Source of the DNA: Humidesulfovibrio sp.
GTDB lineage: Bacteria; Desulfobacterota; Desulfovibrionia; Desulfovibrionales; Desulfovibrionaceae
NCBI RefSeq assembly: GCF_031082295.1
Contig: NZ_JAVHLD010000024.1
Span: 1-46,385, forward strand
Length of the DNA stretch: 46,385 nt
Direction: 5' to 3'
Shown: piece by piece, positions 1 to 46,385 of the stretch
Position numbering within the stretch: the first letter of the stretch is position 1
Layout: each line of letters begins with the position of its first letter
Translations under genes and position numbers: made by a program
Notes under the pieces: generated by a model
What the model was told of the DNA's origin: nothing
The model's input: the letters and a program-made list of their open reading frames with translations, nothing else
Databases searched by the model: none

Positions 1-2
1 GT

Positions 3-21
3 CCAGGGGCGGAGCCCCTGG
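3..21. terminator. GC-rich hairpin at the window edge
   Basis: CCAGGGG and CCCCTGG arms enclose a 5-nt loop just downstream of the minus-strand DUF2318 gene. No T-run follows on the minus strand before the window ends; a short TTTCGTT follows on the plus strand. It could terminate an unseen plus-strand gene, or be a generic intergenic hairpin. Confidence 0.3.
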
Positions 22-26
22 TTTCG

Positions 27-545
27 TTAAAAGTACGAGACGCCAGCCTTGAGGTCGGCTTCGCGGATGGTGACGGTCTTGGCGTCGAGGGTGCGGGCCA
101 GCGGCGAGGGGTTGCAGCCGCCCTTCACTTCCATGATCTTGTTGGAATGGAAGCGCTGTCCGCAGTTTGTGCAAATCATGAAGTCGCCGTCCTGCGTGTA
201 GCCTTTCTTCTCGCGGTAGCAGACGTCGCAGGCGTTGAGCGCAGAACGGATCTGGCCGTCCTTGCTCTTGATGACGAAGAACTGCACGTCCTTGCCGCCG
301 GTTTTGTAGGAGTAGAAGTGGGCCTTGCCGTCGGAGACATCGGCCAGGGCGAGCTGGACCACGCCGTTCTTGGCTTTGACCTCTTTGGGGCCGCCGAACA
401 AGCTGAAGGCGTGGGCGCGCGGGGCCAGGGAGGCCAGGGCGACGGCCAGTGCGACGAGGGCCGCCAGGATGACGAGGGTTCCGGGGGCGGTGCGGGGCTT
501 GGGGATGGCGACGGCGATGGCGTGGTTGCGGGGGCGCTGGGGCAT
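27..545 (-). CDS. DUF2318-type exported Fe-S/metal-binding protein
   Basis: The 172-residue protein has one N-terminal hydrophobic segment (about residues 20-45, ending in ...PRAHAFS), so it is probably a secreted or membrane-anchored periplasmic protein. The C-terminal part carries the DUF2318 cysteine pattern: CDVC, then CTNCGQRF, then GGCNP. The family is annotated as membrane iron-sulfur or FtrD-like and is linked to metal or redox handling; substrate and partner are unknown. The start at 545 is chosen because AAGGAG lies 8 nt upstream; an in-frame ATG at 581 lacks this. It is transcribed divergently from the RsbRD-dsrMKJOP unit. Family assignment is firm, role is open. Confidence 0.8.
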   Translation of the reverse strand: MPQRPRNHAIAVAIPKPRTAPGTLVILAALVALAVALASLAPRAHAFSLFGGPKEVKAKNGVVQLALADVSDGKAHFYSYKTGGKDVQFFVIKSKDGQIRSALNACDVCYREKKGYTQDGDFMICTNCGQRFHSNKIMEVKGGCNPSPLARTLDAKTVTIREADLKAGVSYF

Positions 546-971
546 GAGGGCGGCTCCTTTGTGGTTGGTGGCGGAGGGCAAGGCCAGGGACGGAGGTGGA
601 AGAGCAGAACCTCCGTCCCCGGCAGTGCAAACCCTCTCTGCACAGTCTGGAATAAGGCAATCTCCGTGCCAAGCGCGAATGATGTGCGGGATCGGGTGGT
701 TGTAAATAATTGTCGTTCGTGGCGAGAGCGGCGTTGCGCAAGCGGCTGCACTTTTATGGGCAGATTATTGCACAACCTGGGCGTGCGGTGGAGCCTGGGA
801 GGTATCGGTTTTGTGGGCAAAACGGCTTGACGTTTCGGGGGGACTCTGGAATAGAACCCGTGGGGCATTGTTCGCATTTTCACAATATTTTGCGTGGGCG
901 TCCAGTCGGCTGCTTCCGGGGGAAGAGGCCAGGCGGGCGTCCTCTTTTCCGGTCAGACCGGCGGGGGCTGA
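546..971. other. Divergent intergenic region upstream of the dsr cluster
   Basis: A 426-bp non-coding stretch between two divergent genes. A possible plus-strand sigma70 promoter is TTGACG at 827-832 with AATAGA 17 bp downstream at 850-855; the -10 match is poor. No clear operator was seen. Confidence 0.35.
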
Positions 972-1499
972 ATGGGTCTTGAGCAGAGCATCGCGGAGCG
1001 CTCGGAGGAGCTGGCCGGCAAGTGGGCCGACCTCATCCTGGGCACCTATCCGTCCGAGACCCAGGCCGTATGGCGTTCCAACAAGGAGCGCTTCTCCAAC
1101 CCGGTGGGCCACGCCATCCATACCGCCGCCACGCAGCTCGTGCCGCTGCTTGTGGCCTGGAACGACGCCGACGCCGTCGCGGCGGCGCTCACCCAGCTGG
1201 TGAAGATCCGCGCCGTTCAGGACTTCGCGCCCAGCCAGGCGCTGTCCTTCGTCTTCCTCTTTAAGAAGCTGCTGCGTCAGGAGTTCGCGAAAGAGCTGTC
1301 CGCACAGGGCGCCCTGGAAGAGCTTCTGGCCTTCGAGACCCGGGTGGACAACCTGGCGGTCATCGCCTTTGACATCTACGTGGCGGCGCGCGACCAGGTC
1401 ATGCGCATGCGCGTGGAAGAGGTCAAGCGCGCGCATGTGAACATCGTGCGCCGCGCGAACCTCATGCATTCGGACGTTACGGCCCAAAAGGCCGAATGA
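972..1499 (+). CDS. RsbRD N-terminal-domain protein preceding dsrMKJOP
   Basis: The 175-residue, mostly helical soluble protein resembles the stand-alone N-terminal (non-haem globin-like) domain of RsbR/RsbRD stressosome proteins. Recognisable features are the N-terminal helix ending in EELAGKWADLILGTYP, the FSNPVGHAI segment, and the helices with FKKLLRQEF and DIYVAARDQ. There is no STAS domain, so it is not a full RsbR. It ends 71 bp before dsrM on the same strand and is probably co-transcribed. I infer a sensory or structural role for the Dsr complex or its regulation. No experimental role is known to me. Confidence 0.7.
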   Translation: MGLEQSIAERSEELAGKWADLILGTYPSETQAVWRSNKERFSNPVGHAIHTAATQLVPLLVAWNDADAVAAALTQLVKIRAVQDFAPSQALSFVFLFKKLLRQEFAKELSAQGALEELLAFETRVDNLAVIAFDIYVAARDQVMRMRVEEVKRAHVNIVRRANLMHSDVTAQKAE

Positions 1500-1570
1500 T
1501 TTCTCATGGTGGGTGCGATGCCGGAGCCTGCGGGTCCGGTTCGGCCAAACAACAAGCGAGGTGACGGCAG

Positions 1571-2593
1571 ATGAAAGCGATCTATTCCCTCATTCTGGTC
1601 CTGGCCCTGGTGGTGATAGCCACGCTGGGCGCGGGCGCGGCAAAGATGCAGACCATCTTCGCGTACTGCGTTCCTGGCACGGCGTTCGTCATCTTCGTGG
1701 TCGGGTTCGTGGCCAAGATCATAGGCTGGGCCAAGAGCCCGGTGCCCTTCCGCATCCCCACCACCGGCGGCCAGCAGCAATCGCTCGACTGGATTCCGCA
1801 GAACAAGTGGGACAACCCCTCCACCGGCCCCCAGACGGCCATGCGCATGTTCCTGGAGATCGTGACCTTCCGGTCGCTCTTCCGCAACACCAAGGTGGTC
1901 CTGAAGCACGACGACGGCAAGAACCCGGTCGTGGCGTATGTGTCGAACAAGTGGCTCTGGCTCTTCGCCATCCTGTTCCACTATTCCTTCCTGATCATCG
2001 TGCTGCGCCACATGCGCCTGTTCCTGCAGCCCGTGCCCCAGGTCATCGTGGCCATTGAGTTTGTGGACAGCGTGCTGCAGATCTACACGCCCATCCTGTA
2101 CCAGACCGACACGCTCATCCTGGCCGGCGCGGGCTTCCTGCTTGCGCGCCGCCTGTTTGACGCCAAGCTGCGCTACATCTCGCTGGTCAACGACTACTTC
2201 CCGCTCATGCTGATCCTCGCCATCGCCCTGTCCGGCATGTACATGCGCTACATCGCCAAGGTCGACATCATGGCCATCAAGGAAGTGGTCATGGGACTCA
2301 CCACCTTCCACTTCAAGGCGCCCGTGGGCATCGACATCAGCTTCTACGTCCACCTGTTCCTGGTCAGCACGCTGCTGGTCTACTTCCCCTTCTCGAAGCT
2401 GATGCACCTGGGCGGCGTGTTCCTCTCGCCCACGCGCAACCTGCCCAACGACACCCGCATGCACCACCACGAAAACCCGTGGAACAATCCCGCCATCAAG
2501 CCCCACAGCTACGAGGCGTACGAGGATGAGTTCCGCGAGCCCATGTTTGAGGCCGGACTGCCCCTGGAGAAGAACCCGGAGGAAGCCGCCTAG
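1571..2593 (+). CDS. dsrM: DsrM, membrane cytochrome b subunit of DsrMKJOP
   Basis: The 340-residue integral membrane protein resembles the NarI (nitrate reductase gamma) family and should bind two b haems and exchange electrons with menaquinone. Hydrophobic segments are visible near residues 3-25, 30-50, 130-155, 170-195, 205-230 and 255-280. Histidines in HYSFLIIVLRHMR and near SFYVHLFL are candidate haem ligands. GAGGTGA precedes the ATG. It heads the five-gene dsrMKJOP operon and should partner DsrK as a module connecting the quinone pool to the cytoplasmic DsrC/dissimilatory sulfite reductase pathway. Confidence 0.95.
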   Translation: MKAIYSLILVLALVVIATLGAGAAKMQTIFAYCVPGTAFVIFVVGFVAKIIGWAKSPVPFRIPTTGGQQQSLDWIPQNKWDNPSTGPQTAMRMFLEIVTFRSLFRNTKVVLKHDDGKNPVVAYVSNKWLWLFAILFHYSFLIIVLRHMRLFLQPVPQVIVAIEFVDSVLQIYTPILYQTDTLILAGAGFLLARRLFDAKLRYISLVNDYFPLMLILAIALSGMYMRYIAKVDIMAIKEVVMGLTTFHFKAPVGIDISFYVHLFLVSTLLVYFPFSKLMHLGGVFLSPTRNLPNDTRMHHHENPWNNPAIKPHSYEAYEDEFREPMFEAGLPLEKNPEEAA

Positions 2594-2650
2594 ACTAGGC
2601 GCACGCACCACGGGCCAACAAGCACGAAACTTTTTCCGCGAGGAGAAGAC

Positions 2651-4285
2651 ATGGCGAACATACTGAAACCCGATGAAATGATCCGGAGCATCAACTACAC
2701 TCCGCCGGCAACGGAGTGGATGGAGACTCCCATCGACCTCTCTCCCGGCCGCTTCGCCTACCCGGCGAAGCTCGACAAGGTCGAATACCTCATGCACGAA
2801 GTGCCCGGCGTGTTCGGTAACCCGCGCACCTGGAACCCCGAGGACGCCGACTGGAAACTGCCTTCCAACTGGAAGGAGATCGTGGTCAACGGCTTCAAGG
2901 AGCGCCTCGACAAGTACCGCTCGCTCAAGGTGTTCATGGACATCTGCGTGCGTTGCGGCGCCTGCGCCGACAAGTGCCACTTCTTCATCGGTGGCGGCGA
3001 CCCCAAGAACATGCCCGTGCTGCGCGCCGAGCTCATGCGCTCCATCTACCGCGGCGAGTTCACCCTGGCCGGCAAGATCCTGGGTAAGCTCACCGGCGCG
3101 CGCGTCATGGAAGAGGACGTCCTGAAGGAGTGGTTCCTCTACTTCTACCAGTGCACCGAGTGCCGCCGCTGCTCGCTCTACTGCCCCTACGGCATCGACA
3201 CCGCTGAAGTGACCATGATGGCGCGCGAGCTGCTCCACCTGGTGGGCATCAACATCAACTGGATCCTGGAGCCCGCGGCCAACTGCACCCGCACCGGCAA
3301 CCACCTGGGCATCCAGCCGCACGCCTTCAAGGACATCGTCGAGTTCATGGTCGACGACATCGAGACCATCACCGGCAAGCGCATGAACGTGCCCCTGAAC
3401 GAGAAGGGCCACGAGGTCCTCTTCATCACGCCCTCCGGTGACGCCTTCGCCGACCCCGGCATCTACACCTTCATGGGCTACCTGATGCTCTTCGACGCCA
3501 TCGGGCTGGACTACACGCTGTCCACCTACGCGAGCGAGGGCGGCAACTTCGGCCTGTTCACCCACTCGGACATGATGAAGGCCATCAACGGCAAGATGTA
3601 CTCCGAGGCCAACCGCCTGGGCTGCAAATGGATCCTGGGCGGCGAGTGCGGCCACATGTGGCGCGTGGTGAACCAGTATATGGACACCATGAACGGCTCC
3701 CTGCAGGGCCCGCAGATGCAGACCCCGGTCAACCCCATCACCGGCACGGTGTTCAAGAACGCCAAGCAGACCAAGATGGTGCACATCGCCGAGTTCACCG
3801 CCGACCTCATCAAGCACAACAAGCTGAAGCTCGACAAGAGCCGCAACTCCGACATCATCGCCACCTGGCACGACTCCTGTAACACCGCCCGCGGCATGGG
3901 CATGTTCGAGGAGCCGCGCTACGTGCTCCAGAACGTCGTGGACCAGTTCTACGACATGCCCACCAACACCATCCGCGAGCAGACCTTCTGCTGCGCCGGC
4001 GGTTCGGGCCTGAACACCGAAGAGATCATGGACATCCGCATGCGCGGCGGCCTGCCGAGAGGCAACGCCCTGAAGTATGTGCAGGACAAGCACGGGGTCA
4101 ACACCATGGCCTGCGTGTGCGCCATCGACCGCGCCACCCTGATCCCGCTGGCCGACTACTGGGCGCCCGGCGTCAAGATCACGGGCCTGCACGAGCTGGT
4201 GGCCAACGCCCTGATCCTCGACGGCGAGGAAGAGCGCACCATGAACCTTCGCCAGGAACCCCTGCCGGGCTTTGAGGAGGAATAG
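2651..4285 (+). CDS. dsrK: DsrK, cytoplasmic Fe-S/CCG subunit
   Basis: The 544-residue protein belongs to the HdrD-like family. Two 4Fe-4S cluster motifs are visible, with cysteines near 99/102/105/109 and 168/171/174/178. The C-terminal CCG region has HDSC (C410) and the pair C447-C448 in CCAGGSG, which in heterodisulfide-reductase-like proteins holds the special catalytic Fe-S cluster. The known role is reduction of the DsrC trisulfide or disulfide with electrons from DsrM. It has no signal peptide, as expected for a cytoplasmic subunit. It ends one base before the dsrJ start, and its last codons contain the dsrJ ribosome-binding site. Confidence 0.96.
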   Translation: MANILKPDEMIRSINYTPPATEWMETPIDLSPGRFAYPAKLDKVEYLMHEVPGVFGNPRTWNPEDADWKLPSNWKEIVVNGFKERLDKYRSLKVFMDICVRCGACADKCHFFIGGGDPKNMPVLRAELMRSIYRGEFTLAGKILGKLTGARVMEEDVLKEWFLYFYQCTECRRCSLYCPYGIDTAEVTMMARELLHLVGININWILEPAANCTRTGNHLGIQPHAFKDIVEFMVDDIETITGKRMNVPLNEKGHEVLFITPSGDAFADPGIYTFMGYLMLFDAIGLDYTLSTYASEGGNFGLFTHSDMMKAINGKMYSEANRLGCKWILGGECGHMWRVVNQYMDTMNGSLQGPQMQTPVNPITGTVFKNAKQTKMVHIAEFTADLIKHNKLKLDKSRNSDIIATWHDSCNTARGMGMFEEPRYVLQNVVDQFYDMPTNTIREQTFCCAGGSGLNTEEIMDIRMRGGLPRGNALKYVQDKHGVNTMACVCAIDRATLIPLADYWAPGVKITGLHELVANALILDGEEERTMNLRQEPLPGFEEE

Positions 4286-4286
4286 A

Positions 4287-4676
4287 ATGAAACTCTACAA
4301 CGGCGGCAAAATCATCACCGGGTTGGTGATCTTCCTGGGTATCTTCCTGGCCCCGCTGGCCTACAACGCGGGCAAGGCGGCCTACTCCCAGCCGAAGCTC
4401 AAGTTGCCCGAGAACGAGAAGGAATGCGTCGAAAGCAAGGAGTTCATGCGCACCAAGCACATGCAGCTCCTGAACGAGTGGCGCGACTACGCCCTGCGTG
4501 ACGGCCAGCGCTTCTACGTGAACAGCAAGGGCAAAGAATTCGAAATGAGCCTGCAGAAGACCTGCATGAAGTGTCATACCAACAAGGCGGAATTCTGCGA
4601 CAAGTGTCACAATGACGCTTCGGTGACGCCCTACTGTTGGGATTGCCATATCCAGCCGGAGGGGTTGAAGAAATGA
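4287..4676 (+). CDS. dsrJ: DsrJ, periplasmic triheme cytochrome c
   Basis: The 129-residue protein has an uncleaved N-terminal membrane anchor (about residues 9-27) and three CXXCH haem sites: C93-H97, C104-H108 and C117-H121. C47, in ECVESKEFMRTKH, matches the conserved cysteine proposed as the unusual His/Cys distal ligand of one DsrJ haem. The start at 4287 is chosen because GAGGAGG lies 6 nt upstream inside the end of dsrK. The stop overlaps the dsrO start as ATGA, so the two are translationally coupled. Confidence 0.95.
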   Translation: MKLYNGGKIITGLVIFLGIFLAPLAYNAGKAAYSQPKLKLPENEKECVESKEFMRTKHMQLLNEWRDYALRDGQRFYVNSKGKEFEMSLQKTCMKCHTNKAEFCDKCHNDASVTPYCWDCHIQPEGLKK

Positions 4677-5443
4677 ACAACACCAGAAGAAACTTCCTGA
4701 AGTTCGCGGGCCTCACGGCGGCCGGACTCTGCGTGGCCTCCGCCGGAAGCGTCATCGCCGCCGGAACGGGATCGACCATCAAGGACGGCGAAAAGGCGCT
4801 CAAGGCCAAACGCTGGGGCATGGTCATCGACACCAAGAAGGCCGGCACCAAGGAAGCCATCGACGCGCTGGCCAAGGCCTGCCACTCAGTGCACAACGTG
4901 CCCGACATCCCGGGAACGCAGAATGTCAAGTGGATCTGGGCCGTCGGCTTCGAAGAGGCCTTCGACCAGCCCAACAACTACATGGACGAGAGCCTGGAGA
5001 AGCGCCAGTTCGCAGTCCTGTGCAACCACTGCTCCAGCCCCTCCTGCGTGCGCGTCTGCCCCACCAAGGCGACCTACCAGCGTCCTGACGGCATCGTGGC
5101 CATGGACTACCACCGCTGCATCGGCTGCCGCTACTGCATGGCCGCCTGCCCCTTCGGCGCCCGCAGCTTCAACTTCATGGAGCCGCGCCTGCACCTGGAC
5201 CTGGCCAATCTGAACAAGAGCTTCCCCACCCGCATGCGCGGCGTGGTCGAGAAGTGCAACTTCTGCGTCGACCGCCTGGCCGACGGCAAGATTCCTGCCT
5301 GTGTCGAGGCTTCTCAGGGAGCGCTGGTCTTCGGCGACCTCTCCGATCCGGCCAGCGAAGTGCGCAAGGTCCTGCGCGAGCACTACACCATCCGGCGCAA
5401 GCCGGCGCTCGGCACCGAACCGGGCGTCTACTACATCATCTAG
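4673..5443 (+). CDS. dsrO: DsrO, periplasmic ferredoxin-like Fe-S subunit
   Basis: The 256-residue protein starts with a twin-arginine signal (RRNFLKFAG at residues 5-13), so it is exported folded. Several ferredoxin-type cysteine groups follow: CNHCSSPSCVRVCP, CIGCRYCMAACP and CNFCVDRLADGKIPAC. They fit the multi-4Fe-4S HmcB/NrfC family. With DsrJ and DsrP it forms the periplasm-facing electron-transfer arm. The start at 4673 overlaps the dsrJ stop and puts the Tat motif at the extreme N-terminus; a longer reading frame from 4637 would bury it. Confidence 0.95.
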   Translation: MNNTRRNFLKFAGLTAAGLCVASAGSVIAAGTGSTIKDGEKALKAKRWGMVIDTKKAGTKEAIDALAKACHSVHNVPDIPGTQNVKWIWAVGFEEAFDQPNNYMDESLEKRQFAVLCNHCSSPSCVRVCPTKATYQRPDGIVAMDYHRCIGCRYCMAACPFGARSFNFMEPRLHLDLANLNKSFPTRMRGVVEKCNFCVDRLADGKIPACVEASQGALVFGDLSDPASEVRKVLREHYTIRRKPALGTEPGVYYII

Positions 5444-5452
5444 GGGGCGGAC

Positions 5453-6643
5453 ATGCTCGAAAAAGCACTCAAAGGTAGTCCCAAGTACTACATGTGGATC
5501 GGGTTCCTGCTCCTGATCATCCTCGGCGCCTCCGGCGTCTACCTGATGCAGCTGATGCAGGGTCTGACCATCACCGGCATGAGCCGCGACGTGTCCTGGG
5601 GCTTCTACATCGCCCAGTTCACCTACCTGGTCGGTCTGGCCGCCTCCGGCGTCATGATCGTCCTGCCGTACTACTTCCACCACTACAAGAAGTTCAAGGA
5701 CCTCGTCATCTTCGGCGAGTTCATGGCCATCGGCGCCGTCGTCATGTGCCTGGGCTTCATCGTGGTCGACATCGGCCAGCCCCAGCGCATGCTGAACGTG
5801 CTGCTGTACCCCACGCCCAACTCCATCCTGTTCTGGGACATGGTCGTGCTGAACGGCTACCTGATCCTGAACGTGCTCGTGGGCTGGACCTGCCTTGAGG
5901 CCGACCGCCAGCACCTGCCCCACCCCAAGTGGACCAAGGTGCTCGCGTACACCTCCATCATCTGGGCCTTCTCCATCCACACCGTCACGGCCTTCCTGTA
6001 CCAGGGCCTGCCCGGCCGCCACTACTGGCTCACCGCCATCCTGGCCGCCCGCTTCCTGGCCTCGGCCTTCTGCTCCGGCCCCGCCATCCTGGTGCTTGTC
6101 ATCCTCCTGACCGAGAAGGTCACCACCTTCAAGGCCAACGTCGAAGGCATCGCCACCCTGGCCAAGATCATCACCTACGCCATGTGCGTCAACGTGTTCT
6201 TCTTCCTGCTGGAAGTGTTCACGGCCTTCTACTCCAACATCCCCGGCCACATGCACTCCCTGGTCTACCTGTTCAAGGGCGTGCATGGACACCACGAGCT
6301 GGTGCCCTTCATGTGGACCGCCGCGGCCCTGGGCCTGGGCTCCCTCGCCCTGCTCATCCCGCCCAAGCTGCGCGACAACATCAAGCTGCTGCCCTGGTCG
6401 CTCGGCATCCTCGTCATCGCCACCTGGATCGACAAGGGCCTCGGCCTCCTCATCGGTGGCTTCAACCCGACCCCGTTCGAGACCATCGCCCCCTACTGGC
6501 CCACCGGCAAGGAGCTGATCATCTCGCTCATGATCTATGCCATCGGCGCCCTGGTCGTGACCGTCCTCTTCAAGATCGCCACCGAGGTGAAGGAAGAGAC
6601 CGGCGCCTCCCAGAAGACCGCCGAGACCGCCGAAGCCAACTAG
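5453..6643 (+). CDS. dsrP: DsrP, NrfD-type membrane quinone-interacting subunit
   Basis: The 396-residue polytopic protein of the NrfD/PsrC/HmcC family shows about ten hydrophobic segments. These proteins carry no haem and interact with menaquinone/menaquinol. WGFYIAQFTYLVGLAASGVM and the region around HTVTAFLYQGLPGRHYW fit the family. It is the last gene of dsrMKJOP, 9 bp after dsrO, and a strong terminator follows. With DsrO and DsrJ it should form the second redox module of the complex. Confidence 0.95.
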   Translation: MLEKALKGSPKYYMWIGFLLLIILGASGVYLMQLMQGLTITGMSRDVSWGFYIAQFTYLVGLAASGVMIVLPYYFHHYKKFKDLVIFGEFMAIGAVVMCLGFIVVDIGQPQRMLNVLLYPTPNSILFWDMVVLNGYLILNVLVGWTCLEADRQHLPHPKWTKVLAYTSIIWAFSIHTVTAFLYQGLPGRHYWLTAILAARFLASAFCSGPAILVLVILLTEKVTTFKANVEGIATLAKIITYAMCVNVFFFLLEVFTAFYSNIPGHMHSLVYLFKGVHGHHELVPFMWTAAALGLGSLALLIPPKLRDNIKLLPWSLGILVIATWIDKGLGLLIGGFNPTPFETIAPYWPTGKELIISLMIYAIGALVVTVLFKIATEVKEETGASQKTAETAEAN

Positions 6644-6668
6644 ACCACAAGCCTCACGCCTCACCAAA

Positions 6669-6695
6669 AGCGCCCCCCACGGGGCGCTTTTTTTT
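6669..6695 (+). terminator. Rho-independent terminator of dsrMKJOP
   Basis: A perfect 8-bp stem (AGCGCCCC/GGGGCGCT) with a 4-nt loop is followed by eight T residues, 25 bp after the dsrP stop. Confidence 0.93.
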
Positions 6696-6737
6696 GGCCC
6701 TGCGGCCAGGCCGGACCAGAAGCCCGGAGACGGGAAT

Positions 6738-7049
6738 GCCTCCGGCGGCCAGGGGCCTGAGGCCCCCGGACCCCCCAGCGGGGCTGGGCAGGGGTGGCGA
6801 GGGCGGAGGCCTCGGTTGCGCTGGGCGTTGGCCATGTTTCTTGGGAGGGAAGACAAGACGAGACGGGCAGCAGGCTGAAAACATAGGAAATCAGGGTTTG
6901 AAGCCAGATCGAGAAAATGAGAGAAAGACGCTCTCCCGTGACCAACCCAAAGCGAAGGGGCCCTGTCGGAGGCGGCTTTGCGCCGACGACAGGGCCCCTT
7001 CGCGAATGGGGGCGGCTGGGGGGCCTCAGGCCCCACAGCCGCCGGAGGC
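6738..7049. repeat. Hairpin-rich intergenic mosaic with inverted repeat arms
   Basis: Two divergent copies of one roughly 30-bp GC-rich unit lie in inverted orientation at 6738-6767 and 7018-7049 (shared core GCCTCCGGCGGC, then GGGGCCTGAGGCCCC-like). Between them, 6952-7003 forms a 17-bp perfect stem (GCGAAGGGGCCCTGTCG and its complement) with a further GGCG/CGCC stem in the loop. No gene is supported here. The long hairpin may stop minus-strand transcription leaving the glycosyltransferases, although no T-run follows it. Confidence 0.6.
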
Positions 7050-7089
7050 CGCGACCTGTCAGGCTAACTGGCCTGTCAGGCCTCCTCGA

Positions 7090-8241
7090 CTATTTGCCGA
7101 GAAGCTTGCGGTAGTCGGCGGCCATGCGGGCGAGGGTGAAGTGCTTGCCGCCGAGGTCGCGGGCGTTTCGTCCCAGGGTGCGCGCCAGTGTGGGGTTGGC
7201 GAGCAGGCTGGCGGCGTTCTCGGCGAGTGCCTCGGCGTCGCCGGTGGGCGAGAGCAGCCCGGTTTCGTTGTGGCGGAGGATTTCCGGAACGCCTCCGGCG
7301 TCGTAGCTGGCCACGGGCAGTTCAAGGGCTGCGGCTTCGAGGAGCAAGAGGGGGTGGTTGTCGGCCAGGGTCGGGTAGACGAGGCAGTCTGCGGCGCGCA
7401 TGAGCAGGGCGAGCTTGGCGCGGTCCAGGTAGGGCCAGATGGTGAGGCCGTCCTGGGTGGAAGCCTCGTCGCCGCCCACGGCAAAGCCCAGGGTTTCTGG
7501 CAGCCGCGTGGCGAGGCGCGCGAAGTGTTCGTGCCAGGCCGGGCCGGACTTGTAGGCCGCGCGTGGGCCGCCGTGGGCCGCGAAGAGCGCGACCTTTGCG
7601 CCCGGTGCGATGCCGAGGGCTTTGCGGGCGTCGCCCTTTTTAGGCAGCGCGTCGCGCTCGGGCCAGGGCACGCCGTTGGGGATGACGCGCACGTTCAGGC
7701 CCGGCAGGGCGGCTTTGGCGAGCCCGGCCAGCCAGCTTGAGGGGCTCACGAGGACCGGCTCCAGGCGCTGGAGCAGGCGGCGGATATGGGCCTGGCGCAT
7801 GCGGGCCTGCGGGAAAGCGCGCGGGCAGGGGTCGGCGCAGGCCGGGAAGTGCGGGCAGTTCAGCGGATAGGCGCAGCCCCCGGTGAGGGGCGTGGCGTCG
7901 TGCAGGGTCACGATGAGGCCCGAGGCGGTGTTGGAGTCAAGCAGCCCCTCGAGCAGCGTGGGCCAGTCGGTGGTGGTGTGCAGGTGCGTGACGCCGCTCG
8001 GGGGCAACTCCGCGGCGCGGCGCGCAAGGGTTGTCGGGGACGTGGTCACCGGCGCCATGCCCGGTGGGGTCGGCTGGGGCTTTCCGGTGGCGCGCAGGTC
8101 CTCGGGGTCGTTCTCGTCGACCTCGAAGGAGAAACGGGCGTCCAGGCCTTCCGCGGCCTGTGTGGACTGGAGCAGACGCGCGACGCGCACGGCGCCGCCC
8201 CTGTGGCGGAGCGCGGCGTGGTGCAGAATGGAAATGGTCAT
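7090..8241 (-). CDS. GT4-family glycosyltransferase
   Basis: The 383-residue protein has a two-domain GT-B layout. The N-terminal half contains HDATPLTGGCAYPLNCPHFPAC, the cysteine-containing segment seen in a subgroup of GT4 transferases. The C-terminal half has the nucleotide-sugar-binding signature region ...ALELPVASYDAGGVPEIL...ETGLL. It should transfer a sugar from an activated donor to a cell-surface or glycoconjugate acceptor; donor and acceptor cannot be read from sequence. The start shares one base with the stop of the preceding minus-strand glycosyltransferase (TGATG), so the two are translationally coupled. Confidence 0.85.
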   Translation of the reverse strand: MTISILHHAALRHRGGAVRVARLLQSTQAAEGLDARFSFEVDENDPEDLRATGKPQPTPPGMAPVTTSPTTLARRAAELPPSGVTHLHTTTDWPTLLEGLLDSNTASGLIVTLHDATPLTGGCAYPLNCPHFPACADPCPRAFPQARMRQAHIRRLLQRLEPVLVSPSSWLAGLAKAALPGLNVRVIPNGVPWPERDALPKKGDARKALGIAPGAKVALFAAHGGPRAAYKSGPAWHEHFARLATRLPETLGFAVGGDEASTQDGLTIWPYLDRAKLALLMRAADCLVYPTLADNHPLLLLEAAALELPVASYDAGGVPEILRHNETGLLSPTGDAEALAENAASLLANPTLARTLGRNARDLGGKHFTLARMAADYRKLLGK

Positions 8242-9926
8242 CAGGCCTCCTCGGCCGTTTGGAGCAGGTCGTGTTTCACGGCCCAGAGGATGTGGAAGGC
8301 GGCGCGGTCACGCGACAGCCCGGGACAGAGTTCGAGCAGGCGTTCGGTGAGGCGGACGGCGGTTTCCCCGTTGCGCGCCAGGAAAACGGTTTTGCGGATG
8401 GTGTCGGGGTCGAGCAGTTGGTCCAGCCCGGCATAGAGCAGCGGATGCTCCTTGCCGGAGAGCAGCGCCTGGCCGGAGCGCCCAGCGTGAAGGCGCATGC
8501 CAGGGGCGAGGGTGCGCGTGGGATAGCTGGCAAAGACGCGGGCGTAGGGCAGGTGCAGTGGGTGCGGCACGTGGCGAAGGGTTGCGATGTCCGGCCCGGG
8601 CAGGGCGGCAAGCTCGTCCCAGAGCTCCAGGTGCCGGTCCACCACCTGGGTCCATAGGAAGCGGTCGCGAACGCGCTGGCGTCCTGCCGCGCCCATGCGC
8701 TGGCGCAGCGCGGGATCGGCCAGGAGGCGGCGCAGGGCGTCGGCCAGGCCCGTTGCGTCCACGGCTGTGCGCTGGGCCAGCAGCAGGTGGTACTGGTTGT
8801 CGAAAAGAAGCGGCGCCAGCTGGTCCACGAGGTCGTCCGGTCGCTGCTCGTCAGGTCCAGGCACATCCGGCCCCAGGGTGGGCACCAGCAGGCCCGTGCC
8901 CTCGTGCTCGATGAGGTCGCGGTAGCCGTCGTAGTCCGAGGCGATGACCGCAAGCCCTGCTGCCTGGGCTTCCAGCAGGGTCAGGCCGAAGGTTTCCTGG
9001 GGGTTGTCGGCGATGGACAGGAACAGGTCGCAGGCGGACAGCAGGTCGTTCTTCCGGCGCTCGCCGGGGCGCAGCTCCAGGCGCACGTCCAGGCCCACCT
9101 TGGCCCCGAGCCCGGCCAGGCTCTGCGGAAAGTCGTCGTCCTCCTCGGCCCAGCCCGCCAGCACCAGCGTCGCGGAATCCCTCGGGACGCCCTCGTCGAA
9201 CAGTCGCGCCATGGCCCGGATGAGCGGCACCACGTCCATTTTTGAGGAATGCGAGATGCGGCCCAGCACCAGGATCAGCGCGCGGTCGTCGGGCAGGCCG
9301 AGGCTGCGGCGCAGGTCGCGCTTGGCGGTCGGCGTGGGCAGGGGCGCACTGGCGGCTTCGGGGTCGATGCCGAGGGGGATGCGCCGCAGGCTCGGACCCG
9401 GCGCGGAGGCGAGCTGGTACGCCTGCCGCAGATGGGCGAAGAAGGCTTCCACGGCGTTCTGCCCGGCGCGGGAGGTGGCGATGATGCAGTCCTGCGGGGT
9501 GGCCCCGGCCCAGAGGTGGCGCAGGAACGCCGCCGGGTAGTCCGGGTAGGACAGGGAGTGGATGGGGCCGGTGACCGGGAACAGGCGCGGCGCGTAGGCG
9601 TTGCGCAGCCGGGCGATGTGCGTCGGGTTGATGATGCAGTCGGACTGGTGGAAGCAGGCGTAGTCCGTCGTGGCCAGGCGGGCGGGCAGCTCGCGCCGGT
9701 CCATGAGGACGAAGCCTCCGCGCGCGGCGATGTCCGGGGCCAGGGACGCCAGGATGCCGCTCAGCGAGTCGCGCAGGGGCTTGTCGGACAGGAAGAAATG
9801 GTAGCTCTCAAAGGGATCGGCCTGGAGCAAGAAGCGCAGGAAGCCTGTGTTGGCAACCTTGCGCCCGAGCACAGGGCCGGTTTCCAGAAAGGGGTCCAGG
9901 GTGCCGAAGACTCCGGGCTTTTTCAT
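8241..9926 (-). CDS. GT4-like glycosyltransferase
   Basis: The 561-residue GT-B protein has a Rossmann-like C-terminal half: ALILVLGRISHSSKMD, the UDP/GDP-sugar loop, and TFGLTLLEAQAAGLAVIASDYDGYRDLIEHEGTGLLVP, which carries the GT4 ExxxxGxPVIA-type motif. It is followed by a C-terminal extension of about 130 residues. The ATG at 9926 gives MKKPGVFGTLDPF; a GTG at 10040 would add 38 low-complexity residues and overlap the control region of the divergent cyclase gene. Upstream partner of the second glycosyltransferase; both probably act on the same glycan. Confidence 0.82.
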   Translation of the reverse strand: MKKPGVFGTLDPFLETGPVLGRKVANTGFLRFLLQADPFESYHFFLSDKPLRDSLSGILASLAPDIAARGGFVLMDRRELPARLATTDYACFHQSDCIINPTHIARLRNAYAPRLFPVTGPIHSLSYPDYPAAFLRHLWAGATPQDCIIATSRAGQNAVEAFFAHLRQAYQLASAPGPSLRRIPLGIDPEAASAPLPTPTAKRDLRRSLGLPDDRALILVLGRISHSSKMDVVPLIRAMARLFDEGVPRDSATLVLAGWAEEDDDFPQSLAGLGAKVGLDVRLELRPGERRKNDLLSACDLFLSIADNPQETFGLTLLEAQAAGLAVIASDYDGYRDLIEHEGTGLLVPTLGPDVPGPDEQRPDDLVDQLAPLLFDNQYHLLLAQRTAVDATGLADALRRLLADPALRQRMGAAGRQRVRDRFLWTQVVDRHLELWDELAALPGPDIATLRHVPHPLHLPYARVFASYPTRTLAPGMRLHAGRSGQALLSGKEHPLLYAGLDQLLDPDTIRKTVFLARNGETAVRLTERLLELCPGLSRDRAAFHILWAVKHDLLQTAEEA

Positions 9927-10060
9927 CGCTGCACAAAGCCATACTCGGACGGGTTTGTCAAAGCCGCCGGGTCCCGGCTGGGCGGGTGGGGGTATTGCCG
10001 CCGGAGCGCTTCTTGCAGCAAGTTTGGCGTACGCATCCACCCCCAGGGAGGCCAGACGAA

Positions 10061-11647
10061 ATGCACAGCACGGAACATCCTGAAATCATGTGTGGTCTTG
10101 GGCTAGACCAGGACACCGCAGCCTTCATTGAGGCCGCTGCCGGACCTGGCTATGCCCTGCGGAATTTGCCGCCCGATGCCGTGGCCTGGATGCGCGGGAC
10201 CGAAGGCCGTACCCAGGCCGCCTGGGTTCCCTGGGAAATCTGGACCGCTCTGCCAAAAAACCGTCGCGAAGTGTGCGGCCAGGACGACTGCGTCCGCCGC
10301 ATTCTGCTGCTGGATGAGGACGCCGCGCTGCTGGAGACCGAGGAGGTGCTGTCCGAGGGCTTTGTCACAGCCGTGCGCGCCCCGCTGACGCGCTTCAAGG
10401 TGCGCGATGCGCTGCTGCGCCTGCGCGAGATGGACTCCCTCACCGCCGACCTGCGCCGCAAGACCGAGGAGATCGCGCTGGAGCGCGAGCTGCTGGTGCG
10501 CAAGAGCAACCACCTGACCTTTCTGAACCGCGTGCTTTCACGCGCCTCGTCCTCGCTTGATCCCGCCACTATCCTGTCCAAGGCCAGGAGCGATCTGCGG
10601 TCCTTGCTGCCGCTGACGGCTCTCGCGGCGACATTTTGGGCGCGCCAGGAGAATGGCGAGAGCCTCTCCGCCGAACTGTACATGCCCTGCCTGCTCACCC
10701 CGCCGGAGAGCGACGAGTGGCAGCAGGCCCTCATCACCGCCACCGAACAGAAAGCGGGCGCGAAACTGTCCGAATACCGCCAAGTGTGCCTGACCCCAGA
10801 CCGCAGCCGCAAGCCCGTGCCAGGTCCGGGCGCCGGCCGCCTGCTGCTGCTGACGCTGTCCGTGGGCGGCGAGGACTTCGGCTGCCTTGCCCTTCTGACG
10901 GAGAAGGGCCTGCGGCTGGCCAAGGATCAGGTGCAGACCCTGAACGCCTGCGTGAACCATCTGGCCCTGGCCCTGCGCAACGCGGTGCTCTATCGCCAGG
11001 TGAAGATCCAGGCCGACCGCGACGGCCTGACCAAGATCGGCAACCGCCGCAGCTTCGAGGTGCGCCTGGCCGATGAGGCCGCGCGCCATGGCCGCTACGA
11101 CCAGCCGCTGTCGCTCATTCTTGTGGACCTGGATCACTTCAAGCATGTCAACGATACCTACGGCCACCCGGCCGGAGACGAGGTTCTGCGCGACATGGCC
11201 GCGCTACTGGGCGAGGGGTTGCGCAGCTCGGATTATCCTGCGCGCTACGGCGGGGAAGAGTTCGCCATCATTTTGCCGCACACCAGCCGCGAACAGGCGG
11301 CGCTGCTGGCCGAACGACTGCGCCAGCGCGTCCTTGAGCGGGGTTTCCGCGTGGGCACGTCGAAAACGCCCCTGACCATAACGGTGAGCGCGGGCGTGGC
11401 GTCGCTGGCGCCCGGAGCGTCCTCGCAGGACCTGGTGCTCCTGGCCGACCAGGCGCTCTACATGGCCAAGAACGCCGGACGCAACCGCGTGGTGCTTGCC
11501 GGACCGCCCAGCTTGGTGGGCAATGAGGGGACTGAGGGTGTCGCCTTGGGCAAAGCCTTGGGCCAAGAGGCCGAGAGGCCGGGCCCGGCGGTTGCGCTCA
11601 ATCGCCTGGAAGCCAAGAGCCTGGTTCAGGCGGCGGCGTTCATGTAG
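10061..11647 (+). CDS. Diguanylate cyclase with GAF-like sensor domain
   Basis: The 528-residue soluble protein has a poorly recognised N-terminal region (about 1-130), a coiled-coil linker (ADLRRKTEEIALERELLV), a GAF-like domain (about 150-305) and a C-terminal GGDEF domain starting at DGLTKIGNRRSF (about 319). The active site is GGEEF (about 397-401), and RSSD five residues upstream is a canonical I-site for c-di-GMP product inhibition. It should make c-di-GMP from two GTP. The start at 10061 follows GGGAGG. It is divergent from the glycosyltransferases, so cyclase and surface glycan may be functionally related, but that is inference. Confidence 0.9.
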   Translation: MHSTEHPEIMCGLGLDQDTAAFIEAAAGPGYALRNLPPDAVAWMRGTEGRTQAAWVPWEIWTALPKNRREVCGQDDCVRRILLLDEDAALLETEEVLSEGFVTAVRAPLTRFKVRDALLRLREMDSLTADLRRKTEEIALERELLVRKSNHLTFLNRVLSRASSSLDPATILSKARSDLRSLLPLTALAATFWARQENGESLSAELYMPCLLTPPESDEWQQALITATEQKAGAKLSEYRQVCLTPDRSRKPVPGPGAGRLLLLTLSVGGEDFGCLALLTEKGLRLAKDQVQTLNACVNHLALALRNAVLYRQVKIQADRDGLTKIGNRRSFEVRLADEAARHGRYDQPLSLILVDLDHFKHVNDTYGHPAGDEVLRDMAALLGEGLRSSDYPARYGGEEFAIILPHTSREQAALLAERLRQRVLERGFRVGTSKTPLTITVSAGVASLAPGASSQDLVLLADQALYMAKNAGRNRVVLAGPPSLVGNEGTEGVALGKALGQEAERPGPAVALNRLEAKSLVQAAAFM

Positions 11648-11659
11648 GTCAACGGGCGG

Positions 11660-12331
11660 TCAAGGCCAGGGCTGCCAGCCTTCGCGGCGCTCGTAAATCT
11701 TCCATTCGCCCATTTCGGGCAAGAGCACGAACAACGCATCCTCCGACAGGGTCTCGTGGACCACGGAAGGCGCCATGGCGTCGGCCTTCTGCTCGTCCGT
11801 CGGCTGCGCCTTCGGTCCCAGCGAGAAGCTGTAGCTGCCGGTGACGCGGATGCGCGCCATGTCCGGGTCGTTGGTCACGTGGGTGAACGAAAGTCCTGCC
11901 AGATCAACCTGCCCTGACCGGAAGCGCTCCAGCAGGCCCCGGCGGCGTTGCATCTCGCACATGGTGGCGAAGGCCAGGGTCTCGGCGTCCTTGACCCTGC
12001 GGGAGAAGACCTGCGGAAAGTCCTCGGCCAGGGTCATCTGACGGCGGAAGTACTGCTTCAGCACCTCGACTTGGGCCTCGGCTTCGGCCTTGGCCTTGGG
12101 CGTGGCCGCAACGGCTGTCGGGGCGGCGGGGGCTTCAGGGGCTACGCTGCTGGCATTGGCGGTGGCGTTCTGCTGTTGCCCCGGAGCAAGCCAGGGCAGC
12201 GCGCCCGAGGCCAGGCCCACGGGCGCCGGGAGCATCAAGGCCATGGTCGCAAGCGTTGCAAAAAAGGCTGGCGCGATAGCGGAGCGGGAACGCGCAGGCG
12301 CGGAGGTGTGTGGCTGCGCTGGTGAGGTCAT
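11660..12331 (-). CDS. Hypothetical exported or anchored protein
   Basis: The 223-residue protein has an N-terminal hydrophobic stretch (about residues 18-45), an Ala/Pro/Gln-rich linker (about 48-85) and a globular C-terminal domain ending EMGEWKIYERREGWQPWP. I do not recognise a family. The topology suggests periplasmic placement. Its ATG overlaps the stop of the upstream receiver gene as ATGA, so the two form a coupled pair; the receiver may control the same process. Confidence 0.65.
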   Translation of the reverse strand: MTSPAQPHTSAPARSRSAIAPAFFATLATMALMLPAPVGLASGALPWLAPGQQQNATANASSVAPEAPAAPTAVAATPKAKAEAEAQVEVLKQYFRRQMTLAEDFPQVFSRRVKDAETLAFATMCEMQRRRGLLERFRSGQVDLAGLSFTHVTNDPDMARIRVTGSYSFSLGPKAQPTDEQKADAMAPSVVHETLSEDALFVLLPEMGEWKIYERREGWQPWP

Positions 12332-12714
12332 CCCAGGTCGTCGATGAGGTTCTTGAGTTCCGCGTAATTGAGCGGCTTGCCCATGAAGGCCTTAGGGTTG
12401 GTCTGGGCGGCTTGGGCCTTGGTGCCCGCATCGGTGTAGGCGGTGCAGTAGATGATGGGGAGGTTCGGAGCCGAGTCTCGGATTTGGCGTGCGGCTTCTA
12501 TGCCCGTCATGCTCCCTTGGAGCATGATGTCCATGAGTACGACATCGGGTTTTTTCCGGACGGCGTAGTCCACGGCCTGCTGGCCCGTGGCAGCGGTGGC
12601 CACCACCTCGCAGCCCATGCGCTGCAGGTTCACCGAGGTGGCCATGGCGATGATGCGCTCGTCTTCAACGATGAGAACTCGTGGCGGGTATGGCAGGGGG
12701 GGGCAAGAAAGCAT
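12328..12714 (-). CDS. Single-domain response regulator (CheY-like receiver)
   Basis: The 128-residue protein is a bare receiver domain: acidic pair in VEDER, phospho-acceptor aspartate in VVLMDIML, Thr in IIYCTAYTD, and Lys in FMGKPLNY. No output domain follows, so it acts by protein contact or as a phosphate shuttle. The sequence resembles receivers partnered with hybrid sensor kinases. It is followed by a coupled exported protein. A candidate minus-strand -10 (TATAAT) lies at 12729-12734. Confidence 0.9.
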   Translation of the reverse strand: MLSCPPLPYPPRVLIVEDERIIAMATSVNLQRMGCEVVATAATGQQAVDYAVRKKPDVVLMDIMLQGSMTGIEAARQIRDSAPNLPIIYCTAYTDAGTKAQAAQTNPKAFMGKPLNYAELKNLIDDLG

Positions 12715-12728
12715 AGTGCATATCCCTG

Positions 12729-12734
12729 ATTATA
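12729..12734 (-). promoter_or_regulatory. Candidate -10 box of the receiver gene
   Basis: TATAAT reads on the minus strand 15 bp before the receiver start codon; the -35 match 17 bp upstream (GCTTTA) is weak. Use of this box would give a very short leader. Confidence 0.35.
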
Positions 12735-12859
12735 TTTCATGTAGTTTCTATTAAAGCCTATTTGCCTAGGAATGACTTGTCAAGAACCATTCCTGTATCA
12801 GTGTGCTGCATGTGTAAAAGGTTAAGACAACCGGGTTGACGCGAGAGCAAAAATATGCC

Positions 12860-12887
12860 TAGACATTTCTTAAAGAATCACTATAAC
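12860..12887 (+). promoter_or_regulatory. Candidate sigma70 promoter of the PilJ-GGDEF gene
   Basis: TAGACA (12860-12865) and TATAAC (12882-12887) are separated by 16 bp, about 48 bp before the start codon, in a locally AT-rich intergenic stretch. Confidence 0.45.
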
Positions 12888-12934
12888 AATTCCAGCGATC
12901 ATTGAAGACAGGCTGCTGGCGGGGGGCATAGCGG

Positions 12935-14125
12935 ATGAAGGTGTTGGCCGGAATCTCCCTGCACACGAAACTGACGTTGCGGTACGCTCTGGCGCTTTCG
13001 CTTGTGGCCATGCTTACGCTGGCCAGCTACGCGCTCATGCAGAACGCCGTCGGGACCGAGGTGCTGGGCGCGAAGCTGCTTAATGTGGCAGGACGCCAGC
13101 GCATGCTCTGCCAGCGCGTTGAGATTTTGGCCATGCGCGCCCAGCGCGAGGCAGGGACAGAGCGCCAGGCCAGATTGCAGGAGATGGACGAAGCGCTCAA
13201 GGAGCTGTCAGAGGGCCACGACCTCCTGGTGCATGGACCGGCCAAGGATCTCGGGCTCGACGAGGACAGCCCGGCCCTGACCCTGCTGCGCAACGACGAC
13301 GACGGCGCCGAGGGCCTGTTCAAAGGTTTTGTGGCAGAGGCAATGAAGCTGCGGCAGAACCTTGCGAAAGGGCAAGACTGGCAGACCGGGGTGGCTTCCA
13401 TGCAGCGCATAAGCCACGATGGCGATGCACTGCTCAAGGCGTTGGATTCGCGGATGAGCAGGCTGGAGCGGATGGGGGAGAGCACTTTGCGTTCCTTCAG
13501 CAGGCTTGTCGTTGGATTGCTTGGTGCGGCTTTGGCCGGGCTGCTGCTGACAGGGTGGGCGATCCTGCGGCCCATGGTGGCCGAGGTGGTGCGCGACCGA
13601 GAGCAGCTGGAGAGCCTGAACCGCAGCCTGGAGACCCAGGCCGGGACGGACAAGCTCACCGGGGCCTACAACCGGCGCACCTGGGACGTGGAGATACAGC
13701 GCGAATTTTCCAAGGCCAGGCGGCAGGGCGTGCGCCTCAGCCTGGTGATGACGGACCTGGATTTGTTCAAGCGCGTGAACGACGAGCACGGGCACCAGAG
13801 GGGCGACCTTGTGCTGCAGGAGTTCACGCAACGGCTCCGGCAGACCGTGCGTGCATCCGACACGGTCTTCCGCCTTGGCGGAGAAGAGTTCGCTGTGCTC
13901 CTGCCGGGTACGGATCTTGAACAGGGAAGGCTGACGGCGGAGAAGCTGCGCGAGGGCGTGGCGCGGAGCCCCTTGAGCGGGCTGGCGATAACCGCGAGCT
14001 TCGGCGTGGCGGACACCGGTGGCGACGAATCGCCGGATGAATTGTTCCGCCGGGCCGACCAAGCCCTCTACGCGGCGAAGGCGAATGGCCGTGACCGTGT
14101 GGAAATTATGAAGAAAGAGAGCTGA
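12935..14125 (+). CDS. Membrane diguanylate cyclase with PilJ-type sensor
   Basis: The 396-residue protein has a first membrane segment (about residues 13-35) and a periplasmic PilJ-type N-terminal sensor with the AGRQRMLCQR motif familiar from PilJ and nitrate/nitrite sensors. A second membrane segment (about 190-212) follows, then a cytoplasmic GGDEF domain from about 238. The active site is GGEEF (about 315-319) with I-site RASD five residues before. No separate HAMP domain is evident. It should synthesise c-di-GMP in response to a periplasmic ligand, which is not identifiable. Confidence 0.9.
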   Translation: MKVLAGISLHTKLTLRYALALSLVAMLTLASYALMQNAVGTEVLGAKLLNVAGRQRMLCQRVEILAMRAQREAGTERQARLQEMDEALKELSEGHDLLVHGPAKDLGLDEDSPALTLLRNDDDGAEGLFKGFVAEAMKLRQNLAKGQDWQTGVASMQRISHDGDALLKALDSRMSRLERMGESTLRSFSRLVVGLLGAALAGLLLTGWAILRPMVAEVVRDREQLESLNRSLETQAGTDKLTGAYNRRTWDVEIQREFSKARRQGVRLSLVMTDLDLFKRVNDEHGHQRGDLVLQEFTQRLRQTVRASDTVFRLGGEEFAVLLPGTDLEQGRLTAEKLREGVARSPLSGLAITASFGVADTGGDESPDELFRRADQALYAAKANGRDRVEIMKKES

Positions 14126-14247
14126 AGAGTTCAGTCGCGCGACGGATTTTGCCTGGACTTGCCAGGCGCGCCCCTCGAGGCTAAGGTGCCAAAGCCCGGA
14201 CAGGTTCCGGTGCGGGTCAAGACAACTAGAAAACAGAGCGGGAAGCT

Positions 14248-15513
14248 ATGCGAACCAAAGGCAAAGTCATTTTCCTGACAATGCTCCTTGTGATGATCGC
14301 CGCCAGCCCGGTGCACGCGACCCACAGCCGCACGGGCGAGCTGCGCGCCAAGTCGGCCATTGCCATGGACTTGGCCACGGGGAACATCGTCTACGAACAG
14401 AACGCGGATGAGCAGATTCCCCCGGCCTCGTTGACCAAGGTGCTGACCATGTACCTGGCGTTCGAAGCCTTGCAGGAGAAGCGCCTGTCCCTGACCGACA
14501 CGGTGCTTGTGACCCCCGAGGCCACCCAGGCGGGCGGCTCGCGCATGAACATCCGTTCCGGCGAGCGTGTCATCGTGCGCGAACTCATGAAGGGCATCGC
14601 CGTGGCCAGCGGCAACGACGCCTGCGTGGCCCTGGCCCAGCACCTCTGCGGCAGCGACGACATGCACCCCTTTGTGTCGGCCATGAACGCCAAGGCCAGA
14701 GAACTCGGCATGAACGACACGGTGTTCAAGAACCCCAACGGCATGCCCGCCGAGGGCCAGGTCACCACCGCGCGTGACATGCTCAAGCTTTCGGCCAGCT
14801 ACCTGCGCCGTTTCCCGCAGGCGCTGACCTTCCATTCCATGACGACCTACGTGCACAACAACCGCAACCACCATAACGCCAATCGCCTGCTCTCCTCCTA
14901 CGAGGGCGTGGACGGCCTCAAGACCGGCTTCGTGCAGGCCTCCGGCTACAACAACGTGGTCACCGCCAAGCGTGGCGACGCCCGCGTGGTGGCCGTGGTG
15001 CTTGGCGCCCGCAGCGCCGGCGCCCGCGCCGCCGTTACCCGCCAGTTGCTGGACATCACCTTCGCCAAGCTGAACCAGGGCAAGAGCATCGCCACCCTGG
15101 ACGAGCACAAGGGCTCGGGCAAGCTGCCCGCCGTCCTGGCCAAGGCCGCCCCGCGCGAGGACAGGGACCTGCGCGACGCCCGCATGCTTGCCGACACCAA
15201 GGTGGCCCAGTTCCAGCAGCCCGTGGCCGCCCCGGCCGAAGAGCCCGTGGCCAAGCCCGCCGCCGCAAGCGTGATCCAGCGCAAGACCGCGCAGGGCTCC
15301 TACGCCATCCAGGAGAGCTCCTTCCAGTCGCGCCAGCGGGCCGTGCGCCGCGCGCAGCATCTGGAGAAGAAGGGCCTGCCCGTGAAGGTCGTGTCCGCCA
15401 AGCTCGACGGCAAGGGCAAGTTCTACCGCGTGGTGGTGGGCCCCTTCGCCAACGCCGCGGACGCCCGCAAGACAGAGCGCATGCTGGGCCACGGCTCCGT
15501 GACCATCGAGTAG
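14248..15513 (+). CDS. D-alanyl-D-alanine carboxypeptidase with SPOR domain
   Basis: The 421-residue protein has a signal peptide (about 1-26) and a peptidase S11 domain with the penicillin-binding-protein triads S61-x-x-K64, S121-G-N and K225-T-G. A linker and a C-terminal SPOR domain (about 350-421) follow, ending in FYRVVVGPF. It should trim the terminal D-Ala from peptidoglycan pentapeptides in the periplasm. SPOR domains bind denuded glycan at division septa, so I infer septal recruitment. Single-gene unit ended by a strong terminator. DacA/DacC-type, but the exact paralogue name is not safe. Confidence 0.92.
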   Translation: MRTKGKVIFLTMLLVMIAASPVHATHSRTGELRAKSAIAMDLATGNIVYEQNADEQIPPASLTKVLTMYLAFEALQEKRLSLTDTVLVTPEATQAGGSRMNIRSGERVIVRELMKGIAVASGNDACVALAQHLCGSDDMHPFVSAMNAKARELGMNDTVFKNPNGMPAEGQVTTARDMLKLSASYLRRFPQALTFHSMTTYVHNNRNHHNANRLLSSYEGVDGLKTGFVQASGYNNVVTAKRGDARVVAVVLGARSAGARAAVTRQLLDITFAKLNQGKSIATLDEHKGSGKLPAVLAKAAPREDRDLRDARMLADTKVAQFQQPVAAPAEEPVAKPAAASVIQRKTAQGSYAIQESSFQSRQRAVRRAQHLEKKGLPVKVVSAKLDGKGKFYRVVVGPFANAADARKTERMLGHGSVTIE

Positions 15514-15539
15514 CGCCCGCCCGCATCGCGAGCGCGAGA

Positions 15540-15577
15540 GCCCCCGGCAAGACGTTTTCGTCCTGCCGGGGGCTTTT
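15540..15577 (+). terminator. Terminator of the D,D-carboxypeptidase gene
   Basis: A long stem GCCCCCGGCA-GACG / CGTC-TGCCGGGGGC with a TTTT loop is followed by a T-run, 27 bp after the stop codon. Confidence 0.92.
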
Positions 15578-15837
15578 GCGTTTCCGGCGATTACTGGACA
15601 GGCGTTGGCCGAGGGTGTCGTGTAGCGGGAATGCCGACGCGCACGGTAGCCCGTTACCTTCCAATTGTCGCACTGGCAGCTCCTTTCCTTCTCCCCTCCC
15701 TCCTCTCGTTTTCGCATGACCCCACGGTCGCCCGCGTCGGCCCTTGCCTGAGCACGTGCCAGGCTCCTGGCGTGGCGTGAGCGCGACGACCCATCCTTCG
15801 AAAACGGGAGAGCCCTGCCAAAAACAGGCAGCCCCAA
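15578..15837. other. Non-coding stretch before the phage-type region
   Basis: No supported gene. It contains a C/T-rich tract (about 15684-15712) and a small CTGCC/GGCAG hairpin with an A-rich loop near 15815. No tRNA or attachment-site repeat was recognised at this border. Confidence 0.4.
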
Positions 15838-15920
15838 ACCTTGTCAAGAGGGAATTTTTGTCCTTTTACCGGCCAAAAATAGGGAATTTTTGTCCAATGG
15901 CAAAAACAGGGGTATACTTC
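15838..15920 (+). promoter_or_regulatory. Shared phage-region promoter/operator, copy 1
   Basis: Two identical 14-mers GGGAATTTTTGTCC lie at 15850-15863 and 15882-15895, exactly 32 bp apart (about three helical turns). Inverted half-sites GGCCAAAAA (from 15871) and GGCAAAAA (from 15899) alternate with them. The second repeat supplies the -35 box TTGTCC (15890-15895); TATACT (15913-15918) is the -10 box after a 17-bp spacer. TTGTCAA precedes the first repeat. It points into the tail/lysis gene cluster. Two more copies are at 25175-25257 and 26612-26695, both facing phage-type genes on the minus strand. Operator function is inferred from the repeat geometry. Confidence 0.85.
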
Positions 15921-15969
15921 GCTCCAGCCGGACCGCGCCGGGTCTAACCTTCAAGCGACGAGCCACCAC

Positions 15970-16434
15970 ATGCCCGCACACCTCCATGCAACGCCCTTCC
16001 TGCCCGCCCATGCGGCGTCCCTTTGCCTCAGGCCCGGCGCGGCCATGGCTCTGGCCGGACTGCCGCCCCTCGACGAGCTGGCCCGCGCCTACCAGGGCGC
16101 CGGTCCGGCCTGGACCGTGGTGGCGGGCGGCGAGGCCATCGCCTGCGGCGGGGTGGTGCGCTTCTGGCCGGGCGTGGGCGAGTGCTGGTGCTGGGCCGGG
16201 GCGGGCGTGGACCGTTGGCCCGTGGCCTTTGCGCGGCTCGTCCGCGGCGTCGTCCAAGGCTTGTGCCGAGAGCACGGCTTCCACCGCCTGCAGATCCATG
16301 TGCGCTCCGACGACGAGCGCGCCAATCGTTTCGCCAGCCATCTCGGCTTCACCCTGGAGGGCCGCTGCCCCGGCTTCGGCGCCGACAGGTCAACACACAA
16401 TCTCTACGGGAGGTTCCGCCAATGGAAGGAGTGA
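15970..16434 (+). CDS. GNAT-like phage protein
   Basis: The 154-residue protein looks like a divergent GNAT acyltransferase: a central beta-rich part, then a helix and FHRLQIHVRSDDERANRFASHLGFTLEGRCPGFG, which matches the C-terminal acetyl-CoA-fold pattern. Such proteins are frequent next to virion genes in T7-like phages (gp13 position). No clear ribosome-binding site precedes the ATG, and the start is the least certain part. First gene after promoter copy 1, about 50 nt after its -10 box; its end overlaps the next gene by 13 bp. Confidence 0.6.
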   Translation: MPAHLHATPFLPAHAASLCLRPGAAMALAGLPPLDELARAYQGAGPAWTVVAGGEAIACGGVVRFWPGVGECWCWAGAGVDRWPVAFARLVRGVVQGLCREHGFHRLQIHVRSDDERANRFASHLGFTLEGRCPGFGADRSTHNLYGRFRQWKE

Positions 16435-16982
16435 CCAAGGTCATGCCCATGGCCATCAACGTGGGCACGGACATCATGAAGGGCGTGCTGAACAACGCGA
16501 TAAGCGGCGGCAGCAGCACGGAGACGAGCGACGCTGCCGAGCAGCGCGCCCAGACCGCCGAGGCCCAGGCCAGGCGCCAGGCCGAGGCCGAGCAGCTGCG
16601 GACGCGGGAACAGGCCGAAACCCTGCGCGAGGAGAATCAGCGCCGCCGGGCACGCGCTCGCGTGGCCTCGGCCGGGTCCGGGCTGGAGCTGTCCGGCACC
16701 TCGCTATTGAACCTGCAGAGCCTGGACCACCAGCAGGAGGACCAGCTGGGCGAGCTGCTGGGCGACTCCTCGAGGCGCGTGGCCGACATCCTGGCCTCTG
16801 GCGCGGAACAGGCCCAGAGCATCCGCCTGTCCGGTCGGCGCAGCCGCGCGGATGGCGGGCTGGGCTCGCTTCTGGGCCTCGGCGGGCAGGTGCTGCAAGG
16901 TGGTCGTTTTGGTGGTGTCCTGGTTGATGGCGCCCCCAGCGGCAAGAAGGACGAGATGCCTTCCGGCGCGATGGATTTCTAG
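16422..16982 (+). CDS. Internal-virion-like coiled-coil phage protein
   Basis: The 186-residue protein has a short hydrophobic N-terminus, a long charged helix rich in Ala, Glu, Gln and Arg (about 35-90, coiled coil) containing RRRARARVASAGSGL, and a flexible Gly-rich C-terminus. This composition and its place before a large tail gene fit small internal-virion or ejection proteins of podoviruses, but I cannot assign a specific family. It overlaps the previous gene by 13 bp and lies 15 bp before the next. Confidence 0.55.
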   Translation: MEGVTKVMPMAINVGTDIMKGVLNNAISGGSSTETSDAAEQRAQTAEAQARRQAEAEQLRTREQAETLREENQRRRARARVASAGSGLELSGTSLLNLQSLDHQQEDQLGELLGDSSRRVADILASGAEQAQSIRLSGRRSRADGGLGSLLGLGGQVLQGGRFGGVLVDGAPSGKKDEMPSGAMDF

Positions 16983-16997
16983 CAACAGGAGTTCCAC

Positions 16998-19160
16998 ATG
17001 TCCCTTGTTCCCATGATCCTGACCAACTTCACCTCCGGGGAGCTCTCGCCCCGGCTCTCCGGCCGCGTGGACGTGGCCAAGTACTTCAACGGCTGCCAGA
17101 CGCTGGAGAACTTCCTGGTGCATCCGCACGGCGGCGTCACGCGCAGGAGCGGCATGCGCTACGTGGCCGACGCCGCCAGCCATGACGCAGCCTCGGCGCT
17201 CCTGAGCTTCGAGGACGCCTCGGGCCTGGCCTGGGTGCTGGAATTCGGCCCGGCTCCTGAGGGGGCCGCCGCAGGCCAGGGCGTGCTGCGCTTCTTCTTC
17301 GACGGCGGCCGCGTGCTCGACGACGAGGGTGGCATGCTGGAGCTGCCGACCCCGTATGCGGCGGAGAGCCTGGGCGAGCTGCGCGCCGTGCAAGACCGCC
17401 AGGAGCTCATTTTGACGCACCCGCAGGTGGCCCCGCAGGTGCTCTCGCGCACGGAGGACGGCGGCTTCGCGCTGGCGGCGCTGGACCTCGACACCCAGCC
17501 CGAGGCCTGGGGCGAGGGCAATTGGCCGGGCCTGTGCTGCCTGCACGAGGACCGCCTCGTGTTCGCGGCAACCTCGAAGGAGCCCTTCACCCTGTGGTTT
17601 TCGCGCACGTCCGGGCACCGCGACTTCCGCCTCTGCACGCGGGAGGTGCCGCTCTCCGGCTGGGACGACTTCGAGATCGCGGACGGTTCCGGCGACTCCC
17701 GCGCCGACGGCCGCGCGGGCGACACCTTCCTGCTGCTCTCCGGCGACACCTTCAGCCAAGGTTCGGCCCTGTGCGGGGATGTCTACGACGAGGGCGGCGA
17801 CGCCACGCCGCGCTACTACCGCTACACCGGCCAGCGCATCGTCACGGCCTCCAGCGGCTCGCTGCGGGCCACCTTCCGCGACGCCCCCTCCACCACGGCG
17901 GAGATAGAGAGCGTGCGCCTGGCCGACGGCTCGCTCAACTCCGGCTTCTGGGAGGAGTTCTCGGTGGGCGACCGCATCGTCGCCGATCCCGGTTCGGACC
18001 CGCTGGACGACGACGGCCTTGAGATCACCCTCTCGGCCCAGCAGGGCGGGCGCATCTGCTTCCTCGCCCCGCGCGACAAGCTGTGGATAGGCGCCACCTG
18101 CGGCGAGTGGACCGTGTCCGGCAGCTCGCTCGGCGCGCCGGTGACCCCCGGCTCGGTCAAGGCCGACCGCCAGGGCACCAGCGGCGCGGCCCAGGGCGGC
18201 GCCTGCCAGGCCGGTCGCGCCACCCTCTATGTGCAGCGCTCGGGCCGCAAGGTGCGCGAGATGGCCTACCGCTTCGAGTCGGACGCCTACGCCTCGCGTG
18301 ATCTGACCCTGCTCTCGGCCCACGTGGCCGCGGCGGGCCTGACCCAGCTGGCCTTCGCCCAGGAGCCCGACCCTGTGCTCTTCTGCGTGCGCGCCGACGG
18401 CGTGCTGGTGGCCATGACCTATCTGCCCGAGCAGGACGTGTGCGCCTTTTCGCGCATCGTCACCGACGGGGCGGTGGAGGCCGTGTGCGTGGTGCCTAAC
18501 GACGCCGAGGGTCGCGACGAGCTTTGGCTGGTCGTGCGGCGCAGCGTGCCGGACCCGGATGCCCCGAGTGGCGCGCCACTGGTCCGGCGCTTCATCGAGA
18601 CACTAGACCCGGCCTTTTCCGAGGACGCGGAGGGCGCGGCGGAGGCCTTTTTCCTCGACGCGGGCCTGAGCTACGCCGGGGAGCCCGTGGCCGAGCTGAC
18701 GGGTCTTGCCCACCTGGCCGGGCGCAGCGTGCAGGTGCTGGCGGACGGCGCGGTGCTGCCGGAATGCAGCGTGTCGGCGGAGGGCGCCATCAGCCTGCCG
18801 CGCCCGGCCAGCCGCGTCCACGCGGGCCTGGGCTACAGCTCGGTGCTCAAGCCCATGCGCCTGGAGTTCTCCGGGGCGCGCGGCAGCTCGCAGACGCGCA
18901 CCAAGCGCATCACCGAGGTCACGGTGCGGTTGTTCCGCAGCCTGGGCGGCAAGGTCGGCCCGGACTCGTCGCGCCTGGAGCCGCTGCTCTACCGCACCAG
19001 CGCCGACCTCATGGACGGCCCGCCCGCCCTCTTCACGGGGGACAAGGCCGTGCGCTTCCCCCAGGGCTGGGGGACGGACGGCGTTCTCACCGTTGTGCAG
19101 GACCAGCCCCTGCCCATGACCGTGCTGCTTGTGGCGCCCACCTTGGCCATCAACGAATAA
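16998..19160 (+). CDS. Large phage tail (nozzle-type) structural protein
   Basis: The 720-residue protein begins with MSLVPMILTNFTSGELSPRL, then GRVDVAKYFNGCQTLENF and HPHGGVTRRSGMRYVA. This N-terminus is typical of phage tail proteins in the tail-tubular-protein-B neighbourhood of podoviruses. The rest is beta-rich, with no enzyme motif. AGGAG precedes the ATG. It is followed by a T7-type fibre gene, as gp12-like nozzle proteins are in related phages, although the usual intervening internal core genes are missing. Assignment rests on the N-terminus and synteny. Confidence 0.68.
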   Translation: MSLVPMILTNFTSGELSPRLSGRVDVAKYFNGCQTLENFLVHPHGGVTRRSGMRYVADAASHDAASALLSFEDASGLAWVLEFGPAPEGAAAGQGVLRFFFDGGRVLDDEGGMLELPTPYAAESLGELRAVQDRQELILTHPQVAPQVLSRTEDGGFALAALDLDTQPEAWGEGNWPGLCCLHEDRLVFAATSKEPFTLWFSRTSGHRDFRLCTREVPLSGWDDFEIADGSGDSRADGRAGDTFLLLSGDTFSQGSALCGDVYDEGGDATPRYYRYTGQRIVTASSGSLRATFRDAPSTTAEIESVRLADGSLNSGFWEEFSVGDRIVADPGSDPLDDDGLEITLSAQQGGRICFLAPRDKLWIGATCGEWTVSGSSLGAPVTPGSVKADRQGTSGAAQGGACQAGRATLYVQRSGRKVREMAYRFESDAYASRDLTLLSAHVAAAGLTQLAFAQEPDPVLFCVRADGVLVAMTYLPEQDVCAFSRIVTDGAVEAVCVVPNDAEGRDELWLVVRRSVPDPDAPSGAPLVRRFIETLDPAFSEDAEGAAEAFFLDAGLSYAGEPVAELTGLAHLAGRSVQVLADGAVLPECSVSAEGAISLPRPASRVHAGLGYSSVLKPMRLEFSGARGSSQTRTKRITEVTVRLFRSLGGKVGPDSSRLEPLLYRTSADLMDGPPALFTGDKAVRFPQGWGTDGVLTVVQDQPLPMTVLLVAPTLAINE

Positions 19161-19211
19161 GTCCGGCGAAGAGCCGCGAATGCCGCTTTGCGAAGTGGCG
19201 AAGGAGAGACA

Positions 19212-20093
19212 ATGACCCTGTCCACCCAAACCTCAAAGACCTCCTACACCGGCAATGGGGCCACCTGTGAGTTCCCCGTGCCGTTCCCGTTCATGCGCGC
19301 GGACGACATCAAGGTGCTGCTGCGCCAGGACGGCGTGGAGCTGCCGCTCTTTTCCGGCACGCACTACAGCCTCGAAGGCGCGGGCAACCCCTCCGGCGGC
19401 AGCCTGGTTCTGGGCGAGCCTCCGGCCACGGGGCAGACCCTTGTGGTCTACCGCGCCCCGGCCATCGTGCAGGAAGTGAACTACGTTGAGAACGCGGCGT
19501 TTCCCGCCGAGACCCACGAGGCCGCCCTCGATCTCCTGACCATGATCTGCCAGGCCCTGGACGAGAAGCTCGGCCGCGCCGTGCTGTACCCCGTGAGCAC
19601 CCCGCAGGAGGATATCCGCGACTCTCAGGCCTTTCTCCAGGCCGGTGAGAGCGCCCGCGACGCGACCCTGGCCGCCGCAACCCAGGCCAGCGCCGCCGCA
19701 ACCCAGGCCGAGGGCCACGCCAGCCAGGCGGAAGTCTACGCCGCGCAGGCACAGGCCTCTGTGGGCGGGGTCCGCGTGAGCGCGGGCGACACCGCGCCGG
19801 GCAACCTGTCGGTCAAGCTCACAGCGGGCGACGGCCTGGCCGAGACCCTCCTTGCTCCAGGCGCGGACGAGGCCCTGCTGCTGTCCGTGGCCCTGGCGGC
19901 CGACCCCGGCCTGGAATTCGCCGAGGGGCTGCTGCGCGCGCAGGTGGCCCCCGGCGGCGGGCTGGCCAGAACGGGCTCGGGCCTGGCGACGGACCTGGGT
20001 GCAGGTCCGAACCAAATCTCCACAAATCTGACCTTGCGGCCTGCCATGGTGGCTGGCCGCGTTCTTAACCACACAACCCTGGGAGGCATGTAA
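19212..20093 (+). CDS. T7-type tail fibre protein (N-terminal attachment domain)
   Basis: The 293-residue protein starts with the phage T7 gp17-like N-terminal domain: SYTGNGATCEFPVPFPFM, then DDIKVLL, ...YRAPAIVQEVNYVENAAFPAETHE and a helix ending in LDEKLGRAV. A short Ala/Gln coiled-coil region (about 145-185) and a beta-rich C-terminus follow. The whole is much shorter than T7 gp17 and looks like an adaptor carrying other receptor-binding parts. GAAGGAGAGA precedes the ATG at 19212. The gene ends 1 bp before the next. Confidence 0.78.
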   Translation: MTLSTQTSKTSYTGNGATCEFPVPFPFMRADDIKVLLRQDGVELPLFSGTHYSLEGAGNPSGGSLVLGEPPATGQTLVVYRAPAIVQEVNYVENAAFPAETHEAALDLLTMICQALDEKLGRAVLYPVSTPQEDIRDSQAFLQAGESARDATLAAATQASAAATQAEGHASQAEVYAAQAQASVGGVRVSAGDTAPGNLSVKLTAGDGLAETLLAPGADEALLLSVALAADPGLEFAEGLLRAQVAPGGGLARTGSGLATDLGAGPNQISTNLTLRPAMVAGRVLNHTTLGGM

Positions 20094-20094
20094 C

Positions 20095-20511
20095 ATGGCA
20101 GCGAACAAGGAACCCATCTTCATCGGCCAGATCACCGGAAAGATCACCGAACTGGCTGACACCACGGAAACCGACATCTTCGTCGGCGACGCCGAGGAGT
20201 CCACCCGCGTGGACGTGCTGGCCGTCAGCACCGACGACACCGCCGACAAGGATCTTGTGCTGTATTTCCACGACGGCACGGCTAGCAAAAAGGCCACCAC
20301 GGTCAAGATCCCGCTGAGCAGCGGCAGCACCAACACCATCGCCCCGGTGAACCTGCTCGCCGCGTCGCAGATGGCCCCGTTCGTCCAGGCCGACGCCAGC
20401 GGCAACAAGTACATCAACCTGCCGCCGAACCACAAGCTCCGCGCCGCCGAGGCCGCCGCGCCCACCGCCGGCAAAAAGATGTGGGTCTTTGCGCGCGGCG
20501 GGAAGTACTAG
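20095..20511 (+). CDS. Small phage structural protein of unknown family
   Basis: The 138-residue protein, beginning MAANKEPIFIGQITGKITEL, is beta-rich and polar, without signal or membrane segment. I do not recognise the family. Its place between the fibre and the discoidin/glycine-rich tail protein suggests a virion or tail-tip component. The next gene follows after 2 bp. Confidence 0.6.
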   Translation: MAANKEPIFIGQITGKITELADTTETDIFVGDAEESTRVDVLAVSTDDTADKDLVLYFHDGTASKKATTVKIPLSSGSTNTIAPVNLLAASQMAPFVQADASGNKYINLPPNHKLRAAEAAAPTAGKKMWVFARGGKY

Positions 20512-20513
20512 CC

Positions 20514-22553
20514 ATGCGCCTCTCGTCGCACGCGGGCGTCGGCCCGCGCCACATGTCGACCCATGCGGGCGGCGGGGGCTGGCCCGGAGGGGTCGGGGGC
20601 TTGCCCCCCGGCCCCCTCGGGGCCTCGTCCACCCTGTTTGGCAAGGGTGAGTATAGCCAGGACATCAAGCAAGAGGACCGCCGTACCCTGAACTATTCCG
20701 GTTCATATGGCGCGTCCTTAACCGGGTACTTCGTAGTAGACAGGGCTGCGGCTGCTCTCACCCCAGGAACAGCTATATCCGACTTGATGTACTACGATGC
20801 CACTGGCGGCAACAACATTACCTTATACATTGTTGAACGTGTCTCTGCTGGCAACTATAGAGTGGCGCTGAATGTCGAAGTCCCAAGTACATCCAACGGT
20901 GGCTACAACAAGGTAGCGCTGGGAGCAGTATTCACTGTCCCTGCAACAGGGGAGTACCGCACGGCTGTTTACGTGAACTCAGGAAACTCCTATTACTCTG
21001 GTTCTGCGTATTCAAGGGGATACAGAGCGTACAAACCATCTGATGGAGAAACCTTCGGAAGTGTCACGGAAGATTCCAATACGGTCGGTGGCCCCGGTAT
21101 AGTGTATGTGGTGCAATTCCAGTCCAGCTATACGTCAACAGAAGTCACCGTTACCGGGCAGACTGCAACCGCATCCAGTGAGTACAGCGGGTCGTACACC
21201 GCAGCCAACGCATTTAATGGTGCTTGCGGCACAACGGCAGACTACTGGCAGACAGCTGTGGGAGTCACCACTGCTTGGCTGAAAGCAACGTATTCTATTA
21301 AGAGGAGAATCACCAGATACCAACTTGAAGGTGGAACCAACCTCGGGCTTTCTGCAATGCCTAGCAGTTGGACTCTTGAGGGCAGCAATGACGGGGGTGC
21401 GACATGGAATGTGTTAGACACACGTTCTGGTATTTCCTTCGCAGTTGCGTGCTCTTGGCAGAGTTACACTGTTGCTTCACCGGGAGAGTACCTCGCGTAC
21501 AGACTGAATATCGCTGCATCTGGCGGTGCCAACTACCTCGGAATAAGTGAAATGCAGTTCTTTGAGAGCTACACTTTCACAAACGCCATCGTCATTACTA
21601 GCGCGGCTACAGTCGCCCCGGACGCGCTCACCTTCGCCTGTGTTGTGAAGGGTCACACTCTTGTTCTGGACGGCGCAAGCGCATCGTTGAAGCCCTCCAC
21701 AAAATGCAACGGTCTGTACGCGCACCTCACGGGCGACCTTGTGTTGCTCAACGGGGCAACGTGCAACATCGACGGCCTTGGCAAAGGCGGCACTGTCACG
21801 GGCAGCAAGTCCGAGGTGGATGTGCTCCCCGACTCCATGAAGGCTGGCCTCGCACTGGCTAAACTGGCGAACTACGTCATGGTTCAGCCGGGGGCGAGTG
21901 GCGGTGCTGGCGGACCTCCGTCTGGCCCAAGCTACAACCAAGGTACTGTTGGCGGCACTGGCGCTGCTGCTGGCCCCATGCAGACGGGTGGCGGCGGTGG
22001 TGGCGGGTCCGGCAACTACGATGTCAACCTCGGCGGTGGCGACGGGGGGCCGGGTACGTCCTTCGGCGGCGGCGCTGGTGGCGGTGGCGCTCCCCGCCAT
22101 AGCACTGGCGGCACGGCTGGTGGCGATGCGACTGCGGCTCTCGCTGGTGGTGTCGGCGGTGGCAACACGGCTGGCAACGGGGGCGGTGGCGGCGGTGGCG
22201 CTGGCGACCCTGTTGGGGCGGGTGGTGCGCAAGGTCCGGGCAGTCCCGGCACTGGCGGTCCCGGTGGTGTCCTCATGGCCTTCGTAAAGGGGTGGATTAA
22301 GGTGGCATCTGGATGCCGCATCTCCTCTGACGGAAGCGCCGGGGGTGCTGCGTATCCTTCCACAGGTGGAGGCGGCGGTGGCGGCTCTGGTGGTGGGCTT
22401 GTGGGCCTGTTCTACCTCGGTGGCTACACCAACAACGGGACTGTGCGGGCAAACGGTGGACTTGGTGGCGCGAAGGGAGCTGCTGAAACCTACAACTGCC
22501 CCGGTGGCCCTGGTGGTCCCGGCTCCGTGAACATCATCAACTTGGCCGCATAG
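20514..22553 (+). CDS. Discoidin and glycine-rich tail adhesin-like protein
   Basis: The 679-residue protein has a short Gly/Pro-rich N-terminus and a beta-rich part. Residues about 216-346 form an F5/8 type C (discoidin) domain (TASSEYSGSYTAANAFNG ... YWQT ... YLGISEMQFFE), a fold that usually binds carbohydrate. Residues about 455-670 are Gly-rich (GGGGGGG runs, GGPGGPG), reminiscent of polyglycine-II phage adhesin tips. The DNA from about 20640 to 21600 is visibly less GC-rich than its surroundings, with different codon choice. I infer a receptor-binding protein with recently exchanged specificity modules. Start at 20514 follows GGGAAG. Confidence 0.72.
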   Translation: MRLSSHAGVGPRHMSTHAGGGGWPGGVGGLPPGPLGASSTLFGKGEYSQDIKQEDRRTLNYSGSYGASLTGYFVVDRAAAALTPGTAISDLMYYDATGGNNITLYIVERVSAGNYRVALNVEVPSTSNGGYNKVALGAVFTVPATGEYRTAVYVNSGNSYYSGSAYSRGYRAYKPSDGETFGSVTEDSNTVGGPGIVYVVQFQSSYTSTEVTVTGQTATASSEYSGSYTAANAFNGACGTTADYWQTAVGVTTAWLKATYSIKRRITRYQLEGGTNLGLSAMPSSWTLEGSNDGGATWNVLDTRSGISFAVACSWQSYTVASPGEYLAYRLNIAASGGANYLGISEMQFFESYTFTNAIVITSAATVAPDALTFACVVKGHTLVLDGASASLKPSTKCNGLYAHLTGDLVLLNGATCNIDGLGKGGTVTGSKSEVDVLPDSMKAGLALAKLANYVMVQPGASGGAGGPPSGPSYNQGTVGGTGAAAGPMQTGGGGGGGSGNYDVNLGGGDGGPGTSFGGGAGGGGAPRHSTGGTAGGDATAALAGGVGGGNTAGNGGGGGGGAGDPVGAGGAQGPGSPGTGGPGGVLMAFVKGWIKVASGCRISSDGSAGGAAYPSTGGGGGGGSGGGLVGLFYLGGYTNNGTVRANGGLGGAKGAAETYNCPGGPGGPGSVNIINLAA

Positions 22554-22562
22554 GAGGCTGTA

Positions 22563-22901
22563 ATGATTCTCTTGCATCACCCGGAAGTGGAATTGTCGCG
22601 CGAGCTGCTGGCGCAGTTGCCGGCGGACTGCGGTTGCGTGGACTGGACCAGCGAGCTCCAGCGCGAGGAATACCAGGCGCAGGACGGGCTTCCGCCCTCG
22701 GCCTTCCCGTCGGTCCTGGTGGACGTGCCCGCCTACGCCGAGGACCGCCCGATGATCGGGCCTGACGGCGAGTTCCTGGGCATGGAGGTGGTGGCGGTGC
22801 CAGCGCATCAGGAACTGCTGCGTCTGCCCGCGAGCTGGGCTGCCGTTGCCTCGTTCACGGCCTCTGTGGAGGAGCGGGCGCTGCTGCTGCCTGCCGGATA
22901 G
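22563..22901 (+). CDS. Hypothetical protein downstream of the tail adhesin
   Basis: The 112-residue soluble protein has no recognised domain. It sits directly behind the adhesin gene, where phages often encode fibre-assembly chaperones, but sequence support for that is lacking. AGGAGG precedes the ATG. Confidence 0.55.
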   Translation: MILLHHPEVELSRELLAQLPADCGCVDWTSELQREEYQAQDGLPPSAFPSVLVDVPAYAEDRPMIGPDGEFLGMEVVAVPAHQELLRLPASWAAVASFTASVEERALLLPAG

Positions 22902-22912
22902 GAGGACGGGCC

Positions 22913-23296
22913 ATGCACCAGCCCTGCGGCTTCCACGACCAGTTCATGGAGCAGATCCGCGATGCCCTTGTGGGCCTGAAGGACCAGATGCGCGTGGGCA
23001 TCGGGGCCGTGGCCGAGCAGTCCAAGGCCAACGGCGAAACGCTGTTGCGCATCGCCGAGTCCCAGACGGCACGGCGCGAGCTGTGCGCCCGCCAGGCCGA
23101 GCGCCTGGTGGCCCTGGAGCGCGGCGCGGACCAGCATCGCGAGGCCCACGCCCAGTCCCGCGAGGAGCACCTTGCCGAGCGCGCGGACCTGTGGAGCGCG
23201 GTGAACCGCCTGCGTTTCCATGTCTACGTTGGCCTGGGCGTGGGGCTGGTGCTCCAACTCGCCGGTCCGTTCGTGCTCGCGGCCGTGCTGAAGTAA
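22913..23296 (+). CDS. XhlA-like coiled-coil lysis accessory protein
   Basis: The 127-residue protein consists of a long helical, charged coiled-coil region (about 10-95) and one C-terminal hydrophobic segment (about 103-125, ending AGPFVLAAVLK). This topology is like haemolysin XhlA-type proteins that assist phage holins. It is immediately upstream of a holin and a lysozyme. Alternative: a spanin-like or membrane-anchor protein. Confidence 0.5.
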   Translation: MHQPCGFHDQFMEQIRDALVGLKDQMRVGIGAVAEQSKANGETLLRIAESQTARRELCARQAERLVALERGADQHREAHAQSREEHLAERADLWSAVNRLRFHVYVGLGVGLVLQLAGPFVLAAVLK

Positions 23297-23335
23297 CCCC
23301 GCCCCGCGGCGGGGCCAGAATCCAGGAGGAAGACC

Positions 23336-23737
23336 ATGCTGCTTGACTTCATTCCACTCATCGGGGCGGCGGCGCAGAAGCTGCTGGACCTGATCCCAGA
23401 CCCCGGGGCCCGGGCCAAGGCCGCCGAGGACTACCAGCGCGCGTTGCTCGACATCGCCGCCAAGGCCGAGGCCGACCAGCGCGACGTCAACAAGGTCGAG
23501 GCCGCCAGCGCGTCGCTGTTCGTCGCGGGCTGGCGGCCGGCCATCGGTTGGGTCTGCGCGGCCGCCCTGGCCTTCCAGTACCTGGCCCGCCCCCTGTGGG
23601 CGTGGGCCTCGGGGGTCTGGTGGCCCGCATCGCCCCCGCCCCCGGCCCTGGACGACATGCTCTGGCAGCTCATGTTCGGCATGCTCGGCATGGGCTCGCT
23701 GCGCACGTTTGAGAAGATGAAGGGGGCGGGCAAATGA
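23336..23737 (+). CDS. Three-TM-type phage holin
   Basis: The 133-residue protein begins MLLDFIPLIGAAAQKLLDLIPD, continues with a charged helix, then VAGWRPAIGWVCAAALAFQYL and a further C-terminal hydrophobic segment (MLWQLMFGMLGMGSLRTFEK). This matches the 3TM holin family. Holins permeabilise the inner membrane and release lysozyme. AGGAGGAAG precedes the ATG, and its stop overlaps the lysozyme start as ATGA. Confidence 0.8.
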   Translation: MLLDFIPLIGAAAQKLLDLIPDPGARAKAAEDYQRALLDIAAKAEADQRDVNKVEAASASLFVAGWRPAIGWVCAAALAFQYLARPLWAWASGVWWPASPPPPALDDMLWQLMFGMLGMGSLRTFEKMKGAGK

Positions 23738-24144
23738 ACACGCACCGCCTGGCCCGGGAGCTTCTTCGCGACGAAGGACTGCGGCTCAAGCCGTACCGCT
23801 GCTCCGCCGGGAAGCTGACCATCGGCGTGGGCCGCAACCTGGACGACCGGGGCATCACCGAGGCCGAGGCCCTGGTCCTGCTGGGCAACGACATCAAGGC
23901 CTTCTGGGGCCAGCTGGTGGCGGCGCTGCCGTGGGTCGCCACGGCCCCGGAGGCCGTTCAGGAGGTGCTGGCCAACATGTGCTTCAACCTGGGCCTGGGC
24001 GGGCTGCTGGGATTCCGGCAGACGCTGGCCTATCTTCAGGCTCGGCTCTACGTGGACGCCGCCGAGGAGATGCTGCGGTCCAAGTGGGCCGGGCAGGTTG
24101 GCGCGCGCGCCGAGCGCCTGGCGCAGAAGCTGAAGGCCTTGTAG
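23734..24144 (+). CDS. Phage lysozyme (GH24-like endolysin)
   Basis: The 136-residue protein carries the T4-lysozyme-family N-terminus: ELLRDEGLRLKPYRCSAGKLTIGVGRNLDDRGI, containing the catalytic Glu in RDEG and the GxTIGxG pattern. NMCFNLGLGGLLGF lies later, as in GH24 enzymes. It should cleave peptidoglycan glycosidic bonds. It is slightly shorter than common endolysins and has no signal peptide, so it needs the holin encoded immediately upstream and overlapping by 4 bp. Last gene of the plus-strand unit. Confidence 0.87.
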   Translation: MNTHRLARELLRDEGLRLKPYRCSAGKLTIGVGRNLDDRGITEAEALVLLGNDIKAFWGQLVAALPWVATAPEAVQEVLANMCFNLGLGGLLGFRQTLAYLQARLYVDAAEEMLRSKWAGQVGARAERLAQKLKAL

Positions 24145-24179
24145 CGAGATTGCGTTCGAATTTGCGCTCCCTCGACGCA

Positions 24180-24217
24180 AGACGGCCCGGCCAGGCGAAA
24201 ACCTGACCGGGCCGTCG
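24180..24217. terminator. Bidirectional hairpin between convergent phage units
   Basis: GACGGCCCGG-CAGG and CCTG-CCGGGCCGTC form a long stem around a CGAAAA-type loop, between the lysozyme stop and the converging scaffold gene. Flanking T-runs are poor, but position suggests termination for both directions. Confidence 0.65.
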
Positions 24218-24235
24218 GCGTTCAAGCCCTTGGGG

Positions 24236-25105
24236 TTAGGAAGCGCGCAGCGTCGGAGCCTGCTCGCCGGGATACAGGCTCTCGAAGCCCTTCTGCACCT
24301 GGCGCACGAACTCCGCGTCCCGGCGCGACGGGTCGAAGTAGCGCGGGTCGCGCATCATCTCGCGCAGGCGCTGCGGGGTCAGGCTGGTGGCGCCCCCGGC
24401 GTTCTTGCCGCGCAGGGAGCTCTCGCTCACCAGCGGGGCCATGCGGGAAAAGGCCTGGATCACGCAGGCGTCGTCCGCGGCGCCGCTCTGCTCCAGGGCC
24501 TGCATGAGCGTCTGGCCGCCCAGGGCCAGTACGGCCTTGCGCGCGGCTTCCAGCACGGCCTTGGCCTCGCCGCCGTGGACCTGGCGCAGGCCGGAGAGCT
24601 CCCGTTCGCGGCGTTTCGCGCGCTCGGTGCTGAGCTTTTCCGTGTGCGAGCGCAGCCCGTCCACGTTGAGCGGCAGGAACCAGGCGTACAGGCCGCCGGC
24701 CTGGGCGTCGGACAGGCCCAGCTCGTGGGCCTTGGCCAGGAAGGCGTCGCGCAGGGCTTCGTCGACGCGGAACTCCTCGGGCAGTTCGATCTCCGGCAGG
24801 CGGTAGTGCCCGGGCGACTGGGGCGGACCGTCCTGGCCCTGGGGCGCGCCCTGGGACAAGAGCGAACCCTCGGGCTCGGTCTTGCGGCCCAGCAGACGCT
24901 GGGCGTGCACCAGGGCCTTCAGCGCCTCGCCGGGGGAGGCGTATTTGGCCAGGGCCGGGTGCTGGCGCAACGGGAGCAGGGTCTCCTTGCCGGATTCGTC
25001 GCGGCCGGGCGCCGTCAGGTCCTCGGGCAGGTCCAGTCGCCAGTCGACGGGGGCCGCGCTCATGGGCTGGGTGCGCTTCTGGGACGGGGTGGGGGCATCG
25101 GTCAT
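24236..25105 (-). CDS. Phage scaffold-like (capsid assembly) protein
   Basis: The 289-residue protein is acidic and helical, without membrane segments. The opening WRLDLPEDLT, then ALAKYASPGEALKALVHAQRLLG, then PEIELPEEFRVDEALRDAFLAKAHELGLSDAQA follow the layout common to phage scaffold/capsid-assembly proteins. In phages this gene normally sits between portal and capsid genes; here it is alone on the minus strand, convergent to the tail/lysis unit, with its own promoter (copy 2). AGGAG precedes the ATG. The scaffold role is a family-pattern inference. Confidence 0.68.
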   Translation of the reverse strand: MTDAPTPSQKRTQPMSAAPVDWRLDLPEDLTAPGRDESGKETLLPLRQHPALAKYASPGEALKALVHAQRLLGRKTEPEGSLLSQGAPQGQDGPPQSPGHYRLPEIELPEEFRVDEALRDAFLAKAHELGLSDAQAGGLYAWFLPLNVDGLRSHTEKLSTERAKRRERELSGLRQVHGGEAKAVLEAARKAVLALGGQTLMQALEQSGAADDACVIQAFSRMAPLVSESSLRGKNAGGATSLTPQRLREMMRDPRYFDPSRRDAEFVRQVQKGFESLYPGEQAPTLRAS

Positions 25106-25174
25106 GATGGTCTCCTAGGGTAACAGGTGGGCGCATGGCCCGCACGCGGCACAATGCCGGGTCGGGCGCTCGGA

Positions 25175-25257
25175 CCAGTATACCCTAGGTTTTGCCGACG
25201 GACAAAAATTACCAAACTTTGGCCGGTAAAAGGACAAAAATTCCCTCTTGACAGGGT
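25175..25257 (-). promoter_or_regulatory. Shared phage-region promoter/operator, copy 2
   Basis: Reading on the minus strand, GGGAATTTTTGTCC (25232-25245) and GGTAATTTTTGTCC (25200-25213) are again 32 bp apart. The -35 TTGTCC (25200-25205) and -10 TATACT (25177-25182) have a 17-bp spacer. A 36-bp run (25218-25253) is identical to copy 1 at 15842-15877. It faces the scaffold-like gene, whose start is about 70 bp downstream. Confidence 0.85.
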
Positions 25258-25258
25258 T

Positions 25259-25621
25259 TCACTCAAGGCTGAGTTCCGCCGCCTGGACCACCCTCTGGTT
25301 GGTGAAGCCGAACAGGCGCGTGAATTTTGGCCAGCGGGGGTCGATCTCAAGCCCGGGCTCCACGCGCAGGCCCAGGATGCGCGTCTTGCCCAGCCGCCTG
25401 GCCAGGGCCTTCAGCTCCTCAACATCAGCCCGCAGCGCGCGCACGGTGGCCGGGCCGTACCGAAGCACCGAGAGGTGCAGCTCAAGGGCGTCCGGGTGCT
25501 CGGCCAAGGCCGCGGCGGCGTAGAGCCCGGCAGCGTCGGAGAGGGTGAAGAAGCGCATGTGCCTGGACTCAGGCAGGCCGGATAACGACGAATGTGCGCC
25601 TGGTTGTTCGAAAATGGGCAT
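25259..25621 (-). CDS. Small protein of unknown family in the phage region
   Basis: The 120-residue soluble protein has no signal or membrane segment. Its C-terminal WPKFTRLFGFTNQRVVQA resembles the last strand and helix of small GNAT-like phage proteins, but the acetyl-CoA loop is not visible and I do not assign function. AAGGAG lies 7 nt before the ATG. It ends just upstream of promoter copy 2 on the same strand. Confidence 0.55.
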   Translation of the reverse strand: MPIFEQPGAHSSLSGLPESRHMRFFTLSDAAGLYAAAALAEHPDALELHLSVLRYGPATVRALRADVEELKALARRLGKTRILGLRVEPGLEIDPRWPKFTRLFGFTNQRVVQAAELSLE

Positions 25622-25946
25622 ATTGTTCTCCTTGCTTCGGGATTATGTTACGATTGCCTAGGCAGGTCGGGGTTCACGGCATTTAGCACGGCTCAAAAAA
25701 GCACCGACTTTTCTGTTGCCAACCTTTGGCAACGGGTATAATGACTGCGCGTGAGGGTACGGACCCCCGCGCGGTCGCGGCGTTGCTGCGAACGGGCGTC
25801 AGGGCCAAGGCCTCGCTCCGGCTCCAGCTGACCGCCAGCCCTTGGGCGAACGGCGGCGGGAACAGGTCCCGGGTGGGACTTTTGCCGGAGGTGCAGGAAT
25901 TTCGAGTCTGTGTTTCACCACCACCACATTACAGAGGAAGGTTCCC
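25622..25946. other. Divergent control region within the phage region
   Basis: 325 bp between the minus-strand unknown gene and the plus-strand lipoprotein gene. It contains a 10-bp palindrome TGCCTAGGCA (25655-25664), a 19-bp palindrome with a plus-strand -10 box (described separately) and otherwise no supported gene. Confidence 0.5.
25715..25742 (+). promoter_or_regulatory. Palindromic operator overlapping a promoter
   Basis: GTTGCCAACCTTTGGCAAC (25715-25733) is a perfect palindrome with 8-bp arms and a 3-bp centre. TATAAT (25737-25742) follows 3 bp later, so the palindrome covers the -35/spacer region. It points to the lipoprotein gene about 205 bp downstream. A repressor or activator is implied; none is identified nearby. 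Confidence 0.6.
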
Positions 25947-26168
25947 ATGAAGAAGCTGTTCGCCGTCATGATCGTTGCGTCCCTGGCCCTTGGTGTTTCC
26001 GCCTGCGGCGAGAAGAAAGCCGAAGAGAAGAAGGCCGAGCCCGCCGCTGCCGCTCCGGCTCCCGCCGCTGAGGCCAAGCCCGCTGAAGTGAAGGCCCCTG
26101 AGGCTGCCGCCCCGGCCGCCGCTCCCGCCGCCGAAGCCGCCAAGCCGGCCGAAGCCAAGAAGCCCTAA
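25947..26168 (+). CDS. Small lipoprotein with Ala/Pro/Lys/Glu-rich tail
   Basis: The 73-residue protein has a signal ending in the lipobox LGVSAC (lipidated Cys about residue 19). The tail is a low-complexity extended chain of KAEEKKAEPAAAAPAP-type repeats. No domain is recognised. AGAGGAAG precedes the ATG at 25947. It lies between phage-type genes but on the opposite strand, with a different kind of promoter and its own terminator, as expected of a cargo (moron) gene; a host gene caught between them is equally possible. Confidence 0.72.
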   Translation: MKKLFAVMIVASLALGVSACGEKKAEEKKAEPAAAAPAPAAEAKPAEVKAPEAAAPAAAPAAEAAKPAEAKKP

Positions 26169-26190
26169 GGCTCAAGGCATCTGACCATCC

Positions 26191-26221
26191 AGAGGGGGCT
26201 GCGAGGCCCCCTCTTTTTTTT
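26191..26221 (+). terminator. Terminator of the small lipoprotein gene
   Basis: AGAGGGGGCT / AGGCCCCCTCT stem with a GCG loop, followed by eight T residues, 22 bp after the stop. Confidence 0.93.
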
Positions 26222-26227
26222 GCTCGA

Positions 26228-26255
26228 CCAATTTCGCTTGGCCAATTTCGCTTGG
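26228..26255. repeat. Tandem 14-bp palindromic repeat
   Basis: CCAATTTCGCTTGG occurs twice back to back (26228-26241, 26242-26255); each unit is CCAA-6-TTGG. It lies just downstream of the terminator and beyond the stop of the Bbp19-like gene. Function unknown. Confidence 0.7.
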
Positions 26256-26334
26256 CCGTCCCGCCTCCCGTCACTTCGACTTCCACATCCACCGCGCGGC
26301 AAGTCGTCCGCGCGCCTTGCCGGGCAGCAGCCCG

Positions 26335-26589
26335 TCAGCGCCCGCCGCTGTCGCGTCCCGCCGCGCCCTCGGGCTCCGGCTTGCGCCCGGGCTCCGGCCC
26401 CTCGATCATCCTGGCAATGTACAGCGCCAGGCTGCGGCGACCTTCGTTGAAGGCGGCGCGTTGCGGGTCCGGGCTGAAGCTCGTCTCGCGCAGGAAGCCC
26501 TGGCGGGACAGGTCCGCAAGGACCAGTCGCCCGGCCTCGCCTTCAAAAGCCCTTGCATAAGCCACGAACAGGTCTGTTGTTTCACGCAT
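26335..26589 (-). CDS. Bbp19-like small phage protein
   Basis: The 84-residue protein begins MRETTDLFVAYARAFEGEAG and has the conserved segment SPDPQRAAFNEGRRSLALYIARMI, which I recognise from Bbp19-like proteins encoded beside head genes of Bordetella phage BPP-1-type and other podoviruses. The C-terminal 20 residues are a disordered Pro/Glu/Gly tail. AGGAGG precedes the ATG at 26589. It is a one-gene unit with its own promoter (copy 3), which is unusual for such a small virion-region gene. Confidence 0.68.
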   Translation of the reverse strand: MRETTDLFVAYARAFEGEAGRLVLADLSRQGFLRETSFSPDPQRAAFNEGRRSLALYIARMIEGPEPGRKPEPEGAAGRDSGGR

Positions 26590-26611
26590 GGTGCGTCCTC
26601 CTTGTTTCCCG

Positions 26612-26695
26612 CAAGCATACACCCGGAAACTAGGGCCGGACAAAAAACACCCGTTTTTGGCCGCAAAAAAGACAAAAATTCCCGGTTGACAGGGT
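26612..26695 (-). promoter_or_regulatory. Shared phage-region promoter/operator, copy 3
   Basis: On the minus strand: a GGGAATTTTTGTCT repeat (26670-26683) and a GGGTGTTTTTTGTCC repeat (26638-26652), again 32 bp apart, with GGCCAAAAA between. The -35 TTGTCC (26638-26643) and -10 TATGCT (26614-26619) are 18 bp apart. It is more diverged than copies 1 and 2, and the last inverted half-site is lost. It faces the Bbp19-like gene, with a leader of about 18 nt. Confidence 0.82.
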
Positions 26696-26708
26696 TTGGC
26701 GCCGAGCG

Positions 26709-26750
26709 AAAAAAGCGGCCCGGCACCCGCTATCACGAGGGCCGGGCCGC
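26709..26750 (-). terminator. Terminator of the minus-strand exported protein gene
   Basis: GCGGCCCGGC and GCCGGGCCGC arms (26715-26724, 26741-26750) are followed on the minus strand by a run of six T residues. Confidence 0.8.
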
Positions 26751-26773
26751 GCTGGGCCGTGTGCTTGCGGAGG

Positions 26774-27166
26774 CTACTTCTTCTTCAGCAGCACGTAGAC
26801 CGCGATGGCGTTCTTGCCCCGGTGGCCGTACTGCAGCTCCAGGTCGCCGTCCTTGGTCAGGTCGCCCAGCATGTAACCCTCGTCATGGTCGGCGATGAAG
26901 ATCTGGCCGTCGGAGCGGATGGTGCCGCTGAAGCTTTCGGTCTTGCTCCTCCTGGGCGTTTGGTAGGTCTTGGTGCCGTGGAAGGCGTTGCCTTGCTGCT
27001 CCACGATGGTCACCACCAGCTTGCCGGTGCGGTATCCGACCTTGGCGCCGTGCACCGAGGGAATGCCCTCCCAGGTTCCCACCAGCTTCGGGGCGTCCGC
27101 CGCGAAGGCTGAGGTGGCGAAGCAGAAGAGCAGGACGAACAGGGCGAATGCGAGCAGACGTTTCAT
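26774..27166 (-). CDS. Small secreted protein of unknown function
   Basis: The 130-residue protein has a clear signal peptide (MKRLLAFALFVLLFCFATSAFA, cleavage about residue 22). The mature part is beta-rich, starting LVGTWEGIPSVHG and containing FSGTIRSDGQIFIADHDEG, a lipocalin-like or beta-barrel pattern. No catalytic motif is visible. GGAGG precedes the ATG. It is a monocistronic chromosomal gene just outside the phage-type region. Confidence 0.75.
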   Translation of the reverse strand: MKRLLAFALFVLLFCFATSAFAADAPKLVGTWEGIPSVHGAKVGYRTGKLVVTIVEQQGNAFHGTKTYQTPRRSKTESFSGTIRSDGQIFIADHDEGYMLGDLTKDGDLELQYGHRGKNAIAVYVLLKKK

Positions 27167-27439
27167 GCGTTTCCTCCGTAAGTGATTGAATTGCCAGGAC
27201 GGCTATTTCTATGATTCTGCGCGACACCTAGCCCAGTTTGACCCCTTGCGCAAGGTGTCGGGCAAAACGGCGGGGTTGCGGGCGCGGTTTGCATCTGCAA
27301 AGGGCGATTGTCGCCCGGCTTTCCAGCTTGACCAGACTGCGGAAAGCACGCCTGGGCCTTGACTTTTTGCCGCAGCCTGCCGATTGTGAAAACAGTCACG
27401 TTTTGCTGGGGCGCCGTGGCGCCCGGCCCAAGGGGAAGC
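27167..27439. other. Intergenic control region between divergent genes
   Basis: Contains a possible weak plus-strand promoter TTGACT (27359-27364) and GATTGT (27382-27387), 17-bp spacing, for the large membrane protein gene. No other structure seen. Confidence 0.3.
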
Positions 27440-30400
27440 ATGGCCGGAAGCGAGTCATACTGTTCACAGGCGGCGGAGTCTTTCGCGTCGCTGCGGCCCT
27501 CCCGGGCGTTCTTCGACAAGAAGGACTACGACCTGCTGCGCATCGTGTGCGACGTGGTGAACCGCGAGGACGCGCCCGCGCACAAGAAGCTGCTGGCGCC
27601 CTACATGCACCCCCACGGCATCAAGGAGATGGCCGCCACGCGCGGCCTGCGCATCGCCTACGCAGTCGTGCACCTGCTGGGCTCCCTTGAGACCGGCAAG
27701 GCCGATGACCGCCTCTCGGCCCTGCGCGGCCTGCACGCGGAGGTGCTCTCCACCGCCCAGGGCGGCTTGCGCTACAACACGGCGCGGGTGCTGGTGCAGC
27801 TCATGAAGGAGATGGTCCGCGCCGGGGGCGACCCGCAGGCCCAGCTGGCCCTGGCCCATGACTTCCGCGAGGCCTGCGCGGGCAAGCCTCGCGTGGTGCG
27901 CCGCCACCTGGAGCGTTTCCACCTGCTGGAGATGCCCGAGGACTTAAGCCAGATCACCTTCGACGACCACGTGCACGACGCCAACACCAAGGGCCGCAAG
28001 TCCAGCACGCACCTGGTCATGGACGCCTGGATCAAGGGCATCCGCCGCCTCACCGTCATCTACTACAACCACGTCCAGCCCGAGGTGGCCGCTGAACTCC
28101 TCGAGGCCGCGCGCATCATGAACGTGCAGGTGCGCATCGGCATCGAGTTCTCGCCGCGGTTCCGGGGCCGCTACCTGAAGCTCATCTGGATGCCCGAGGG
28201 CTTCGCCACGCCCACGGAGTTCCTGGATTTTCTGGATCAGCCGGAGCTGCTGCGCTTCTTCGAGGAGTCGCGGCGGGTCTCGCTGTACCACCAGGGCTAC
28301 GTCATGGCCGCCTTCGCCGAGTTCAACGCCACCCACCGGCAGACCCTCTCGCGCGAGCTGGGGCTTGAGCTCGCGCCACTGGCCGAGGCCGATTTCCGGC
28401 GCTTCGTGGGCGCGGGCCAGGCGTCGCTGGAGCACCTGGGCAAGTTCATCCACGACAGCCTGCTGCCGGTCATGCAGAAGCAGGCGGCCTTCCTGCGCCA
28501 CGAGCTGGCGACCGCCACCGGCCCGGAGCGCGCGGAGATACGCGCCCAGTTTTCGCGCCTGCGCAACCTCGACACCGACGAGATCATCGAGCGCTTCCTC
28601 CGGCCGGACAAGAATCCCGGCCTGGCGAACCCCGGCGTGCCCCCTGGCGTCGGCCAGGAAGCCCCCGAAGTGCCGGACATGCTGAAGCTCTCGCCCCAGG
28701 AGCTTGCCGCGCGGCTGCTCGGCATCCACGCCCTCGGGCGCATCACCCTGAGCCTGGGCGGCTTGCGCGCCGAGGACGTGCTGGAGATCCTGTACGATTG
28801 CCAGGGCATGATAACGCACCTGGAGATCGTGAACATGAAGGACCGCGCCCTGGGGCGCGAGATCGACCCGGAGCGCATCAACGCCCTGCAGGAGGCGCTC
28901 AACACCGCCAACGTCATCAAGCTCAAGAAGCTCATCCGCTCGATCATCCAGGGCGTGGGCTCCAGCTCCCGGCGCGATAAGCTGCAGGAGATCCTCTACG
29001 ACATCTCCTCGCTCCGCTCCTACTATTTGAAGAACCCGCTGGCCTCCTGCATCGGCACCGACTCCACCGGCCAGTCCAGCCGCCTCTACGGCATGGGCAT
29101 GGTGGTGGTGGACACCCTGCCCAAGCGCGCGCGCAGGGCCCTGGCCCGCACGCCCGGAGCGGAGCAGAAGCGCCTGGACGTCAGCGTGAGCGCCCGCAAG
29201 CGCGTCACCTTCCTGCCGGAGGAGGAGTGCGAGCCGCGCTTCGACCTGCTGCACGGCCTGGCCGCCGTGTGCCCGCCCCTGCGCCTGTTCACGCGGCATC
29301 GCGGCGTGGAGTGGCTGGCCGAGAACTACCGCCTGACGCCGGGCCGGCCCGGCAACGTTTCCCTCATGGGCGGCGTGCAGCGCGAGCACGGCCACGACGC
29401 GGGCCTGGAGGAGCAGGAACCGGAGAAGCGCCCGGCCAAAAAGCTGCCGCACCTGCGCTACCTCAACTCGCACCTCAAGAACACGCTCAAGGTGCTCTGC
29501 GGATTCATCCCGGCGGCGCTCACCTTCGCCCTGACCAAGGACTGGTGGGTGCTGGCCTGGTTCGGCGCGTTCCTGTGGTTCAGCATCACCGGCGTGCGCA
29601 ACGTCATCCAGATGGTGCTGGGCGCGGGCGGTGTGCACCGCTCGTCGCTGCTGCAATGGAACGGGCTGGTGAGCTGGGGGCGGCTGGCGGACTCGCTTCT
29701 GTACACGGGCTTCTCCGTGCCGCTCCTTGATTACCTGGTGAAGTCGCAGCTCTTGAACAAGGGCCTGGGCATCACCCTGTCGTCCAGCCCGCTGGTGCTC
29801 TACACGGTGATGGCCGTGGCCAACGGGCTGTACATCTTCAGCCACAACGTGCTGCGTGGCCTGCCCATGGCCGCCGCGGTGGGCAACCTGTTCCGCTCGG
29901 TGCTGTCCATTCCGCTGGCGCTTTTGTACAGCAACGTCATCGTGCTCATGGTGTCGGCCACGGGCCACACCGAGGCGGTGGCCGCGGTGGCGCCCTGGGC
30001 GGCGGTGATCTCCAAACTGGCGAGCGACTGCGTGGCAGGCGTCATCGAGGGTCTGGCCGACCGCGACCTGTTCATCCGCCTGCGCTCCTGGGACTACCGG
30101 GGCAAGCTGAACCAGCTGTTCGACAGCTTCCAGCAGCTGGAGCTGCTCTTCCCCCAGGAGGACGCGCTCGCGCTGCTCGAATCGCCCAAGCAGTTCATGC
30201 AGACCATGAGCTACGAGCACAAGGGGCTGGAGAGCATCATCATCGTCAACGCGCTGGACCTGATGTATTTCTGGATGTACCAGCCGCGCGCTCGGGGCGT
30301 CATGGCGGGCTTCCTGCGGGAGATGGGGCCGGAGGAGCGCCGGGTGTTCCTGCTCTCGCAGTACGTGCTCCTGCGCGAGCGCGAGATCAGCCAGGTGTTC

Positions 30401-30520
30401 CTCGACGGCCTGGTGGGGCGAAACTTCGGCAAGGCCTTGTCCTTCTACCTCGACATGCACCGCGAGTACCTGGACGACATCCAGGACCTTGCGGCCAGGC
30501 TGGCCTCGTCCGGAAGGTAG
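27440..30520 (+). CDS. Large membrane protein with PHP-like domain
   Basis: The 1026-residue protein has a soluble N-terminal part of about 650 residues. Near residue 175 the stretch DDHVHDANTKGRKSSTHLVMDAWIKGIRRLTV, followed by EAARIMNVQVRIGIEFS, resembles a PHP-type phosphoesterase core in which HVHD stands for the usual HxH. A helical part, then at least five membrane segments (about residues 700-860) and a cytoplasmic tail follow. Function is unknown; PHP enzymes cleave phosphoesters with metal ions. The start at 27440 is chosen over an ATG at 27359 because the extra residues look non-coding and AGGGGAA precedes it. Confidence 0.72.
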   Translation: MAGSESYCSQAAESFASLRPSRAFFDKKDYDLLRIVCDVVNREDAPAHKKLLAPYMHPHGIKEMAATRGLRIAYAVVHLLGSLETGKADDRLSALRGLHAEVLSTAQGGLRYNTARVLVQLMKEMVRAGGDPQAQLALAHDFREACAGKPRVVRRHLERFHLLEMPEDLSQITFDDHVHDANTKGRKSSTHLVMDAWIKGIRRLTVIYYNHVQPEVAAELLEAARIMNVQVRIGIEFSPRFRGRYLKLIWMPEGFATPTEFLDFLDQPELLRFFEESRRVSLYHQGYVMAAFAEFNATHRQTLSRELGLELAPLAEADFRRFVGAGQASLEHLGKFIHDSLLPVMQKQAAFLRHELATATGPERAEIRAQFSRLRNLDTDEIIERFLRPDKNPGLANPGVPPGVGQEAPEVPDMLKLSPQELAARLLGIHALGRITLSLGGLRAEDVLEILYDCQGMITHLEIVNMKDRALGREIDPERINALQEALNTANVIKLKKLIRSIIQGVGSSSRRDKLQEILYDISSLRSYYLKNPLASCIGTDSTGQSSRLYGMGMVVVDTLPKRARRALARTPGAEQKRLDVSVSARKRVTFLPEEECEPRFDLLHGLAAVCPPLRLFTRHRGVEWLAENYRLTPGRPGNVSLMGGVQREHGHDAGLEEQEPEKRPAKKLPHLRYLNSHLKNTLKVLCGFIPAALTFALTKDWWVLAWFGAFLWFSITGVRNVIQMVLGAGGVHRSSLLQWNGLVSWGRLADSLLYTGFSVPLLDYLVKSQLLNKGLGITLSSSPLVLYTVMAVANGLYIFSHNVLRGLPMAAAVGNLFRSVLSIPLALLYSNVIVLMVSATGHTEAVAAVAPWAAVISKLASDCVAGVIEGLADRDLFIRLRSWDYRGKLNQLFDSFQQLELLFPQEDALALLESPKQFMQTMSYEHKGLESIIIVNALDLMYFWMYQPRARGVMAGFLREMGPEERRVFLLSQYVLLREREISQVFLDGLVGRNFGKALSFYLDMHREYLDDIQDLAARLASSGR

Positions 30521-30595
30521 GGCCGGGAGGTAGGGGCCGGGGGCGTCTCTGTCCACACCCTTGCCGCCTGCCGTCCCTCAGCGTACACTCGCCCC

Positions 30596-31327
30596 ATGCC
30601 GCAGCCGCCGAAACAACCACCCAAGCCCTACGCCCCCGCCCCCGGCGAGGTCGCGTCCGAGGCCCGGCGCGCAGGCTTCGACCTGGCCAAGCCCCAGGCC
30701 GAGCTGCTCTCGCGATACCTCACCCTCCTGCTCAAGTGGAACCGCGCCATGAACCTCGTGGGCCGCGCCACCTGGCCCGAGGTGTTCCGCGACCTGGCGG
30801 CGGACAGCCTGCACCTTGCGGCGTTTCTCGAAACCCTGGCCCTGCCGGAGTCCCCGCTGACGCTGGACCTGGGCGCGGGCGCGGGGCTGCCGGGCATCCC
30901 CCTGCGCTGCCTGTGGGGCGCGGGCGAGTACGTGCTGGTGGAGCTGCGCGAGAAGCGCGCCGTGTTCCTGCGCCAGGCTGTGGGCGAGCTGCAGCAGGCC
31001 GGGGGCCTGCCGGGCGTGCGCGTGTTCCACGGCCGGGCCGAGGTGGTGGGAGAGGAATTGCGGCGCCTGCGCCTCAAGCCCCGCGCGGACCTGGTCGTGA
31101 GCCGGGCCTTCATGCCCTGGCCCAAGCTCCTGCCGCTGGCGGCCGGCCTGCTTGCGCCGGGGGGACGGCTGGTGGTGCTGGCCAACGACCCGCCCCCGTC
31201 AGCCGGGCAGCTGGCCGAGGCCGGCGCCGAGTCGGGCTGCGGCTGCGTGGTGGAGGCCGTGCGGAGCTACCCGGCGGGCAGCGGCAAGGCGCGCTATTTC
31301 TGGTCCTTGATCCCGGCCATGGCCTGA
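30596..31327 (+). CDS. rsmG: 16S rRNA m7G527 methyltransferase RsmG
   Basis: The 243-residue protein has the SAM-binding glycine loop in LDLGAGAGLPGIPL, the preceding WNRAMNLVGRATW region, and the later DLVVSRAFMPWPKLL. All are characteristic of RsmG/GidB, which methylates N7 of G527 in 16S rRNA. It has a proline-rich N-terminal extension (MPQPPKQPPKPYAPAPG) beyond the usual start, and no good ribosome-binding site precedes it, so a downstream start is possible. Its end overlaps the convergent small gene by 34 bp. Confidence 0.92.
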   Translation: MPQPPKQPPKPYAPAPGEVASEARRAGFDLAKPQAELLSRYLTLLLKWNRAMNLVGRATWPEVFRDLAADSLHLAAFLETLALPESPLTLDLGAGAGLPGIPLRCLWGAGEYVLVELREKRAVFLRQAVGELQQAGGLPGVRVFHGRAEVVGEELRRLRLKPRADLVVSRAFMPWPKLLPLAAGLLAPGGRLVVLANDPPPSAGQLAEAGAESGCGCVVEAVRSYPAGSGKARYFWSLIPAMA

Positions 31328-31512
31328 AGCATGCCGCCCTTGAAGATGAGCTTGGTGGCCAGCTCGTCGGCCTGATCAGCCAGGTCCATCAGCGATTCCA
31401 GACACCCCAGGATCATCTGGCGGCGGGCCTCGTCGCCGTGTTCGAAGTCGAACTCCAGGTCGCCCGAGGCGAAGTATTCAGCGAGCTTGTCCAGGTAGGC
31501 TTGGTCGAGCAT
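31294..31512 (-). CDS. Small conserved acidic protein
   Basis: The 72-residue soluble helical protein MLDQAYLDKLAEYFASGDL... has an acidic FDFEHGDEARRQM segment. No family is recognised. It follows rlmH on the minus strand and overlaps the convergent rsmG 3' end. The start at 31512 is the only compact ATG; a long upstream in-frame extension crosses rlmH in another frame and is not credible. Confidence 0.65.
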   Translation of the reverse strand: MLDQAYLDKLAEYFASGDLEFDFEHGDEARRQMILGCLESLMDLADQADELATKLIFKGGMLQAMAGIKDQK

Positions 31513-31568
31513 GTGCGTGTCCTTGCGTGCGTTTGGGGGCGGTGTCGCCCGTCGGTGCCGAGCAATAA

Positions 31569-32048
31569 TCAGTCGTGATGGTAGGGCAGGCCCTTGTTGA
31601 TGCTGGCCGCCCGGTAGAGCTGCTCCAGAAGCACCACCCGGGCCAGCTCGTGCGGCAGGGTGATGCGCCCCAGCGAGAACAGCGCGCCGGTGGCCTTGGC
31701 CCGTTCGCGCACCTCGTCGGACAGGCCGAAGGCCCCGCCCACGATGAAGCAGGGCGTGCGCGCGGAGTCCTCCCAGGCCTTGAGCTTCGCCGCCAGCTCG
31801 CGGCTGGACCAGTTCTCGCCGCGTTCGTCCAGCGCCACGGGAACGCACCGGGCGTCCAGGCGGGCCAGGATGTCGCGGCCTTCGCGCAGGCATTTCTCCG
31901 GCGCTGGCAGGGAGCTTGCGGCATCCTTGACGAGGGCGACCTCGCAGCGCGCCAGGCGCGAAAGCTTCAGCGCGTAGAGGTCCGCCGCGTCGCGCAGGGA
32001 GGCCTCGCGGGCCTTGCCCACGAACAGGCACTGCAACTGCGCGGCCAC
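31569..32048 (-). CDS. rlmH: 23S rRNA pseudouridine-1915 N3-methyltransferase RlmH
   Basis: The 159-residue SPOUT-family protein has the family end: FIVGGAFGLSDEVRERA, ISLG-like LFSLGRITLPHELARVVLLEQLYRA and the C-terminal ASINKGLPYHHD. RlmH methylates N3 of pseudouridine 1915 in 23S rRNA of assembled ribosomes. Length is normal. It lies 5 bp after the phosphoesterase gene on the minus strand, so co-transcription is likely. Confidence 0.95.
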   Translation of the reverse strand: MAAQLQCLFVGKAREASLRDAADLYALKLSRLARCEVALVKDAASSLPAPEKCLREGRDILARLDARCVPVALDERGENWSSRELAAKLKAWEDSARTPCFIVGGAFGLSDEVRERAKATGALFSLGRITLPHELARVVLLEQLYRAASINKGLPYHHD

Positions 32049-32053
32049 GGGCG

Positions 32054-32737
32054 CTAAACCCGCTCCAGGCTGGCGCGCAGTTGGCCGTCGGTGAGGCTCA
32101 GGCGCACGTAGCCGCCCTCGGCCAGCAGGCCGGGATTGAGCACGTGGGTGTCGCCCAGGCGCTCCTCGGCCACGGCCTCGTGGATGTGGCCGCAGATGAC
32201 CACGTCGGGCTTGGCCTGCTGGATGAAGGCTCGCACGGCCGCGCTGCCCACGTGGGCGCCGCTGGAGACGCGGTCCAGGGCGGAATTCACCGGCGGGGTG
32301 TGGATGACGGCCACCAGGTGGTAGGGGCAGGTGGCGCAGTCCTCGGCGGCGAGGGCTTGCGCCCGTTCGTGCGTCTCGGCAAGCCAGTCGGCCAGCACGG
32401 AGTCGGGGACTTCGGACGGCGTGCCGAAAGGGGTGGGGGTGGACCAGCCCACGCCCATGAGCACCAGGCCGGGCGCCAGCAGCCGCGCCTGGCGGTGGAT
32501 GTTCAGCCCGCGGCGCGAGAGCAGCTCGCCCACCTCGGCGTGGTCCATGTTGCCCATCTGGGCCAGCAGGTTCGGGTTGACGGCCTGGGCCTGGGCGAGC
32601 ACGAGCGCGGCGCGCTCCTCGCGGCCCCGGTTGGTCAGGTCCCCGGAGAGGATGAGCCCTTCGGCTCCGCTGACGCCGGGGATGGCCTTCAGCATCCCCG
32701 CGCTTTCATGCACGTCGCCCACGGCGATCCAGTACAT
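32054..32737 (-). CDS. Calcineurin-like metallophosphoesterase
   Basis: The 227-residue cytoplasmic protein carries the metallophosphoesterase motifs in order: GDVHE (D-x-H), LSGDLTNRG (GD), GNMDH (GN-D) and CGHIHEA (GHxH). These place two metal ions; the substrate is unknown. The start at 32737 (MYWIAVGDVH) is preferred over the ATG 6 bp upstream because AGGAG sits directly against the upstream one and is correctly spaced for the second. Upstream of rlmH in the same unit. Confidence 0.87.
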   Translation of the reverse strand: MYWIAVGDVHESAGMLKAIPGVSGAEGLILSGDLTNRGREERAALVLAQAQAVNPNLLAQMGNMDHAEVGELLSRRGLNIHRQARLLAPGLVLMGVGWSTPTPFGTPSEVPDSVLADWLAETHERAQALAAEDCATCPYHLVAVIHTPPVNSALDRVSSGAHVGSAAVRAFIQQAKPDVVICGHIHEAVAEERLGDTHVLNPGLLAEGGYVRLSLTDGQLRASLERV

Positions 32738-32919
32738 CGTCATCTCCTGGTGAATTTGTTCCGGCGTGCCGGGAGGTTCCGCCCTTGCCGGGGCCGCCGG
32801 AGCAACCCGACCCGAAAAGGCGGATATTTTTCGCTTCCAATACACCTATTGTTAGCATAAACAAAGTTCGGGCGCAAAGGCAATGGGGGCGCTCGATTTT
32901 GCCAGTTTCGGGGGGGCGG

Positions 32920-33519
32920 ATGAACGATCCAAGTCAGGAAAAAGACAGGATTCGCAAGATGATGGTGGAGAAGCGCATGGCGCTCTCCCCGGACGAGGTG
33001 AAGCGGGCCAGCATGGCTGTGACCGAGCGCGTGCGCACCCTGTCCGAATGGAAAAACGCCTGGGCCGTGCTGCTCTACTGGCCCATCAAGAACGAGATAG
33101 ACACCCGCGCGCTGCTGGCCGAGCTCTGGGAGCGCGGGGCCATGGCGCTTCTGCCTCGCTGCCGCCCGGACCAGCCGGGCTTCATGGACATCTGCGCCTG
33201 CACCTGCGAGGACGACCTCGCCGAGGGCTCCTTCAACATCATGGAGCCCGCGCCCTGCTGCCTCACGCGGGAGGACTCCGGCGAGCCTTTCGTGCCCGAC
33301 CTCGTGCTGGTGCCCGCAGTGGCGTTCGACGCCCACGGCTACCGGCTGGGCTTTGGCGGCGGCTATTACGACCGCCTGCTGGCCCGCCCGGAGATGGACG
33401 ACACCGTGACCCTCGGGCTGTGCTACGAGTTCCAGCGCATCGAGTCGTTCCCCATGAACGCCTGGGATGCGCCGGTGCAGGGCATCTGCACCGAACGCGA
33501 GCTCAAGTGGTTCCGCTAG
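32920..33519 (+). CDS. 5-formyltetrahydrofolate cyclo-ligase
   Basis: The 199-residue protein has an N-terminal basic helix (RIRKMMVEKRMALSPDEV) and the family signature GYRLGFGGGYYDRLLA near residue 145. It converts 5-formyl-THF to 5,10-methenyl-THF with ATP. The start at 32920 fits the family length; a longer frame from 32785 is less likely. It ends 5 bp before the PgeF-type gene, so the two are probably one operon. Confidence 0.93.
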   Translation: MNDPSQEKDRIRKMMVEKRMALSPDEVKRASMAVTERVRTLSEWKNAWAVLLYWPIKNEIDTRALLAELWERGAMALLPRCRPDQPGFMDICACTCEDDLAEGSFNIMEPAPCCLTREDSGEPFVPDLVLVPAVAFDAHGYRLGFGGGYYDRLLARPEMDDTVTLGLCYEFQRIESFPMNAWDAPVQGICTERELKWFR

Positions 33520-33524
33520 GCCGG

Positions 33525-34289
33525 ATGTCCCTCGGGTCCATCGCGTTCCGTTTTCCGGGCCTGGACAAGGTCTCCTGCCTGTTCACCACGCGCCGGGGCG
33601 GGGTGAGCCTGCCGCCCTTTGACGCGGCCAACTATTCCTTCGACGTGGGCGACGACCCGGCGTCCGTGGCCGCCAACCGCCGCGCCCTGGCCGCGAGCCT
33701 GGGCCTCTGTGCCTGGCACGAGTGCCGCCAGGTCCACGGCGACGCGCTGCACATCGAGCCCGCGCCCCTGGGGCTGGAGGCCTTCTGCGGCGGGCCGGCC
33801 AGCCTCGAGGGCGACGCCCTGGCAACCAGCCAGCCCGGCCAGGCCCTGTGCATCAAGACCGCGGACTGCCAGCCCGTGCTGCTGGCGCACGAGGCCGGGC
33901 GGTTCGTGGCGGCCCTGCACGTGGGCTGGCGCGGCAACGTGGCCGACCTGCCGGGCAGCGCGGTGGCGCGGTTGTGCGCGCATTACGGCTGCAAGCCGTC
34001 GGAGCTGTTCGCCGTGCGCGGGCCGAGCCTCGGGCCGGACGCCGCCCAGTTCACCAACTTCGAGGCCGAGTTCGGCGCCGGGTTCCGGGAGTTTTACGAC
34101 CCGGCGCGCCAGGTGCTCGACCTGTGGCGGCTCACACGCGTGCAGCTTGAGGGCGCAGGGCTGCGGCCCGAGCGCGTCTTCGGGCTGGACCAGTGCACAC
34201 AGTCAAGCCCCGGGGATTTCTTCTCTTTCCGCGCGGCGCGCACCACGGGCCGCCAGGTGTCGCTCATCTGGATTGGCGGCGGGGCATAA
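33525..34289 (+). CDS. pgeF: PgeF/YfiH-type polyphenol-oxidase-fold protein
   Basis: The 254-residue protein has the family motifs TTRRGGVS, QVHGD (His ligand), KTADCQPVLL (Cys ligand) and HVGWRGN (His ligand), forming the metal site of the laccase-domain (DUF152) family. PgeF members are purine-nucleoside-phosphorylase-like or peptidoglycan-editing enzymes; which applies cannot be decided here. It is 5 bp downstream of the cyclo-ligase gene. Confidence 0.9.
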   Translation: MSLGSIAFRFPGLDKVSCLFTTRRGGVSLPPFDAANYSFDVGDDPASVAANRRALAASLGLCAWHECRQVHGDALHIEPAPLGLEAFCGGPASLEGDALATSQPGQALCIKTADCQPVLLAHEAGRFVAALHVGWRGNVADLPGSAVARLCAHYGCKPSELFAVRGPSLGPDAAQFTNFEAEFGAGFREFYDPARQVLDLWRLTRVQLEGAGLRPERVFGLDQCTQSSPGDFFSFRAARTTGRQVSLIWIGGGA

Positions 34290-34365
34290 AGAACCCGCGC
34301 CATGCTTCCCTTCTCAACCGCTTTTCTGTATATCCTCCGGTAAAACCCCCTCGGAGAGGTCCACC

Positions 34366-34710
34366 ATGTTGAACGGCATCTTCCACATACGGTTCCAGTC
34401 CAGCCTCGCCACCGTGGGCGAAGGCTATGCGGTGTTCGACGCCTGCGGCGTGCACGGGGCCAACGACAACCACATCTTCCGCGGCCTGCAGTCCGGCGAG
34501 GGCGACGCCCTGCGCCTCACGGTGGAGATTCTCCACCTGCATGGCGAGAAATATCCCACCTTCGGCCCGCTCTCGGCCGTCAACCTCGACCTGGAGGTCA
34601 CGGAGACCATGCCGGAAGGCTTCCGCGCCGTGGGCTCCATCCGCGAGGCCCATGGCATCCGCCTGAACGTGGTGGGGAAAAAGCTGGGCGAGCTGGCCAC
34701 CATCGACTAG
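34366..34710 (+). CDS. GrlR-like small regulatory protein
   Basis: The 114-residue protein MLNGIFHIRFQSSLATVGEGYAVF ... has the GIxHIxFxS ... GEG ... G-L-G pattern of GrlR-type beta-rich proteins (named for negative regulators of type III secretion). No partner GrlA-like gene or secretion genes are nearby, so any regulatory role is uncertain; it may be a fold relative only. GGAGAGG precedes the ATG. Confidence 0.55.
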   Translation: MLNGIFHIRFQSSLATVGEGYAVFDACGVHGANDNHIFRGLQSGEGDALRLTVEILHLHGEKYPTFGPLSAVNLDLEVTETMPEGFRAVGSIREAHGIRLNVVGKKLGELATID

Positions 34711-34839
34711 GCCGCCCCGCCCTCCAGCCGACAGAAAGCGCTGGCCACGCCGCGTGGCAAAATTTCGGCCCTTTGGCCGCTGGCCAGAAACCGTCGCGCC
34801 CTGTGGCGCGGCGAAACAACAGCAGAAAGTGAGGCTCAT

Positions 34840-35055
34840 GTGTTCGTCAACAGCCACGAGGAAGACATCTTCATTGTCAATCTGGACAACAAGGAGATCC
34901 ACCTTGCCTCGAAATTGAGCGGCAGCTGCAACCTGGACCGCATGGGCGCCGGGGAGCACAAGATCTTCCCGGTGGAAAACGCCAGGGAGCGCGACGACGT
35001 GCTGAAGCGCCTGAAGAAGAATTGCCGCGAGTGCAAGCACTGCTTCAAGCGTTAG
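34840..35055 (+). CDS. Small conserved protein with C-terminal cysteines
   Basis: The 71-residue soluble protein starts at a GTG preceded by GTGAGG; it contains EDIFIVNLDNKEIHLASKL and ends with KKNCRECKHCFKR, three closely spaced Cys that could bind metal. No family is recognised. A strong terminator follows, and a hairpin-rich 130-bp leader precedes it. Confidence 0.6.
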   Translation: MFVNSHEEDIFIVNLDNKEIHLASKLSGSCNLDRMGAGEHKIFPVENARERDDVLKRLKKNCRECKHCFKR

Positions 35056-35081
35056 CGCGGGTCATTTCCTTCGCCGCTCCG

Positions 35082-35110
35082 GGCGCGTCCATTCGGGCGC
35101 GCCTTTTTTT
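35082..35110 (+). terminator. Terminator after the small cysteine protein
   Basis: GGCGCG / CGCGCC stem with a 10-nt loop and seven T residues, 27 bp after the stop. Confidence 0.9.
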
Positions 35111-35146
35111 GTCTGCGGGAAAATAGCCTAATCGGTACCATGATTC

Positions 35147-35174
35147 TTGACACGAATAGTTTAGTGCATATTAT
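35147..35174 (+). promoter_or_regulatory. Sigma70-type promoter of the structured leader
   Basis: A perfect TTGACA (35147-35152) and TATTAT (35169-35174) with a 16-bp spacer, in a locally AT-rich stretch. Transcription would start about 175 nt before the small gene beginning at 35358. Confidence 0.7.
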
Positions 35175-35179
35175 GCGCT

Positions 35180-35357
35180 AAAGCTATATCGCTTGGCGCA
35201 GGGCAAGGGCTCCGGGCGGGAAAGCCTGAGGTGTCAGGGGATACGTCGCGAGCCTTCGCTTGGGGATGCATACCCGGTCGGAAGGCCGACACGTGGTGCG
35301 TTGAGGTCGATTAATCCCAGTACCGAAAATGGCTGGGCGTACGCAGAGGGTAATGCA
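35180..35357 (+). ncRNA. Candidate structured leader RNA or small RNA
   Basis: Behind a good promoter, this stretch folds into successive short hairpins: CCTGA/TCAGG, GCGA/TCGC, GGG/CCC around GATGCATA, GTCGG/CCGAC and CCCAG/CTGGG. I could not match it to a known riboswitch, 6S or SRP RNA. It may be a regulatory 5' leader for the small cysteine-containing protein that follows. An in-frame TTG at 35193 opens into the same reading frame, so coding here cannot be fully excluded. Confidence 0.4.
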
Positions 35358-35579
35358 GTGTCGGACGACAAGACGAAACGGGAAGTTGATGCGCGATTTG
35401 TATCGTGCGCAGAGGATGAGGGATACGAGGAAACCTACACGGCAACTAAGATTGCATTTGAAAATGGTGTAAGCATGGAAGAAGCCCGCAAGGCCTTCAA
35501 GCATTGCTGCAAGGCGGTGACGGGGAATCAGCCCAGGAAAGCCTTTATGGAGTGCGCCAAGAAGTACCTGGGGAAGTAG
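35358..35579 (+). CDS. Small cysteine-containing protein
   Basis: The 73-residue soluble helical protein starts at GTG (35358), preceded by AGAGGG. It has four cysteines: VSCAED, KHCCKAV and MECAKK. The helix-Cys pattern could hold a metal or disulfides, but I do not recognise the family. Reading the longer in-frame ORF from TTG 35193 would put the structured leader inside the protein; the shorter start is preferred. Confidence 0.55.
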   Translation: MSDDKTKREVDARFVSCAEDEGYEETYTATKIAFENGVSMEEARKAFKHCCKAVTGNQPRKAFMECAKKYLGK

Positions 35580-35586
35580 CGGAAAG

Positions 35587-35811
35587 CTAGCCGATCCGGC
35601 CGGTCAGGCTGGAGAGGATGGCGATGACGAGGAGGATGGCGACAATGACGAGCAGCGTCCTGACGGAGATCCACTCCTTCTTGGGCGCGGCGCTGGGCGC
35701 GGCCGCCTGGACGGGCGGCGGGGCGAGGCGCTCCTGGGCCTTGCGCTTGCCCCAGCGGTAGCCCAGCAGCACAAGGGCCACGGCGATGAGCAGGCCAGCC
35801 TTCGTGAACAT
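35587..35811 (-). CDS. Small two-TM membrane protein
   Basis: The 74-residue protein has hydrophobic segments at about residues 4-19 and 50-67, separated by a basic and Ala/Pro-rich loop. No family is recognised. Convergent with the small cysteine protein and 90 bp downstream of hisG on the same strand, after the hisG terminator. Confidence 0.65.
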   Translation of the reverse strand: MFTKAGLLIAVALVLLGYRWGKRKAQERLAPPPVQAAAPSAAPKKEWISVRTLLVIVAILLVIAILSSLTGRIG

Positions 35812-35852
35812 GTGCGCCTCCTGCGTGCGTCAGGGTTGCGGCCTCGGCCGGA

Positions 35853-35893
35853 AGAAAAGCGGGGCGCTCCACCAAGGCGGTGGTGCGCCCCGC
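35853..35893 (-). terminator. Terminator of hisI-hisG
   Basis: GCGGGGCGC / GCGCCCCGC arms with a loop that itself pairs (CCACC/GGTGG), followed on the minus strand by TTTTC. Confidence 0.8.
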
Positions 35894-35901
35894 ACGTGTT
35901 C

Positions 35902-36783
35902 TTAGATGACCTTGTTCAGCGGGTATTCGATGATGCCCTCGGCGCCGAGTTCCTTGAGCTGCGGGATGAGCTCGCGCACGATGGCCTCCTCAACGACGAT
36001 CTCCACCGACAGCCAGTCCTGGTTGGACAGCCCGGAAACAGTGGGCGAGGTCAGGCTGGGCAGCAGGGTCATGGCCTGGTCCATCTTGGCCTTGGGCATG
36101 TTCATCTTGAGGCCGACCATGCGCTCGGCCTTGAGCGCGCCCTGGAGCAGCATGTTCATGTGCTCGATCTTGCGGCGCTTGAAGGGGTCTTCCCAGGCCT
36201 TCTTGTTGGCGATGAGCCTGGTGTTGGTGAACAGCAGGTCCTCGATGATGCGCAGGCCGTGGGCGCGGATGGTGGTGCCGGTCTCGGTGACCTCCACGAT
36301 GGCGTCGCACAGTCCCTCGACCACCTTGGCCTCGGTGGCGCCCCAGGAGAAGTCGACGGTCACCGGGATGCCGCGCTCGGCGAAGGTGTTCTTGGTGAAG
36401 TTCACGAGCTCCGTGGCGATCTTCTTGCCCTTGAGGTCCGCGGCGGTCTTGTAGGGAGAGTCGCCGGCCACGGCCAGCACCCAGCGGGCCGGGCGGTTGC
36501 TGACCTTGGAGTAGACCAGGTCGCTCACCACCACCACGTCGGACTTGTTCTCAAGGATCCAGTCCTTGCCGGTCAGGCCGCAGTCGAGCACGCCCTGCTC
36601 GACGTAGATGCTCATTTCCTGGGCGCGGCACATGGAGCAGGTGATCTCGTCGTCGTCGATGTCGGGGAAGTAGTTGCGGGAGTGCAGGCGGATCTTCCAG
36701 CCGCTCTTCTCGAACAACTTGATGGTGGCGTCCTGCAGGGAGCCCTTGGGCACGCCCAGCTTGAGTTTATTCGTGGTGCTCAT
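35902..36783 (-). CDS. hisG: ATP phosphoribosyltransferase HisG (long form)
   Basis: The 293-residue protein matches His[22 protein letters not shown] at the start, [10 protein letters not shown], and the phosphate-binding [18 protein letters not shown]. Length and a C-terminal ACT-like domain (about 215-293) identify the long, self-sufficient, histidine-inhibited form, which needs no HisZ. It catalyses the first step of histidine synthesis from ATP and PRPP. Its ATG overlaps the hisI stop (ATGA). Confidence 0.96.
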
Positions 36784-37157
36784 TTTCCGTAGACCTCCTT
36801 GGGGTCGAAAACCATGGGCGAGCATTCGCGTACGTCGTCGCCCGAAATTTCGCGGTAGAAACAGCTTTTGCGGCCGGTGTGGCAGGCCGCCCCGCCCAGC
36901 TGGGTCACCTGGACCAGCACCGTGTCGGCGTCGCAGTCCAGGCGGATGGTATGGACCTTCTGCACGTGGCCGGAGGTGCCGCCCTTGTGCCAGAGCGTGT
37001 TGCGGCTGCGGCTGTAGTAGTGGACCTCGCCGGTCTCGATGGTCTTGTCCCAGGCCGCCTCGTTCATGTAGGCGAGCATGAGCACCTCACCGGTCTCGGC
37101 CTCCTGGGCGATGACCGGCACTAGGCCTTGGCACTTGGCAAAATCTGGTCGGAGCAT
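36780..37157 (-). CDS. hisI: Phosphoribosyl-AMP cyclohydrolase HisI
   Basis: The 125-residue protein has [11 protein letters not shown] (metal-binding aspartates) and the C-terminal [11 protein letters not shown] zinc site. It opens the adenine ring of PR-AMP in histidine synthesis. It is the cyclohydrolase domain alone, without HisE. The start at 37157 follows GAGG at good spacing. Overlaps hisG by 4 bp, so the two steps are translationally coupled. Confidence 0.95.
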
Positions 37158-37282
37158 GAAAACCTCGCAATAAGGTGTCCGCGCGGCGGGCTCTGTGCAA
37201 GCGCCCACGCGCGCGCCAAGCGGGGTTCTTATGCGATACGGGCGCGGTTGTCCAATGCCGGGGCAGGGGGGGTGGCGGGCCG

Positions 37283-37684
37283 CTAGCGCACGCCGGCTTC
37301 AGCCAGGAAGGGCGCGTAGCGGCCGTCCTCGGTCTGGATGTGCTTGGCGTACCAGGAGAGCAGGAAGCCAAGTGCCTGGTGCGCCATTTCCGGGGTCGGC
37401 TCCTGGGCGGTCAGGCGGTCCAGGTTCTCCAGAAATTCCCGGTGGGCCTGGCGGTGCGCCTCGCGGTCCGGGTAGCCGTGCATGTCGAGCAGGCGCTCCT
37501 CGGCGTCGAAGTGAAAGCGCGCGTAGGTGCGCATGCTGTCCAGGCCGTCCATGAGCGCGGCCGAGGGGTTGCCGGTGGTCATCCGCTCCAGCAGGTGGTC
37601 GATGATTTCGAAGAGGTGCCTGTGCTGCGCGTCCACGGCGTCCACGCCGATCTTGAGAGAACCGTCCCAGCAGATAATGCCCAT
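37283..37684 (-). CDS. Bacteriohemerythrin
   Basis: The 133-residue protein shows all seven canonical di-iron ligands: H21, H58, E62, H77, H81, H115 and D120, in HRHLF, HFDAEE, HRQAH and HIQTED contexts. It binds O2 reversibly in the cytoplasm and in anaerobes is linked to oxygen sensing or delivery to O2-reducing enzymes. It is monocistronic; TTGGAGGTGAG is a strong ribosome-binding site. Confidence 0.94.
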   Translation of the reverse strand: MGIICWDGSLKIGVDAVDAQHRHLFEIIDHLLERMTTGNPSAALMDGLDSMRTYARFHFDAEERLLDMHGYPDREAHRQAHREFLENLDRLTAQEPTPEMAHQALGFLLSWYAKHIQTEDGRYAPFLAEAGVR

Positions 37685-38074
37685 GGCTCACCTCCAAGGG
37701 TTTTCCATGCTTGCCTCATACACCATTCCTAGGGTTGGGCAAATAATAATTGTGGAAAAATTGCAGGCGGAAATCATAGCTTCGCGGCAGGACAAATAAA
37801 TCCTCCAAGTCGGTTGGGAATCTCTTGTGCCGGGAATCACATAGACTGTAACCCATTGATAACGTGGCCTGGGGGGAGGAAAAGATATCCTCCTGAACTG
37901 AGCGTTTCAGGAAAATAGCCTTGACGTGGTTGCGGGAATTGGGTACTCACGGGTAAGAGATTATTTCCTACTTGTTTGGGGTGAAAAGGGGCGGAGCAGA
38001 CTGTCCACGCTGGCTTGTCGGCGTTCACCATGATCGGGCTAACCCTCTCAACGTATGAGGCAAGGAACAACAAC
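37685..38074. other. Intergenic region upstream of hmcA
   Basis: 390 bp between the divergent hemerythrin and hmc units. AT-rich around 37735-37800 (hemerythrin side). A possible hmc promoter is TTGACG (37921-37926) with TACTCA (37944-37949) at 17 bp; the -10 match is weak. No clear Rrf2 or FNR palindrome was seen. Confidence 0.35.
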
Positions 38075-39766
38075 ATGGAAAAAGGAAGAGTACTGCTGCT
38101 GTCAGCCGGGGCCATGTTTGTCCTGGCCGTGGTCTCGATCCTCAGCCTTGAGGCGCAGGGGGTCGGGGAGGCGCAGGCAAACGCAGCCATCCGCACGGAC
38201 ATGGTGACCATCGACACCATGAAATCGTTCGGGAAGCTGGAGCTGCCGCCCGTCACGTTCTTGCACGACAAGCACACCCTGACCCTCAAGACTGGCGAAA
38301 AGGACTGCAAGACCTGCCACGTCGAGAAAGACGGCCAGGTGGTGACGAAGTTCAAGCGCGAGAAGGACACCACCCAGGCCGAGGTCAAGGCGATTTACCA
38401 CAAGAACTGCATCGGCTGCCACACGGACCTGGCCGCGAAGGGCCAGAAGACCGGCCCGCTGGACGGCGCCTGCCGCTCCTGCCACGACGCCAAGCCCAAG
38501 GTCTCTTCCGCCAAGCTGGACGGCGGTCTCAACAACGCCCTGCACTTCCGCCACACCTCCACCAAGGAGCTGCCCTCGACCCTGAAGGACGAGGCCACCG
38601 GCGAACTGCGCAAGGACAATTGCGACCGCTGCCACCACGAATATAACAAGGACACCAAGAAGACCTTCTACGCGAAGGGCAAGGAGGGCACCTGCCGCTC
38701 CTGCCACGAGCCGAAGGCCACCAAGGAGTCCCGCAGCATGTCGCAGGCCGCGCATGATTCCTGCGTGAACTGCCACCGCACCCTGGCGCTCAAGGGCGTC
38801 AAGGAGACCGGTCCGGTCCAGTGCGCCGGCTGCCACAGCGCCGAGGCCCAGGCCAAGACCGCCGCCAAGAACAAGGAAGCCGTGGCCAAGGCCGGCGAAG
38901 ACGTCCGCCTGATCCGCAAGGCCGGACAGCCCGACCTGACCCTGGTCAGCATCGAGAAGCCGGCGGAAGGCGCCAAGCCCGTGGCCATGAGCCCGGTCGC
39001 CTTCAACCACAAGCTGCACGAGAAGAACACGGACACCTGCCGCGCCTGCCACCACAAGGAGACCGTCGCCTGCTCCAAGTGCCACACCGTGGCAGGCAGC
39101 AAGGAAGGCGGCTTCGTCCAGCTTGAGCAGGCCATGCACCGCGCCAGCGCCAAGCAGAGCTGCGTGGGCTGCCACAACCAGAGCAAGGCCGAGCCCAAGT
39201 GCGCCGGTTGCCACAGCCAGCTGAAGAGCCGCACCAAGCCCGCCAGCGCCTCTTGCAAGAAGTGCCACGTCCAGGGCGCGCTGAAGGTGCCCGCCGAGCC
39301 CGGCCAGATGCCCGCCTACTGGGCCATGAAGCCGGAAGAGAAGGCCGCCGCCGCGAGCGAACTGCTGAAGGGCCGCGCCGACAAGGCCGACATCTTCACC
39401 ACCGACGACATCCCGGAGAAGGTCACCATCAAGAGCCTGGTGAACGATTACGAAGCCTCCGAGATGCCGCACCGCAAGATCGTGCTGAAGCTCGTGGAGA
39501 ACATGAAGGACTCCAAGATGAGCGGCGTGTTCCACGCTGATCCGGGCACCCTGTGCCAGGCCTGCCACCACAACACCCCGGCCGGCACCAAGAAGCCCGC
39601 CCGCTGCGTGAACTGCCACGGCAAGCCCTTTGACGAGAAGCAGCCCAACCGTCCGGGCCTCAAGGCCGCCTACCACGGCCAGTGCATGAGCTGCCACAAG
39701 GCTATGGACCTGAAGAAGCCCCTGAACACGGACTGCGTGGGCTGCCACAAGGAAAAGAAGAAGTAA
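38075..39766 (+). CDS. hmcA: HmcA, 16-haem high-molecular-weight cytochrome c
   Basis: The 563-residue periplasmic protein has a signal peptide (about 1-35) and sixteen CXXCH haem motifs, the number known for Desulfovibrio HmcA. The N-terminal third shows class III cytochrome c3-like spacing (H in HDKHTL, then paired motifs). It receives electrons from periplasmic hydrogenases via type I cytochrome c3 and passes them to the Hmc membrane complex. The start at 38075 gives a normal signal peptide; an ATG at 38015 would add 20 residues. First gene of the hmc operon. Confidence 0.97.
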
Positions 39767-39797
39767 GCCGGACCCCGGCATAATAAGGAGCACGTCC

Positions 39798-40847
39798 ATG
39801 AAGAGAAGACAGTTTCTCGGCTTGCTGGGCGCCGCGGGGATCACGGCCACCCTGGGCACCGAGGCGCAAGCCGCAACAGGCCACAGCTTTGATGGCTACC
39901 CCAATGCGAAAGGTGTGTTGTTCGACTCCACCCGCTGCATTGGCTGCCGCAAATGCGAGGCCGCATGCAACAAAGTGAACAAGCTGCCGGCACCGGCAAA
40001 ACCCTTTGACGACCTGAAGGTCCTCGACACGGAGCGCCGCACCGACGAGAAGACCTACACCGTGGTGAACAAGTACGTGGGCAAGAAGGGCCCGGCGTTC
40101 CGCAAGGTGCAGTGCAACCACTGCCAGGAGCCCGCCTGCGCCTCCGTCTGCTTCGTCAAGGCCTTCACCAAGAACCCCGACGGCTCGGTGACGTATGACG
40201 CCAGCCTGTGCGTGGGCTGCCGCTACTGCATGGTGGCCTGCCCGTTCAACATCCCGGCCTACGAGTACAACGACCCGATCACTCCCAGGATCATGAAGTG
40301 CACCATGTGCCATGACCAGATCACCAAGGGCGAGCTTTCCGCCCCCGGTTGCGTCGGCGCCTGCCCCAAGGAGGCCCTGCTCTACGGCAAGCGCAAGGAT
40401 CTGATCGAGGTGGCCCGCGAGCGCATCCGCCGCAACCCCGAGCGCTACCAGGACCACATATACGGCGAAAAGGAGATGGGCGGCACCAACTGGCTGTACG
40501 TCTCCGGTGCGGAGTTCAAGGACATCGGCCTGCGCGAGGACCTGGGCACCACCAGCGTGCCGACCATGACCGCCGGACCGCTGTCCGTGGTTCCCATGGT
40601 CGCGGCCCTGTGGCCGGCCCTCTTGGGCGGCGTTTGGGCCATGAACAAGCGCAAGGAGAAGGTGGCCGCTGAAGAGCAGAAGGCCGCCGTGAAGGCCGCC
40701 AAGGCCGAGGTCAAGGCCGAGGCCGCCGCCAAGCTCGCCAAGGAGCTTGAGAAGGCCGAGAAGGACAAGGCCCAGGCCATCGAGCGCGAGGTCAAGCGCG
40801 CCCTTGAAGAGGCTGCCGCCGCCAAAAAAGACGAGGAGGGCGCCTAG
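39798..40847 (+). CDS. hmcB: HmcB, ferredoxin-like Fe-S subunit
   Basis: The 349-residue protein starts with a Tat-type [11 protein letters not shown] signal. It has 4Fe-4S motif groups [37 protein letters not shown] and CTMCHDQ...CVGACP, then a membrane segment (about 257-275) and a long Ala/Lys/Glu helical tail. It carries electrons between HmcA and the membrane subunits, facing the periplasm. It ends directly against hmcC. Confidence 0.95.
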
Positions 40848-42011
40848 ATGACTACTGAAACCAACAAGTCGCTGATGACCCCGGCGAACATCATCACCGG
40901 GATCTTCCTGGCCATCGGCCTGGTCATCACCGTGCTCCGCTTCACCAAGGGCCTCGGCTACGTGACCAACCTCGACCAGAACAACCCCTGGGGCGTCTGG
41001 ATCAGCTTCGACCTGCTGTGCGGCGTCGCACTGGCGGCCGGCGGCTACACCACCAGCTCCGCCTGCTACATCTTCGGCATGAAGAAATACCACTCGGCGG
41101 TGCGCCCGGCCATCCTGACGGCCTTCCTGGGCTACGCCCTGGTCGTCTTCGCCCTGCACTACGACGTGGGCCGTCCCTACCGCCTGGTGTACCCGCTCTT
41201 CGTCAGCCCCGGCACCACGTCGCTGCTGTTCGAAGTGGGCCTGTGCGTCTTCCTGTACGTCACCGTCCTGGCCATCGAGTTCTCCCCGGCCATGTTCGAG
41301 TGGCTGGGCATGAAGAACCTGCGCAACAAGATCCACAAGCTCACGCTGGCCCTCACGGTGTTCGGCGTTGTGCTGTCAACCCTGCACCAGAGCTCGCTGG
41401 GCGCCCTGTACATCGCCGCGCCGAGCAAGATCCACCCGCTGTGGTACAGCCCCTACCTGGCCGTGCTCTTCTTCATCTCGAGCATCCCGGCGGGCCTGTC
41501 CATGGTCATCTTCGAGGGCACCCTGGCCCACAAGCCCTGGCACCACATGATGGACAAGACCCACCTGGACGAGCATGAGGGCGTGATCCTGGGCTTCGCG
41601 CGCGGGGCCAGCATCGCTCTGGCGGCCTACTTCTGCGTGAAGATCGTCGCCGTGGGCTACGACAACAACTGGCACTACCTGGCTACGGGCTGGGGCGCCT
41701 GGTGGCTGGTCGAGGTCCTGGGCTTCGTGGCCCTGCCGAGCCTGCTCTACGCCATCGGCTCGCGTGAGAAGAACATCAAGCTCATCAAGTGGACCGCCGC
41801 GCTGACCGTGTTCGGCATCATCCTGAACCGCTTCAACGTGTCCATCGTGGCCTTCAACTACACCCTGCCGTCCAGCCAGCGCTACTTCCCGAGCCTGATG
41901 GAGATCGGCGTGTCCATCTTCGTTGTCACTGTTGGCGTCACCGCTTACCGCTTCATCGTATCCAGAATGCCCATCTTCTTTGAGCATCCTGATTACAAAG
42001 ACGCCCACTAG
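40848..42011 (+). CDS. hmcC: HmcC, NrfD-type membrane subunit
   Basis: The 387-residue polytopic protein of the NrfD/DsrP family has about ten hydrophobic segments and characteristic stretches such as WGVWISFDLLCGVALAAGGY and FALHYDVGRPYR. It is a cofactor-free quinone-interacting or proton-pathway subunit. The ATG directly follows the hmcB stop. Confidence 0.95.
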   Translation: MTTETNKSLMTPANIITGIFLAIGLVITVLRFTKGLGYVTNLDQNNPWGVWISFDLLCGVALAAGGYTTSSACYIFGMKKYHSAVRPAILTAFLGYALVVFALHYDVGRPYRLVYPLFVSPGTTSLLFEVGLCVFLYVTVLAIEFSPAMFEWLGMKNLRNKIHKLTLALTVFGVVLSTLHQSSLGALYIAAPSKIHPLWYSPYLAVLFFISSIPAGLSMVIFEGTLAHKPWHHMMDKTHLDEHEGVILGFARGASIALAAYFCVKIVAVGYDNNWHYLATGWGAWWLVEVLGFVALPSLLYAIGSREKNIKLIKWTAALTVFGIILNRFNVSIVAFNYTLPSSQRYFPSLMEIGVSIFVVTVGVTAYRFIVSRMPIFFEHPDYKDAH

Positions 42012-42024
42012 AAGGAGGCGCGAC

Positions 42025-42180
42025 ATGGAATTCTACGTCTATCACGACTTCATGATGCATACGAAGAACATCGTCTACATCCTGATGGGTCTGTTCGTTG
42101 TCGGCTTCTGGGGGCTTTGGGCCTTCATGACCTCGCGCGACGAGGAAATTCACAAGATGCCCGAGCACGACAAGGAGTAA
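42025..42180 (+). CDS. hmcD: HmcD, small membrane subunit
   Basis: The 51-residue protein has one membrane segment (about residues 15-34, NIVYILMGLFVVGFWGLWAF) and a short charged tail. Size, sequence type and position between hmcC and hmcE identify HmcD; its role in the complex is unknown. GAAGGAGG precedes the ATG. Confidence 0.9.
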   Translation: MEFYVYHDFMMHTKNIVYILMGLFVVGFWGLWAFMTSRDEEIHKMPEHDKE

Positions 42181-42183
42181 GCC

Positions 42184-42864
42184 ATGTACCAGATCGTTAC
42201 CGGACCTCTCCTGTGGCTGACCTTCGCCGTGTTCTTCGGCGGGCTGGCCTGGCGGGTGTACACCTACATCAAAGGCCTGGACTGGAAGCTTGACCGCGTT
42301 GCCTACGGCACGCAGACGGCGGCCGGAATCCGGGGCGCCGCGCGCAGCATCGCCGCCTGGATCGTGCCCTTCGGTTCCCAGGGCTGGAAGGTGAAGCCCA
42401 TCTTCACCATCATGTTCTTCACCTTCCACATCGGCCTTGTGGTGGTCCCCCTGTTCCTGGTGGGCCACGCGGTGGTGTTCAAGATGCGCTTCGGCATCGG
42501 CCTGCCCACCATCCCCATGGCCCTGGCCGACGTGCTCACCGTGGCCATGCTGTGCGCGGGCGTGTTCATCATCATCCGCCGCATCGCCCTGCCTGAGGTG
42601 CGCATCATCACCAGCCTGTACGACTACCTGCTGCTGGCCATCACCATGGCGCCCTTCGTGACGGGCTTCATGGTCGTGCATCAGCTGGGCGGCGACTACC
42701 AGTTCTGGTTGCTGGCCCACGTCATCACCGGCGAGATCATGCTCCTGGCCGTCCCCTTCACCAAGCTGTTCCACGTGGTGGGCTTCTTCCTCTCGCGCGG
42801 CCAGCTCGGCATGGACTACGGCATCAAGCGCGGCGGCCTGACCGGCAGCCCCATGACCTGGTAG
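42184..42864 (+). CDS. hmcE: HmcE, cytochrome b-type membrane subunit
   Basis: The 226-residue protein, related to DsrM and NarI, has five hydrophobic segments with candidate haem-b histidines in FTFHIGLVV, VGHAVV, VVHQLGG, WLLAHVI and KLFHVVG. It pairs with HmcF as DsrM does with DsrK, linking quinone or haem to the cytoplasmic Fe-S subunit. Starts 3 bp after hmcD. Confidence 0.94.
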   Translation: MYQIVTGPLLWLTFAVFFGGLAWRVYTYIKGLDWKLDRVAYGTQTAAGIRGAARSIAAWIVPFGSQGWKVKPIFTIMFFTFHIGLVVVPLFLVGHAVVFKMRFGIGLPTIPMALADVLTVAMLCAGVFIIIRRIALPEVRIITSLYDYLLLAITMAPFVTGFMVVHQLGGDYQFWLLAHVITGEIMLLAVPFTKLFHVVGFFLSRGQLGMDYGIKRGGLTGSPMTW

Positions 42865-42905
42865 CCCGCGGGCGCCACGGACAATAAAGAGAAGGAGATA
42901 GTTCC

Positions 42906-44303
42906 ATGCCTGAAGGAATACTCTGCAACAAGACGCCGGTGACCACCCAGGAGGCCCTTGAGGCCGTCCTGGCGGACAAAGGCGGAAAGCAATACTACGC
43001 GGAAATGCTGGAGCTCGAAGTCGACAAGGCGAAGCTCGCCACGTCGCTCAAGAACACCTGCAAGTCGCGCATCCGCACCTGGCTTGAGATGTGCGCCCAC
43101 TGCGGTCTCTGCGCCGACTCCTGCTTCCTGTACCTGTGCAACGACCGCAAGCCCGAACAGGTCCCGGCGTACAAGATCCAGTCCACCCTGGGCGAGATCG
43201 TGAAGCGCAATGGAGACGTGGACAACGCCTTCATGCGCAACGCCATGGAGGTCGCCTGGAGCCAGTGCACCTGCTGCAACCGCTGCGGCCAGTACTGCCC
43301 CTACGGCATCGACATGGGCATCATGTTCGGCTACCTGCGCGGACTTCTGTACTCGCAGGGCTTCGTTCCCTGGGAGCTCAAGATCGGCGCGGGCATGCAC
43401 CGCGTGTTCAAGGCCCAGATGAACGTCACCGACGAAGACTGGACCGAGACCTGCGAGTGGATGGCCGAGGAGGCCCAGGACGAGTGGCCGGGCCTTGAGA
43501 TTCCCATCGACAAGGAAAACGCGGACATCATGTACACCGTGAACGCCCGCGAGCCCAAGCACTACCCCGAGGACATCTCGGAGGCCGCCATCCTGTTCCA
43601 CGTTGCCGGTGAGAACTGGACCGTGCCCAGCTCCGGCTGGGAGCAGACCAGCCTCTCGCTCTTCGCGGGCGACTGGGAAGCCTGCAAGCAGCAGGTGGAG
43701 CACGTCTACGCCGCCATCGACCGCCTGAAGCCCAAGCGGGCCTGCGGCACGGAATGCGGCCACGCCCACCGCGCCACCGTCATCGAAGGCCCCTACTGGG
43801 CCGGACGCCCCGACGGCCTGACCCCGGTGCGCTTCCTGCACTACGTGGAGTGGCTGGAAGAGGCCCTGCGCCTCGGCAAGATCAAGATCGACCCGGCCAA
43901 GCGCATCAAGCAGCCCGTGACCCTGCAGGACTCCTGCAACTACATCCGCAACTACGGATTGAAGGAAATCACGCGCAGCATCGTGAGCTACCTGGTGGAG
44001 CCCGGCTACTTTGTGGAGATGAGCCCCAACAAGGAGCACAACTACTGCTGCGGCGGTGGCGGCGGCTTCAACGGCATGGGCATCTTCCGCCCGCAGAGAA
44101 ACCGCGCCCTCATGGTCAAGCGCGACCAGATCCTGGCCACCGGCTGCAAGCTCGTCATCGCGCCCTGCCACAACTGCTGGGACGCCATCCGCGACCTCGA
44201 GGAAGAGTTCAAGATCGGCATCAAGTGGAGCTTCCTGAAGCCTCTGGTCATCCACATGATGGAAGTGCCGGAGCACTTGAAGCCCAAGGAAGAGGAAGAG
44301 TAG
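42906..44303 (+). CDS. hmcF: HmcF, cytoplasmic Fe-S/CCG subunit
   Basis: The 465-residue HdrD/DsrK-like protein has two 4Fe-4S motifs (C63/C66/C69/C73 and C121/C124/C127/C131). Two CCG-type regions follow, [10 protein letters not shown] and QDSCNYIRN...[11 protein letters not shown], of the kind that hold the special cluster in heterodisulfide reductases. It is the cytoplasmic end of the Hmc complex; its electron acceptor is unknown. GAAGGAGA precedes the ATG. Confidence 0.95.
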
Positions 44304-44327
44304 TCCTCAACGCCCGCACAGCGCCGG

Positions 44328-44350
44328 GGGAGGGGGGAAACCCCTCCCTC
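44328..44350 (+). terminator. Attenuator-like hairpin between hmcF and rrf2
   Basis: GGGAGGGG / CCCCTCCC arms around a GGAAA loop, with no T-run. It may reduce transcription into rrf2 rather than stop it fully. Confidence 0.45.
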
Positions 44351-44387
44351 TCCCGCGCGCCATATTGAACAACCCCTCGGAGAGTCC

Positions 44388-44804
44388 ATGCGCCTGAGCA
44401 CCAAAAGCCGTTACGGCACCCGCATGCTCATCGACATCGCCGAGAACTACCACGACGGCCCTGTCTCCGTAGCCGAAATAGCCTCGCGCACCGGCATCAG
44501 CGAAAAGTACATGGAAAAGCTCATCAGGCGGCTCAAACGGGCCGGACTGGTGCTTTCCAAGCGTGGCCCCAAGGGCGGCCACATTCTGGCCAAGCCCGCG
44601 GGACACATTACCGTGGGAGACGTGGTGCGCGCCCTGGAGGACTGGGTCGTTCTGAAGGGCTGTGCCCTTGGCAAGGATGCCTGCGCCACCTGTGCGCGCC
44701 AGAGCACCTGTCCCACCAAGGATGTCTGGGAGCAGGCCAACGAGGCCATGTTCCAGACCCTGGACGGCTACACCCTGCAGAGCCTGCTCAAGCCCGGGCT
44801 CTAG
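44388..44804 (+). CDS. rrf2: Rrf2-family Fe-S-type transcriptional regulator
   Basis: The 138-residue protein has the Rrf2/IscR winged helix-turn-helix (MRLSTKSRYGTRMLIDIA ... SVAEIASRTGISEKYMEKLI), then cysteines C92, C99, C102 and C108, which in this family bind a 2Fe-2S or 4Fe-4S cluster. In D. vulgaris Hildenborough the gene behind hmcF (with rrf1) represses hmc. Here it directly follows hmcF, probably in the same transcript, so it may autoregulate the operon in response to redox. Confidence 0.92.
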   Translation: MRLSTKSRYGTRMLIDIAENYHDGPVSVAEIASRTGISEKYMEKLIRRLKRAGLVLSKRGPKGGHILAKPAGHITVGDVVRALEDWVVLKGCALGKDACATCARQSTCPTKDVWEQANEAMFQTLDGYTLQSLLKPGL

Positions 44805-45220
44805 CGAGGGCGAGCGCACGGCGCCAGGAACCGCTTCAGTGCTCCATCCTCTCCCCGGCACGCCTATTCAGTCATTCTGCTTTATCCTCCCGCAGCTTTC
44901 AGGCCGCTCACGTCGACGGCATCGCTCTTCGCGTCCAAAGCGCCGGGATCGCAAATGGTTATGCGTATTTGAAACGACTAGGCTGCACGCGCTGGTGCCT
45001 TTTGGGCTAATTGACGTGTTGAATTGAGGTGATTAATCCGACGAATTTTCTTCTCCCTACTTGAAATAATAAATGTCGTGGTCTAAGTAATTATCTTAAA
45101 ATGCCGATAATGACGCATTCTGTTGTGCTCTATCCCCCCGATTATTAAAGCCTTGCGGTCCGCAACGTGTTGACATGGTGCAAATGGGACGACGGTATCG
45201 TACCCAGGAGGTTCAATCCG
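44805..45220. other. Intergenic region between rrf2 and the MCP gene
   Basis: 416 bp; AT-rich from about 45000. Holds a sigma28-type promoter (described separately). No terminator after rrf2 and no further gene were recognised. Confidence 0.5.
45084..45110 (+). promoter_or_regulatory. Sigma28 (FliA)-type promoter of the MCP gene
   Basis: TAAG (45084-45087), a 15-bp spacer and GCCGATAA (45103-45110) match the flagellar sigma28 consensus TAAA-N15-GCCGATAA with one mismatch. It lies 110 bp before the MCP start, in the right orientation for a chemotaxis gene. Confidence 0.8.
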
Positions 45221-46385
45221 ATGAAAAACTGGAGTCTTCGCGTCAAGCTGCTCGGCGGCTTTCTCCTCACGGCGGCAATCACCTTGATTGTGGGCACCCT
45301 GGCCTATGTCCAATTGACATCCCTGGCGCACAAGAGCGCGGACATCAGCAACACCGACTTGCCCGGCGTCGGCTTGTCCCACGACATCAAGGCGGAGATA
45401 GCGTTGACGGGCCAGGCCTTGCGCACCCTAATGAGTTCAGAGGTGCCCAAGGCGGATCGTCAGCGACAGCTTGTGAACATCGCCAAGGCTCGCGAGAACA
45501 TCGTCAAGAATATTGAGACGTACTCCAAGCTTGAAGTGGACCCGAATGCGAAAGCCTTGTTCGAGGATTTCAAGACCAAGGTAGTTGCCACAGGCGCAGC
45601 CAACGACAAGGCGCTGGAGCTTGCCAAGCAGCTGGAGGCCTCCGACCTGCTCAAGCCGGATCAACTCCAGGGCGACCTGCAGCTCTTCCGGGGCGACCAC
45701 TACGCCCTGCAGGTGAAAGTTCAGGATATGCTCCTGGGCAGCAAGCCCTTCGAGGGGGGCGAGGATCCCACGGCCTGCAATTTCGGCAAGTGGATGGCCA
45801 CATTCAAAACGGACAATAAGGTCATCAACGACGCTTTGCAGGCGATCATTCCGCACCACAACGAATTCCACAAGTCCGTGGCGGAGATCAAGAAGGCTGT
45901 CGCCGACAAGGGTGGCAACGCCAAGGCCAAGGCCATTCTGGATAACACCATGAAACCTGCCGCGCTGAATGTGTTCGAGGGTTTCGGCAAGATGAGCGCC
46001 GAGGCCAAGGTCAGCCAGGGCCTGTTCTCCGGCATGTCCGAAGTGCTCTTCGGCGAATCGCGCACGAAGATGAACGAGGCCCTGGCCGCTGCCGACAAGC
46101 TCGGCGACTACCACTGGACCACGGCGGACAGCGACAGCAAGGACCTTGGCCTGAGCGCCGCGCTGAGCAAGTCCGTGGCCTTGGGCGGCATGATCATCGG
46201 CGTGGTCATCGCGGTCATCCTGGGAATATTCCTGACGCGCAGCATCACCGGTCCGGTGCTCCAGGGGGTGTCCTTCGCCAAGTCCATGGCCGAGGGTGAT
46301 TTCACGCGCACGCTCGACATCGACCAGAAAGACGAGATCGGCGTTCTGGCGAGAGCCCTCAACGACATGGTGACGCACCTGCGCC
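45221..46385 (+). CDS. Methyl-accepting chemotaxis protein with periplasmic CZB domain (partial)
   Basis: The open frame runs to the window edge (388 codons; C-terminal signalling domain missing). A first membrane segment (about 10-32) is followed by a large periplasmic sensor region, a second membrane segment (about 316-336) and the start of a HAMP domain (TRSITGPV...). Within the sensor region, H160, C186 (CNFGKW), H213 and H217 (HNEFH) reproduce the zinc-binding CZB motif, usually a cytoplasmic domain. AGGAGG lies 11 nt before the ATG. The adjacent sigma28 promoter supports flagellar-regulon membership. Confidence 0.9.
   Translation, partial: MKNWSLRVKLLGGFLLTAAITLIVGTLAYVQLTSLAHKSADISNTDLPGVGLSHDIKAEIALTGQALRTLMSSEVPKADRQRQLVNIAKARENIVKNIETYSKLEVDPNAKALFEDFKTKVVATGAANDKALELAKQLEASDLLKPDQLQGDLQLFRGDHYALQVKVQDMLLGSKPFEGGEDPTACNFGKWMATFKTDNKVINDALQAIIPHHNEFHKSVAEIKKAVADKGGNAKAKAILDNTMKPAALNVFEGFGKMSAEAKVSQGLFSGMSEVLFGESRTKMNEALAAADKLGDYHWTTADSDSKDLGLSAALSKSVALGGMIIGVVIAVILGIFLTRSITGPVLQGVSFAKSMAEGDFTRTLDIDQKDEIGVLARALNDMVTHLR

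What the first reader, a model, noticed from the sequence alone, without database searches (positions are those of the whole stretch)
15838..26695. Three copies of one unusual promoter/operator drive dispersed phage-type genes on both strands
Copies at 15838-15920 (+), 25175-25257 (-) and 26612-26695 (-) align without gaps almost to the -10 box. Each has two TTTTTGTCC repeats 32 bp apart, an inverted GGCCAAAAA half-site between them, and TTGTCC/TAT(A/G)CT promoter boxes; copies 1 and 2 share a 36-bp identical run. Each faces phage-type genes. This looks like one regulator switching a dispersed virion-gene regulon. The regulator is not in the window.
Basis: partly seen in the sequence, partly recalled or inferred. 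Interest (0 to 1): 0.92.

Follow-up and report, generated by a model that had tools for sequence, protein, structure and literature searches.

The report
Shared promoter of scattered phage-particle genes
A sulfate-reducing bacterium keeps the genes for a short-tailed phage-like particle in several separate places on its chromosome, and each gene unit, together with genes for proteins that look like antibacterial toxins, carries a copy of one complex promoter, so they can probably be switched on together, much as in a gene transfer agent.

Summary
The three copies are real and belong to a genome-wide family: 19 copies on 12 contigs in the window's genome, reversed control 0. In four species of the genus 64 copies were examined. 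In each species the same eight virion units, 32 of 32, carry one: small terminase, large terminase, portal, scaffold, capsid, Bbp19, tail-tube protein A, and the tail-lysis operon. Of the other 32, 6 precede RHS proteins, 16 modular effector-like proteins (2 of 8 tested are Tlde1), and 10 are cut off or undetermined. Complete chromosomes of a second genus (Pseudodesulfovibrio-type) scatter the same modules under a diverged copy. A pattern built there gave seven new non-repeat sites: four precede tail-tube protein A, two RHS, one an unknown gene. The element is a GTCAA box, then head-to-tail units every 10-11 bp, the last being the -35 box, then a -10. In the four species the virion genes are intact and under purifying selection, and across 23 genomes they track a host gene. 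Best reading: a decentralised gene-transfer-agent-like particle and toxin regulon with one unidentified trans-acting regulator. DNA transfer is untested.

The parts
15838..15920 (+). Operator/promoter copy 1: TTGTCAA box, four phased units, last unit TTGTCC as -35, TATACT as -10
   Evidence: Sequence; 0-mismatch core at 15853-15877
15970..16434 (+). 154-aa protein, internal-virion-like (GNAT-like fold weakly)
   Evidence: phrog_4177 64 bits, phrog_308 'internal virion protein' 45 bits; Acetyltransf_1 just below cut-off
16422..16982 (+). T7 gp14-like internal virion protein
   Evidence: PF24072 32.8 bits, cut-off 27; phrog_418
16998..19160 (+). Tail protein (tail-tube protein B-like)
   Evidence: phrog_376 498 bits; conserved in 13 of 15 genus genomes
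19212..20093 (+). Tail fibre protein, N-terminal attachment domain
   Evidence: phrog_1640 110 bits and other tail-fibre families
20095..20511 (+). 138-aa protein of the tail operon, function unknown
   Evidence: No PHROG or Pfam hit; conserved in G071, G029, G065
20511..22553 (+). Tail-spike-like protein with F5/8 type C domain
   Evidence: PF00754 36 bits; phrog_17517 tail
22563..22901 (+). 112-aa protein of the tail operon, function unknown
   Evidence: No family hit; conserved in three other species
22913..23296 (+). 127-aa protein with C-terminal hydrophobic stretch, tail-lysis operon
   Evidence: No family hit; 85-89% identity in three other species
23336..23737 (+). Holin, GTA_holin_3TM family
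   Evidence: PF11351 65.7 bits, cut-off 24.8; phrog_3427 holin
23734..24144 (+). Endolysin (phage lysozyme)
   Evidence: PF00959 45 bits; phrog_7
24236..25105 (-). T7-type capsid scaffolding/assembly protein
   Evidence: PF05396 28.0 bits, cut-off 27.1
25175..25257 (-). Operator/promoter copy 2, driving the scaffold gene
   Evidence: Sequence
25259..25621 (-). 120-aa protein; a similar 118-aa gene lies before the large terminase in the clustered relative G020 (likeness seen by eye)
   Evidence: no NCBIfam hit
26335..26589 (-). Bbp19-like phage protein
   Evidence: PF25181 65.5 bits, cut-off 25
26612..26695 (-). Operator/promoter copy 3, driving the Bbp19 gene
   Evidence: Sequence

Best explanation
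The element is a composite promoter/operator shared by the scattered transcription units of a domesticated, gene-transfer-agent-like podovirus particle and by a set of RHS and other modular effector genes. Shown: copies stand before all eight recognised virion units in four species; the letters differ by genus while the architecture stays (GTCAA box, head-to-tail units every 10-11 bp, last unit in the -35 position, -10 at 17-18 bp); the virion genes are intact in those species, under purifying selection and follow host phylogeny. Inferred: one trans-acting protein binds the phased units on one face of the helix and recruits RNA polymerase (activator preferred over repressor because the last unit replaces a poor -35 box); on induction it makes capsid, packaging, tail and lysis proteins together, so that a subset of cells lyses and releases particles filled with host DNA plus the effectors. 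Packaging of host DNA and gene transfer are not shown.
For: 19 genome copies against 0 in the reversed control. Eight virion units with the element in G000, G071, G029 and G065, 32 of 32. A complete recognisable structural, packaging and lysis set. Physical dispersal on single contigs: G071 contig C6 has tail-tube A at 4 kb, portal at 80 kb and capsid at 134 kb; in single-contig chromosomes portal, capsid and tail gene lie at 353, 716 and 377 kb (G084) and 1979, 1887 and 1704 kb (G146). Same-genome upstream regions match better than those of different genomes and genes: mean 40.7 against 33.5 of 60, 56 and 55 pairs. CC spacing of 10, 11, 20, 21 and 31 bp: 33, 23, 15, 17 and 15 observed against 6.1, 6.0, 4.8, 4.7 and 3.1 shuffled, 21 elements. 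Held-out sites in a second genus: 6 of 7 before tail-tube A or RHS. dN/dS 0.11-0.48 for ten virion genes against 0.16-0.31 for HisG. Distance matrices follow HisG, r 0.885-0.909, 0 of 2000 permutations as high.
Against: No regulator found. No expression, particle or transfer data. The strict element pattern was met in only 42 of 59 upstream regions outside the best-studied clade; 6 of the 17 misses are tail genes of genus g1 and one of g21 that probably sit inside operons, the rest are unexplained. Not all same-genome pairs match (G146 tail gene against the others 31-32 of 60, the chance level). Damaged members exist: capsid gene split in G114, portal in two pieces in G064. Large terminase not found in the 9 g5 and 2 g29 genomes searched. 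About half the copies precede non-virion genes. In G084 the g5 pattern hit only an unrelated six-copy repeat.
Confidence: 0.68

Rival explanations
1. The particle is chiefly a killing device: a phage capsid and lysis programme domesticated to release or deliver RHS and peptidoglycan-targeting effectors, with DNA transfer minor or absent.
For: 22 of 64 copies precede RHS or modular effector-like genes; Tlde1 domains in 2 of 8 tested non-RHS effectors. RHS genes carry the element in two genera. In G059 eight fetched sites showed RHS or effector-type genes and no virion gene.
Against: A terminase pair, portal and scaffold, needed for packaging, are kept under selection. No link between effector and particle was tested.
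Confidence: 0.15
2. Scattered remains of old prophages whose late promoters persist; no working particle is made.
For: Damaged copies in some genomes (G114, G064); an unrelated podovirus-type prophage is also present in the genome.
Against: dN/dS well below 1 in ten virion genes and in all three pairs; one full set per genome in four species; retention across several genera with host-like phylogeny; operator letters changing together within a genome.
Confidence: 0.08
3. The array is a repressor operator (phage-CI- or LexA-like) rather than an activator site: a shared repressor blocks RNA polymerase and stress relieves it.
For: The last unit overlaps the -35 position and the 5' end is often the near-palindrome CCCTGTCAACAGGG.
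Against: Four to five head-to-tail units extending upstream of the -35 box are more typical of activators (general knowledge); no test done here.
Confidence: 0.25
4. The copies are ends or fragments of a mobile repeat that landed near genes by chance.
For: Several copies lie at contig ends, where assemblies break at repeats.
Against: The same position and orientation before the same eight units in four species; broken contigs are explained by repeated RHS or tandem effector genes next to the copies.
Confidence: 0.02

Closest known systems
RcGTA of Rhodobacter capsulatus and its activator GafA (PMC9638019, passages read)
   Same: Host-chromosomal phage-derived particle; extra loci (head spikes, tail fibres, lysis) outside the main cluster; a direct activator binds the promoter region holding the -10 and -35.
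   Different: RcGTA resembles a siphovirus and keeps one main structural cluster; here a T7/podovirus-type set is split into about eight units at about six places. No GafA relative was identified here. A phased-repeat array was not mentioned in the passages read.
CcGTA of Caulobacter, GafY/GafZ/IHF control (PMC11150451, passages read)
   Same: An activator element upstream of the core promoter.
   Different: Single cluster with GafY, IHF and GafZ elements at one promoter; here one composite element is repeated at every unit.
Dd1 GTA of Desulfovibrio desulfuricans (PMC5701242, PMC6854486, PMC11841831, passages)
   Same: Same bacterial family in the older sense; gene transfer shown experimentally in 1987 (cited in those papers; the original was not held).
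   Different: Described as a 'putative GTA island' (Ddes_0703-0715) with the small terminase Ddes_0720 immediately before the large one; here the two terminase genes are on separate units. Sequence homology was not tested.
HTVC010P-type Pelagibacter podoviruses
   Same: Closest portal proteins among 50,697 phage records, 39% identity over 95%.
   Different: Free lytic phages with a 34-35 kb genome; here no clustered genome.
RHS polymorphic toxins and Tlde1 peptidoglycan effectors
   Same: TEN_YD-shell and RHS_repeat above cut-off in the three RHS proteins tested; Tlde1 domain (PF10908) in two effectors.
   Different: Here they share the promoter of phage virion genes. Delivery route unknown.
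PhoB/OmpR-type head-to-tail 11-bp half-site arrays (recalled, no call)
   Same: 10-11 bp head-to-tail spacing upstream of the -35.
   Different: Unit letters differ from the PhoB box; no such regulator was linked to the element.

Membership tests
Gene transfer agent | Phage-derived structural and packaging genes on the host chromosome | tested here: met
   Terminases, portal, scaffold, capsid, tail, holin and lysozyme recognised; the large terminase by PHROG only, its Pfam hit being below the cut-off
Gene transfer agent | No self-transfer unit: no integrase/replication module with the virion genes, genes too dispersed to co-package | tested here: inconclusive
   Dispersal shown on single contigs; no integrase or replication gene recognised beside the units read, by eye on called genes, without a dedicated HMM scan of all neighbours
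Gene transfer agent | Long-term vertical inheritance under purifying selection | tested here: met
   (23 genomes; one host marker, HisG)
Gene transfer agent | Particles package random host DNA | not testable with these tools
   Needs purified particles
Gene transfer agent | Particles transfer genes to recipients | not testable with these tools
   Needs a transduction assay
Gene transfer agent | Small terminase lacking the DNA-binding domain (said of known GTAs in PMC11841831) | tested here: inconclusive
   Proteins of 122-137 aa whose N-terminus looks HTH-like by eye in two of four species; no structure made
Dd1 of D. desulfuricans | Small terminase gene immediately before large terminase gene | tested here: not met
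   Separate units in all four species, e.g. G029 C2:175 kb and C2:4.8 kb
Dd1 of D. desulfuricans | Sequence homology to the Ddes_07xx island | not tested
   No ATCC 27774 sequence was fetched
DnaA-type (GafA-like) regulator binding | A DnaA-domain paralogue whose recognition helix changes with the operator letters | tested here: not met
   Two PF08299 proteins in 11 of 11 genomes; helix DHSTV in 11 of 11 first paralogues and RHSTV in the 5 of 11 second paralogues that could be read, while operator letters differ by genus

The most novel reading that the evidence does not exclude
A fully decentralised phage-derived particle in which every structural and packaging unit has its own copy of one rapidly changing composite promoter, and in which particle production, lysis and a changing arsenal of RHS and peptidoglycan-attacking effectors form one regulon: a lysis-coupled system that both spreads genes and kills competitors. 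Putting the operator on each unit before scattering (the clustered relative G020 already has one inside its cluster before the capsid gene) would have made dispersal possible.
Probability: 0.35. Interest if true: 0.92.

Novelty: new variant of a known kind. Interest (0 to 1): 0.8.

Why it matters
Gene transfer agents are hard to find by sequence because they look like prophage remains and can be split over several loci (PMC11841831, section 5 read). Here a cis-regulatory signature finds the scattered pieces of one system in several genera, including complete chromosomes, so production, regulator and cargo can be tested directly. The change of the operator letters between genera, with the architecture kept, gives a natural experiment in co-evolution of a regulator and a dispersed regulon. 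Co-control of virion and toxin genes would join two activities usually studied apart.

Tried and rejected
Inverted-half-site reading of the operator: replaced, because elements in other genera show only head-to-tail units. Mobile-repeat end: rejected, since placement before orthologous units is conserved in four species. Ordinary prophage of the window: rejected, since the window has no integrase or replication genes among called genes and the other virion units are on other contigs. DnaA-like regulator, suggested by the DnaA-like domain of GafA and TTATCC-like letters: not supported, recognition helices are constant where readable (in one search six of eleven second paralogues were read in a wrong frame and are not counted). 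First pattern had a wrong spacing and found 0; it was replaced. NCBIfam gave only one weak terminase hit, below its cut-off, among ten proteins.

Literature: searches of a held open-access library gave no paper on a dispersed GTA in Humidesulfovibrio or Pseudodesulfovibrio, nor on RHS genes in a GTA regulon, judged on listings plus the passages named; subscription papers are mostly not held.

Full report
Observation. The three copies exist as described. A scan of the window's genome (3.45 Mb, 73 contigs) with the core AATTTTTGTCNTTTTNNCGGCCAAA, up to 3 mismatches, finds 19 copies on 12 contigs; the pattern read backwards finds 0. In the family sample (59 genomes, up to 2 mismatches) 4 of 59 genomes match, and only the two of the window's genus have more than one match; the reversed controls had 6 matches in all. 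In the genus (15 genomes, up to 3 mismatches) 15 of 15 match, with 1 to 23 copies, against 4 reversed-control matches in all; the 3, 2 and 1 copies of G066, G069 and G070 are near chance.

What stands downstream. I fetched all sites of G000, G071, G029 and G065 (19, 23, 9 and 13; 64 in all) and called genes downstream. In each species eight virion units carry the element: small terminase (phrog_4044), large terminase (phrog_2; Pfam Terminase_3 below its cut-off), a 100-aa gene plus portal (PF12236, 469 bits), scaffold (PF05396), capsid (PF19821, 247 bits), Bbp19 (PF25181), tail-tube protein A (phrog_394), and the operon running from the 154-aa gene through gp14, tail protein, fibre, GTA_holin_3TM holin and lysozyme. 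That is 32 of 32. The other 32 sites: 6 before RHS proteins (2, 2, 1 and 1), 16 before modular proteins that look like effectors (3, 10, 0 and 3), and 10 cut off by a contig end or not determined (6, 3, 0 and 1). One of the 16, at L091, appears frame-shifted and one, at L098, is cut. Of eight of these effector-like proteins sent to Pfam two have a Tlde1 domain above cut-off, one a CHAP hit and one a GH3_M hit below cut-off, and four nothing; the three RHS proteins sent match TEN_YD-shell and RHS_repeat above cut-off. None of the first downstream genes that could be read was recognised as a housekeeping gene.

Dispersal. The units are far apart on single contigs: in G071 contig C6 (162.6 kb) tail-tube A is at 4 kb, portal at 80 kb and capsid at 134 kb; in G029 the terminase genes are 170 kb apart on C2. 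Some units are close: three in the window within 11 kb, small terminase and capsid 2.8 kb apart in G065, portal and tail-tube A 7 kb apart in G029. In the window's genome the eight units occupy six contigs. Portal relatives (E up to 1e-20) are in 134 of 199 family genomes, 14 of 15 in the genus; weaker ones may belong to other phages. In 25 selected genomes the capsid was found in 24, the tail protein in 24, and the large terminase in 14, none of the 14 being among the nine g5 and two g29 genomes. In single-contig g5 chromosomes portal, capsid and tail gene are far apart (e.g. G084 353, 716 and 377 kb; G146 1979, 1887 and 1704 kb). G020 keeps most of the set in about 15 kb with host genes between and around, and has the element inside this cluster before the capsid gene: a likely picture of the earlier state.

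Names. The titled records place G068 and G069, same genus as the window, among records called Humidesulfovibrio, while G066 matches a record called Desulfocurvus; g5 contains a genome whose coordinates match Pseudodesulfovibrio pelocollis (inference from contig coordinates). The nearest phage portals are those of HTVC010P-type Pelagibacter podoviruses at 39%. In viral contigs the best match, 89%, lies beside Mu-like genes and is probably a chromosomal fragment.

The element. In the 64 sites CTGTCAA is exact in 57, GTCAA in 62, the last unit reads TCC, TCT or CCC in register in 60 of 63, and the best -10 lies 17 or 18 bp on in 31 and 31 of 62 sites. Outside this clade a strict regular expression (GTCAA plus an A-rich, GG and TA part) was met in 42 of 59 upstream regions of portal, capsid and tail genes in 20 genomes. 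These show the same order with different unit letters: GTCC/GGCC/GCC/GTCC in the window's genus, CATCC or CGCCC in g5 (about five units), TGC or CGC in g29. In 21 g5 elements CC to CC distances of 10, 11, 20, 21 and 31 are strongly over-represented and 12-15 nearly absent. Same-genome upstream regions match better than those from different genomes and genes (mean 40.7 of 60 in 56 pairs against 33.5 in 55, whose best is 44); some same-genome pairs do not match, among them tail genes that sit inside operons and, unexplained, the tail gene of G146.

Prediction test. A g5 pattern made from known sites was run on five g5 genomes, up to 3 mismatches: 18 matches, reversed control 0. Six are one repeat in G084, not operators. 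Of the other 12, five were known sites and seven new: four before tail-tube A (G102, G125, G136, G192), two before RHS genes (G102), one before a 196-aa gene of unknown kind. The pattern missed several known elements of these genomes, so it is not a census.

Selection and descent. For ten virion genes dN/dS against three relatives is 0.11-0.48, HisG 0.16-0.31; dS is 0.19-0.88 against 0.25-0.28. Distance matrices of portal, capsid and tail protein correlate with HisG at 0.885, 0.909 and 0.887 in 23, 21 and 22 genomes, 0 of 2000 permutations as high; portal and HisG trees share the genus groups but not the deepest order. Damaged genes exist in G114 (capsid split) and G064 (portal in two pieces); the stop flagged in the large terminase of G059 is five residues from the end of the aligned part, and those flagged in G061 and G066 lie outside it.

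Mechanism. Shown: a shared, genome-specific promoter architecture on scattered virion and effector genes. Inferred: one regulator binding head-to-tail on one face of the DNA. Its family is unknown; a DnaA-type regulator was considered and is not supported. PhoB-like head-to-tail binding is a recalled analogy. Inferred further: induction makes particles and lysis, and effectors leave with them.

Comparison. RcGTA and CcGTA keep a main cluster with a direct activator (passages). Dd1 is described as an island with adjacent terminase genes (passages). The present system works like a multi-locus GTA but is split further, has a T7/podovirus-type particle and shares its promoter with RHS and effector genes. 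GTA membership stays open because DNA packaging and transfer cannot be tested here.

Noticed in passing
G000 contig C34 20612, 21999, 23386 (L024): At least three tandem copies, 1387 bp apart, of a unit made of the operator and a 242-aa effector-like gene; the third is cut by the contig end.
   Followed up: partly
L021:12620-13650, and L092, L103, L116: Before the small terminase the operator is followed by a convergent Lys/Ala-rich gene (66 aa in L021) on the other strand, so the terminase transcript would run about 0.5 kb antisense to it; same layout in four species.
   Followed up: partly
G000:C4:40000-78000 (L339, L340): A separate, clustered podovirus-type prophage in the same genome with its own portal (30% identity) and a 2645-aa protein.
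   Followed up: no
L384-L405: Two proteins with a DnaA C-terminal domain in 11 of 11 genomes searched.
   Followed up: partly
L335-L336 (G020:C22:53-71 kb): A mostly clustered version of the particle genes with host genes between, a possible ancestral arrangement.
   Followed up: partly
L088, L091, L095, L112 and others: A recurring protein family with the motif '(F)DE(R/A)HDRF.GFGP..(D/E)...TLTVDES' downstream of effector genes, possibly immunity proteins.
   Followed up: no
G114:C1:2473492 and 2431306: Capsid gene in two pieces about 42 kb apart, so this lineage has probably lost the particle.
   Followed up: no
L196 (IMG/VR contig): A 'viral' contig that seems to be a bacterial fragment: the portal unit next to Mu-like genes.
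   Followed up: no
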